Part shown: positions 1-64,000 of the stretch, piece by piece
Position numbering within the stretch: position 1 is the stretch's first letter
How the letters are laid out: each line of letters begins with the position of its first letter
Assembly (NCBI RefSeq): GCF_030463535.1
Contig: NC_132878.1
Span: 21,751,925 to 21,815,924 of the forward strand
DNA from: Salminus brasiliensis
Lineage: Eukaryota; Chordata; Actinopteri; Characiformes; Bryconidae
Direction of reading: 5' to 3'
Length of the DNA stretch: 64,000 bases
The notes under the pieces: model-generated
Database searches by the model: none
Told to the model about the DNA's origin: nothing
Seen by the model: the letters and a program-made list of their open reading frames with translations, nothing else
Position numbers and translations under genes: made by a program

Positions 1-784
1 AGTGTTGGTTAGTCTGATTACTTTTGAGCCAGTGAAAAATGAAAGATTATGTAAAAACTTTCCATGAAAAAATTCCATACCTGGAATCAACTCCAGACCT
101 TTAATTTGTCATGGAATAACCAAGAAAAAGGGCCACATCTGGTCATAAAACTGCTCATCACTCAATTGTACAATTACTTTAGAGCTTGTGAAAATAGACG
201 GTCTGTGTAAAAATTTAATATTTTTTTAATAAACGCCTACATTGCTTCATTTCAAATAGAAATGACAAAAATGCGTCACTGTCCAAATACTATTTATGGA
301 TCTGTCTGTGTGTTTGGTATGTTTTTTGACTTTGCACTGGAGCTATAAGGCTAATGTATAGATTAAGCTGCAGAGACATATATCTACCAGATTAGTATTG
401 CTGAACCTCACACATTTGTGGAACTATGTTGAATTGGTAAATTATCTCAAATAGGTTTGCTTATGTACTCTCCTGACACTGTATGATTGTATGATGGCTG
501 CCTATCAAAATGGACAGAAGTACATAGCATAGCTAAAATGGTGACATCTAAATGTTTGTACTAATTCCCTTATAAATCCACTGCAAAATTAAAGAAGCTA
601 ACTTAAGACACCACACATGTCTTGGGCGATTGCAAATTGTGTAAATTTAATTTCAGGACTTTAAAACCCATCTGATCAGACTAATTAGCTTATTAAGTTG
701 AGTTGAAGCGATGTAATAGAGCAGGGGAACATCAACCAGGAAAAGCACTGTGTTATGTGATGTGGCAGGGCACATTTATCATAC
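1..784 (-). other. Intron of the gamma-crystallin gene
   Basis: AT-rich, with no second Greek-key exon and no other coding signal on either strand. It is read as the intron after exon 2, with exon 3 beyond the window. Confidence 0.6.
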
Positions 785-1172
785 CATGGGGATCATCCGG
801 CAAGATCTGATCGAATCGCTCGTTCCCCAATTACACTCGTTGTAGTCGCCCCTCCTGATGAAGTACTGGTTGCCCATGTAGTTGGGGCGGTCGTAAACCA
901 TGAAGCAGCCGCTCTCCACCCTGCAGGAGTGGCAGCGGCTCAGGTAGGAGGACATGTCAGAGCAGTCGCTGCTGCACTCATAGGAACGTCCTTGGAAGTT
1001 CCTGTCCTCGTAGAAGATGATCTGCATGAGGCAAGAAAGTGACAGATAATAGATAGATAATTAAGCTAATGCTAAAAGCTGATGAACAGCACTGTTTGAA
1101 AGGGTGTTTGTTTGGGTTTTTTTGTGTGGGTTGCGTCCACATTTCCTCTGTGGTGCTTACCTTGCCCATCAT
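785..1172 (-). CDS. Gamma-crystallin, M type (5' part; exons 1-2)
   Basis: Structural protein of the eye lens. Exon 1 (1161-1172) encodes only MMGK and ends at a GTAAG donor. Exon 2 (785-1021, 79 codons) follows an ATGCAG acceptor and encodes the first Greek-key domain, with [33 protein letters not shown] and a closing SCRMIPM before a GTATG donor. The tiny first exon and one domain per later exon are the usual gamma-crystallin gene plan. The second domain (exon 3) is not in positions 1-784, so the gene runs off the left edge. Many Cys and Met residues fit the fish gamma-M group. Two adjacent ATG codons could start it (1172 or 1169); other family members usually begin MGK. A TATA box lies about 75 bases upstream. 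I cannot say which gamma-M paralogue this is. Confidence 0.93.
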
Positions 1173-1245
1173 GGTGGTTGGGTTTTTGGTAGGTCAGAAC
1201 AGCTTCCAGCTGGCAAACTCACACTGTGCCAGGATTAACGCTTAC

Positions 1246-1252
1246 TTTTATA
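1246..1252 (-). promoter_or_regulatory. TATA box of the gamma-crystallin gene
   Basis: On the minus strand the bases read GGTATAAAAG, about 75 bases upstream of the start codon. Lens crystallin genes commonly have such a strong TATA box and a short 5' leader. The spacing fits transcription starting about 45 bases before the ATG. Confidence 0.75.
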
Positions 1253-3639
1253 CCTGGCCAAATCCCAATGCATATGTGCCATCTATTGTGAAAAAATCCC
1301 TGACTGGGCAACATGAACAGAGGCCCATGCCCAGCTGCAATGTATTCATTAAATTTCCACATGACTCAGTTGTCCAGAAGACTTTAGAATAGATTGCACT
1401 GCTGAGACAATGAACCAGGGCTTTTATCTAAACGCATTCATTTGGTCAATACATCCCATAGGCAGACTACAATACAGCCCTTTCACCTGGGTTTGTTTTC
1501 AGCATTACATACAGTAGGCCCACTCTAGTCATCACTGTTATTATCTGGGATATAGGGGGGGTGCCTTATCTGCTATCCAATGGCAGCAGATCCAAGAATA
1601 AAGTCTTATTCAAACAAGCATCTTTAGGATGCTGAAGCCTATTTTAAGAAATCTTTAGAAATGTTCCTGAAGACTATGGCGAGCGGGTATCTGTGCTCAC
1701 AAATAATTACAAAAATAAGTACAATGATTAGAGGAATGATTATGATTATGATTAAAGAAACACGCTCCACTAAATACAAAAGAAATTCAGAAATACATGT
1801 TAAAATAAATCTTGTTAATATTCTTATGTTCTCTTAAACTGTTACGCTGATGAAAATGTAACTAATAACTAATAAACTAATAAACTAATAGCTAACTGTA
1901 GCTAATTTAAAGATGTCAGCAGTTGCAATTCTACTAATGTAGGCATACAAACCATTCTCAGCACATTTGTTGTCTAGGCTGCTATGCTAGCAATGCTGGC
2001 AATCTGATTGATGTACATGTGTTCCAGTAATATTTTCAACATATTAAACACTGCACCTGCTGTGTCGTATATGGTGTTGAGGTAAATATGATTCCAAAAT
2101 CAGTACATTAAAAAAAGCTAAAGCAAAGATGCTAGCAGCAACGACTCCACTGCTGTAGGTACACAAAGGATTCAGAGGCTCTTGAAGATCTCTGGCTAAA
2201 GAGAAGGTGACCTCTCCCTGACTGTGCCGGGCTGCCATCCCAAAGAAGAACAAACAGTCTGTCACCAGCTGTCCCCAACGCCATGCCAAGACTAGCTCCC
2301 CTCCCCCAAAGAGTTCCTGTTGCTCATGCCCAGAGGACCAGGGGATGGGCGCATAGTGGAAATGCTCCTATGAACTCATCTACATTCCGGGATTTATGTT
2401 AATAAGGCCGCTTGGAGTGCCTGGGATTTCTCGGAATTACAACTGGTGTCTTGATGATAGAAATGATGAGGCCGTTTAAGGGAACCCACATTCCAAGGAT
2501 GTTTTGTTCTTATGTGCTAAATGACTAAGAAATTATACATTGATATGTATATATTGTGTCAAGGCTCAGGCATGCAAAAATAAAAGTATTAAATAACAAA
2601 AAGCACTCCAGCACATGGCCTTGAGTGGGTTATAATTGCTTTTTAAAAATTAAAGCAAAAGACTGTCAGATAAAATGCCCCCTATAATATTTAGTAAATA
2701 ATTTAACAATATTAAACTTTCATTATTGTCCAATAACTAAACTAACTACATTTCTTGTTGGTCTAAAGGGATGAACTGTTGTATACTTTTTGTATAGCTT
2801 GGATGTACTATTAAAAATCTAAAAACTTTAACATTGTAGCTTTCAGACTTTTATTTGCAATTAAACCTGGATTTGTTTTCATCAGCTTTTCTTTTGCCAG
2901 TAATCCACTGCGGATGAGCCCAAAGCCCAGGGAAATGGGTGGGTATCTGTACGAGGCTAAACCCCCAAGCCAACAAGCTTTTACCATCTCTTCTTTCAAT
3001 TGTCCCCTCCCTCAAAAGCAAACTCTGTCCAACTCAGACTAGAGCTAACTACACACCAGAAGGGGAACTCGAAAGAAATGTGTGAGGAAGCCAAACTCAG
3101 AGAAGCGAGCAGGTATCTGTGCTAGGCTATCTGTTCAGCTAGCTAATGCCATCTGGTAAGACTTGGAAACAATTACAAGTACAGTTCTAAAAACAAAGAT
3201 ATGCTGTGGTATATTATACTGTGCTATGTTATGCTACGTGGCTCCTGTGGACTTTTATGGTGACGTAAACCAGCCAATAAAAGCATAGATCAAATAAATA
3301 AAAAAAATCATATTCTTAGTTCTAAAGGCAAAATAACAGGGTTTAAATGGGCTTTTATAACAGCATCTAGACATTTTTTTACCCTAACCAAAGTTACTTA
3401 CTTTATCTGCATCAAAGAACAACATATAAATCTCGTATAATATCGTATCTCTTTTACTGAAGCCTCATGCCTACTTATCAGAAGCATTTGCACAGACGTC
3501 TTGAGGAAGTATTCAGTTATTTGTTAAAACATTCTGCTTAGGAGAACATTTAATCTGTTCAACACTTAAGTCATTATCATAAATGAATTGATAAGAGCAA
3601 TAAACAGTTCTTTTTAACACTATACCTGAATCCTGCTAC
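1253..3639. other. Intergenic, no gene seen
   Basis: AT-rich DNA with stops in all frames apart from short chance ORFs. There is no splice-supported exon and no recognised repeat. Confidence 0.5.
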
Positions 3640-3885
3640 ATGACAACCATGCCATAAACATGTCGTGACTGATATCATATGCTATCATGATTTGTCATGA
3701 CTAATTATGTCTAGTAATAGAACAGTGTTGTGTCACCACTACTGGTAACAGTCATGATAGATGCTGTCATGTATGAACGCTATGACTTAAAATTTGTCTT
3801 TGAGCAGTCATGAATGGTCATGATATTAAACATTATACTGTGTGTCATGGCAATTATCAGTAATCAGTAACATGACACTTGGTAG
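3640..3885. repeat. Block rich in TCATGA / GTCATGA words
   Basis: CATGA, TCATGAC, GTCATGATA and related near-palindromic words recur about ten times in about 240 bases, on both strands because the word is almost its own reverse complement. This is probably a decayed non-autonomous DNA transposon or a diverged tandem array. No clean terminal repeats were found. Confidence 0.45.
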
Positions 3886-4766
3886 TAATGAGAGCTCAGT
3901 CTACTCTGGATAATAGGTGGGGGTGGTGGAAGGGGAGGGGTGCATATTTTGGTTAATGTTATTTATTGTCGCTGGTGCATGGTGACATGATAAACAAATC
4001 AGAAAGCAAATTTTATTATATTGTATAAGATGTGAACAAAACGTTATAATAACTTTTCGTCTTTTAAATAAAACTAGACAAAGCAAAAGTTCAAATCTGA
4101 CTCTTGGTTTAAATGTACAGCTCCAGCAATAACTTTTCAATGGTACAAAACCATTCTGTCTGTTTTTTTTTAAACCAAAACCCTGTTCCACAATAGAGGA
4201 AAAGTGGTGCATTTGAAACCAGGCTCTTAACTTCCACCTTGCTTCACTTCCCATTTACACCATCATTAGCAGGACACCAGTATCCTCTTATGGACCCTGG
4301 AAAGCAGCGCTCAGTCAGGCCAATCAAAGCTCACAGCTTGATCTCAAAGGCCAAGTGCCACCGAACAAAGACCTCTGATCCGCCAACTACACAGAAAATG
4401 GATCCTCAATAGACGCCAAGAGGTGTTTCATTACTGAAAAGGCACTCTGAATGTCTTTAGCACAGGAACTGCAGAGGACAGGTTCTTTGTGTAAATCGAT
4501 GATGTAAAAAGCAGCAGAAGAGAACTAGGCCTGACTCCTTTATCCCACTTGTAAGGTTCTGTTTCAATTAAGAAAAATCTTAATCAACAATGTAATCAGG
4601 AGTTTGCAGGTGCCGCTACAAAAGCACCTGAACATTTTCATAGGAAGTACATGTTAAGGTATCTTGGGGTCTTTAACACACCCCCCAATCAGCTTCTACT
4701 TCACAAAAGTGAACTATTTCATTTACAGGAGAACATTTTACACTAAAATACATCAATAACACAACC
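3886..4766. other. Intergenic, no gene seen
   Basis: No coding exon supported. A minus-strand open frame at 3901-4254 has no recognisable protein features. Confidence 0.45.
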
Positions 4767-4945
4767 TAAATGAACAGTCATGACATTGTTTTCCGAGAGT
4801 TGCAAAGTTAAAGTACAATTCACATTGCATTTGCTAAACGTTAGCCAACTCTGTATTTGATTGTGTGTGAGTCCTGAAAGTAACACTGGGAACTCTGGGT
4901 AGCGGCCAAGCGGCGATATCGTAGCTTAATTCGGGTGTTTGAACT
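4767..4945. repeat. Direct repeat, left copy (partner at 7163-7330)
   Basis: About 170 bases, from CTAAATGAACAGTCATGAC to the GCGGCCAAGCGGCGA segment and the TTTAATTCAGGTG-like end, recur in the same orientation at 7163-7330 with scattered differences and a small deletion. The two copies bracket the LTR-like fragments between them. Confidence 0.7.
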
Positions 4946-5065
4946 TTTATTATGCCTTCAGGTGCCTTTCTGGCGTGTTAGCACATTCCTTTTTTGGCAA
5001 CTGCCTCTACGAAGTCTGTTGTGTGTAGTAACCTTGCCTAGGCTGCACAGGTGAGCCAAGTGAGT

Positions 5066-5172
5066 CATTGCTTGTGAAATGATTGCACCCTCTTGATTCA
5101 TGTGTCAACTCCAGCTCCATGTTTTCCAAGCAAGATGTCATCTGTTCTTCTTTCACACTGATGCTACAGTGG
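5066..5172 (+). repeat. LTR-like fragment, copy 1 (internally deleted)
   Basis: Begins CATTGCTTGTGAAATGATTG and ends near TTTCACACTGATGCT. It matches copies 2 and 3 but lacks the AATAAAGAGCTCC stretch. Confidence 0.5.
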
Positions 5173-5884
5173 TGTGAGAAGTGAGGTGCTGTTGGCCATG
5201 GATTTCTTCCTGTCAGGTAGAAGAGTGATTGAATATTGGGGCGTGATTATGAAGCTGTTATTTTGAGGTTACAATGCTGCATAATGCTGCTTAAAAAGTC
5301 CAGTGTCCTTCATTTTTCTTTTCTTTTTACTTACAGTGTTTGTTACTTACAGTGTGGCTTCACATACCCAACCAGTCATATATGTTATTTTTGCATTATC
5401 ATATTCCAAGCTCACTTCATCTCTTGAATGGAACAGGCTGTTCTTATTAGTGCACTTTTAAGACAAAGTCCTGTTTGGCTGCCTGGTCCAAAAAGCAGTC
5501 CGGTCTTTTTCTACGCCGACGCTGAATGGTGTCAGCAGTAGGGTGCAGCTTCGAAGCTGGATGAAGATGAAATGATAAGTAATACTGGCTAGTTTCTAAA
5601 TATGTAGTATGTTAGAGTGGCCGTTTGTTGAGTGTGGTTACGTTGGACACTATTATCCCACATACAGTGTGAAACAGAAAGAGAGGATCTACTCACATCT
5701 GGAAATTAAAAAAAAAAAGCGTAGAGGATAAAGGATCATTGGCATTGCAACAGTATTTTGTGTATTAATCACCCAAACCCTGATTATTAAGATTAGTATA
5801 TAACCTGTACCTTTTAGTATTAATGTGTAGTATGCATTTGGGACGCAGCCGAGCACAACAAACTTGAGAGTGTGCAATAGAGAA

Positions 5885-6332
5885 GATGGTCAATAAGAAA
5901 CCTGGGGCAGGGGGATATCGCTATGCCTGCCCATTGCCTGCCCATTGCCGGACGGGTCCCGCCAGCAGAGAGCAAGGCAGCTGGCTGAGAAGGATTGCAA
6001 GCATGGCGAGCCCAGCTGGAAGACAACTGGAGAGGGATTTTGGCGGAGGTGTTGGTGAGCAAGACTTGGCTCTGTGAAAAGACAACATGCCAAGTGCCCC
6101 CAAAGCAAGTGGCGGCGATGTAGGATAAAAGGACACCACACCAGACAGTGCTGCAAACCGGAGAGGCTCAGACTATGGAATGAGTGCAGCGTAGGGATTG
6201 TTTGTGAATCAATTGCACCCTTTTGATTCCTGTATTGACTCATTCTGCCCGGCTTCGAAATAAAGAGCTCCTTGTTTTCCAAGCAAGATGTCATCTGCTT
6301 TTTTGTGTACCCTGCTGCTGATATCTTTCACA
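5885..6332 (+). repeat. LTR-like fragment, copy 2 (longest; possible solo LTR)
   Basis: The 3' part (6197-6331) matches copies 1 and 3. Upstream is a GC-richer stretch with a TATA-like GATAAAAGG near 6123-6131, then AATAAAGAGCTCC near 6260 and an end at CTTTCACA. A TATA-like box, then a polyadenylation signal, then a CA end is the order of U3-R-U5 in an LTR. No gag or pol coding, primer-binding site or target duplication was found, so the LTR call is an inference. The 5' limit is uncertain. Confidence 0.4.
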
Positions 6333-6432
6333 TTATACTGATATTAAAACCATTTAAAACATATTTTTGATTTCTGATTCTGTCCTTCTCAAATCTAATC
6401 ATATCAAATCACATTAATTGTCACACAGATAT

Positions 6433-6762
6433 AAGCTAGCGTTGGCCAGTGTTAGCTTTTAGCCTAATGCAGATCCTCGTTTGCTCCCCCTGTCTTTCGC
6501 TTATCCCATGGCGGCCCCCGTCCACGAGCACTGGTACAGGAAAAGGCGCAGTTCACGTCGCAAACAGTACTCTGAAAACTAGCAGATTCTGAGCATGATG
6601 TGCTGCTCTCCAGTATCAGCAACAAGGTTTTTGGACACCCCTCCTCATGAATATGTTCAGCTACTTTTATTTGCACCCATTGCTGAGAGCTTGTCTAGTC
6701 CCTGTAGAAAACTATTGCCAATAGAAAAGGACTGGAGCAGAGAGATATGAACCTACCATGCA
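6433..6762 (+). repeat. Composite repeat copy A: unidentified block plus Tc1-MITE fragment
   Basis: 6433-6620 matches 9465-9655 (TTTGCTCCCCCTG, CACTGGTACAGGAA, GCAGTTCACGTCGCAA, GATGATGTGCTGCTCTC). 6625-6750 matches the left half of the MITE at 12422-12915 (GGACACCCCT, CACCCATTGCTGA, CTTGTCTAGTCCCTGTAGA). The shared junction shows copies A and B descend from one composite. Confidence 0.6.
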
Positions 6763-6897
6763 TAATTGCTTGTGAATCAATTGCACCCTCTTGACTCATG
6801 TATTGACTCATTCTGCCCAGCTTCAAAATAAAGAGCTCCTTGTTTTCTAAGCAAGATGTCCTCTGCTTTTTTTTTTTGGTCTATGCTGCTGCTATGA
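6763..6897 (+). repeat. LTR-like fragment, copy 3
   Basis: Matches 6197-6331 over about 130 bases, including the AATAAAGAGCTCCTTGTTTT stretch and the AAGCAAGATGTC segment. It is truncated at its left side, where it abuts a Tc1-MITE fragment. Confidence 0.5.
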
Positions 6898-7162
6898 TAT
6901 TGTTCATATTATATTACTATTATAGAAATGTGCTTTTTACATTTTTAAATCGAATTTAAATAGATACATTTAAATAGAATCTGATTCTTTTTTTCTCTCA
7001 AATCAAATCAAACTATGTTAATTATCACATCACGATGACACAGGTGTAGAGGTGAGAGAAAAACTTGCATTGTCTATTATAGTAGTAAAAACACAAATAA
7101 ATACAAAATAAGAAATACAGAATATATACATATTAACTTACACTGTACACACATTATACACA

Positions 7163-7330
7163 CCTAAATGAATAGTCATGACATTGTTTTCCAAGAGTTG
7201 CAAAGTTAAAGCATTGCATTTGCTAAACGTTAGCCAGCTGTGTATATGATTGTGTGTGAGTCCTGAAAGTAACACCGGGAACTCTGGGTAGCGGCCAAGC
7301 GGCGACATTATATTTTAATTCAGGTGCTTA
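7163..7330. repeat. Direct repeat, right copy (partner at 4767-4945)
   Basis: Second copy of the same sequence, same orientation. Shared landmarks are TTGCAAAGTTAAAG, TTGCTAAACGTTAGCCA and GGGTAGCGGCCAAGCGGCGA. Confidence 0.7.
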
Positions 7331-9464
7331 AATATCATAGCTTAATTCACACGCTATACATACACTATCCATTTTATGCACTTGTGAAAATGTACAGGTT
7401 AATAAATCATCTGTAAAATGTATACATTACTATTTACACATAGACACTGGATAAGGTGTGAATTCAAGTGTAGTGTGAGTAGGAAGAAGTCTTTGGTGGG
7501 TGAAGTGTGACTTGAGCAGAGGTCATAGCTCCATAGTTCAGATGCATTAAAATGCATTCACATGTGGTCTAGTGCATGATTTAGGGTTTTTTGGACTGGA
7601 TATCAAAGGGGACAAATAATTAATTTGATTTGATTCTATAGTAAATCCAGCCTGAAATGTGACAGAATTGCTTGCAGTACAATATAATGTGACGCAGCAG
7701 CAGCCACTTCTCTAATGTTAACAAAACGTTGCTGTCGGACTAAAATCATGTATCTCCAGAATGTTTCCTCTTAACATCATCTTTAACTCCTTAACCCCCT
7801 AAGGTGTATTATTCAGTAACTACAGGGACTTCTGCACAAACTGGTGGGGCTATTCTCTGGTAATTAAAGTTTAATATTAATAACACTAAAGGCCCGTCAG
7901 AAGGCCTTAGGCTTTTTAAGGGGTTAACTGGTAGAGAAAGGGTTCAGTATGATATTTGCTAGAATCATCTTTAATAAGATGCTTTCAAATTCAGATCCTC
8001 AAAAAACACTTTTCGAGCCATTCCAGCAACACTAAAAAGGGTTACCGGTCCTCCCCAGAAACCTATTTGGCTGGAATCATTCAGAAAAGGCGTTTGCGAG
8101 GTTCTGGATCCTGGGTTTCACAAAAAGCATTAGATGTTATTTTAAGGATCATATGCATATACAGTTTTGCATTATAGAGAACATTCAACTACACACCATT
8201 TAAGCATTCATATGCTCCTCTAGATTGTGGTATAATATGTGACCTTTGCCTTTGCTAAAGAGCCTTTGAAAACCCCACTTTGTAAGGGAGCAGTAAACAC
8301 TGCTTGTGTTTTTGCATGCTGCTGATTGCACTGCTATCAACAGGTCTGTTCCATGCCCTGATTAAGGGCCTCCGGACACTACTTAAAATACCTACTAAAT
8401 CTATATGCATTATTGATTGAGTCTGGCTACAGATGGTGCCTCTGTAGATGAGCCATGTGATGTTCCTAGAGTCCATACTGACTGTCAGATGTGTCACTTG
8501 ACTACTGGTCTCTGACATTCTACATTTATGTTACGCCAGTTTTTTACTGAATCAGAGAAACTAAGGAGCAACTTCAACTCATAATTGGGAAGAAAGATGT
8601 CTTCCCCTGCTTTGAGCTTTGCCCTCAGACTTCGTCAGACTCTGTATCTCCAGCACAGAGAATTAAAAATTGCTGAAGGCTTTGAACTAACATCTTCTGC
8701 TCTCGGATGGTCTTGCGCAGGCAGAGCTCATGGTTCTCCAGGCAGTGGAGCATGTTTTATTTATCACTTTTGGCAAGTGGCTCATGGTTGGTTGAACTGA
8801 ATAAAGTTAGACGATAGCGCAGCTACTTAACATAAATGATATCTTCCAAAAATGTCAGTGTAGGCTATTTTCTCCAGCGCTTCATGTGGTTCCTTAAACA
8901 CGAGCTGCATTATTTTAGTGTAATTGCATCCATCTCTCCAAGACGCTTTCAACAACCCCAACATACATAATCCCGCAACATACACATTTGCTTATACCTT
9001 CCCGCACAGAAATCGGATTTCAGTCTGACTAACCAGAGATGCATTTCATTACCCAGTGTAAATGCATGTGGCTTAAATCTTTTCAGTATACAATCCAGAT
9101 ACTTGTAACATAAAGTATTGTGGAATTTCTTTTGTATGTTGGTATTAAGCAAAACATGCTCACGCTCTGCTTTTATTGGCTGGATTATGGCACTAAGATG
9201 GGTTCACAGACGCACAATATTATAGCATAGGTTTAACACTGTAAGAAAAACACTGTAATTACATGCTGTTGGCATGCAGAAGAGACTGTAACCGGTTAGC
9301 TTTTAGCCTTGCCTCTACTCACGTCTCCAGGTTTGGCTTTCTTGAGTCTCACCGGTAAAAAATAACATGGTACTTTTCCATCTCAGGTGTGTTAAGCTCC
9401 AATGTGTTAGTTACCTGAGGCAGTCCAGTTTGTTTAAGGGAGGAGACATTGAAGAGAAGATATG
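7331..9464. other. Intergenic, no gene seen
   Basis: AT-rich. Short ORFs at 7956-8177, 8255-8518 and 8585-8800 lack any recognisable protein feature. I see no defined repeat. Confidence 0.45.
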
Positions 9465-10230
9465 AAAAAAGCTAGCATCAGCCAGTGGTAGATTTTAGCC
9501 TAGTGCGCATCCCTGTTTGCTCCCCCTGCATTTCGCTTTGTCACATACAGACTTTGAGCTCCGCTCTACAAGCACTGGTACAGGAATAGGTGCAGTTCAC
9601 GTCGCAACCAGTATTCTACAACTATCGGACTCTGAAGATGATGTGCTGCTCTCTAGTATCTATTCACTGTGGACTCCCCTCCTAGTCAATACATTCAGCA
9701 ACTTTAGGTTGCACCCATTGCTGACACAGATGTGCAAGGGCACATGCAACTTGTCTAGTCCCTGTAGAAAAGTATTGCAAATAGGACTAGAGCAGATAGA
9801 GATGATCCTATTAGCACCATGCCTAATGTCAGGAGTTGGCTAGATGAGTGGGGCAGTGGTGGCCCAGAGGTTGTAGCTCCAGGCTATTGATGACAGGGTT
9901 GTGGGTTTGATCCCTGGGCTCGGCAAGCTGCCACTGTTGGACCCTTGAGCAAGGCCCTTTACCCATTCTCAGTTCCCTAGGCACTGGAGTTGGCTGCCCA
10001 CCAGTGTGTGTGTGCTCACTGTCCCTAGCTTGTGTGTGTGTGTACATTTACCTTTGCCTTTTTAGGCCCCCCAGCACTAAGCTGTGGAACTGTGTTCTCT
10101 GGAATGCTTCATCCAACCTGCTCACTAGCGCTCTTGTTGCTGAATGCTATCAAATCTTGACAGCAATGCTCCAAAATGTAGTAGAAAGTCTTGCACACAT
10201 ATATAACGAGTCGAAACTTTTGCGAAACAG
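9465..10230 (+). repeat. Composite repeat copy B, interrupted by a SINE
   Basis: 9465-9655 is the same unidentified block as in copy A. 9660-9848 and about 10065-10200 match the left and right parts of the Tc1-derived MITE at 12422-12915: the right part resumes at GCCCCCCAGCAC..AAGCTGTGGA. The SINE at 9851-10060 sits between the two parts. Confidence 0.6.
9851..10060 (+). mobile_element. tRNA-derived SINE, plus strand, diverged
   Basis: Starts GGGCAGTGGTGGCCCAGAGG, with a B-box-like GGTTTGATCCC and the body words CTCGGCAAG, GAGCAAGGCCCTTTAC and GAGTTGGCTGCCCACC. It is the same family as the better copy at 32006-32280, shorter and more mutated, with the A box degraded and the 3' tail shortened. 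Confidence 0.7.
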
Positions 10231-12421
10231 CTTGGAAAATGGTTCCAACACTGTTTGGGCTACGGCGAATTTTCTTTTGAAGGAAGACACGGTATTTGAA
10301 GCTCATGGTGTGACACCACTAGGCCAAGGAGAATACAGTTAGAGTTCTAGAGCCTCTTTAAATTTCTACACTGAAAATGTATCAGAAAATACATGATTTC
10401 TGATCATCGTGGTTGGTTTTGTGCTTTACATTTGACATTAGCATTAGATTTCCTGAATGTGGTCATTTTGGTCCAAATAGTTTTATGTGTAAATCACAGT
10501 GTGTCGACTACTGCCTTTAGGTCCCCTCACTTGTGAGACCAAATCTGTACCCAAGTCTGTACTAAACAAGACTGGAGCTACAGCACAGTGACAATCTGAG
10601 GCAGTGGCATGTGATTCAGTTTTTGATTGAGTGTCTATGGATTGGGATGGAAACAGAAAGTCTGGGGTAACCCTGGAGGTCAGGCATGCTGGCTTCCCTA
10701 CTTGTATCAAAAGCAAGGTGCCAAAAATCCAGCCTATGAGGCGATACGCTCCATATGTTAGTGTGATATTCTTTGCAGGGTCTGGTGCATGGTTAATCTC
10801 TATTTTGGCACCAAAAATTGAAATCCACACAATCAGCCAAGACATACAATATTTGATATCTAAAGTTTGCTTGCGAGTAAAGGGAAATTTGATGCTGCAT
10901 TCATAACATTCAATACTTCAACTCTAATCTTCATCCTTCCCACCTCAAAGTGTTTACGAAACATGAACTGTTTGAAGTGAGGGGAAAAATGGATGCTCAG
11001 CCATTGTGGGCGTATAAAAAGCTCATAACAAGCTCAGTTCTATGTTATTAGTGTTTTGTTAATTTTAGAAGTGGATGCAGGCTAAGGCAGTTCACTGCTA
11101 ATATAGCATGGTGAAATAACATGAAAGCAGTTTAATTACAAATCCTGCGCAGAACAACTTAAAGGGGCATTTATTCTTAAAAATTCAATTACCGAGATGT
11201 AAACAAAGTCGTTCAGAGTGGATTGGTGTGAAATGGCTAATTGTAGAGAAAAATACAGATTTGTTTGTTGGTGGTGAAGGTAATCATGGGTTTGCAATGG
11301 CCACAACACAAATACAGCCATTTTATGTGTTATCCAAAACCATCAATTAATCTATTTATATGAAGTATTGTAAAATTCAGCTACTTGTTTTTTTTCCTTC
11401 ATGGTGGATTTCGCAGTGCTCTGGCCCCTGCAACAGCTCACAGCAACCACATTGTATAGCCTAGCTCTGTTTTTACCACTGTAACATTGTTTTTCAATTT
11501 GGCCCATTAAACCCATTATTCTCCCAAAGTGGTCGTTAAGTTACTGCTTTGCAGCTTGGACTGAGGCTAAAAAGGCTTTTGCTATCAGGGTGTATGTAAA
11601 TATAGGAGGAGTAAGTATTAATGAGTCAAAACTGTTACGTAAGTCTAGGGGTTTTGGCATTGGCATGTTTTATAGCCCTGTTTTGGTTGCCAGATTTCTT
11701 TTCAATAAAGGGACAACAGTGTTTGAGGTTTAAGCTATGCCACCTCCATGTTTAACTATGCCAAGGTAAATACAGTTTTACATTCCAGGGCACCAGACGT
11801 CTGCGCCCCTTCACCACTGTGGACAATTCTGACTGGGTTATTGTCTCTAACATCGAGCATTTCACACCAAAACACAGTGTTAATGACTGTGTTTATATAT
11901 GAACTGTTTAAAGTTGCAGAAAAGTACAGGAATATCTTTTTAAGCTCACAAATATATAACAATATAGGAATATTATAGGAATTCCTGTGCAATTAGTGAT
12001 ACCACACACACATACCATTTAAAGTACAGTACAAAAGAAACCTAAAAGTCTGCCTAAAAAGCTTTTAACGGGTCATTACTTATTGTATCATGGACGCCAC
12101 ACTGTTGACATTGCATCATGGAACTGGAACCTAGACAAGACAAAGCTGTTGTGAATGTCAGTCTGACCAAGTTTTAATTCTGAGTAAGAGGGTCGTTCAA
12201 CTAGATTTCTCCAACATGAGTCGAAAACCAGTTCCCTCTTGGTGCATTCTGGCTTCGAGGTGGCTGCTAATCGTTTCAGCTGTGCTTTACTTTTGTCCAT
12301 TTGTAGATAACAGTGTCAGAAACAACACAAACAGGACTGTGTCAGATTACGTGGCTAACTGACACTGTTCAAGACAATGATTTAGACAGGCAGTTTGCAC
12401 AGTACAATTTACCAGTACAAT
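10231..12421. other. Intergenic, no gene seen
   Basis: No exon with coding and splice support. Overlapping short ORFs near 10483-10906 and 11748-11992 occur on both strands, as expected by chance. Confidence 0.45.
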
Positions 12422-12915
12422 TTATGTCCAAATGTTTGTGGACACCCCTTTGAATGGGTGCATTCAGCTACTTGTAAAGTTGTGTCCATTGCTGACACAG
12501 ATGTGCAAATGTATATATACAGCTTGTCTAGTCCCTGTAGAGAAATATTGCAGAGAGAATAGGACTCTGGAGCAGATAAACATGAACCTATTGGCACCAT
12601 GCCCAATGCCAGGCGTGGGCTAGAGGGGTATAAAGCCCCCCAGCATTAAGCTGTGGAGCACTGGAGCTGTGTTCATGGAATGATGATGGTGATCCAGCTA
12701 ATATTTTTAGGAAGAGTTTCAGAGTTGGAGATGAGGTGGGATGGTGATCATCCAATATCCTGACCTCACTAATGTTCTCATCGCAGAATTCTTCAAAATC
12801 TAGTAGAAAGACCTAGACCTGGATACTCCAACAAAAGCATGATCAGCTATCTGTACTACCCTTGAATTTGCAAGAAACAATGAATGAGCAGGAGTCCCAA
12901 TACGTTTGTCCACAC
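12422..12915 (+). mobile_element. Non-autonomous Tc1-derived element (MITE), near full length
   Basis: The left end reads TGTCCAAATGTTTGTGGACA and the right end GGAGTCCCAATACGTTTGTC. The right end reversed resembles the left (TGGACAAA..GTATTGGGAC type), as in Tc1 terminal repeats. Internal words (TTGCTGACACAGATGTGCAA, TGGAGCAGATAAACATGAAC, GGGCTAGAGGGGTATAAA) recur in the other copies of this window. No transposase coding remains. Confidence 0.6.
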
Positions 12916-14437
12916 AGCGTTTGATACAAGCTTTCGTCAGCATATGTAGCTTGTCAGCTTCCTTAGTCTTGCAGCTCCAGTGCAAATCTAAAGAAGCCAC
13001 CTTCAGACACCAAACATATCTTGCCTTATGACCTACTTTTGGGGGAGAACTGATTTAAATCATCACACACCTACGCTAGCCACACTGTCCATCACCTCTG
13101 TCATCATCTATCTTAGCCCTCCCATCATCAGCCATGCTATTTTTAAGATCAACCCAAGCCCCTCGCTTGTAGCCCGCTAGTGATGTGACTGTGTGTGAAG
13201 ATAAGAGTTCTTTATCGATGGACCTGACAGTGTGACTGAAGGTGGTGGCAGTTTGCACATGGTGTGTGTGTGTGAGAGTGTGTGTGTGCTTGGCATGCTG
13301 TCCGAACTGCGACACCTCTATCCAGAAAAGCTGGTACCAAGCAAGCCCCTGCTGTTCAGGCTGGGTCTTTAATGAGAGAGATGAAAGAGGAAGACAGACA
13401 GCCAGGCTGCTAACTGGGAAGGGGGGGGGGGGTTCTGTCATTCGCTCCACCCGACCCCTTACAGCGCCCACCCCCTTCCTTCCCCGCCCTCTCTAAGCCA
13501 GCCCAGCAAGTCCAAATTCACTGCTCGCCGTCTTCCATTGATCACAGTGTTACTCATTCTGTTTGTATTTAGCTCTTGATGTGAAGACATACCGGCCAGA
13601 AGCTATACATGCACTTCACTGTAGTGCAGGAGTCTTATCTGAATTACTAGAAACAGACTTCATTCATTCATTCCATCTCCTTTCATACGGTCTTCATGAA
13701 CGTCCCGAATTGCAGCGCAGCTTCCAGCAGTAGTTGGAGTAGTTGGACACACTTGTCAGGTCATTTCACAAAATTTTATAAATTTTCACCCCAAACAATC
13801 AATTGGCAAACAGCCCACTCATTATTTTGATTTTGGAGAGCTGTGCTGCGGTTGCTTCTTACTTTTCATGTAGTGGTTTATTTGAATTCATGCTTGTTTC
13901 ACAATGCATTGAAGGATTTAAAATGTCAGTTCATCCCATTAAAGAGCTAACAATGTTATTTACATGGCAACTTGTGCAATCTTAAGGTTTCAAAAAGATA
14001 AATTAATAATAAAAAAAAAAAAAGGTAATCAATTTTGGCCCTTAAAAAACTCTAATCAGTGAATCCCCATCTATGAATTTTTCCAATAAAATCGAGACGT
14101 TCCACATTTGAATAATACAGTCAAGGACATGCTTTAAAAAGCATTGTTTAGTAAAGGCACCAGTATTTAGTATTGCACCGGGCATTACGCTCATGACAAC
14201 TCTAGGTTAAATGTTTACACGGTTACTTTCAATGATAAAGAAACTATGTATATGGTTCTTCACAGCACACTTTTAAAATAGGCCTATATATAACTAATAG
14301 AGTGTACCATGGTTTTCTAGTACAAGTTTCTAGTAGTATGTTTCCTAGTACAACAGCTACTACAGCACATGTCCAGTAGCCCCTAATAAAGGTATCCTAA
14401 ACACACTTACATACACCCATTACAAATGATAAAACAT
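12916..14437. other. Intergenic with GT/G-rich tracts, no gene seen
   Basis: Contains an impure GT tract near 13260-13290 and a run of ten or more G near 13422. Short ORFs on both strands around 13076-13496 overlap these tracts and are rejected as genes. Confidence 0.45.
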
Positions 14438-14443
14438 TTTATT
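14438..14443 (-). terminator. mis12: Candidate polyadenylation signal of mis12
   Basis: AATAAA on the minus strand, about 590 bases after the mis12 stop codon. A GT microsatellite (about 14724-14752) would lie in the 3' UTR. Confidence 0.45.
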
Positions 14444-15033
14444 GGTTTAAGAATATGACAAGTGAATAACTACTGACTGTTAACTTAAATCATCCAATAA
14501 AAGTATGTTGCAGTACAAAATGCTTTCTCCTTCAGGCTACAGGAAAGGAACAGTCAAACAGAACTGACCCTTATTTACACCATGAGACCTCTGACCGTGA
14601 ACAAGAAAGAGAGCCCATAGGTTTGGACTTTGGGAAATTTACTCTCATCCAGTGCAGAACTCATTGCGCTGAACTTCAAAGTAACAGAATCTATGAAGAG
14701 TGCGCACTCAGAATAGCCAATGAATGTATGTGTGTGTGTGTGTGTGTGTGCGGGGGTGAATTGCTTGACCGCATTTCAAATGCCAGCGAGGAATGCCATT
14801 GCTTACAAATGCGATGCTTTGCCATGGACAGCTCTCGGCATGTCGATGTCTGACTTCCAGTCTGAGAAGGTAACAAAAGCAGACTGCCCACTGGCTCCAC
14901 CTTGTGGATGGACCATGCCACTACACAAACCAGCACAGTTTCAAAATCTCAAGATGAGCCAAGTGTGTACAACGCCTGTACAGACAATATGCGGCTTCTA
15001 TCAACAACAAAGGCACAAGAGAATACACGATGC

Positions 15034-17349
15034 TCACACTTCGTCTAGAGATTTGCTCTTCTTCCTGATCTTCCCCATAATGCTCTGCAGTTGGTTCACA
15101 GTCTCAATCATATGCCGAAAACTCTCATGCACGCCTCCCATGCCTTCCTGTTTCCAGGACAAGCGCAGCTCCTCGATCCATCTCAGCACCTCGTCCAGCT
15201 GCTCCCGTGTCTGTCTCTGCTCCTCCAGTTCAGCCAGCAGCGCTTGTTTGGCGCACACTTCTGCCTGGTAAGAACGCTGCAGGTCTGTGATCGAAGCCTC
15301 CAGCTTTAAAAGCTGTTCCTTGCTCTGCGGATATTTCCTGTGGGGCTCATCTTCAGGCAGCAGGACGCTTTCAGGGACAGAGAGAACGCTGTTCACCAGC
15401 AGGGTTTCCATGCGACTGGACAGCTTCTTAAAGCGCTCCTGCAGGAACCGGAGCAGCTTCTGCGTGCATTCTCTGGTTTTAAGCTGAAGCTCCTCAGGTG
15501 GATCCTTCCCTTGGGACAGCTTCCGGACAAACACAGACTCCACGATCGCCAGCATCTCGTACATGCAGTCCTGGAAGGCGCTGTTCACCCTCATCATGCA
15601 GGTCTGCGGAGTGAAGCCAAAGAACTGTGCCTCGTACAGCTTGAGAGATTCAGAGGAAAAGGTCCCCACTGCGAAAGGAAAGGGAAATTGAAAAACACCA
15701 TCTGATGTAACAGAAATAGAGGAAGCACTTTATTGGTGCTATATACAATCATCCACAAAAGGCTTTCCACTGATGTTAGGGACACCTTCCCCAGCCAATC
15801 TATTACCACGGTTCTATATGGGAGCAGTGCCTTTATTAAAGTACCCTTGAAGAACCACTTTGTGGATTTTGAAAACTAATAATAATAAAAAAAAGGAAAG
15901 TGACAATATATAACAATAAATATATTACCTAATGATCTTTATTTTAATTGACTCACATTAGATGTGAGATCATTTCATGATGAATGGACCAAGACAAACA
16001 CTCCACAATTATTTCGATTTTTTTTTCTCAATAAGAGGAAATATTAGTTTTTGCTCTCTCCTGTAAAGATATCATCTGCCACAAAACATTCATTTCTGCA
16101 ATGTGAATATTTATATAATTGTATTTTTAATATAGTTCTTAGTTACATATCTTATAGAATAAACAGTTAATGAACAGTTTCTACCCACAGGCTGTCAGGC
16201 TTCTGAAGATCTTCTTAGATTAACCTGCCTATATAAACATTTCTACATAATTGCCTCCTGTTTATGTGGTGTATATTTTTCTGTATGGCAGTATCTTTCA
16301 GTTATTTAGCTTATGTAAATATACCCACTATTTTATTTTTACAGATTTTATTTTGTTGTTATGTTTGCACTATTTTTACTACCCATATATATTATGCTTG
16401 CCCTCTGTAGAGTGATTATCTGAGCCTCACCCCAAGACATGATGTGCAAATGATCGATAAACTTGAAACTAGAAATCCGCTCCGCCCCAGTTGGTCCACC
16501 TTTTGCTCTGTGCCCATGCATTAGAGACCAGTATGACAACCAGTGCTTTAGCCAGCACGTGGCATTGTCCCATTCTACGAACAGGGCTTTCCCAAGGAGT
16601 TTATACAAGCTGTGTGCACAACTAAACACTGTCTCAGCAATGGGTGTAGCACCTTAAACTAGCTGAATTCATCAAGCAGAAGGAGGACCTGGTTACTTTT
16701 GGACAAAGTCCCCTTGTCCATACTCTCATGAAGAAAAGAGCTGTGCTTGGCCTCGTTTAACTGGAGGACATGGGCGTGGCTCCACAGGGAGAGTGGTTTC
16801 CCAGACCCAGGTTGAGCCAGGTTAAGCCTTCTCAAAAGAAAATAATAAAGTATGCTACTGCAGGGCATACAGATTGGGTAGAAATTGGTTCTTTGCAATT
16901 CCAGGCATTAAATAACCCGGAAAAATAACAGGACTGTTTGAATAAGATGATGAACGGAACAGCTGACTAACAAAGTTACTGAAAGAAACTGCTCTGCTCT
17001 GCACGTTTGGACCCAAACTAAGTTTTAAATGCACACATTAAAATAACAGCAAATAGCATTTCTAAAGCATTCTAATTCTCACAGACGTGTTTCTTCACAC
17101 AGCAGTAATCTAGCTAGCTAAATCTTTGTGTATTTCAGTCTGTCAGAAAACCAGCTGAGAGAAGTGGTCCGGCGCCGCTGCTCTGTCAGCTCTCTGAGCA
17201 GTGAGGACCAGCAGGAAGACGCACCGCTCCTCGTATATGACTGTTATTGTCTAACACAGACACTGAACCGAGGAAAACACCAACATAACACCAACACAAA
17301 CTAGTTAGTAAAGCTCCTCACCATCGCTACTACCTCCGTTCTCCGCCAT
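15034..17349 (-). CDS. mis12: MIS12 kinetochore complex component
   Basis: Subunit of the Mis12 complex of the KMN network, which joins inner-centromere proteins to the microtubule-binding Ndc80 complex. Two coding exons: exon 1 (17322-17349) encodes MAENGGSSD and ends at a GTGAG donor; exon 2 (15034-15668) follows a TTTCGCAG acceptor. Together they give 220 codons plus stop, in frame, against 205 in human. Family marks are YEAQFFGFTPQTC near residues 21-33, LLPEDE in the middle and CAKQALLAELEEQ, followed by a long helical, probably coiled-coil C-terminal part. It lies head-to-head with derl2, with about 1 kb between the start codons. The N-terminal extension encoded by exon 1 is longer than in mammals. 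The identification is firm; transcript ends are inferred. Confidence 0.95.
15669..17321 (-). other. mis12 intron 1 with repeat fragments
   Basis: Non-coding. 15725-15875 carries a small-element-like segment with paired words such as TACCCTTGAAGAACC. 16165-16215 encodes an SFYPQAVRLLK-like peptide that resembles the C-terminal end of fish LINE reverse transcriptases, so a LINE 3' remnant is possible (weak). Confidence 0.4.
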
Positions 17350-18314
17350 TTCCAAAGCCCGCGCTCAAAGCTGTCTTTTTTTTCCTCCGGCACTGAAGAG
17401 GAGCACAGACAGGCTCCCTCTACTGGTCTGGAGGTTCACTACTCGCCTCATGGGCTGCATTTCAGCCCTAAGTAGGGCAGCACAGCAACTACATGCTCCC
17501 TATGTAGGGCACTACACAGCCCCAAGACTCAGCAAAAATACTTTTCAGGTCGTCAGTGCCCAGGGGTCAGTGTTTAACTGTGGTGATCCCCCCCCCACCC
17601 AAACTTGGGCCCTTTTTACATGAGCAGCGTTTACATGAGACTTCCGCCGCTGTGTGGAGCAGATGGCTCCGAACAATAACAACAGGACTTAGCTAGCTAG
17701 ACCCCACAGTAGTGAGCATGCATGGCAAAATACAGTATTTTGCAGTAGTGTCAAACAACAAAAACACATTATCAGCCCCAAATCAAGGTTAGTAATCAGT
17801 ACGAGACTCTTACAAAGATAACAAACAAACAAACATTGGGAACATTTCAGTGGTCAGCCCTGGACACACCGCTGTACACTATAGCTAGCTAGTTCACTGC
17901 GTAGTCTGCTTCCCCTTTAAGGGTGCATTCTTATCACCATAATAGTAACCTTTTTCATTTTAATTGAATTGAATTTTAATTATTTAATTTATTCCAACTC
18001 AGATTAAAACCCTTAACTACTTGCGTGATCGCCTGGTTAGTTTACTGAACACGCATTTTCTCCAAATGGGACACGCCCTATCAATCCCCAGTGTATTAAA
18101 AATAGGACTTTATATTTGAATATGTGAAACCACAAATGTACACATTTTCATATTTAAGGTGTACGCGGACCAATAGAAGAATGCCCTATTCCAGTTGTGC
18201 CCGGGCGAATCAGATTTTGACACTTCCAGGTTTAGCTAGGCGGTGCTGTCTGCGCTGCTCTGTGTAACGACGTGTCGCCCCAGTGCCGGAAGCCTCACCA
18301 GAGTCGGTCCAAAA
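17350..18314. promoter_or_regulatory. Shared head-to-head promoter region, mis12 / derl2
   Basis: The two genes are divergent with 965 bases between start codons, so their 5' leaders and promoters must share this stretch. There is no TATA box at a fitting place. A CCAAT box lies at 18170-18174. GC-richer patches lie next to each start codon, as in housekeeping promoters. Confidence 0.55.
18270..18274 (+). promoter_or_regulatory. ACGTG core, possible unfolded-protein-response site
   Basis: GACGTGT about 45 bases before the derl2 start codon contains the ACGTG core bound by XBP1/ATF6-type bZIP factors. Mammalian Derlin genes are known stress-induced targets. The full consensus is not matched and it may lie in the 5' leader, so this is only a candidate. 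Confidence 0.25.
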
Positions 18315-19814
18315 ATGGCTTACCAGACATTCCAGCAGGAATACTTACAGATTCCCGTGGTTACGAGGACATATACGACCGCCTGTGTGCTTACCACGGC
18401 GGCGGTGGTGAGTAAAAGACCAGCCTTGGTGAAATGTCTGACATTTGGTTCCAGCGTTAGTCGACGTTTCCAGTCGCTTTAGCTGTGCTAGGTTAGCTAG
18501 CGAGGGGAGGTTAGCTCGTAGCTCAGCAGTAAGCTGAGTTAGCTGTAAGTTGCAGCAGGACGGTGTGCCGCTGGGCTGGAGAAAGCCAGCTGTGTGTCAC
18601 CTATTCAGTTAAAGCTAGGAGGGATTTGCTAAATTAGGAATAACCATTACACTGAGCTCCGCGCTGGGCTAGCCAGCTGTTGTTCCCCTTGACATTACGA
18701 TGGCAAGCGAGCAGAGCTGCCGAGTCAGTGTGTTTACTGTTTAGCTATAGCTCAGCTGCCAGACAGGCAGACAGACATACAGCAGTTTATGGATGATTCT
18801 GGACTTCATCTGGGACATCACAGCTGCTGTGAGTAATTTAGAGGTTTATTTGAATGATTTAAAGTGAAAATAACTTGGACTGGACTGTACTTAGACCTGA
18901 GATGACATTGTTTACAGGTGTTAACTATTAGTTTTGCTCAGTTACATGTGCAGGACCACAGGTTCGATGGCTTTGTACCCTTCTCAGTGTCTCTGAATGA
19001 TTCATTTGTTTGCTATTAGACCGGCCACTTCACCGTTTCTACAATCACTGTCTATTTTATCTGCTCAGCTTACCATACAGGAGCTCTGAGTAGTTCTACA
19101 ATTACAGACTGTAGTCCATCTGTTTCTCTGCTTACTTTATTAGCCTCCTTTCACCCTGTTCTTCAATGGTCAGGACCCCACAGGGCCACCACAAAGCAGG
19201 TGTTAATTCTGTGGTGGGTCATTCTCAGCACTGCACTGCACGAGTGGACTGAGAAGAGTCCACCAACCAGCGATATCCAGCCAACAGCGTCCTGTGGGCA
19301 ACGTCCCGTTATCACTGATGAAGGACTAGAGGATGACCAGCACAAACTGTGCAGCAACTTTACGTCTACCACCAGCGGATGCTCCATCAGTATCCAGGAG
19401 TACCAGCGCAGCACACACTAACACCTCACTACCACCATGTCAGCATCACTGCAGTGCTGAGAATGACCCACCACCCAAGTACTACCTGCTCTGTGGGGTC
19501 CTGACTATCAGGACAAGAACAAGGTGAAAAGAGGCTAACAAAGTATGCAGAAAAATAGATGGACCACAGACTGTAATTATAGAACTACAAAGTGGTCCAA
19601 TATGGTCAGTGGAGCTGATATAATCGACAGTGTGTATAAGCTAGGAGGTGGTTTTAATAAACTGGCTGGTCGAGTGTGTATGTGAGGAAAATAATCTACA
19701 TTATACTCAGTTACACTTTAGTCAGTAACATTTAGTTTCAGTTTCTCTCACCTCTCATATTGAAGCATCTTAGACCGAAAGGATCCAAAAGAGAAGACTG
19801 GAGCCTAATGAAGT

Positions 19815-19894
<80 letters not shown>

Positions 19895-22601
19895 CTGTAG
19901 ATCTTTAAGTTACTCAGTGTTATTCCACTCGTTTTAAATAAATCTTTACATGGACTTCAGTCATTTTGTCATTAGGATAGTAGTTTTTTGAGTATGAATG
20001 TGTTCTACTCTACGCAGATTCGATTATTTACTTGATTGTCTAGATTTTCCCCATTGAATCCAATGATGGATTTACACTGAGTATCTCTTACTATTCTGAG
20101 TATCTTTTACTATTTTATTTTAGACCAACAGATCCAAAAAGAACAGAGCCTAATACACTTAAGGTTTCTTTATGCTATAATAGACCTGCAGAAAAACTGC
20201 AGTAATGTTATTCAGAACTCTTTTACCCGATACTTTTGTAGCTAAGCCAGCCCTTATTTGCATCAACCTCGTCAGTCATATTTTCATTAGGTATCATTGC
20301 TGTGATTGGTTATGGATTTAGAACTCAGTATTTACTAAATTGATTCAAGAAGAATACCTGACTACCCTGTCCCACCCTTTCTTCCCCACAGCAATTAGAA
20401 CTTATTACACCTTTCCAGCTGTACTTCAACCCAGATTTAATATTAAAGCACTACCAGGTAAGTGTGCCTCTATATCCAAAGATGAAAGTTTTTGCTAATT
20501 GATGTTAAATGACATTAAAGAACATGCCTCTTCTTCATTTCTTTGCAGGTATGGCGGCTTGTGACCAACTTTCTGTTTTTTGGTCCAGTTGGCTTCAATT
20601 TCTTATTCAATATGATATTTTTGTATCCTTCAAGAGCTGTCCAGATTAAATGAAGGAAGTTGCAGTCTTTCTTATGTATGCTTTCGGCTTTATATGTTTC
20701 ATATTCAATATTTTGTGTTTGCCAGAGTCCTTGACTTTTCTCTCACAGATACCGATATTGTCGAATGCTGGAGGAAGGCTCTTTCAGAGGCAGAACCGCT
20801 GACTTTGTCTTCATGTTCCTCTTTGGTGGCCTTCTCATGACTGTATCCTTGATTTCCTCCAACCAGAAAGGATGTGGGTTTAATCCTTCAGTGCTGAAAT
20901 CAGGCTTGCTTTACTAAAGGTGTGTCCAGCTTCAGTAGTAGATGGACAGATTACAGCATATTGTGTTGATTCCTAAACTCGAACACACCTCATTTAACTC
21001 AGTTGATTGTTACAAATATGCCAGTATCCATTCATTTATCCAATCATACCGTTACTGTCAAAGCATTACTAAATCTGTCCAGAATAGCAACTTTAAAGAA
21101 GAAGGGAATATATTCTACCTTTTAACTCTAAATTTGTTGATTAATTATACAAAGCCATTTAAATATCCACTTTGAGAGGGATGATAAAAATAAGCGTGTT
21201 TTCCAAAATGTATCAGCTGCAGACATATCATGTAAACCAGGTTTAATGGGAGTGTTTTTAAGCAGGGAAGTCTCAAAACATTGGCCCTCCAAGACCAGAA
21301 CCTAACACTTCTAGTGTACTCTAGTGTGACTGAGGATTAAGCCATGTTGAAAGCCACTAGTGTACCTTATCTTCTTTTCCCTCTTGTCCCCTTACTCCAG
21401 TACATTTGCCCAAATGTTGTCCATATTTTTGTTTCTTAACGAATTTGTAGATATTTGGCATGTTTGTGAGCCTTGTGTTCCTGGGCCAGGCTTTCACCAT
21501 CATGCTGGTGTACGTATGGAGCAGACGCAACCCCAACGTACGCATGAATTTCTTCGGCCTTCTTAACTTCCAAGCCCCTTTTCTGCCATGGGTACTCATG
21601 GGATTCTCTCTGCTGCTGGGCAACTCTATCATTGTGGACCTTTTAGGTATATATTCTAATGTTGTTACTGTCAAACTTGTTTATGCTGCTAGCCACAGTT
21701 TAACACTGACTGAAGTATTTTATTAATGATACACTTCATCCTGGTCTAAAACCATGATGTGACGTGTAATAATAATGATGTATAATAATAATATGCCATT
21801 CTTATATGCAAACAGGTATTGCAGTGGGACATGTGTATTTCTTCTTGGAGGATGTGTTTCCCAATCAGCCAGGTGGTGGCAGATGGCTAAGAACTCCTTC
21901 CTTTCTGTAAGTTGCTTTTAGTCTCAAAAGAGTTGCCAATTCTATGCCGGTTTATGTTGTCATTACAATCATTGGCCATTTTACCCAATATGCTTTCAAT
22001 ACAATGCACTTTAGGTACACAATTTCATTTTATAGGTTTCAGTTACATACAATAACCCACCTACTGCTGTCCTAGTCACTAATGGAAATGGCAGCCATAT
22101 CCATTCAGAATGATAAAGTGTAGTTTATAATTTGTGGTTGTTTGTAGTCTGGATGCTAAATATTTGGATGTTAAAATCACTATGAACTTTTTTTTAATAT
22201 ACTTAGCTTTTAGTAGAAGTTGTGTTTAAAGGCTGAATCTTAAATGTTTGTGAATGTTAACACTCAAATTCAAATTAATAAATAAATTTCCATATTATGA
22301 AAAAAGATTTGACAACTTCTCTCCAAACTGCTTGTTAAAAGCACATATTCAAACATATTAAACCAGATAAAATATGGGATGAAATATGTGGGCTTTGGCA
22401 TTTAAAAAAATAAATGATGAAAAGAAGGACACAGACTTGTGTTCTAGACTTAAAGCCTCAGCTCATTTGAACTTCAACCTGTATTCTTTCCACAGGAAAA
22501 TGCTCTTTGACACACCAGAGGAAGATCCAAACTACAACCCACTCCCCGAAGAGCGTCCTGGTGGGTTTGCCTGGGGCGAGGGCCAGCGGCTTGGGGGCTA
22601 A
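18315..22601 (+). CDS. derl2: Derlin-2, ER-associated degradation membrane protein
   Basis: Rhomboid-like pseudoprotease of the ER membrane that helps move misfolded proteins to the cytosol with p97/VCP. Seven coding exons: 18315-18407, 20392-20457, 20549-20622, 20749-20842, 21451-21646, 21816-21906, 22496-22601. They total 239 codons plus stop, the same as human DERL2, with every junction in frame. Visible marks are the N-terminal [19 protein letters not shown], the family WR pair at residues 55-56, several hydrophobic segments, [18 protein letters not shown] near 143-160, GIAVG (GxxxG) at 175-179 and the C-terminal [11 protein letters not shown], the p97-binding SHP-type box. No catalytic rhomboid Ser/His is expected. 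Intron 1 holds a long palindromic element and a TA microsatellite. Confidence 0.97.
19056..19625. mobile_element. Long palindromic non-autonomous element in derl2 intron 1
   Basis: The left arm (TAGTTCTACAATTACAGACT, GGTCAGGACCCCACAGGG, GTGGTGGGTCATTCTCAGCA) reappears inverted in the right arm (TGCTGAGAATGACCCACCAC, CTGTGGGGTCCTGAC, CTGTAATTATAGAACTACAA). The arms are each about 280 bases, so the whole unit is close to one palindrome. The outer 20-30 bases match poorly. ORFs inside it are an effect of the palindrome. Confidence 0.7.
19818..19893. repeat. (TA)n microsatellite
   Basis: About 38 uninterrupted TA units in derl2 intron 1. Confidence 0.95.
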
Positions 22602-23034
22602 ACTTAACGCCTCTCCTCTATGGACACGCACTCAAAGAGCAAAAGGGGGGGTGAAGAGGACATTTTTCAACTCATTTCTCTCGTGCTGTAAGAAAAGACT
22701 GGCACACCATGGCAGTCCATTGTTCCCCTCCGGCTGCTCGCGACCCCCCCACCCCCCGGACTGAAGCTCGTACTGCGGATATAGGATTGGTACAGAACTG
22801 AACTTTTCAGCGCTGTTGCTCTTGCCCTTTTTTGTCGTGTTGTGCAACAGTGATCACTAATGTGGAGCTCGTGCAAAAAGAGCCTGATTGACAGAGACCA
22901 GGGCGAGTGTACTTTTACTTTTTTAAGAAATATATAATAAATGTATATAAAATGTGCAAGTATTTCAGACTGCTGGTTTTGGGTTTTTCTTTTCTTCTTC
23001 TTTCTGACGGAATATCCGCACTCTTAAAAATAAA
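22602..23034 (+). terminator. derl2: derl2 3' UTR and polyadenylation signals
   Basis: AATAAA occurs at 22936-22941 and 23029-23034 downstream of the stop codon, followed by T-rich DNA. Either could end the transcript; which is used cannot be told from sequence. Confidence 0.5.
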
Positions 23035-23639
23035 CGTTCTTGGCTGAAAGGGACGCAGAAACAGTTTTATGTTCATACATTTATTTATTTATTTTACTCT
23101 TTAAACCACAAAAGTAGTTTGTTCATGGCATTACAGAACTGTTTGGACATCTTTATTTCAATGCCTGTAGGGTTTCTTGCTGTCCATCAACAAGTAGTTT
23201 CAAGATGTTTATCAAGCATTAAGCTGTTGAATCAGAATAATGAATCAGAATCATTACATGTATGTCTGTAATTAGCATGTATCACAAGATTTATTACTTT
23301 AAATGCTAGTTCCTCCCTGGGTTCTTCCCAGGCCCATTTTCTTACGCAAACAAGCCATAAAACAACCGAGACCCAGAGTGAAAATGCAGCCCCATGGTGT
23401 AGTAACACATATTTACCCTTGGGGGAGCTGTCCAACCAGTTAATCACTCTACACAAGTCCTTCATTAAAGCAGACACATGGTGCAGAAAAGAAGCTCATG
23501 GCTACTACGTCCAAAAAGAGCATGAATCTCTGAACTGATCGTCTCGTATATTGGTTATATAGATGAATTTAAATTTTCCAGCATATGCTGGTAATACATT
23601 GTGGATAGGTTTGAGCAGAGCATTTCACACAAACTCATC
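23035..23639. other. Intergenic between convergent derl2 and scimp-like gene
   Basis: No gene and no clear repeat. The two genes end towards each other here. Confidence 0.45.
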
Positions 23640-24245
23640 AAGTCCCTGTCATTTATTTGAATGTGCTAAAGTGTAGCTTTGGTGCTGAGGAGATACATGC
23701 TTCTCAGCACAGTGTACATAAAAGAAGAAGCCAGATAAATACTTAAAAGCCTTGTCACATTTCTGAGATTATTCATCTCCAGTCAAAATGCTGCGTAGTC
23801 CGAGGAATGAATTAAACGGACTAGTCATCTAATTTACATTGGACTGGAAAAATCTTGACTAGGTTTTATTCCAGCTCCAACATTCCTAATGCCAAGTGTT
23901 GGCTGGAGGGGATATTCCCCCTTCCCCAGCATTGGGCTGTTTAGCAAGGGAACTGTAATCTCTGGAGTGATTGAGCTTCATCACATACCGTCAGGTTGAG
24001 CTGAAGTGGCATTTGTGCTGCAGTACTGACTTGACTAATACTTTTATGGTTGAATGCAATCAAAACCTCATGGCACCTCATGGCACCTCATGGCACCTCA
24101 TGTTCCAGTGTTCTAGTGTAAATCCCTCCTGCAAGAGTAGAGGCTGTTACGGCAGTAAAGGGAGAGAAGTGAGCTGGGAACTTTGGGGAAAACGTTGGAT
24201 GGGCAAGCGTCTTTTGGACGAGGGTTGTAGCTCTACCCAGCTGGG
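23640..24245 (+). repeat. Local duplicate, left copy (partner at 25349-25920)
   Basis: GAATGTGCTAAAGTGTAGCT, ATGCTTCTCAGCACAGTGT, GAAGAAGCCAG and CTTGTCACATTTCTGAG recur in the same order and orientation at 25349-25920. The second half includes a decayed Tc1-MITE (CCCCAGCATTGGGCTGTTTAG). The left copy lies beyond the 3' end of the scimp-like gene, the right one in its intron 4. Confidence 0.7.
24069..24106 (+). repeat. Short tandem repeat, CTCATGGCAC unit
   Basis: A 10-base unit (CTCATGGCAC) is repeated about three and a half times inside the left duplicate; the right duplicate has only CTTCACAGCA at the same place. Confidence 0.8.
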
Positions 24246-24526
24246 TTACAATCAAGACTATGTTCATTTCTGTTCTTCAAAAAGTGAGTCATTTCTCTTA
24301 CATTGCATTACATACAAGCAATGACCCTCATTTCAATCACTGTAATCTCTATCCAGTCATTTTCAGTGTATCCTTACAATCCTTACAATTACCAACCCAA
24401 TAATGCCCTATTCATTCAGTGCAACATAAGGTATATCCAGTCTGGCTACAAAAAAATGAAGTCCTGCACTGTCTTCATGTATCCTCTTCAGAAATAACAT
24501 TGTTATATAACGATTTGCTTTTCGAC

Positions 24527-24551
24527 ACCCCCCCCCCCACACACACACACA
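24527..24551. repeat. C-run plus AC microsatellite
   Basis: About eleven C followed by about eight AC units. Confidence 0.85.
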
Positions 24552-24857
24552 CTTCCCTTAACCACCTCTCAAAAATGTCCCATAGCTGAGAACCATTCCC
24601 TTCTTGATTGCGTTACCAAGGAGGCCTACGAGTGGCTTCATTACTATTTCTACCTCCCACCATGCTGCTCCTTCACTTGGTTCAGTGTATTTCATATAAA
24701 ACTGCTCTGATTTGATGCATTTCAATAAGCAACTCAGTTCAAGCATGAAAAACATCCCAAAAATAAAACTGAGTATGCTGCAGTCTCATGGAAAGTCAAA
24801 GTTCAAAGTCAAAGTTCTGTGCAGGATCTTAAAATGATCAGTTTCTAGATGTGCAGA

Positions 24858-24863
24858 TTTATT
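24858..24863 (-). terminator. Candidate polyadenylation signal of the scimp-like gene
   Basis: AATAAA on the minus strand only about 30 bases past the stop codon, implying a very short 3' UTR if used. Confidence 0.45.
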
Positions 24864-24893
24864 GTATGAAAGTGCAAAAAAAAGCTTCCTTTA

Positions 24894-27800
24894 TCATCCC
24901 ACATCATCGTAGTCCTCGCTGGCGTCTAGTTCGCCAATGTCGTCGTAGCTGGCCAGGCTTTCACGACTGCAGTTTGGAGTGTTGAGGAGTTCTGGCTGCT
25001 GCTGGAAGGCAGGTGGATCCTCATCAAGCTCCAGGTAATCGGGCAGAGACGCTACGTCCTCGTAACTCTGGGACTCTGTAAAAATGCATGAACAACAATG
25101 ACCTATTATGTCCATCAACTACATTTAGCGTGACAAGCAAAAAATCCACAGAACCTGTTCTGATGAGTCTAATCCAGTGCTGGTTCATTTATTATCAAAA
25201 TCATTGGACTCAAATTCTTATCCTGGGTCTAAACAGACTTTTTATTTTACCAGAGAACTACTTGGGTCTGTTTCCTGGACAGGTATCAAGTCTAGTCAGG
25301 AAAAGAGTTTTCCAATTTTCCTTGTCATGCAGATCTGACAAGCCCAGTCATTCATTTGAATGTGCTAAAGTGTAGCTACGGTACTGAGAAGAGACATGCT
25401 TCTCAGCACAGTGTGCATGAAAGAAGAAGCCAGAAAAATACTGCCTTGTCACATTTCTGAGGTTATGAATCCCCAGTGAAAATGCTGTGTAGCCCAGGTC
25501 ACAAAATAAATGGACTAGTCATCCAATTTTCCTAGGATTGGAAAATCTCCAGTCTAAATGCTGTGTAGTCCAGGACTAGGCTTTATTCCAGTCTGGGAAA
25601 CCAGCCGTACATCAGCCTATGATCAACAATCCCAGTGCCAGTTGTCAGCTGAAGGGGGTTTAACCCTCTCCCTTAGCGTCAGGCTGTTTAGGAACTGGAG
25701 TGATAGTGATAACAACTCCAATTCCATTCCCGTCAGGTTGAGTTGAAGTGGTATTTGTGATCCAGAACTGACTTTACTATTACTTCTATGGCTGCATGCA
25801 ATCACAACTTCACAGCAATGTTCCAACATCTAGTCTAAAACCTTCCGACAAGAGTAGAGGCTGGTAACGCAGTAAAGGGGGTAAAAACTTTGGATGGGTA
25901 AGTGTCTATGTGTGTCTATTTACTGTGCTTTGTATAGTAGCTCTATCCAACATTCAGGCCTGTGGCTGTGTCCCAACTTCGTACTACACACTAGTACTGT
26001 TAGAGACATACTGTATACTCACCTTAATAGTGAGTTAGAGGTTGAGAGGTTAGTACACCAAGTATTAACGTACCAACCCATTTTCCACTAACAGGAAGTG
26101 ATGGAGCTCTGCTAGTCCAACATATGTCACTGGAAGTTCTGCAGCTGCCGTCATTTTTTCTAACAATCGTTCCAGATGTGAGGCGCTCCTCCCTTTTAGT
26201 TTGGCATTGCATTGTGGGATAATAGTGTCCATCTTAAACACACTCATAAACTGACTGGTTCGGAGTATGTATGTTGAATATGTGAGTATACTCAACTTTG
26301 ACTCTTTTAGCTATACTATTAGCAATAGAGATTAAGATAAGATAAGATAATTCTTTATTAGTCCCACAGTGGAGAAATTCTCAGTGTCACATCAGAAAGG
26401 GATAGCAAGACACTCAGTTACAAAAACGTAGATAAATAATTTATACTATATACACAATAGAAATGAGAATTAAAAAAGCAATAACAATATTATTTACAGA
26501 TTATTGCAAATGATCTTGCACATGTGTGGGGGGGGGGTATTGCACATAGTATTTTTACATTGAGGGACCTCTGTTCCCTGAACATGTGTGTGTAGTTTAA
26601 ATTAGTTTATGCAATTGGGATACACTCTATGTTCACTAATATTTCTTTAAAAAGTGAGCAACATCACTATCACACAAATGGTAAAGCAGTGTAGTGATGG
26701 ATGGTAAAAAAAATGGTGCTTTGAATTTACATTAATTAAAGGACACTTCCACCACAGTAAGGTGAATTGGAATGAATATGTAGGAATATGTAAATACAAC
26801 CACAGTCCAGCTCATATATGTAAACTAAGGCTCCCTTTTTACGCTTTAGGGCACTAATGAGTGTGTCGGCCATTTTTCTATGAGGGTCCTATTCGTAAAG
26901 TGGAATTCGAGTAAGATTTTGAGGACACTACAATATCCCACAATGCACTAGCAATGTATAGTAAACATCGAAACTCACATCAGCTGAATGTGGGTCAAGT
27001 CTCGTGGCTAAGAAACAGACAGTGGAGTGAAATGGAGCCACTAAATTTTGGACTTTCTTGTGTAGTTCGTTGATGGGTGGCTTATGTTTCTAAGCAACAT
27101 CCAGGGCTTTAAACATGGCTCTTTACGCAAACTGTGCTGATGCATGTGGTAATGATGAGGAAGTGTCCGAATTCATTTGTGTTTCTACAGCTACGTGGTA
27201 AACGAAACAGTGCCTCCATACATAGCGCAACACTAATAAAGGGAATTCACTGTCAAAATCACTGTTCTGCCCAGCCCACTCTTAATGCAGTTTTTAGGAG
27301 TGTTTCAGTTCTGGGTGCTTTTTTTGAATGACACACAGGATAGAAAAGCCAATCAGAACAGAGGTCACTTACTCATATCTATATAAGGTCACTTTACCTT
27401 ATAACACATAACCGGTTTACCTCAAGAACAAATATATAAAAAATAATGTTGGGGCCCTTTAAGATCATACTAATAGGCCTGGATTTATGATACATGTTCC
27501 CTGAATTTTATATAATGGTTATGAATTTTGCTACTAAACAACATCCTTAAATGATGTATTTAATCAAACCTAAAAAAAGGTAACAACAGTGTGAGCACAC
27601 AGCTCTTTGTCACAGTAAACATCTACTCCCGACTGCAGAGCACAGTTTGTTTCTATTTGACTCAAATTCAGGGGTTCTCAACCAAGGGGACAAGGTGTCT
27701 TGCTGGGTTCTTTCTTTGCCAGCTAAAAAAGCATTCTGCACACACCATTGATCCTCACCGTTTTTGTTAAGCTCTTCAACGTCGTCATAGCTTTCACACA

Positions 27801-30800
27801 CACTCTTCAATTCCTCTTGCTCAGACTGGATCTCACAGTGCTGGATTAAAGGCCGTGGTGGAGCTGAACTTTGAATTTCTACTTTCATGGGTTCCACTAA
27901 TTTGTCCACCTCCTCATAACTGTTGGACACTGGAAAATCAGACAAGATAAGACAACAACAATTACAATAATAATAATTAGTAGTAGTAGTAGTGGTGTTA
28001 TTTGTATTAATAATAACAATAATAATAATAACAAAATAACTACAATAAATGTAACTGATTATACAGAACAGCATTGATAACTGGAAATGGAAATGACTTC
28101 TGCATTCAGAACACAAGTTTGCATGCAGTCTGATTTCCCAGAACAAGCTCATGTACAACTCATCCTGTCATCATGCAATGTATATAAATATATCTTTCTA
28201 GAGCAATGAGGCGCTCTGCGAGTTGCTCTGGAGCTCCAGTTCAAAACTAAAGAAGAAAACTACGGATAACTTGGTCAGTTGAGTACGTTTTAGAAATGGG
28301 AAAGCTTGTGTCAGTGTAGATTCTCCAACCTTAAGTGAACTTGCCCAGAGGGCAAGAGGTTTCAGCTTAAACCTACAAGTGAAATGCAAGGTCAATCCAG
28401 GTTTAATCGCAATAGTTGACACCACAAGATATGCGTCAGCGTGAATCCTTACTTGACTCTGTGAGGAACTGGTCTCTTGAAGGTAGCGGGGGTGGCTTCT
28501 GCTCCACATCTGCATTTTCTGGAAACAGGCTGTGACGAAAAGATATATAAGATGTTTTTCTCATCTTTTAACGGCCAAATATCTTACCTTTTATTTTCCC
28601 CCTGATATCCAGGAATGCTATTTGTGTGCTTTTCACTCATAACTTTCCATGACTGTTTTCCAATCTTTCTTATTTGAAAAGGTTACTATTATGTTATTGT
28701 GCCTTTAAAGCAACAGTATGTAACATCTGTACATTAAAAAAACACCTTCAAAAGTAACACCTTAATATTTTGACGGTGCACTGACATATTTGGTCATATG
28801 ACACTGGTCATATTTGTGTAAAGTCCGATAATATTACTTTGTCTCTCTCAGTATTTTGACTTCCAATGCTGGTTCTGTATCTCTTACTTAGCAAATGCTG
28901 AATTACACTCTCCAACCCTAAAAGATTGCACAATGCTGCTTTAAAAATGCTATATATAAATATCTCTGTTCTGATTGGCTGCCCTATATCACAGCTCATT
29001 CAAGAAGCAGTCTAAGCTGAAACCTTCTTTATAACTTGTGTGAATTTATAACACATTTTTACAAATATTTGTTGTCTTAGAGCAGTGTTGATGCTCGTAC
29101 ATCCACTCAGCTGCTTAACCCCTACATATTCAAAAGCTTCTGATCTGACTTTATTTAGAGGGATTTTAAAGCATTAACTCAGAATGGCTTTGAGTGAGAC
29201 TCAGACAGTCAGATAGTAGCATTGGGCACTTAATTGTAAATAGTTATATATAATAGCAGCATTATGGAACATTGGTAGTTCTAGCAGATTAATTCAATTA
29301 AAGCCACCATTGTTGTAACTAGGAATAGGGAGTAAAGTTAGGACTAAGAAGGGCCTATGACTGACAGGAACCCTAAAAAATGTGAGCAAGTACATTTTGG
29401 CAGAAGTGTTAGAGCTGTGGACCCCAGTGTAATATTTTTTCATGCAGCCCAAAATCCCTGACAGCGCACCCTGAGTAGGAAGGATTTTTTGGAGGAATGC
29501 CATAGGTGAACTATTTCTGTGAAAGAGATGTAGTGTATGTTTGAAGAACCTCTTAAAGGTTTGCAGAAGTCCATTAAAAAGTTCTTTTTTAATGTAAGGG
29601 TTCTTCTTACTCTCATCTCTTTTACAAAAATGGTTTTTATATTGCATTGCTCAAAGAACCCTTTGTAGCATATTTACTTTTAAGTGTGTATGGTAAATTA
29701 TCTGTTAACAGAAGTATCTACAGACAGAACATCTCCAACCTGTGGTGTTAAGCATCGATATATGCTATGTAGTGGATCTACACAGATAAGCACAACTGTA
29801 AAAGGTTTTACATGGTTTTTTTTTTTCTTTGTTATAATGCTGTTTACCTTACATGCATTATACATTCCTGGCTCGAGTGTTGCACAAGTGTACATAGCAA
29901 ACAATAAAATAACTCACCTTAAATACCTTATCTTTACCCTGATAAAGTGATTTATGCCAATGTTTCTTAACCCTGGTCCTGGAGGCACCCTGCCCTGCAC
30001 ATATCAGCCGACTCCCTTCTTTAACACACTCCCTGGAAGTCTGAAAGGGCTTGTTAATGAGCAGATTAGTTGAATAAGGTGAGTTGGGAGTAGGGAAAGC
30101 ACTAAAATGTACAGGGCAGGGTGCCTCCAGGACCATGGTTGAGAAACACTGATTTAGGCTATCCACACATATTGCCTATACTTCCTACTTTTAGCAATTC
30201 CAATATCCTACCTACAGCTACCTACAGTAGCTACAGCAGTTGTCTCTATAAATACACACTATGGTAGCACGCTTTGACAACTCAACAGAACGCTGGAAAC
30301 CACAGTTGAAGAAAATGTTACATTAGTATGAGGGCACAGAGCTTTAACCAACTTACTTTTCATGACTTAAATTAGTTTGATTTGGTTTTGATCTTCGAGC
30401 ACGTTGTCTAGCAACTGAAAGGGGAAGAAAAAGAAAGACAAAATTGAGTCCAGCTTCTGATACATCATGCAGTCTTGAATATAAATACACATCACAAGAC
30501 CCACAAGTTCCCCTAAAATGCTTACTGCCCAAGAAGGAATTAGCGTTTATTAAATAAGTCTGTGGGTTGACATGTGGGTTGTTTTAAACAGGGCCGTTTG
30601 TTTCCAATAATAAGCACTCATCATCTACTATATCAGAAACGCCTACTTTGTACTTACACTCACTGACCTATTACAGATCCACTATTGTTGGTATACAATT
30701 ACAGACTGTAGTCCTTCACAATCTGTTGTCCTTCACGGTTTGTCAGTCACCCTCTAGATTAACTTATAATTGGTCAGTTTTTGCTACAGGACCACCCGTT

Positions 30801-33192
30801 GACCAGATGTTAACACTGACCATTCTCAGCAGGCAGTGGTTGTGGTTGGTGCTGATGCAAATGACACAGCACTGTCTAGCACACATCAGTGTCACTGCTC
30901 ATCTTGGTTAACTACCCAAAAATATCCATACCAAAACTCTGGGGGGCTCTGTGGTAAAACATTAACCATTGACAGGGCTGAGAATCACTGACACAAATTG
31001 TTAGATGAGCTGCAGGCTCATTGGTATGCAAAACACCATAAATGCCTACTTAGTACAGGCCATAATTAAGCGTGTGACCAATTGTGTGTTTTAATGAATC
31101 TGTTTTAGTTGTATTTAGTTGTATTCAGACACTTGCTGACTGAACAGTTCAAATTAAGCCAGTCTGCATCGCTTTTTACATGCATGCTTAACCTGTAAAC
31201 TTTGCATATATAAATAAAAAAAAAATATATATATATACATCTGTGTGACTTCACATGTTTCAAATATACTATATAAATAGTCGTAAAAAAGTAAGAATCA
31301 GAAAAAAGGTCAGAAATACTGAAAAGCTGTAGACTGCAGAGTAAGAAAGCTGTGGAACAACAAGAATGCTGCTATAATAAACTGCAAAAGACTGACTTTG
31401 CCGTTTTAGCAATTTCCTTGTGGATGCTGTATTATCCCAGGTGGCTGCTAGGGTGTTGCCAGGGTGATTGGTTGACTGTTTCTTAACTAGTTGCTGCATT
31501 GTTGCTATGCAAGGGGCTTACAATGTGGTTGCTATGCTATCCCAATTGCTTGCTGTAACATCACACATGTTTGCAACCATGTCTTAAGAAAACTTGACTA
31601 ATTCATATCCAGGCTGCCTAAGGTTTTTAAAGTGGTGATTAATCTTGAGACAGTAAATGTGAATGGCAATGATTTTAAACAAATGATTGCAATAAACAGT
31701 TTATCATTTTGCTGTTACTGACATTTAAACATGCTCTCTGTACGTTGACTACGTTGAAACCTTTTAACAGTGGTGTGCAAATCAGAATTATGAGAGGCAT
31801 ATTGTACCAGCCATGATTGATAAAAAGCCTACTGTCGAATTTAATTCCATTCAACTGTTTTTGTAATAGATTTTCTAACAAAGCAAAATGCTTTTTTCCA
31901 AATGCGTGTTTCTTTATGCTTTCATGTGGTAATCTATTGTATTTCCTGTTTCTCTTTTTAAAATACATGTCTATAATGCAACAGATAAAGGTGGAATACA
32001 TGTAAAGTAAAGGTGCACGTATTTGTCACTGTACAGCGAAATGTGTAAATTTAACCCACCTGGTAGTGAACACACACTCACACACACACACGTGTTAGGG
32101 GCAGTGAGTACAGACACACACCCAGAGCGGTGGGCAGCCAACTCCAGCACCCGGGGAGCAGAGAGAGTAAAGGGCCTTGCTCAAGGGCCCAACAGTGGCA
32201 TCTTGCCGAGCCCGGGAATTGAACCCACAACCCTGTTATTGACAGCCCGGCGCTCTAACCGCTGAGCCACCACTGCCCATGGGTAGGATTCATGCTTCAA
32301 CAAGGCTGCTATTAGTGTTTTAAACTATGTTATGTCCATTTATTTAGATGACAGTGTTGGTTACAGTGTCAGAAACAATAAATCTATATGATGATTTAAT
32401 CTTACAGCTTACACAGTTTGTGGCAAGTGTGTGCTGATTCAGGTATGAGCAGGTGGTCATGTTTATTACTGGTTAACTACATTAGCTACTAACAGGCATA
32501 TTGCTTGAAAGTCTTACATTACTTGATGGCCAAATCTGAGGATGTCATGTCTTGTTTACTGGATGTATGCAAATATTAATATATTTAACAGCTGTGTGTG
32601 TAAATATTGCAAACCTGAATATGAGCAGTAAAAGCACCCCACTTATGTCTCAGACTTTTAATATAAGACATTTCATATCAAGATCAAATGCATTAAAATG
32701 TGTAGCTTATAGAATTTGTACATATTGTGTATTACTGTGCTATTTTATGTTTTTTTGTGCATAATATTAAGTTAAATATTACAATCAACAAACTAAAATA
32801 TATATTTAAGATGTTTCCAAGCTATTATTCAATAGTTTATGAATTCTGTGTTAGTATTAACTGTGAATGATATACTGTAATTTACTATTACCTCATGATT
32901 TTTTATTTTAAAAAAAATTCTGGATACTAAAATTATTATATTTCATTCTTGATGTTCTACAACTTTTGTCATTCATTTTACATGATTCATTATCCTCTGC
33001 AGCTCTGTTCATTATTATAAATGCATTCTCAATATTTTTACACACAGGACTTATACTGAACATACCGAATAAACACCACTTACCTTGCTTACTAATACAC
33101 ACGTTGATTATGATGAATAGGAGGACTATTGTCAAGGTTGACACAAGTACCCCCACTATTACTAGCCAGAGGAAATTTGGTGCGTGTGCCAT
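24894..33192 (-). CDS. scimp: SCIMP-like transmembrane adaptor with six tyrosine motifs
   Basis: Probable adaptor in immune-cell membranes that is phosphorylated on tyrosine and recruits SH2/SH3 proteins. Coding exons: 33084-33192, 30357-30414, 28453-28529, 27759-27929, 24894-25075. They sum to 198 codons plus stop, in frame throughout. The start ATG follows a T-rich acceptor. Residues about 7-31 form one hydrophobic membrane span with little ahead of it; Cys32 next to it could be palmitoylated; a basic stretch RQRARRSK (39-46) follows. PPPLPSR at 68-74 is an SH3-type ligand like the one in human SCIMP. Tyrosine motifs are Y86 (EEV), Y129 (DDV), Y143 (EDV), Y152 (LEL), Y182 (DDI) and Y194 (DDV, almost the last residues). 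Human SCIMP has the same plan and a DYDDVE near its end. The call rests on architecture and position beside rabep1; whole-length similarity is low. The exon 3 acceptor at 28529 was chosen because it keeps frame. Confidence 0.75.
25349..25920 (+). repeat. Local duplicate, right copy (partner at 23640-24245)
   Basis: Same order and orientation as the left copy, with substitutions and small gaps. It lies in intron 4 of the scimp-like gene, so the two copies bracket its last exon. Confidence 0.7.
25960..27758. other. Rest of scimp-like intron 4: repeat remnants
   Basis: 25967-26300 resembles small fish elements with GTCCCAACTTCGTACTA and a CATTGTGGGATA word. 26334-26530 starts with GATAAGATAAGATAATTC and TTTATTAGTCCCACAGTGG, which resembles a LINE 3' tail. 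A run of eight or more G lies near 26529. No exon was found. Confidence 0.4.
27930..28452. other. scimp-like intron 3
   Basis: Simple ATT/AGT-rich stretch at about 27960-28040, otherwise nothing. The minus open frame at 27610-28158 is exon 4 plus read-through. Confidence 0.5.
28530..30356. other. scimp-like intron 2
   Basis: Holds a hAT-type MITE (29958-30151) and a GGTTCTT-rich small repeat (about 29530-29685, GAAGAACCTCTTAAAGG and AAAGAACCCTTTG). A possible exon at 28594-28650 was considered and rejected. Confidence 0.45.
29958..30151. mobile_element. hAT-type MITE with target-site duplication
   Basis: The left terminus CAATGTTTCTTAACCCTGGT is matched by the inverted right terminus CAGTGTTTCTCAACCATGGT, extending to about 40 bases with CCTGGAGGCACCCTGCCCTG in both arms. 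Flanking 8-base copies ATTTATGC (29950-29957) and ATTTAGGC (30152-30159) differ at one base, as expected for hAT transposition. Confidence 0.8.
30650..30905. repeat. Decayed relative of the palindromic element at 19056-19625
   Basis: Shares ACAATTACAGACTGTAGTCC and, more loosely, the ACCATTCTCAGCA / CAGTGTCACTGC region with the derl2-intron element. Lies in scimp-like intron 1. Confidence 0.45.
32006..32280 (-). mobile_element. tRNA-derived SINE, minus strand, well preserved
   Basis: On the minus strand it starts GGGCAGTGGTGGCTCAGCGG. An A box TGGCTCAGCGG (32259-32269) and a B box GGTTCAATTCC (32215-32225) are spaced as in a tRNA gene, giving an internal Pol III promoter. The body has a CA-rich stretch and ends near GTGACAAATACGTGCACC. 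Lies in scimp-like intron 1, antisense-free with respect to that gene (same strand). Confidence 0.85.
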
Positions 33193-33286
33193 GCTGCTGA
33201 TAAGCAAAAAAAAAAAAAAAGTACAGCTGATTACCAGCTTTCCATAAAACTTCTTAAAAACATTATCCTCATTTTACTGCACTTAC

Positions 33287-33440
33287 CTTTATGGTCCTTC
33301 AAAGTCAGCAACCTCCATCGATAATAAGTGAGACCATTTACTGTTAGGTCTATCGCTGCTTCTATTAGTTCTCTTTTTCAGTGGTCGGCCAGTCAGCACA
33401 TACTTCTCTGTGGTTTATTTTGTCCGATGAGCTGTATTTC
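33287..33440 (-). other. scimp: Likely 5' UTR exon of the scimp-like gene
   Basis: On the minus strand a CTCCTCCCAG acceptor (exon from 33440) and a GTAAGTG donor (exon end 33287) bound 154 bases that lack an open frame joined to the coding exon. It is read as a non-coding leader exon; an earlier first exon would lie further right. Confidence 0.4.
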
Positions 33441-33870
33441 CTGGGAGGAGAGAGCATTATGAACCTTCTTTAAAAATAGTTCTCTTTCTACAAAGCCAGT
33501 GGCAGAAACCCTGAAGTGAGTTCTGGGTATTATTTTTTTCTCAGTCATATCTCCTCTTGTGGTTTGAAAACCTCATTCTCAGTAAACCTGACACCTTACA
33601 GTCTTTCAAGTAAAATATATACTCGACAATTCAATCAAATATAGAATGCAGATTAAGCTCAAACAACGCAAAAACAGTTTTACTAAGCTTTAGTATTTTG
33701 CTTGTCTGTTGACAAGGGACACGCATGTAATACATCACTTAGGCTTTATTGTTAAGGGCCCAATCACAGTGCAGATTAGTACCAATGTACATTATAACAT
33801 AATCATCTTAATGGCTAACCACAGTTAGATGATTCTAGAAAGTTAACTGTTTCACTTGTTTAGGGGATTC

Positions 33871-33940
33871 AGTAGACTCAGAGAGTAGACTCAGACAGTA
33901 GACTCAGAGATAGTAGAGACAGACAGTAGACACAGGCAGG
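33871..33940. repeat. Imperfect tandem repeat, AGTAGACTCAGA unit
   Basis: About four to five imperfect units of 12-16 bases. Confidence 0.7.
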
Positions 33941-34820
33941 TAAAAATGAAATATATGTTGTTACCTCAATATTCCGATTAAAAGTCCCCACAATCACATT
34001 TAGAAACGAGACCGCTGAGTTGATTGAGGAATCCAAGAGAACAGCAAATGAAGTTCTCTAAGTAGCTTCCCGTCAGTTTTCTTCTACTTCAACACCCACT
34101 GGCCCTCCCACGGCCTTCCTCACTGGAGGTCATTACACAGCAGAATGACCCTTGAAATCAAGTGTGTGATAGTGAAAAAGCAAATGAACGTGACAGAATG
34201 GGAGAGAGACAGAGAGACAGTACTTCTGACAAAAATAAGTGACTGTTGGCCATTGCTCAGTAACGTAACCCGGGTCCATGCTTCATACTGCACTTTACAA
34301 ACACGCTTTCTAGACGGGCAGTGCATTTTTACAGAAGTGAAATTGTTGTCTTAAATGAGACACAACATGATCAGAAACATGAACTAACAAGGTACAAAAA
34401 GGTCCGTTTCCTTTCACATTAAACTGGTGTGACCCAAACACCATTCTGAAATAAACATTTTAGCCAACCAAACTGTCTGTTTTAGTTCCCCCATGTCATG
34501 CCAGGTTTATTATTTGTTCGACATGTAATTTAAATGTAAATCATATATTTTTAAACAGTGCAACTTTTCAGGGTAAAATGAAAATTGAAATATTTTTCAA
34601 TCATATCAGTTACCTTTTATTTTATTATTTATAAATAATGTACAGTATTTAAGTTTGCAGTTGGAATCTATATAAGAATCTGGAGTAACTGTACTAAAAA
34701 GCAAGCAGTAAATTTGCATTTTTCTTTAAATTGTAGTCCCTAGTTTCTGTTTTGTGTATAAGTATAGTGAAACACTTGACATTTGACTATGCTTAATCTT
34801 TGTCCAGGAATCTGACACCT

Positions 34821-35190
34821 AAGAAAAATACTTTTGTCCTGTGCACATGTTCTCTTGAATGCCACTCGATCCTCACAGGACTGCCGAACTTAGACACGAT
34901 TATACAGCTACTGACACGTAAGAAAACCACAGTAGGTTTTTGGTCTAAAATAAAATAATAAAGCTTAAAAGTGAGATGAGAGCACTGCAGGATTTTAGCA
35001 TTTCTCAATAAAATGAATAGAATTTTCAAAGAAAAACAAAAATATTTTGTCCTGTAGACATATTCTCTTAAATGCCACTTGATCATCAAGAGTTAAATTA
35101 TGAATAATGCTCGCAATGTATTGAAATATCCTCACAAAAATAAGATGACTGCTGAACTTAGGCACAGCTATACAGCTACTACATAAGCAT
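34821..35190. repeat. Diverged tandem duplication
   Basis: TTTTGTCCTGTGCACATGTT..GAATGCCACT..ACTGCCGAACTTAG..CTATACAGCTACT-like words near 34832-34920 recur near 35044-35180, with an insertion between the CCACTTGATC and CTGCTGAACTTAGG parts in the second copy. Confidence 0.6.
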
Positions 35191-36074
35191 ATGTAAGCAC
35201 TATGTAAGCATAGTGGCGACACAGTGAAGACACAACTTTAGTGATTCAGCGCTTTTCATGTACTTAAATTCTACAAATGCTGATTTGGAAAAAGGAAAAT
35301 TGAGCTTCTTCTTTCTGGACTAGCATTACAGACACATGGAGCATTTCATTGTACAGTAAAATAATAAAATAATAAAAATGCAGACACTGTCTCATTAAAT
35401 ACATCGGCTTGAAATATCAGACAAATCTAAACATTTGTGTAATGCGGATAGTTAAATAGGTATATATGCACTAATATATCCCTGCACTAAAATATTATAA
35501 AACCAATATTTTGTAAGTGCATATATCTGTCAGCAAATATTTCCTTCATAAATATAACTCATTAAAGTGAGAAATGTGTTTTTACTAAAATGCTAACATA
35601 CAGTTAAATAACTGATTTCACATCAGTGTTTGCTTCTAGACTTTATTCATTTATTTTTTTTATACTAGCATGAATATTTACAAAATTGTTCTGTTAAAGG
35701 TTGTAAAAGTGAAACAATTTATTTGCCTTTTTAATTTCTGTTACTTGTAAGACGCTAATGAGTTTAAATAAAAGAAGATCACCTTGTCATGTACGCTATT
35801 AAGGTTACTTCTCACTCTTGATAAATTAGTAAATGTTTATGTATACATGTTCTTTAACATAGCTGCATGGTTTTCAAGGTATTTAACTTCCTCCCACCAT
35901 CACACAAACACACATTGCCATAGTCCTAAAACTTTGGCCTACTTAAAGGCCATTGGCCATAACATCCTAATCACTGTAGATGCCCATGTCTGCTCAGTGT
36001 CCTCTTTTTAAAAACCACAGTATAGCCACTCTTGATGTTGTATTGTATTGTTGTACTGTGTGGTAATATATATA

Positions 36075-37782
<1,708 letters not shown>

Positions 37783-37899
37783 CTTGAACAATTCTGTAAA
37801 TCTATTTTTTTTTGTAGTTTTTTATATTAAATTAAATTAATATAAATTTGATTAATTCTGTTATATGAATTACTTTCATTCACACATGTAAGTTTTATT

Positions 37900-38350
37900 C
37901 TATAAACGCAACTGCGTAAAAAAGCAGACTGCTGTTTCCAGCATTACACTTCTACACTCATGGTGTAAAGAGACACTAGCACTAGACACTTGACGAAGTC
38001 CTGAATGCGTAATACGCTCTGCGCATGCGCGCTCCATGCTGTCTCCACCATGACGTCGCGCAGTCGGCCGTAGCCCTGTTTTGTTTGGACCCTCCTTACA
38101 GCTTTTCTGCCACACAGCCGGCGAATTAAACCTCTGCCCCGGGGAAACCATGGCCGAAGAGGCCTCGGGATCCGCCCGGCCGCCTCAGCACGATGGTAAG
38201 TGGCTCTCTTAGTCGGAAGGGGTTTCATTTGGGAGGTTTTTGGCTCCTGTTTTTCACAGCTGTAGGCCCGCGGGGCCTGCGCATCCTCGGGCTCGGCGGC
38301 AACCTGCAGCCGGCTAGGAGTGAAGGTCCACTCCGCTCCCAAACGACACT
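37900..38350 (+). promoter_or_regulatory. rabep1: rabep1 CpG-rich promoter with NRF1 and CRE-like sites
   Basis: GC and CpG content jump sharply against the AT-rich flank. TGCGCATGCGC (38020-38030) is an NRF1 palindrome and TGACGTC (38051-38057) a CREB/ATF half-to-full site. There is no TATA box. This fits a broadly expressed gene with its start codon at 38150. Confidence 0.7.
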
Positions 38351-41300
38351 TTTGTAGCACTCTTGTCACACGTTGAAGCAGTGTCCTCGCATATATAGGA
38401 CATGCAGGCCTTAAATGCGGTATGCAGTGTGAAGAGGTTTGTCTGCAGTGAGCGACGTGGATTGACATGCCCCTCGTTCACATAGAGATATTAGCTGTAG
38501 CATCAGTTTGTACTGAACTGAGCATCTGGACTGAAGTGTGTGAGAGTTAGCCCGCATGCTAAAGGAGCGTCTGTACAAAAGATAGAGAGAGTAGTCAGTC
38601 AGTCAGTCAGTCAGTCCTGCTGGTGAACAGTATGGATTTTCCTGACCTAGTCGTGGTACGTGGCCGGGTTGTGTGCGTTGATGTGCTGAAGAGACTTTAG
38701 ACTGATGGAGCCTGACAGGTCGAGTCACCCATGCATCACTCAGGCAAAACTAGCTAGCTATAGATATAGCTAGAGGATGTTGCTGTTTTACTCACGAGTT
38801 CTTGTGTACAACTGAGATGGGTTATACCTTAATCCGAGTGCATTTGTGTGGAAGTAAACCTGCTTTTTCCTCAGTTCAAGCAGAGTCCTTCATTTTCATT
38901 CCTCTTCATTATTTTAAAGGGTTGATCTACTGTTTCTTGGGCACCAGTATCACCAGTAGGGCTGCTGTGCTGTTGCTCTCACATCTCACTACTGTTAGCA
39001 TTTGTGTAAACATTGTCTCCCAATGGTAGTAAACTGCAGTCATTGTAATTCTGTGAGTTGGGAACAGTTATACCTCATACAGGTACTTTAACTAATGTTC
39101 AAATGATTAATTCACTGTATTGTGAAAGGAAAAGCTTTAAGGCAGAGAGGTAATAAGATAAGGTACATCCCAATATGAAGAAAACAAATGTTATGTCCGC
39201 GAGAGGGACAGCTTGCTTTACTATTGATGGTGAGGATGTAGAAGTGGTGTACAGCCTTTCCCTGCTTGGTATCAATTATTAACAACAAAGCAGTCAAGAA
39301 ATATGACACAGATCGGCAGTTGGCAGAGCAAAGAAGAAAGGGCTTGAGAAGATCTTTAATGGCAGCGCACTGTATCTGCAAACATACAGATATACAAAAA
39401 ACTCTAGTTGTTTAGACTCATTTAGACTGTTTCTGTAGGTTATTTATGAATATGAAAACTGAACAAAAAGCAGGGCAGGGAAATGCTGACGCTGATAAAA
39501 GAATAATAATAATAGTAATACTTTTAAACATTTATATAGCACCTACCCTAGGATGATTTACAATCAGATCACTGTATGAATACCAAGATCTGTGCAGACA
39601 CACCAAGTTAGAAAGAGTGACTTATTAACAGAAGACAGAAACGAAGACTAATGCATTATATTAAATAATTTAAGGGAAGGCCCTTTCAGACACAGAATGC
39701 AGTATACATAATCACAGACATTAACATAACAGATCAGGCTGAAAACCATGAAAGATTATGGAAGACTGAAGGTACTGGGAGAAAAGGAGCTGGTCTTTAA
39801 AATAAATAAAAGGAAAAATGTTCCAAAACATTGACACTGAAGGATCTCCCCATGCCCCTAAATTGGCAGTTTACAGAAGACCACAGTCAGTAAAAGGACA
39901 ACAGAATGGATGGATGCAATCAAACATCCATGAGGGAGGGGGGGAGGGGAGGGGGGGGTGGAAAGAGGTCTAAGGAGTCAAGATACAGTCTCTTATATGC
40001 TCACCCGAGGTGACAACCAACTTGTTGGAACTAAATAATGGTCATAAATAGGGTGGATTTAGGCCACTCTGCACATCCATTGTTTGCTTGCAACCCAATG
40101 GCTGGTCACTTGTATTGCACAGCATACACAGCACAGAGTCTTGTACATTGCACTCTGTTATGGAGCTCATAAAGAATGCTGCTGATAGCAGTGTTTTGGT
40201 CCTGATAAGCATGACCTGCACATGTTAGGATAGCTTCTCCATGCTCATGGGGCTCACTGTCTTGACTTGCCCTTAACTTATTTTCATGTGATGCCAACGT
40301 GATGCTAGGTTTTACAACCTGTTGGATCGCAGAAAATCTGAAACCCAGCTTCTGCATGGTTTTTACTGAGCTGCCAATGCAGTCTACATGCAAGCGTGCA
40401 GCTACTGCATGTGTTTGGATTATAGGAGCCTCTTGTCAGCCTCTTATTGATGGGAACACTTTTATAAGGTAATATTAACACCTATGCTATTTAATGGTGA
40501 AACAAATGAGTGTTGTACGGTGTTTTATAATGATTTACAGTTTGATGCAAGTTTTGATACAGCAAAAGAAGACGTGCCTTATGTTAATTTTAATATTTAC
40601 ATTTTCATTTTGAGACCATTTAGCAATTTAAACACACTAGTAAATATATGTCTATATGTATACATGGGCTGAATGGTCTTCTTGTAAGGAAGTTGTGAAC
40701 TAATCTTTAAAGAAAGAAAGGGGCGATTAGTGTCACTATTTTCCATGATTTGGATGTTGATATTGAAGGATCTAAAATTAAATTTTCTATTAGTGGTGTA
40801 ACAATGCACTCAGTTTCAGTGCAACTCACTATGCTGGGTTTGCGACTTTAAATATTCTCATGACATTTTGAACAAAATTTGGATGAATAAAAAGTATGAT
40901 GGTCAGTGTTGTTTAATTGATTAGTGAGACTAGAACTGAGAAATGAGAGAAGTGTGACACATAATTGGTGTGCGTTATTGGTGATGCTGGTTGACGCGGT
41001 GTTTGTACGCCCCTCGTATCAATATTTGATCATTCCTATACCATGGGAAAGGAAGATCTCCTGCAGTTGCTTTACAACAAATGCAATTATATGAAACAGC
41101 CAGCAGAAGGTTGCACACAAGTATATTTGTTGTCTTATTTTCACTCATACTAAAATATACTGAAAAAGGATTATACTAATTTCTTATTATTATGCTAATA
41201 CAATGTTTTAAATGTGTCTTTGTCCTAATTACTTTCACTTGCTGTTTGCTTTCACTTTTGTCTTCGAATTTTGATTTTTTTCTGGTTCTTGTTATACTTT

Positions 41301-44300
41301 TATTACCTTGCCATCTACAGTTTGCACAGTTTTGCAAGTTGAACTTGATAAGAGCACCTTCTAAGTTGAAAAATGTAAATGTGGCCTAGTCTCAATGCAA
41401 ATCTACAGCTGTGAAGGAGTGTGTGGATATGTTCCTTCCAGTTTTTGCCAAGGCTCAACCTACACCTGACCTAACAGATACCAGCCAGTGCTCATGGATG
41501 AGTGCTGCATGTGCTGCAGTATGTTGCTCTGTGAGCCCTGTTCTGTCACATTTTTACACAGACCTAACCCAGGTGTGTTTGGGTGTAGCCGTTTCAGTCC
41601 TGCATTTTAGATGGCAATTTTATGGTGTTGCATTGCCAGAGTGTACAGTATGGCAGTCACTCATTTCTGTAGTTTTAAATTGTTGATGCTTGACGATTTG
41701 TCTTGCACATATTGCTAATACATGCACCCTGTTTTGTGGGTTTATTTGTTTGTTTTTTTCCCTTCATGACAATAGTAAATACTGCTTCTAGAGTTAACCA
41801 AACACTAAAAACAGTGTTCTCAGCAAATACAGTAACTCTTTATACTCATACCGTTTTTCTTCATAACATAAATAAAAAATCTCTCTTCAGGTATTCTTTG
41901 GATTAGAATCGGGTTGTAGAAGCCATCTTTTCAGTTGGCTTTTTGTGGAATGCATTCTTCCCTCCACCCATACACATGCCAGTGCCACTGTCAACAACAC
42001 AACTGCAAAGCATGGTAGATCCATTCCCATGCATTTGGCAAAATTAGGCAAAAACACAGTTCCTTTTTTTCCAAGTTCTATTTTGACTTCATCAGCCCTC
42101 AGCACCTGTTTTCAAAACTCATGTCTTCTCTAAATGTTCTGTAGCATGCAGACTTTTTGTGGGGTGGTTGCAGTTGAAGTTGAACTGTTTCTTTAAAGGC
42201 AATGCTGCATAGTGGAATGGTCCACTGCTCAACTAAACGCAGGTTTGGTCTTACCTGCAGTTCTCTAAGGAACTGTTCTTGACATTCCCCTGAATTGCCC
42301 TTTCTTAATATCATTACACGTAGAAACTTTGAGTCCGAGAGTTCACATAACTTTAATTGAACACATTTGATTCACCTGGCGGTTCTTAATTACTCCTGGT
42401 GACATGCCTCAGCCCTGATATACAGCAACACTTTTGCAGCAATAGGAGGTGTTTTTTGGGGGGCGGGGGGGCACATGCCACATGGATGACAAAACATTGT
42501 GATGCGTATATATTCTTATATTCACTATTTTGATTAAAAAGAAAAATGTGGATTGTCACACTAACTAACTTTCCTACACAGACAAACAGCGTTACCCACT
42601 GTAGTTTCAGTGCCTGCCAGCTGTTGCTCTACTGTAAAGAATTTTAGTGATTGAAATCAAAAGTTAACTGATGTTGGAGTTAAATAAAAATCAGGGGATT
42701 AGAATTTGAGTAACAAATCCTAGCTCATTTATTTTTTGCCAGTAACGATACTTTTAGAGCTAACTTTCAGAGAACTGCTAATGCATGAATGCACAATGTC
42801 GTTTACTGGCATGAAATTATGCTCATTTTCCACTACGCTCTGGGTTCACTTGATGGTCTCGCTAACAGGTGAAAGATTGTAAAAGTGAAAGTGCAATTGA
42901 CTGAAAAAAAAACAAAAAAGTGCTATTTTTGTTCTTGTGATATTTCCTGTTTTTATGTCAGTACAGAGAAGCTGCTAACTGTACTCAATCATGATCACTA
43001 ATGGGAGTTTAAGATATGAATATTCAGGAGAATATTTTGAAATTAATAATATATAATGAGTATATTTTTGACCCTGTATGTAAGGGTGTGCGAGCTTGAC
43101 AGTTATATCCTGATATATTCTGGGATTCTGCCTATGCCGCCTTTTCATCCTTCAAAATGTGTTTGTAAAAGTCTTGCTCTGCGCTAGCTTGTTCTTCTTA
43201 TTTATTTACTCAAAACTGAAGCATTCAAGTAAAAAAATAATTCAAAAACAACAGTGCAAGTGTTTTTTTCACATTAAATTGTAATTTAATATGAATGTAT
43301 TTATATTACATTATTTTTTCATGTTATTTATCATTTGCAAAGGTAATATTTTCAAAAATTATATCATTTTACTTTATGTATGTTTAAACATCTTAACAAA
43401 TTCAAGCTGTATTTCACTTAAACTGTAAATGGCTGCAGTGACTGCACTGTTTCTTATAGAAGTCTACAGGGGTCATACTTTCTGGCGCTGGCACATTTTG
43501 TCACATAATCTGATAATGGCTCTCTGTCAGAATATGTAACTGCACATAAGTAGAAATATCAGAAATTACACACTGAGCTCACAAAATACTCAGGTACGTA
43601 GGTCAAAGATTACGGTCCGGACAGGGACAGGTTTCAGCATATTGTGGGCCTTGGACTCCTGAAGTTTGTATAAATCTTTACAGAGGTTGGGTCACAGATA
43701 GTGAAATAAGTTTGTTGTCGAGCTGTTTTCAATTGCAACCGATTTTCGACATGGATTGCTGAAAGCAGTCTTTTGAGAAACAAGCCAAAACCACTTCCAA
43801 GCTAGCGAGGACTAGCCGGGTCTAGGTGTTGGTGCTTGTGTTTTGTTTTGTTTCTCTTGGCGCCGTTTGTTCTCTCCTTTTTAACTCCAGTCTTTCCTAG
43901 GCAGAACACTAGCTGTGAACTAGCTGTTGCTGTGAACTTGTAGGTTATGCTAGCGTGATGCATGCACTCCGTGCAAATGCACAGTAGTCTATCCTATCAG
44001 GCTAACGGGCGCAGTAAATACGGGAACTCTTAAGGTGTGTTTTTGAGTGGTTTCCGCAAACTGAGTGACATACTCAATAATGTCTCCTTGCACGTCGACG
44101 ATACATATCGCACACTCCTACCCAACTGTGACTCTGTATTTCAGAACCACCACCCTCCCTGAAAACCTATGTATGCAATTCTTGTTTCTAAAAAAAAAAA
44201 AAAAAAAAAAAAAAGCTAACATTGCCATAATAACTGTATATACATACAAATTTACATTAGAACCATCAGTGGGACAACCATCGCATCTGCAATACTGTGT

Positions 44301-47300
44301 ATTTGTAAAAAGAAGAAAAGTAGTTCTGTAGTTCTGGTCAAGGTCTGGTCTATGCCTCTTTTGTTGTTTTTTTATTTTTTTTTTATACCAGTGTGTATGA
44401 TTGGGGCCTTAATATTGGGTACTGATGCTCGGACAGGGCTACTTCAGCAGCGTGTGGAGGCTCTGGAGCAGGAGCGGGCTGAGTTCCTGAAGCTCAAACA
44501 GCAGCTGGAGATGGAGTTCAATCAGAAACGGGCCAAGTTCAAGGAGCTCTACCTGTCTAAAGAAGGTGACTGTGTATGTCTGAGTGTTTGCCAAACTTTG
44601 TTGGATTGTCTGCCACTTATGACTAGTGACTGTTTTACTGTAATGTATACTTTACTCAGTACATTTAACTGTAGTATTGAGCTCTTGTGATCTAAGCAAA
44701 TGGCTTAGGGCTGGTCTTTGGACATCTCCTTAATGCTTGTCTTTTGACCTCCTTTCCTCTCAGAGGAGCTGAAGCGGCAGGCTGCTTCTCTGGAGAATGC
44801 CCAGGCAGAGCTGAGCCATGTGCAGGCCCAGTTGGCTGAGGCTAAAGCTGAGATGGAGAACATCAAAGCTGTGGCCACCGTCTCTGAGAACACCAAGCAG
44901 GAAGCCATCGACCAGGTCAAGCAGCAGTGGCAGGAGGAGGTGGTCTCTTTACAGGCCATAATGAAAGGTAGGTTTGCGACTAAAGCCAGTTTCACATCAG
45001 GCGCAGTGTGGCGTGCTCTTTGCTGCTGCCATAATTATCATTTCACACCAGCTCGACACACATGCATTGCGAGGAGCACCAGTTTCAGTTTTATTTTCTG
45101 TATTGCTGAAATAAGCTTTATGTATTTAAGCATAGCTTTTTAAATTGGCTGTTAACAGGCTTTTGCGTGTCTTGCTTTTTTAGCTCTTTGTTTACAATAT
45201 CAGGTGGCAAACAGTTTTTTGAATATAAAAATGCTTTCTTTTAACTCCAAAATGTCTTTTGTTAATGTGTTTATCCTTTTATGTTGTATATTTAGCAATA
45301 ATACTGCATATATAACACTGCGTTTCGTACAGTTTCTGTCTATATACTGCTAGAATGTTGTGTAGTGCTATAGTGTAGTGAAGTGCAGCAGGTTTCTTTT
45401 ATGTGGGTGGTTACTGAAATCACTCATTTTTGTGTGAAACAAGTCAAAGGTTTCAGCTTTGAGACTGGTATAGAACTCACATTGTCAGGGGACTTTGAAT
45501 ATTAGTTTAGACCTGGGTTTTCTCACACTGTGTGTATATATTTTTGTGATGTGTGCCTGTTTGTGTGTATCCAGACACGGTACGGGAGTATGAAGTGCAA
45601 TTCCACCAGCGGATTGAGCAGGAGCGGGCCCAGTGGGCACAGTACCGTGAGGGCGCAGAGAGAGAGATCGCGGAACTCCGTCGTCGCCTGTCTGAGGGCC
45701 AGGAGGAGGAGAACCTTGAAAATGATATGAAAAAGGTCTGTCTTCTCATTCAGGTCTTAGAGATTGTTTTCTGGACACAATTTAAATAAAGCCAAAAGTT
45801 GGCCATAATCCAAAATGGATCATTCAGGGTCTACAAATTAACCTTCTAAAGCACACTTTGTCGGTGCATCCCAACAATTTACTAGTTTAATTCCGGACTC
45901 TACAGTCCGATCAGCTGTTTCCCCTGATGCTGATACTAGCTCCTCAAGTATGTGTGTATATTAAGTACTGATAAATGTTACCATTTTCCAACCTCTTTCT
46001 CTCTCACTCCTTCAGAATTAGAATTATATTCCTTTAGAATAGTTTTGTGGTGCTGCATTTCCTTAATTCATGGACAAATGACCCATGCATCTCCTAATAG
46101 AAAATCTTAAGGTTTAAACTTGTCAGATTTATATAAACCCTCATTAACCCCTGGACTAACAGTCATTGCCAACCTGGAAACCAAATCACCTAAATTATGA
46201 TGAGGTTAAATCCATAGGACCTCCAGTTCATGCTTTAAAAAATGAATTGTTTGTCCAGATAAAAAGGGCAAGGTTTTATTTCTTCATGTTTTTATGTGTA
46301 TTTATTGGTACACATGGCACATTCCCACAATATTAACAGTGATACTGCGATTCAAATAAAAAGTGAAAGGAAAAGAAAAATAATGAATAAATAAAATAAA
46401 TCAAACTAGAATAAAGATCAAGATAAAATTGTAAGAAGTAGAACATATCCATAGACATAGCAGCACAAAGGGGCAGACTATAGAAAGTTTCATCCAGCAA
46501 TTTAGAAGGGAAATTGTGGAAAAAAAACAGCTTTGGTGTCAAACCTAATGGTCAAGTACATTAATTAGGTACTCTGAAAAGGGTTTTTATATGTTTAAAT
46601 GTTTTTACTACCAGACAGCATACGAGCCTCTGAATATGCAACATTTGCCTCTTTTTTAAGCCACATTTTATACATAGACAGGGTGTCTAAAAGTGCAATC
46701 TATGCCTAGGCTTTAGTGTTGGCTGAGAAACTGCCCTGAGAAAGTGTGATTTCTTGTGATATTTTTTCTTTTTTCCTTAAAACTTCTTTCTTGGGAAAGA
46801 AGGGTTTTTTTTTGCCTCTCTCTCTTTTTCTTTTCCACCACCTTATCCAAAACTCTATAATGGAGAGCTTGACCGATGTAAATTATTCCACTGAAAGCAC
46901 TTTTTTAGAAATCAGTTTAACATTAGCCATATTTTTCTCAGAATAACACTGTCTTCAGTCAATGAAGAGTGATTTATTGGAAACCGCTTTGTGAATGTGT
47001 TTCCCCTAAGGCCCAGGAAGACGCAGAGAAGCTTCGTTCTGTGGTGATGCCAATGGAGCATGAAATCGCAGCGTTGAAGGCCAAGCTGACAAGCTCAGAG
47101 GACCGAGTAAAGGAACTGGAGGCCGCTAAGGTCTGCATAGCTGGCTGTGTAGAGGAACTGAAAGTCAGACTGCCTCTTTTCACAGTTTTATTATTAGATT
47201 TATTCTCTGGCTCGTTTGGTTTGTCTCGTCTTGGAGCACATGCTTGTTCTGGTGTTCTAGTGTTCTGAGAAACTTTTAAAAAATGTTCTGTTCAGTTGAA

Positions 47301-50300
47301 ATGGGCTAATAGACAAAATGTAACTTTTGTTCAGTTCTGTGAAATGATGTACATGAATGACTGCAAGTCGATTACGAGTCTGTTGGAGTTAAGTAAAGCA
47401 TTAAGCCAAACAAAGCTGTGTTCATGGATTTAAGTTGTGACAAAAGCACAGTATAATGCTCTTGATTACTGTGTGTGGATTGTAATTGGTTTTTTTGTGA
47501 AAGGCCAACTTAATTCAACATGATGATACATACCAAATTTTGGCATTCAGTATAGTTTAGCAATATTGGACAGAATTATCTAGAAACATAGCTTGGGCTA
47601 TCGGTTTTATTTTTGTGATTTTTGATGATTGTAGAATATAACTGTTGGAGTATTCATGTCCTCTTCTATGACAGGTGAAGGAGCTCAACCATGTTCTGGA
47701 AGCGGAAAAGTCATGCCGGACTGACTTGGAGATGTACGTGGCTGTGCTCAATACCCAGAAATCTGTCCTCCAGGAGGATGCTGAAAAGCTACGGAAAGAG
47801 CTCCATGAAGGTACACAGCTGTTTCTTTGAAGATGCTTGCTGTTGTCTTCTTTCTTTTACCTATAATAATTAGTAAAACGATTAGTAGAAGCAATTCTAA
47901 TTATTTTAGTTTAGTTAAGTATATTGTTGTTGAAATGCAGAATGCGAGTATATTCACACTAAAGCATCCTAATCTAGGTCCACCAGTTCCCAAAAGATTG
48001 GATCATAAGACCTAGCCTATAAAAATTCTGTCTATGCCTGTAATCAATTTAAAATAAGCTGCTGAATTCTAAATGCCAGGCAGCCCCAGTGCATCATAAT
48101 CATCTGCAGATCAAATGTAGCTCATCCCCGGGTTTCCAGTTTGACCCAGTTGACGTGTCTCTGTACAGTTTGTCACATGCTGGAGCTGGAGAGGCAACAG
48201 CACAACCAGCTGAAGCATACCTGGCAGCGCGCCAATGACCAGTTCCTGGAGTCACAGCGACTCCTCATGCGGGACATGCAGCGCATCGAGAGCGTGCTGT
48301 CCTCTGAACAGCTGCGCCAGGTCGAGGAGATGAAGAAAAGGGACCAGGTACTGATGCCAAATGAGCTCTAACGGAGAAGAGATGATGAGGCTGATGGTGA
48401 AAGGGCACATTGAGAGGAAGCTGGGAGTATAAATAAACTGTAGCCCCTGTTTAGTGTGACACCAGCATAACCATAACAATACTTCAATTTCACAGAAACC
48501 AATATATTTACATATAGCCACTTGTTCATCTTACAGTAGTTTAGCCCTGCCCTTTCACATTGAAATTCTAATGAGTGCTTAAGACTGATCAGCTTTTTCA
48601 GTAAAACGCAATACAGGGCCATAAGGACAGAGGTTGTTTACATATATCTGTATCAAAAACAGCCTCTGTAATTCTGCAAAGTTGGAAAAAGGTCAAGTTT
48701 AAGGGAGGTTTTACTTTTGTCCTCCACACATAAAAAGCCAGTTTACATATCTGACAGTCATTTCTTTGAAACTATAAAATGTTTTGCTTTAAGCCAGTTT
48801 CATTGAATGGTGTAATTTTGAGTGGAAGCCCTATAATTGAATAATGTTCATTAATATGTAAGTATTTTCAGTTGTACCTACAGTCTGTTTCTCATATAAG
48901 AATATGCTTAAAAAGTTGCAGATGGCTGATAGATGTTCAAACGTGTCTGTTCAACAGAAAAGCTTGAATGGACTTAATGGATGCCTATTGGTAGTGTAAT
49001 ATACATTCTCAGATTTTAAGACTTTTGGGCAATGCTGCATTTAGTCTTTTATTTTAATGCAAGTGAACAAAGCAGCTCGCTTTTCCATGTAGTAAAGCCA
49101 CACAAAAAACACAAAACCAGTCCATCACAAAGTCCTTTTCACTCACAAAAGTCACTAATTGGCATTAATAAAATGTGTTTCCAAAGGAGGAAGATGAGAA
49201 GCAGCGAATCAGTCAGGCTAAAGGAGCTGGTGAAGATGATGGACCAGAACACGCAGAGGCAGCAGAAGACTCACTTCTTGGTCTTTCCATAGAGGAGGTA
49301 TCAGTTTTACACCGGTCAAACACACAAAAGTACTATTTCTGTTTGGTGTCCAAAGCTTGAAATCTTGCATAGCTAAAACGCTACCAGGAGCAATCTGGAC
49401 GCTGAAAATGTCATTGTAATTTTGTCAGTTTTATAAATAAATGTCTTACAGTGTCTGAAATTAAATGCTATCTGAGACAACCAGAGTTCAGCAGAATACT
49501 AATATAAAATATGGAACAAGTGCAAAACGTAAAAAAGCCCCTCGAACATGTCTATGCTAAGCGATTATTCTTAAAACTTGCGTCCTCTGTATGTCTGTCT
49601 CACCGGCAGTCCCACCTCAACCACAGCATCCACAGCTCTTTACATTCGCTGGATGAGGACACCCCAGGCCGCCCAGACTCATCCGACCCCTACAAAGATG
49701 GTCTACGGCGTGTTCAGTCCACAGACAGCCTTGGCTCATCCGGCAGCGTCCTGCAAACCCAGGGCCTGGGTGGCCACAATCACAAAGCCAAGTCGGCCAG
49801 TAACCTGGACGAGTCCGACTTCGGCCCGCTGGTAGGGGCCGACTGTGGCGGCTTTGAGAGCCCTGACGTGTCCTCCATCACCTCACTGCAGCCCACACCC
49901 GGCCACTTTCTCCTCACAAAGGACCAGGAGAAAGCCATTAAGGCTATGACTCCGGAGCAGGAAGAGACAGCCTCCCTGCTTTCCAGCATCTCACAGTGTC
50001 CAGATTCGACATACCTGCCTCCATCTGGCTACCGCCTAGTCAGCGAGTCCGAGTGGAACCTGCTCCAGCAAGAGGTGGGGACCTTGATCTTAAGGGTGTA
50101 GAAATACATGTCTGTTCTGAAGGTTTGAGGGGGGTTATTCTTTGATTGTTACATGAAAGGTATGTGCTCCTTTCATATAAAAAAAATAATTGCTGTTTTA
50201 ATGTTCAGTTAATGTTTTAATGTATAGTTATAAATAAATGAATATTTTGTATATTTTAGTATATTTATATTTATTTATTTAATTTGTAGTGTAATTTGTA

Positions 50301-53300
50301 TATTCAGGTTTTACAAATAGTCCAACTGATAGAGTTGTTTCTTAAACTGTGAATTTCAAAGTTATGTTGTGTATTATTTTGGAACTGTATTGTTATTTAA
50401 CTGTATGGTTTGTATTTTGAATTACCCCTGATCATTTTCATGTAATTACCACACAAAACATTGTTTTGCTTTTAAGGAGCATAAGGAGTCCAAATTTCAC
50501 TTAGTAGTAAATCCTGTATGGACTGACAGGAACCAGTGAGATTTACAGTCATATTCATTTGTACATTCATGGTGCACACAGCCTATCACATAGTTGCCCA
50601 TTAAAGCTTCAGTTTGTTTGTATTGGACTGTTTGTAGTTGCAGAAAACCACGGTGAAGGTACTATCTGCTGCTCCAGTTTGCATTTATCTTGTAATAACT
50701 TGTATATAATATAAATGATGAATGTATGGGTCCTGAGTCAGCTGTTTAAAACAATACTTGAAAGCCCTTTATTTGATGTGATTCTGCTACTAGTTGGTAT
50801 ACAAAAAGGTCTGACCTGCACTTGGCCTTTGTGGGCAGGACCACTAAAGTGTAAAGTGTAATCGGATAGAACAGATTTGAGCATTCTTAACTTGTCAGCT
50901 GTTTGGTTTCCCTAATGTGTGTGTGTTGTGGTTTTGGCAAGCAGCTGAAGAACGCGGGGAGGAAGTTAGGCCGACGGTGCGATATGTGTTCCAACTATGA
51001 GAAACAGCTTCAAGTCATCCAGGGGCAGGAGGCAGAGACACGAGATCAGGTCAGTCTCCTGCTTCTCTTTTGCTGGAAAAACATGCCTTTGTCCAGTAAG
51101 AGCTTCCATTTGTTTGTTTTGGACTGTTTGTAATTGCAGAGAAAAATACGGGAAAGGTAGCATCTGCAGCTCCTGTTTGCACACAGCTGTCTGCTGAACT
51201 TTTGAACATTTTTGGAAATAACTAATTTAATGACAAACAGTGGACAGAACATTTTATTATTGTTTTGCTGTTCTGTGTAAATGTCTCCATACTGGATCGA
51301 GTAACTCTGTGAGTTTTTCTGCTTTAGGTGAAGAAGTTGCAAGCTATGGTTCGACAGGTCAATGAGCAGTTGGAGAGAACGATGAAGGAGAAACAGGAGT
51401 TGGAAGACTCTGTGAAGCAGGGCAATGAGGAAACCAGTACTAAGGTATGAACAGTTTCAGCGGCTGCTGTGTGGCATCTAGTCTAAACACCAGCTCTAAG
51501 AAAAAAGATTGCACAATTGGACTGTGGGGACACATTTCCACCACTTTGTTTGTTTGCAGTGCTTTAAACCTCACAAACACACTAAACTGGAACAGACAGT
51601 CCTATTGTGTAACCCTTTTGAAGCTGGATGAGTTTTATCAGAGATTTCCACCGTTGTTTCACTACCTGCATGTTTTCCCTTTGCTTCCCCAAGATTAAAA
51701 GGCTACATAACAACTGCACTACTATCTATTGACAGGTTTTTTTTATTAATTTAGAATGCTTTGGGTCAGAACATATGTATGTCTGTAGTTACTGTAGGAA
51801 TTCTAACTTTAGCCAATTACGCCCAATTACAGAAGGCCGTTCACTCAGAACTTGGTACAGTCAGACACTGTACATCACAGATTCGTACTGGATTAAAATA
51901 ATGGCTCTGGGCAGAAATTTATTAAATTACACCCCTTAAGTAAAACTCAAGTAAACCTTTCAGCTCATATAAGCCTTTATTCACTCTAATTATTTTGTTG
52001 TTCTGCAGGTCACAGCACTAATGCAGAAAGTCCAGGAGTCAGAGTCTACACTGAGTGCTCTCCAGCAAGCCTTCAGCCAGGCCAAGAGGAACACTCAAGA
52101 ACAGATGGTATATATGCAGACACACACACACACACACACACAAATCAAACAAATCAAACAAATCACAAAAGGAAATCTTATGGGAAACACCCTTAGTCAT
52201 GCGGTGATGCCTTTTACTTTATAGCCCAATTGTCCCTGTTTGGTCATGTTTGGAGAACATGCATGATCTAATATAAATCATCCGACCTCCAGTTAGTCAG
52301 CACAGTGGACAATTGTTGGCTTTCAGTTTTTAGTAGTTCTCTTCTCTTTCTTCTGTTGTGTCTGATTGTAACCTTTAACTGTAAATGTGATTTGTGGTGT
52401 ACTGGTGTACCACTGCTGTCAGTACATATTACAGACAAACACTTCTGTATAAATTCACAAAGTGCCTTTATAAAAGCAGATAGTAATAAAAGGGTTTTTT
52501 TTTTCAGACAGTAGGCTAGCTTATGTTAGCTACTAGTTTTTTTGTTTGTTTGTTTGTTTGTCCTACAAGTAGCTTTACTGCCAGCTAACATTAACCCCAC
52601 CTTTTTGTTTTTGTTTTTTATCTGTTGGGCTATCTGCAAGAGAAATCCATTTATTTCCCAAATAGACCTCTGAAGACCATAGTTTAAATGCCACAAATAC
52701 TATAATGGTTTTCCAAGTAATGCTTTGCCATTATAAACAGAATAAAAATAGAGTGACCGTCTCTGCTGCTGGGAGAGATACAAAATCAGCTAGGCCAGTG
52801 GAGCAAAACTTCAACTCCTTTATCCTGTAGTTTTGTTTCTTTGACAACATGTGTTGTTAGCTAACAACAGGAGAATTACAGTTATCTATGTGTAAAAGCC
52901 TGTGGATGCAGTGATATGCTTTTCATCACAGTTAAGTTCAACCTCGTGTTATGCAGAGGCAGTTGTGCGAAGACAGTTACATGCCTAAAATCAGTCACAT
53001 GCCACTATTAAGGCTCTGTGACACTTTGCAATGGAAACATTTAAGTTAAAAGAAAAATGTGTGGGCTGATTGTGTATGGTTTGTTTGCAGGCTGTATTGC
53101 TGCAGTCTCGCGAACAGGTGGCTGAGGAGCTGAGCAGGCTGCAGAGGGACAATGATAGTCTACAGGGCAAACACAGGCTGCACCTCGCCCTGCAGCAACA
53201 AGAGGACTTTATCATGCCTACCACCATCCAGGTACTGCAGAACACCCCTAGAGGTAAAACTGTTTAGAGGAAGCTCTACTGCTAATCTGCAACGCATACT

Positions 53301-56300
53301 TTATTTTGCACTTATTTTGGCGGTTTCCAAGTTGTCGTTGTGACTTTAGTTATACCAGAGTGTCTGTTTTTATTGTGTTTCTTTATGTTTGATATATTTT
53401 TTTAATAATTATTTTTATTATTTTTTCCATGCTCGAAATATTGTTGATAAGCTGAGCCATTTTAATGCATGTCTGAAGTTTGCTTTATTATTTTTATAAT
53501 GGTGTAATGACACTAATTTAGCTGACAAGTAATAGAAGCTTATAAGACATATGATCACATGCCTGCCTCAGACAATATTTTGTCCAATAATATAGTTTAC
53601 TTTGATATGTCGTGCCACTGTATAAGCTAATATTATCTAAAATTTATGTGGAACATCAGCCTAATTATTAATGCCATCAACAAGTTCTAGGGCTGTCAGA
53701 TGCTTGTAAAAATGTAATAAGAAAAGATAAAAAATAAAAAAGTAAATTGAGATCATTGGAATTAATCATGGTTATTTTCAATTGTTGTTGAAATTCTACC
53801 CCAAAAAAATATTTGTGCAGCCCAAACCCATTAAAAGGTAGACACAATAGTGGACACAATATGCTTCAATAACAAATTCATGTAACTGAAACAAGATAAG
53901 CATAAAAACATATTTATATTATTTCCTCACACACTTGGCATATGCAGTATGGAGCATATAATACACATTTGGGCTTGTATTGTAGAATAAGTGTAACACA
54001 TTTAAGTAATGTAGTCCCATTCTGCAGTGTCCATGCATTGCTTTGAGAAGTCCTCAGAAAAATGTTCCACTGTTTATCAATATAATGGGCCGATGTAGCT
54101 GTTGGTTCTCTAGTAACGTCCAGTAAGCGCAATTGCCTTGTCAACGTTTTACAACCCGTGTCTCCTAGTGCCTGCTATGCCTCTGAAGAGAAACTATTGA
54201 GTTCTTAGAAACAATCCGATAGACAGTCGCATAGACCTTCAACCTCCACTATGCTGTGGCTGTCCGTTTAGCATTTTGCTTGAGGTTGACACCTCTATTA
54301 TGTCAGTTTAGAGTATGTCAGTTTAGAGTATGTCTGTCATTATACCAGAGCTAACGCTGCTGGTGATAACTAAGCTCAGGCTGTCAGTAACTTCACACAG
54401 TCTATGCTTTTTTTGAGCAAGCTGTCTGGCAAAGTATTTAAAGTATTCAGATTCCAATTCACGAGGCCTGTCTGTCTCTAACACTATCTAACACTATCTA
54501 ATTCATCTGAAGGCTAGAGTGGCATTCGTTAGCAGCTTAAACCACAAGTTAGTGCATCGGGTCTAAAATAGCTTGCATTAACAGCACTTTTTTTTTTTTT
54601 TTAACTGAGTAAAGTGAGATTGTGTCACTGCATTATGTTAACTTCAACAGCCCTAATAATTACCATTGACATTAGCTCCGGACCTGAATATGCCTTTACT
54701 TTAGGGTGAGGGAACATTTGGTCCAAAGTGTTTCTGTAAACAAGCGAACATCCTTCTAGATCAATACTTTGTTTGTCAGTAAATGAAATCCTGACAAATG
54801 AAATTTCTTTGGCTCTATAGGAACTACAGTCTTTGTTGCTGCAGTACCGGGAGGATATAGTAGCAGTGCGTACGGCAGCAGACCACCTTGAGGAGAAGCT
54901 GAAGGCAGAGATCTTGTTCTTGAAAGAGCAGATCCAAGCGGAGCAGTGTCTAAAAGAGAACATGGAGGACACACTACAGCTAGAGATTGAGGGATGCAAA
55001 GAGGAAATAGGTGAGCCATCGCCACCTTTATGTTCCTAAGCCAGGTGAGCAGGTTCTGCATCCCTGGGAGGGGGTAGTTCACATAATTATAGCCAGGTGA
55101 GATTCTAATCAGTGTGGACGTCATCTACACAGTTGTAAGGGTGGATATCCCTACCCAGAATGTTTAATTCTAAGAGATACATAGATGTCGGAAAATGGAA
55201 ATGTTACATTTAATTATGGCTGTCTTTGACACAAAAACTACACAAAGGAAATAATGGGAGCTTATGAAAATTAATGAAATGTATTTTTTGGGCTGTTTAC
55301 ACATCTGACACATCTTGCTTTGGGAAATACCCCTCACATTAATGGATGCAGTTGTACTGAAAATGAGTAGAAGAACTACATGGACAGCTAGGGGTCTTCA
55401 AGAACTGTGCTGAAACCTTGGGCTATTACATACCCCCAAAAAACAGTTCCTATCTAGCTGAAGAGGAATGCCAGAAGCTTCAAAATCCAGTCAGAGCAAA
55501 AGGCAATGTTTGCATTGGCAGAGATGGAGAATTCCATAGTCTTGCAAAGAAAAACCTCCAGTCTTCTGGTTTTAGCTGGAGCCCAGTGTCTTCTATTGAG
55601 GTTGTGGTCAGGGTGGAGTTTGTTGAAAAGCTAAATGTTTTGTTTTGGGGTTTTTTTTGGTGCAAAAACCAAAGGAAGGATTACTTCCCTTCATCTGTTC
55701 TGATTCAAATAATTTTTTCCTCCTTTTCTCCCTCTATCTCCATTGGTTCCACTTGTGTTCAGACATCCTGGAAGGTATGATTCATTTGTGTCTAGGCTGT
55801 CTGTCTCCACTGGTAGTACTAATGCCATTTTAACCCCCACTGTAAACAGTGTAACAACATTCACGCCATGTGAGCACACTGCATTTGATAGCACCGCTTG
55901 CAATCACTGTGACCATTTACAGCTGTGTCAGTAGAAATGTACGTCTGTGTGTGTGTGTTTATAAACCATGCCTTAGTTTTTTGTTAAAACCTTGCACAGC
56001 ATGTTCTCTGTTTGTGTGGTAGTCCGTCTGTCTGAATCAGTCGTGACACGGCACTGGAAACCTAAATCATTCTTCCTCAGTATGAGTAGATGTGATGGTG
56101 GCTTAATGACAGTTCCTGTGTGTGTCTAAGGATATGGTTTAAAGAAATAGATGAGCAGAAAATTCAAATATATTAAAAAATAAATTACCTCAGGTATAGT
56201 TGTTCAGCCAAGACTTTTTTTAGATTCATTTTTTAATGCTGGAGGTAATGCTAAAGGTACCTATGTCCCCTAAATTACACACGCTTGCCTCAAAATGAGC

Positions 56301-58571
56301 TGTTAAATAGGACCATGTCGTTCAGTGATTTTGGTGGGCATTCAGTCCTCAAACCCAGGATAAACATCCTGATTTTCTGTACAGTGGTGGCGATATGAAC
56401 TATGTACACCATTTTATTTACTATTAAAAACCACCAATAAAACCTATGTGTTCTGAGTTTTGTATGTAATGGTGGTGAGAAAACGGTGATGAAGCCAGAA
56501 AAACAAGTTTTCTTTGGGTACTATTTTGCAGTCCACCATGAATGGACTTTAGGCCAACAAATGCTTTAGGCCAAAAGCTTAACTCAGAACAGTCATAAAA
56601 CAGTGTCTCAGGCTTCAGGCAGCAAATTAGTAAACTATTCCTTTCTGTAACTTTGAGGAGCTTTAAATTCTTCAGACGCCTGGTTCATAACACCATCACT
56701 GTGAACAAGTCTGACTTTGTTTCTCGGAATGCTCTAAATGTCAAACAATTGAGGGACTTTTCCTTTTAAGTTATAAGACATAATTGTAAATCTTTTTATT
56801 TATTTATTTATTTATTAAAATGGACAAAAGATGCATATCTACATGTAGACTGATCGACTGCATTTGGGGTAAAGGGCAAATGTGTATAAGCTTGACTTTT
56901 CGCTGAACTAAGTCTTATGAAATGCTTAATTTCACTGTTAAATTTTACATTTTTGTGTGCCTAGGCAGCACTAACACTGAAATGTGCTAGTAAATTATTG
57001 AGTGTTGGAGAAAGGAGCTGAACCTTCTCTATCTTGAGTGCTAATGGCACTCGAAGGGAGTTCTGTGTCTACATGCTGAACATTTTGTCTGCTGTCCAAT
57101 TACATCACATGCCTTTATGACTTCTGTCTCGTCCTCCAGCGTCGTTTTCTAGCCTGAAGACAGAATTGGAGCGAGTGAAGAGCGAAAAAGAACAGGTATG
57201 AAATCTTATGAAATAACTGAACTATTGTCCTCGCAAGCTGCCACATGAACTGTTGAAAGCTTGGGACAGGCTTCATGGGATCATAATTCACATAATGAGG
57301 AATAGTTGCTTGCAGGAGTTTAGAATGTGTCATTCATTTCAAATACTTATTTGATATGTGTATACAAGGTACACTGTTAAGATTAGGGATGTCCCAATCA
57401 GGTTTTTCTGCCCACCAAACTGATTTTCTTTGTGTATAGTCAATTGGCTTTATTTTTAGTAACTGTTTCTAAAATGAGAGATTTTGTACTAAAAAAAAAA
57501 AAATGTTCCACACTGCAAACCGCAAACTCTTATTTACTTTCTGTGAACGTCCTTACTGCTGCCGGCTGGGCAAAAATGTTAGTCAACGGTGCCTCGAGGA
57601 TACCAGATGGCGCTCTGAACATAGTGGTTAAAACAAAGAATCAGGACTAGATTGGGATTTTAAAAAAAGCTGATACCTGATCCATTCAAATATTCCTGGA
57701 TCATTATCCTGATCCACTGGATCAGATCGGGACATCCCTAAGCTAATTAGGCATATTTAATCAGCCTAGTTTAATCAGCCATATTTAACTTCAACAACAT
57801 AGTCTAACAACATAGTCCATTTTCAGCTTGAAACTCAACATTGTGTAGCAACCTTAAACAAAGTATGCAAACAAAATCTCATTTGGTTGAGCAGAAACTT
57901 TGACAGCTTTTCCGGCCTCACTGCAGCTATTACAGAAGAAAGATGGCACAGTGGACAGTTGCACAGTTCTGTTTTAATTTGGCTGATCTCATGCCTTTCT
58001 GTACAGATGGAGAGCAGTTTGTCTGAGAAAAGCCAGGCATTAGAAAGTCTACAGAGCCTGAAGAGCAGCCTGGAGGAACAGCTCAAAGATGCACTCTCTA
58101 GCAAGGTATGACCAGGTGACGAGGGACCACATCAGTGTCAAGGATTGGCTCATATAATTTCACTGCAGTGATCATAGTCTGGTCCTGCTATGTAAAATTG
58201 GCTTTCTTTTGGGTTCTGTCTGTAGAGATTAGCATTTTTCATCTGATTTAAATTTAATTTTAAAATTTAAAATACATACTTATTAGCTCAGCTTGTTAAG
58301 TGGGGATTAACACTACAGTCTGCAGTGCTTTGGGTCAGTACTGGCATCTGACACATTCTTGTGTGTTGTACTCTGTCTTGCCATGATGGATATTGTTAAT
58401 GTGGCTAATCATTAATAAATTTAACAAAAAAAACAGTTAACATGATTTCATTTGCATATTTCCAGCTGCCTGTTTAGTGTTTGCAGTGTTAGCTTCTTTA
58501 AATGAACTCCTTTACACTAGCTAGGTAATAATTAAGAATTTAGTGGAGTCAATAAAGCATTAAAGTAAGGG

Positions 58572-58653
<82 letters not shown>

Positions 58654-60107
58654 GTGTGCGTGGGTGCGTGTGTGCTGGGTCAACTTTCACCCTTAGGACC
58701 TGTTGTGCTAACTCCTGTCAAATTGTATGAGAAATGGATGTTAACTGGCTATGTTGTTATTGTTGCTGTAGAGCACTCTGGAGAGTCAGGTGTTCGATGA
58801 GAAGGATAAAGCACAGCGACTGCAGACGGAGCTGGATGTCAGTGAGCAGGTCCAAAGAGATTTTGTCAAGCTGTCCCAGACTCTCCAGGTAAATACGTTT
58901 ATCAAACACAAGAAAATAAATGCTTTTCTGCTGGTAAACTCTGTCTTGAAACATACAGGGCTTAAAGGAATGGTTCAAACATGGAAATGGTGTAAATTTC
59001 CTTTTTTGGTGGTCCTTGAAGTTTGTTTCTTTACTATTGCACTGAAGTTTAAAGGCTTAAGAAAGTCATCAACGCTCTGCTGACTTAAGAACTTTCAGAG
59101 TTCCAGACCTCCTCTGGCATTAACATCAGCACAAAAACTCTGTACCTTGGGTTTCCACCTTGGGTGAGCAGCTGCATGCAAGCCTGTTATCACCAAGCAC
59201 AGTGCCAAGCGTTGCATGAAGTGGTGTAAAGCACACCACCACTGGACTCTGGAGCAGTAGGAACGTGTTTTGTAGACTGATGAATCGTACTTCTCTATCT
59301 GGCAGTCTGCTAGATGAGTCTGCGTTTGGCGAAGGAGAACGTTACCTGCCTGACTGCATTGTGTACTGTAGAGTTTGGAGGATGAGGGATAATGCTCTGA
59401 GGTTGTTCAGGGGGTGGTTCAGGGGTTGGCCTACGCTCCTTAGTTCCAGACCAAGACATTTTGGACAACTGTATGCCTCAAACTTTGTGGAAACGTTTTT
59501 TCTGTTCCAACATGACTGTGCCCCATTGCACAAAGTGCAAAGTCAATGAGGGCATGGTTGGCTGAATCGCACATAGCCCTGACATCAATTTCACCGAACT
59601 TTGGGATGAACTAGAACAGAGATTTGGAAACCAGACCCTCTCATACATTAGTGGCTGACCTCACAAATGCTCTGGTTTCTAGATAAATGGGCAAAAATTC
59701 CCACAGACACAGCCTTCTCAGAAGAGTGAAAGCTGTTTTAGCTGGAAGGTGGAGATCAACAGTAATGGGATGTCCCAAAAGCTCCTGAAGGTGTAATGTG
59801 TCAGTGTCCCAGCACTTTTGTCCCATATATTGTAGCTAACAAGTAATGGAAGCTTGTGGTGACACAGATTCTTATTAGAAATCCTCATGAGGAAGATAGG
59901 GTAAAAAAAAAAAAACTCAAGAGGCTTACTGTTAGGTGATAGTACTGGTGTTAAGATGCAGACACATTAACAAGGACATGCTGTTTTTGTTTTTTTTCCT
60001 CTCAGGTCCAGTTGGAGAGGATCCGTCAGGCAGACTCTTTAGAAAGAATCCGGGCCATTCTTAATGACACCAACCTGACAGACATCAGCCAGCTTCCTGA
60101 GACATGA
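38150..60107 (+). CDS. rabep1: Rabaptin-5, Rab5 effector (RABEP1)
   Basis: Cytosolic coiled-coil dimer that binds Rab5-GTP, Rab4 and the exchange factor Rabex-5 and promotes early-endosome fusion and recycling. Eighteen coding exons: 38150-38195, 44437-44565, 44764-44967, 45575-45735, 47011-47130, 47675-47810, 48169-48347, 49187-49297, 49610-50074, 50945-51049, 51328-51444, 52009-52107, 53091-53231, 54821-55010, 57140-57195, 58007-58105, 58772-58888, 60006-60107. They give 858 codons plus stop (human 862), all junctions in frame. Visible: long heptad-rich N-terminal half; FNQKRAKFKELYL; DESDFGPLV at 429-437, the GGA/AP1-ear binding motif; TPEQEETASLLSS; RRCDMCSNYEKQ near 527-538; and C-terminal QRLQTELDVSEQVQRDFVKL in the Rab5-binding coiled coil. 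Exon 8 (37 acidic codons) is the least conserved part. Exons 2 and 10 have alternative in-frame acceptors. Confidence 0.97.
38593..38616. repeat. (AGTC)6 tetranucleotide repeat
   Basis: Six tandem AGTC units near the start of rabep1 intron 1. Confidence 0.9.
39934..39959 (+). repeat. G-tract cluster
   Basis: At least four runs of three or more G separated by single A within about 26 bases, a G-quadruplex-type pattern on the sense strand of rabep1 intron 1. Confidence 0.7.
45736..47010 (+). other. rabep1 intron 4
   Basis: AT-rich, ending in a pyrimidine-poor TTCCCCTAAG acceptor. No repeat or exon recognised. Confidence 0.5.
48348..49609 (+). other. rabep1 introns 7 and 8 (exon 8 at 49187-49297 between)
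   Basis: No other exon seen. The exon 8 acceptor TTTCCAAAG is weak, which may make exon 8 optional. Confidence 0.4.
50075..50944 (+). other. rabep1 intron 9
   Basis: AT-rich. The segment 50606-50690 is duplicated at 51098-51188, beyond exon 10. Confidence 0.5.
52108..53090 (+). other. rabep1 intron 12
   Basis: Opens with a CA repeat (about 52122-52142) and contains a TTTG repeat near 52540-52560. No exon seen. Confidence 0.5.
53232..54820 (+). other. rabep1 intron 13
   Basis: AT-rich. A tandem pair of GAGTATGTCAGTTTAGAGTATGTC-like words lies near 54310-54335, CTAACACTAT is repeated near 54479-54499, and a T-run lies near 54590. No exon seen. Confidence 0.45.
55011..58006 (+). other. rabep1 introns 14 and 15 (exon 15 at 57140-57195 between)
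   Basis: No other exon. 57385-57740 holds GGGATGTCCC-type inverted words at both ends (GGGATGTCCCAATCAGG and TGATCC..GATCGGGACATCCC), so a small inverted-repeat element of about 350 bases is likely. A TTTA microsatellite lies near 56795-56815. Confidence 0.45.
58573..58675. repeat. (TG)n microsatellite
   Basis: About 50 TG units with CG interruptions towards the 3' side, in rabep1 intron 16. Confidence 0.95.
59099..59835 (+). pseudogene. Decayed Tc1-like transposase relic in rabep1 intron 17
   Basis: Translated pieces in shifting frames resemble a Tc1 transposase: FLFQHDCAPLHK (second catalytic Asp region), then SPDINFTELWDELEQR (matching the [16 protein letters not shown] region, where the catalytic Glu would be), then a QKFPQTQ-like stretch, all broken by stops. 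It ends in CAGCACTTTTGTCCCATATA, a Tc1-type terminus. The 5' third is missing. This belongs to a different Tc1 branch from the intact element at 36075-37669 and to the one from which the MITEs here derive. Confidence 0.65.
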
Positions 60108-60161
60108 TACTCTCACCTACTCTCCCTCCATTATAATTATTATTCTCTCACACACTCTCTC

Positions 60162-60165
<4 letters not shown>

Positions 60166-60220
<55 letters not shown>
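60166..60220. repeat. (CA)n microsatellite in the rabep1 3' UTR
   Basis: About 27 CA units starting 58 bases past the stop codon. Confidence 0.95.
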
Positions 60221-60222
<2 letters not shown>

Positions 60223-63200
60223 CATCCCTGCCCTTCCTCACCTCTGCAGTCCCAACACATCACAGCGTCTCCTCAGACCCTGTCGGACAGACTCTGGGAC
60301 ACTGGGAGTGGCCTGAGCTTTTTAAAAACACTCAATCTTTTCGCCCCAAGTGTGAATGAAGACCTGTGGCTGTGTGCCCTAGAGAAACACTACGACTATC
60401 TACTGCTGCTGTTGGAGGACATGACCTGACCATGAGTTTGACCTGAGAAATGGACAGATGTGTTTGGAGAAGCGTGGGGTGCAGCTCTTTGTTGGGGACC
60501 TTTGACAGCCTTTTAAAATTCTCCCGTTTCATTAATTTAATGAACTTAATCAGGTCAGTTGGGGTTCCATAGGTTTCATAGACGCCTAATGTTGTGACCC
60601 ATTGTTGCCACAATACTTCTATTGTCTGTTTGTTTGGGGGGGTTTTGGTTGTTTTTTTTCCTTTCTGTACTTCCTCCCCCTCTCCTTGTTCCTGACCTAC
60701 TTCATCACTTCCACTCCATCTGCTGAGCCTGAAGGCAGGGACTTAATGAAGGAGACAGATCCACTAGTATTTGTACATACTTTGTAAACAGAATATATAT
60801 GTATATTGCATCAAGTTAAGTTAATTTGTTAAGTATGTGTGTTTCATGTCCCGACCCCCGACCCAACATTTACCTCTCCAGCCCCGTGTGCAGTCCGTGA
60901 TTCATTTCATTGAAGTGTGAGTTCTTTGGCGGCGTGGTGTCAGTAATTTCTCCCTTGCCTCTGTTTCATTTTCCCTCTCTGGTGATTTTGTCTACATTCA
61001 GCAAAAATGGAGAGTGGTTCAAACCACACTGATTTCTTTACCAAGCCACTTTTTACACAAAGCAGTTGAGGATCTCTGCAAGATCTCGCTTGAAGTTGTG
61101 ATTTCTTTTCTCTTATTTCAAGCAGTTGACTTGTCTTTACTGGTATTAAGTGCTGTTTTTGACAACATGGCTTTTTTTTGTTGTTTTTGCTACCTGTCTG
61201 TTTCTCCTGGGTGGTCCAGTGATATTTGGGACTACAGTCCGGTCTCGCTTTTTTGACGTCATTGACCCATGTGATGATGTTCAATGGATTTGCATTGATG
61301 CCATTGATCTCCACAATGACCAGAGAGAACTTGCTGTACGTCCGATGAGGGTACACTATGCGTTTAGCTAGCTGCTGCTATCTTCATGTCTTTTTAGTGT
61401 CCAGTGCTACTGTAAGGCTCATTGAGTTTACCATGGTAAAACAAAACAAACAAACAAAAAAAAAACAAACGTTAATCTGTGTATGTGTCTCGTGTGCAGT
61501 GCCGGATGAATGAAAACTGCATATGAAATCTTACTGAACCAAAGTTAAGTGATATGTTAACCTGAATTGTTCAGGGCAGCATATTTGAGTAGCAAAAAAA
61601 GGGTGACTGAGGGCAGTCCATTTTTGGGGGGAAATGTCAAAGACTGAAGAAGAAAAAAAAGGCAGTATGTATGTATGTGTCTTGTGGATTACGATTACTC
61701 AACATCATCTGGCTGCTTCTCAAAACACTTAACTCATGAGAAGATTTTTTTTTTTTTTTTTGGGAGAACTGAAGTGTTTTAGATTAGGTGCTATTAAATG
61801 TACTTTAGTTTCCTCAGTTTTCCTCACTGCAGTTCACATGAGGTGAAATGGCACATGGTTTTCTTACCCTGCTGATCTTGGCCAGACTGCTTAGTAATAA
61901 TTTTTCCAATCTGGCAAAGTTTATTGGAAAGTCTTTTTGCATAGTGCTACTGATGTTTACTGGAAATGCAGTTGTGCTTGAAAACACAGCTGTACTTGTC
62001 CCAGAAGTGCACGGGACAACAGTTTAAAGGGCGATATTCCACTGAAAACTTTATAGTGTGGTATGTTTTTGGCTAGGGATAATGCAGCAACACTTAAAGC
62101 CAGCCACAGGTTTTCTGGAAGCATCTTTAGTGGTAATATGCTTTGTACGAATTCATGCTCTGCCCACAAGTGTACTTCTTTTAAATGAACAATTCATTGA
62201 TTGGCAAGAAATCCCATTCAACCAAATGATAAACTGTAGCTCACAAGTTTTTTTTTCTGTCAAAACGAATCACTACAATGTTTAATTTCACTACAGAACA
62301 TTGCGTTTGCAGTTAAAAATGCTTCACCAATACGCTTTTTTTATGTTAGGAAAGATTTCTTCATTTAAATGTTAATCGGTAGATTTTAACTGGCTTGGTG
62401 TTTTGAATATTTGCAAGAATAAAACTAAATTTAGTGTGCGCTTGCTGATTCATCCCTTAAAACCTAGACAACTAGGTAGTTATGTTTGGTTTCAGTTCTA
62501 GTCTGTGTAAACCGCATGGAATTATCAGTCATGGGAAAATGGATGAAAACGGGTCAGGTATTTATTCCACTGGATGATCATACAGATCAGATAGATTATT
62601 AGATTTCTTTGCATTTTAAGCAGTCAGGTCAAAAGTTTGAGAAACCTTTACTCTGAATGATTTTGTTGCTAAACGTTGTGTGCGCTATAATTTCTTATTC
62701 GGTCACATGGGATGTTCTAAAAGCTTGTCTAACATTGCAACCAACACTTCATTCCCAAATAACAGTTGTGGACGGAGCTTATTTCAGTCAGCTGTGATAT
62801 GTGAAATTTTAACAGCTGCACAATATCAACATTGTCAGCATTGGACAGCTGTTACAGTTTGACTGATATTACAAACAGATATGTGATGTAGTGTTTCTTT
62901 AAGTCCAGAATGGCAGAATCCCTAACTGATACTGGACTACTGTACTTAATAAAACATGTTTTATTTATTTTACTCAATTGGAATCCCTTCAGAAATGTTG
63001 GATTTTCCTGTAATTTCTGTGTTGGTATTGGTGGATATATACATACAAAATATCTTATTGTAATTGGCCCACATCAGTCTATCCATATTTTGTAACCCAG
63101 TGGCCCCTAAACTGCCCTAGCCTGTGTGTTCAAGTGAAAGCTAGAATCAGCAGAGTTTATTGATGTATTGCTAATGAACATGGTGAGACGTTAAATAAGA

Positions 63201-63800
63201 GAGTGCAGATGTAAATAACTTTAACCCTGAGAAGCACAGAATCGGTCATCAATACTTCATTCAATGCTGCTGCTACTGCTAGTCTAAAATGGATGAATTG
63301 CTGCTGGAAAAAGATGATGTTAGCAGTGTTGTGCAACGAGGTTAAGCACTATGTGCCATTTCACCAGTTGTCTTGTTCATTTTGACCTCTACATGTGACC
63401 TTCAGGGTCAGCCTGCTCATTTTTCATCATTCGTGACACTTACAAGCACCATCTACAACCACATACATAGTCGTTTGATCGGTGGAAGTGCTGCATCTGA
63501 AAGGAGGAGCATCAGCACAAGACAATGAGTTTTTGTTTTTAACTACACTTTTCAGAACCTCCGAATACTAATGGAACTCTAAACTACATAACAGCAGAAG
63601 GTGTAGTTCTGCACATCCTCCAAGTCCTCTCCTGCAGTATAATTTACATTACAATCGACTCCATTGTACTAGCATTGTGGAGAATCTTCATCGAAACAGA
63701 CCACATTAACAGTTCAGATTCCGTTCGCATGCTGTGTCGCAAATTCAGAAGCCCTTGGAAGTTTATATACTGTATTGTGTACATATCTCTGTATATATCT

Positions 63801-63806
63801 AATAAA
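63801..63806 (+). terminator. rabep1: Candidate rabep1 polyadenylation signal
   Basis: AATAAA in TCTAATAAACCAAATTG. A diverged copy of the same 36-base segment with its own AATAAA lies at about 63913. Confidence 0.55.
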
Positions 63807-63834
63807 CCAAATTGTACTTAAAGCAGAACTGTTG

Positions 63835-64000
63835 TACAAATCTGTGAGACTGAATTCATTGCCAAGCTTGGTTGGGCCACATTGCTAGACAGCACCTCGA
63901 ATGAGACCTCTAATAAACCAAACTTACTTAAAACAGAAGTGTTGGTTGATTCAAAGTACATAGTGGTTTTGGTTGGGCTGGTTAGAGAACAATATAGTTT
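63835..64000. other. End of window, no gene seen
   Basis: Holds the duplicate poly(A)-signal segment and nothing else recognised. Confidence 0.5.

Follow-up and report, generated by a model that had tools for sequence, protein, structure and literature searches.

Organisation and identity of the scimp-like locus

In the window, i.e. the whole 64,000-nucleotide stretch of Salminus brasiliensis DNA that was analysed, a five-exon coding model was read from the sequence on the minus strand, comprising 198 residues in an open frame with GT-AG borders at all four introns; the exons start in phases 0, 1, 2, 1 and 1, respectively. Coding exon 1 (33084..33192, minus strand) contains the start codon, a short outer end, a single membrane-spanning helix, judged by eye as the hydrophobic stretch before Cys32, and the juxtamembrane Cys32 itself; it is open and ends at the donor GTAAGTGG. 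Exon 2 (30357..30414, minus strand; acceptor CCCTTTCAG, donor GTAAGTTG) preserves the frame and adds a basic juxtamembrane stretch. For exon 3 (28453..28529, minus strand), which carries the proline-rich PPPLPSR as a likely SH3 site, two acceptors were tried, one of which, TTCGTCACAG, preserved the frame; the nearer CAG at 28519-28521 broke it and was rejected.

The tail is encoded by exon 4 (27759..27929, minus strand; 171 nt, phase 1 at both ends) with the motifs SYEEV and SYDDV, and by exon 5 including the stop codon (24894..25075, minus strand; 182 nt, entered in phase 1) with the motifs SYEDV, DYLEL, SYDDI and DYDDV. The exon 4 acceptor reads ...TTTTCCAG and its donor GTGAGGAT, and the exon 5 acceptor reads ...TTTTACAG; the interval 24894-27929 runs on the minus strand exactly from the first base of exon 4 to the stop end of exon 5. 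About 30 bases past the stop, a possible poly(A) signal AATAAA (24858..24863, minus strand) is the sole AATAAA or ATTAAA on that strand in 24001-24893. The protein layout is membrane helix, Cys32, basic stretch, KPPPLPSR and tail, of which Cys32 is a putative palmitoylation site, KPPPLPSR is a candidate SH3 site for Lyn, and the tail is presumably disordered. As far as can be read from the DNA, the motifs are real and the gene is real-looking.

The gene order is mis12-derl2-scimp-like gene-rabep1, with the neighbours matched in Pfam as Mis12 (160.9 bits), DER1 (83.2 bits) and Rabaptin (155.2 and 102.1 bits); the human order is presumably SCIMP-RABEP1...DERL2-MIS12. For the whole protein, the best Pfam family was SCIMP (PF15050) at 18.7 bits, below the cut-off of 27, covering residues 6-85, followed by a baculovirus 11 kDa family (17.5 bits) and RHEX (PF15763; 14.7 bits). 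When exons 1-3 were searched alone, the baculovirus family scored 19.7 bits versus 19.3 bits for SCIMP, and the SCIMP match is therefore partly a matter of membrane-helix composition. With exon 4 as the sole tail exon after exons 1-3, the SCIMP score rose to 23.0 bits, the match extending to profile position 99 of 132; with exon 5 in its place, the score was 21.5 bits and the match extended to position 90, both scores still below 27. The profile leaves the tail beyond the first motif unmatched, and the peptides of exons 4 and 5, searched alone, matched no Pfam family. A provisional human SCIMP sequence resembled the model over the first 81 residues (0 of 3000 shuffles reached the score); the part from membrane helix to proline-rich stretch was not significantly similar (253 of 3000). 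A search of solved-structure sequences with an E limit of 10 returned 17 sequences, the best at 0.16 and none meaningful, and a whole-genome search with the SCIMP profile yielded zero matches, missing even this gene, and is uninformative.

We conclude from gene order and sequence make-up that this is probably the SCIMP orthologue of the fish, a single-pass transmembrane adaptor with an enlarged tail; since the Pfam match is below cut-off and partly compositional, these two lines carry most of the case for orthology. The original prediction of a scimp-like gene agrees with its place between derl2 and rabep1 and with SCIMP as the best, if sub-cut-off, family. That another transmembrane adaptor occupies this place, for instance a RHEX-like one, is improbable: although the RHEX profile covers residues 8-154 and SCIMP is under its cut-off too, SCIMP outscores RHEX and its score increases with a single tail exon included, the neighbours fit SCIMP, and PPPLPSR follows the membrane helix.

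Excerpts of PMC7591079 list a scimp transcript of African weakly electric fish in which site S87P varies, so the gene has been recorded in another fish. SCIMP is further listed in a table of TLR adaptors (PMC11524855, excerpt) and named in the introduction of PMC9880191 (excerpt). Among the papers listed for fish SCIMP, surveyed mostly from their listing entries, no description of the tail exons was found.

Tyrosine motifs of the tail exons

Past the junction codon, the exon 4 peptide reads SNSYEEVDKL...CESYDDVEELNKN with ESYDDVEEL as second motif, and the exon 5 peptide reads SQSYEDVASL...LASYDDIGELDASEDYDDVG, also given as SQSYEDVASL...ASYDDIGELDASEDYDDVG. Both exons start in phase 1, open with SxSYE[ED]V and later carry SYDD[VI]xEL. 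The first tyrosine is the fourth full codon in exon 4 and exon 5 alike, and the spacing from first to second SY motif is 43 residues in exon 4 and 39 residues in exon 5.

All six tyrosines of the 198-residue model are located in exons 4-5, at positions 86, 129, 143, 152, 182 and 194, in the contexts YEEV, YDDV, YEDV, YLEL, YDDI and YDDV, giving a tail with five Y[DE][DE][VI] sites plus YLEL. As a sequence motif, an SLP-type YDDV site is present at the C-terminus, in EDYDDVG. For the Grb2-type motif YxN, xN was found after none of the six tyrosines of the model. Judged by eye, the nearest approach to a strict ITAM was YDDI-x8-YDDV, with V where L or I is required. These readings bear out what had been claimed for the tail, namely the motif pairs SYEEV/SYDDV and SYEDV/SYDDI, which are read directly in the peptides, the phase symmetry (exon 4 phase 1 in and out, exon 5 phase 1 in, with equal first-tyrosine position) and six tyrosines in motif context.

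A six-frame translation of the complete window contained xY[DE][DE][VI] seven times, with five of these in exons 4-5 (mean of 3.0 and largest value of 6 in 20 base shuffles). No third or decayed copy was found within the window, since the remaining two Y[DE][DE][VI] matches, at 18359 and 46193, belong to the plus strand.

Relationship between exon 4 and exon 5

The exons had been proposed to be tandem duplicates, with an alignment of their peptides and DNA as the check. Against whole-exon shuffles, the local peptide score of 48 was reached by 5 of 5000 and the global score by 0 of 5000. When each xYxxx block was fixed in place during shuffling, the scores were reached by 832 of 5000 (local) and 376 of 5000 (global), and with the tyrosine blocks masked, local similarity was gone (4749 of 5000 shuffles reached the score). 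In a peptide-guided alignment, 15 of the 52 aligned residues were identical, as were 71 of the 156 bases (45.5%), a base identity that 0 of 5000 codon shuffles reached; both identities and the shuffle result include the motif columns. Thus, the alignment beats full shuffles, but not those in which the motifs are kept.

Similarity outside the motifs was assessed by anchoring the alignment on the two motifs and letting the gap fall anywhere in the stretch that separates them, and was marginal, with 93 of 5000 shuffles reaching the BLOSUM score and 200 of 5000 the nucleotide score; an earlier non-motif nucleotide figure of 49 of 5000, for which the gap had been set by the peptide aligner, is superseded by the latter. 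The anchored tests yielded weak p values, and a number of statistics were applied to this one pair of short exons. All four SY motifs have leucine at Y+6, and at least one invariant column among the seven flank columns occurred in 101 of 20000 motif-kept shuffles. Random placements matched the first-tyrosine position together with a similar second-tyrosine spacing in 1.3%. As for other sequences, 4 of 323 overlapping windows from three unrelated protein pieces of the region scored as high as exons 4 and 5, and of the 108 of these windows that came from the rabep1 linker, 0 did so. The acceptors and exon starts gave a weak match (58 columns, 67%, E 0.019). A translated search of the whole genome with the joined exon 4-5 tail at E up to 10, in which all four candidates were scored, returned exons 4 and 5 at their own places only, and exon 5 plus its edge, used as a DNA query, found itself alone.

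In a plain count, the codon is common to both exons at 8 of the 15 identical residues, and all three aligned serine pairs have an equal codon.

Exon 5 is flanked on both sides by a non-coding direct repeat (R) of approximately 0.55 kb in the same orientation, which contains neither exon 4 nor exon 5. One copy is located downstream of exon 5 (23644..24212, plus strand, including a 28-base extension at 24185-24212) and the sequence-matched other copy in intron 4 (25343..25907, plus strand); 23644-24162 and 25343-25879 are 68% identical over 575 gapped columns. Among the 40 scored of 407 candidates, the outer parts of R were found at these two genome places only, and its inner 200 bases proved to be shared with a dispersed repeat.

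That a recent segmental duplication produced the exon pair, with R as its trace, would be consistent with like-oriented copies of R flanking exon 5 and with the two-place occurrence of its outer parts among those 40. The two best short matches beyond R, 24-28 bases at 24212 and 32 bases at 24258, also have counterparts that keep their order on the side of exon 4, as such an event predicts. Yet, while R is 68% identical, the 731-base interval separating exon 5 from R yielded only short pieces when compared with the exon 4 side (best matches of 24-32 bases, E 0.009 at best), and the exons, whose identity is 45.5% even counting the motifs, have diverged much further than R. Because a co-copied unit should align throughout at 68%, we read R as an event separate from, and younger than, the exon pair; with R lacking the exons, the recent segmental duplication was rejected as their source and is considered highly implausible.

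A more serious rival is that there was no duplication, and that unrelated tail exons gained similar acidic SYxxV docking motifs via selection for the same SH2 domains, the phase match being coincidental. Short acidic SY motifs can arise repeatedly when SH2 docking is under selection. In its favour, the similarity lies mostly within the motif blocks, as evident from the masked and motif-kept shuffles, nucleotide identity is low even with the motifs, and genome-wide neither exon matches the other or a third copy. Against it stand the leucine at Y+6 in four of four SY motifs, the equal first-tyrosine position, the similar spacing, the marginal residual similarity and the match across acceptors and exon starts. 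On balance, separate gain of the motifs is given a somewhat less than even chance. We consider it slightly better than an even bet that exons 4 and 5 are the heavily worn remnants of one ancient exon duplication, of which selection kept just the motifs; this rating is no higher because several looks were taken at one pair of short exons. Of the proposed tandem duplication, the motifs, equal phase and adjacency therefore stand, but copying is unproven and similarity outside the motifs is marginal or absent.

Predicted signalling by the tail and comparison with known adaptors

The five Y[DE][DE][VI] sites, together with the lack of YxN, suggest by motif content and by analogy that the fish tail could serve as a multivalent dock for SLP-65/SLP-76 like ADAP, without the direct Grb2-type site of mammals. 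The adaptor would be palmitoylated and span the membrane once; a Src-family kinase held at PPPLPSR would phosphorylate the tail, and the five pY[DE][DE][VI] sites would bind SLP-65/SLP-76 SH2 domains, so that one adaptor may bring multiple SLP complexes together, a role that ADAP plays in T cells. The length of exon 4 is divisible by three and both of its ends are in phase 1, so skipping it would drop two of the five sites and leave the frame intact. The whole reading, i.e. a SCIMP orthologue with an ancient exon duplication and a multivalent SLP tail, is regarded as evenly balanced between right and wrong. It is a doubtful further step that SCIMP of this fish lineage became a multivalent SLP-65/76 clustering platform, in which duplication increased the SLP-type sites from one to five while the Grb2 arm disappeared, and an optional exon 4 sets the valence. 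If true, an immune adaptor would alter its signalling output via docking-motif copies from exon duplication, and a shift would be predicted from the mixed Grb2/Csk/SLP tail of mammals to an SLP-dominated tail in a fish. If the motifs arose separately, the tail would be a case of repeated gain of one short motif.

With SCIMP, the fish model has in common the short outer end, the single predicted membrane helix, a cysteine at the inner face, the proline-rich stretch and the tail of tyrosine motifs, as well as a YDDV near the end and the position beside rabep1. We take the human SCIMP tail to hold four tyrosines. In contrast to SCIMP, the fish model has two motif-bearing tail exons, six tail tyrosines versus three conserved between human and mouse (PMC5253658, excerpt), and no YxN, whereas in mouse Scimp, according to excerpts of PMC9544816, Y58 is read by a Grb2, Y96 by a CSK and Y120 by an SLP SH2 probe.

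The score of the provisional human tail was reached by 75 of 3000 shuffles against exon 5 and 589 of 3000 against exon 4 with default gaps, and by 4 and 1340 of 3000, respectively, with softer gaps; as a lead from sequence comparison, it appears to fit exon 5 better than exon 4. TYSLVNKV of the provisional human sequence aligns with SYEEVDKL of exon 4. In the global alignment, its MYEN is opposite FPEN of the fish, where the tyrosine is absent.

RHEX (PF15763) shares with the model a weak profile match over residues 8-154, at a Pfam score lower than that of SCIMP; we take it to be a small transmembrane adaptor with a genomic neighbourhood that differs from that of the fish gene. ADAP (FYB), for which homology to the fish model is not claimed, differs in its folded hSH3 domains and, unlike the fish model, is presumably not a transmembrane protein. 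As described in excerpts of PMC2908683, the YDDV tyrosines of ADAP bind the SLP-76 SH2 domain, and pull-downs with YDDV peptides also recover Nck, PLC-gamma, PIK3R1, CRK, Gads and RasGAP; SLP specificity is therefore not exclusive. What ADAP and the fish model have in common is several YDDV-type sites in one adaptor, which in ADAP bind and cluster SLP-76 SH2 domains (PMC2908683, PMC6669380), three ADAP tyrosines oligomerising SLP-76 according to excerpts of the latter.

Direct repeat flanking exon 5

Repeat R, a non-coding direct repeat, was present in two copies, one on either side of exon 5 of the scimp-like gene, at 23644-24212 and 25343-25907. Among the 40 scored matches of a genome search, those to the outer parts of the repeat were confined to these two intervals, and the inner 200 bases matched a dispersed family.

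Within exon 5 itself, the last two motifs (24897-24953) resemble a putative small internal repeat, GCCAGC followed by TACGAYGAY, with 16 of 21 bases alike when a 6-base gap is excluded.

Neighbouring features

The mis12 gene was located on the minus strand at 15034-15729 as a single open stretch of 231 codons, which matched Pfam Mis12 with 160.9 bits. An open frame at 779-1060, also on the minus strand, looks by eye like part of a beta/gamma-crystallin.

Between the scimp-like gene and rabep1, a transposon-like stretch (36070-37680) combines ends that by eye are similar and inverted with a long open frame, which, again by eye, resembles a Tc1/mariner transposase.
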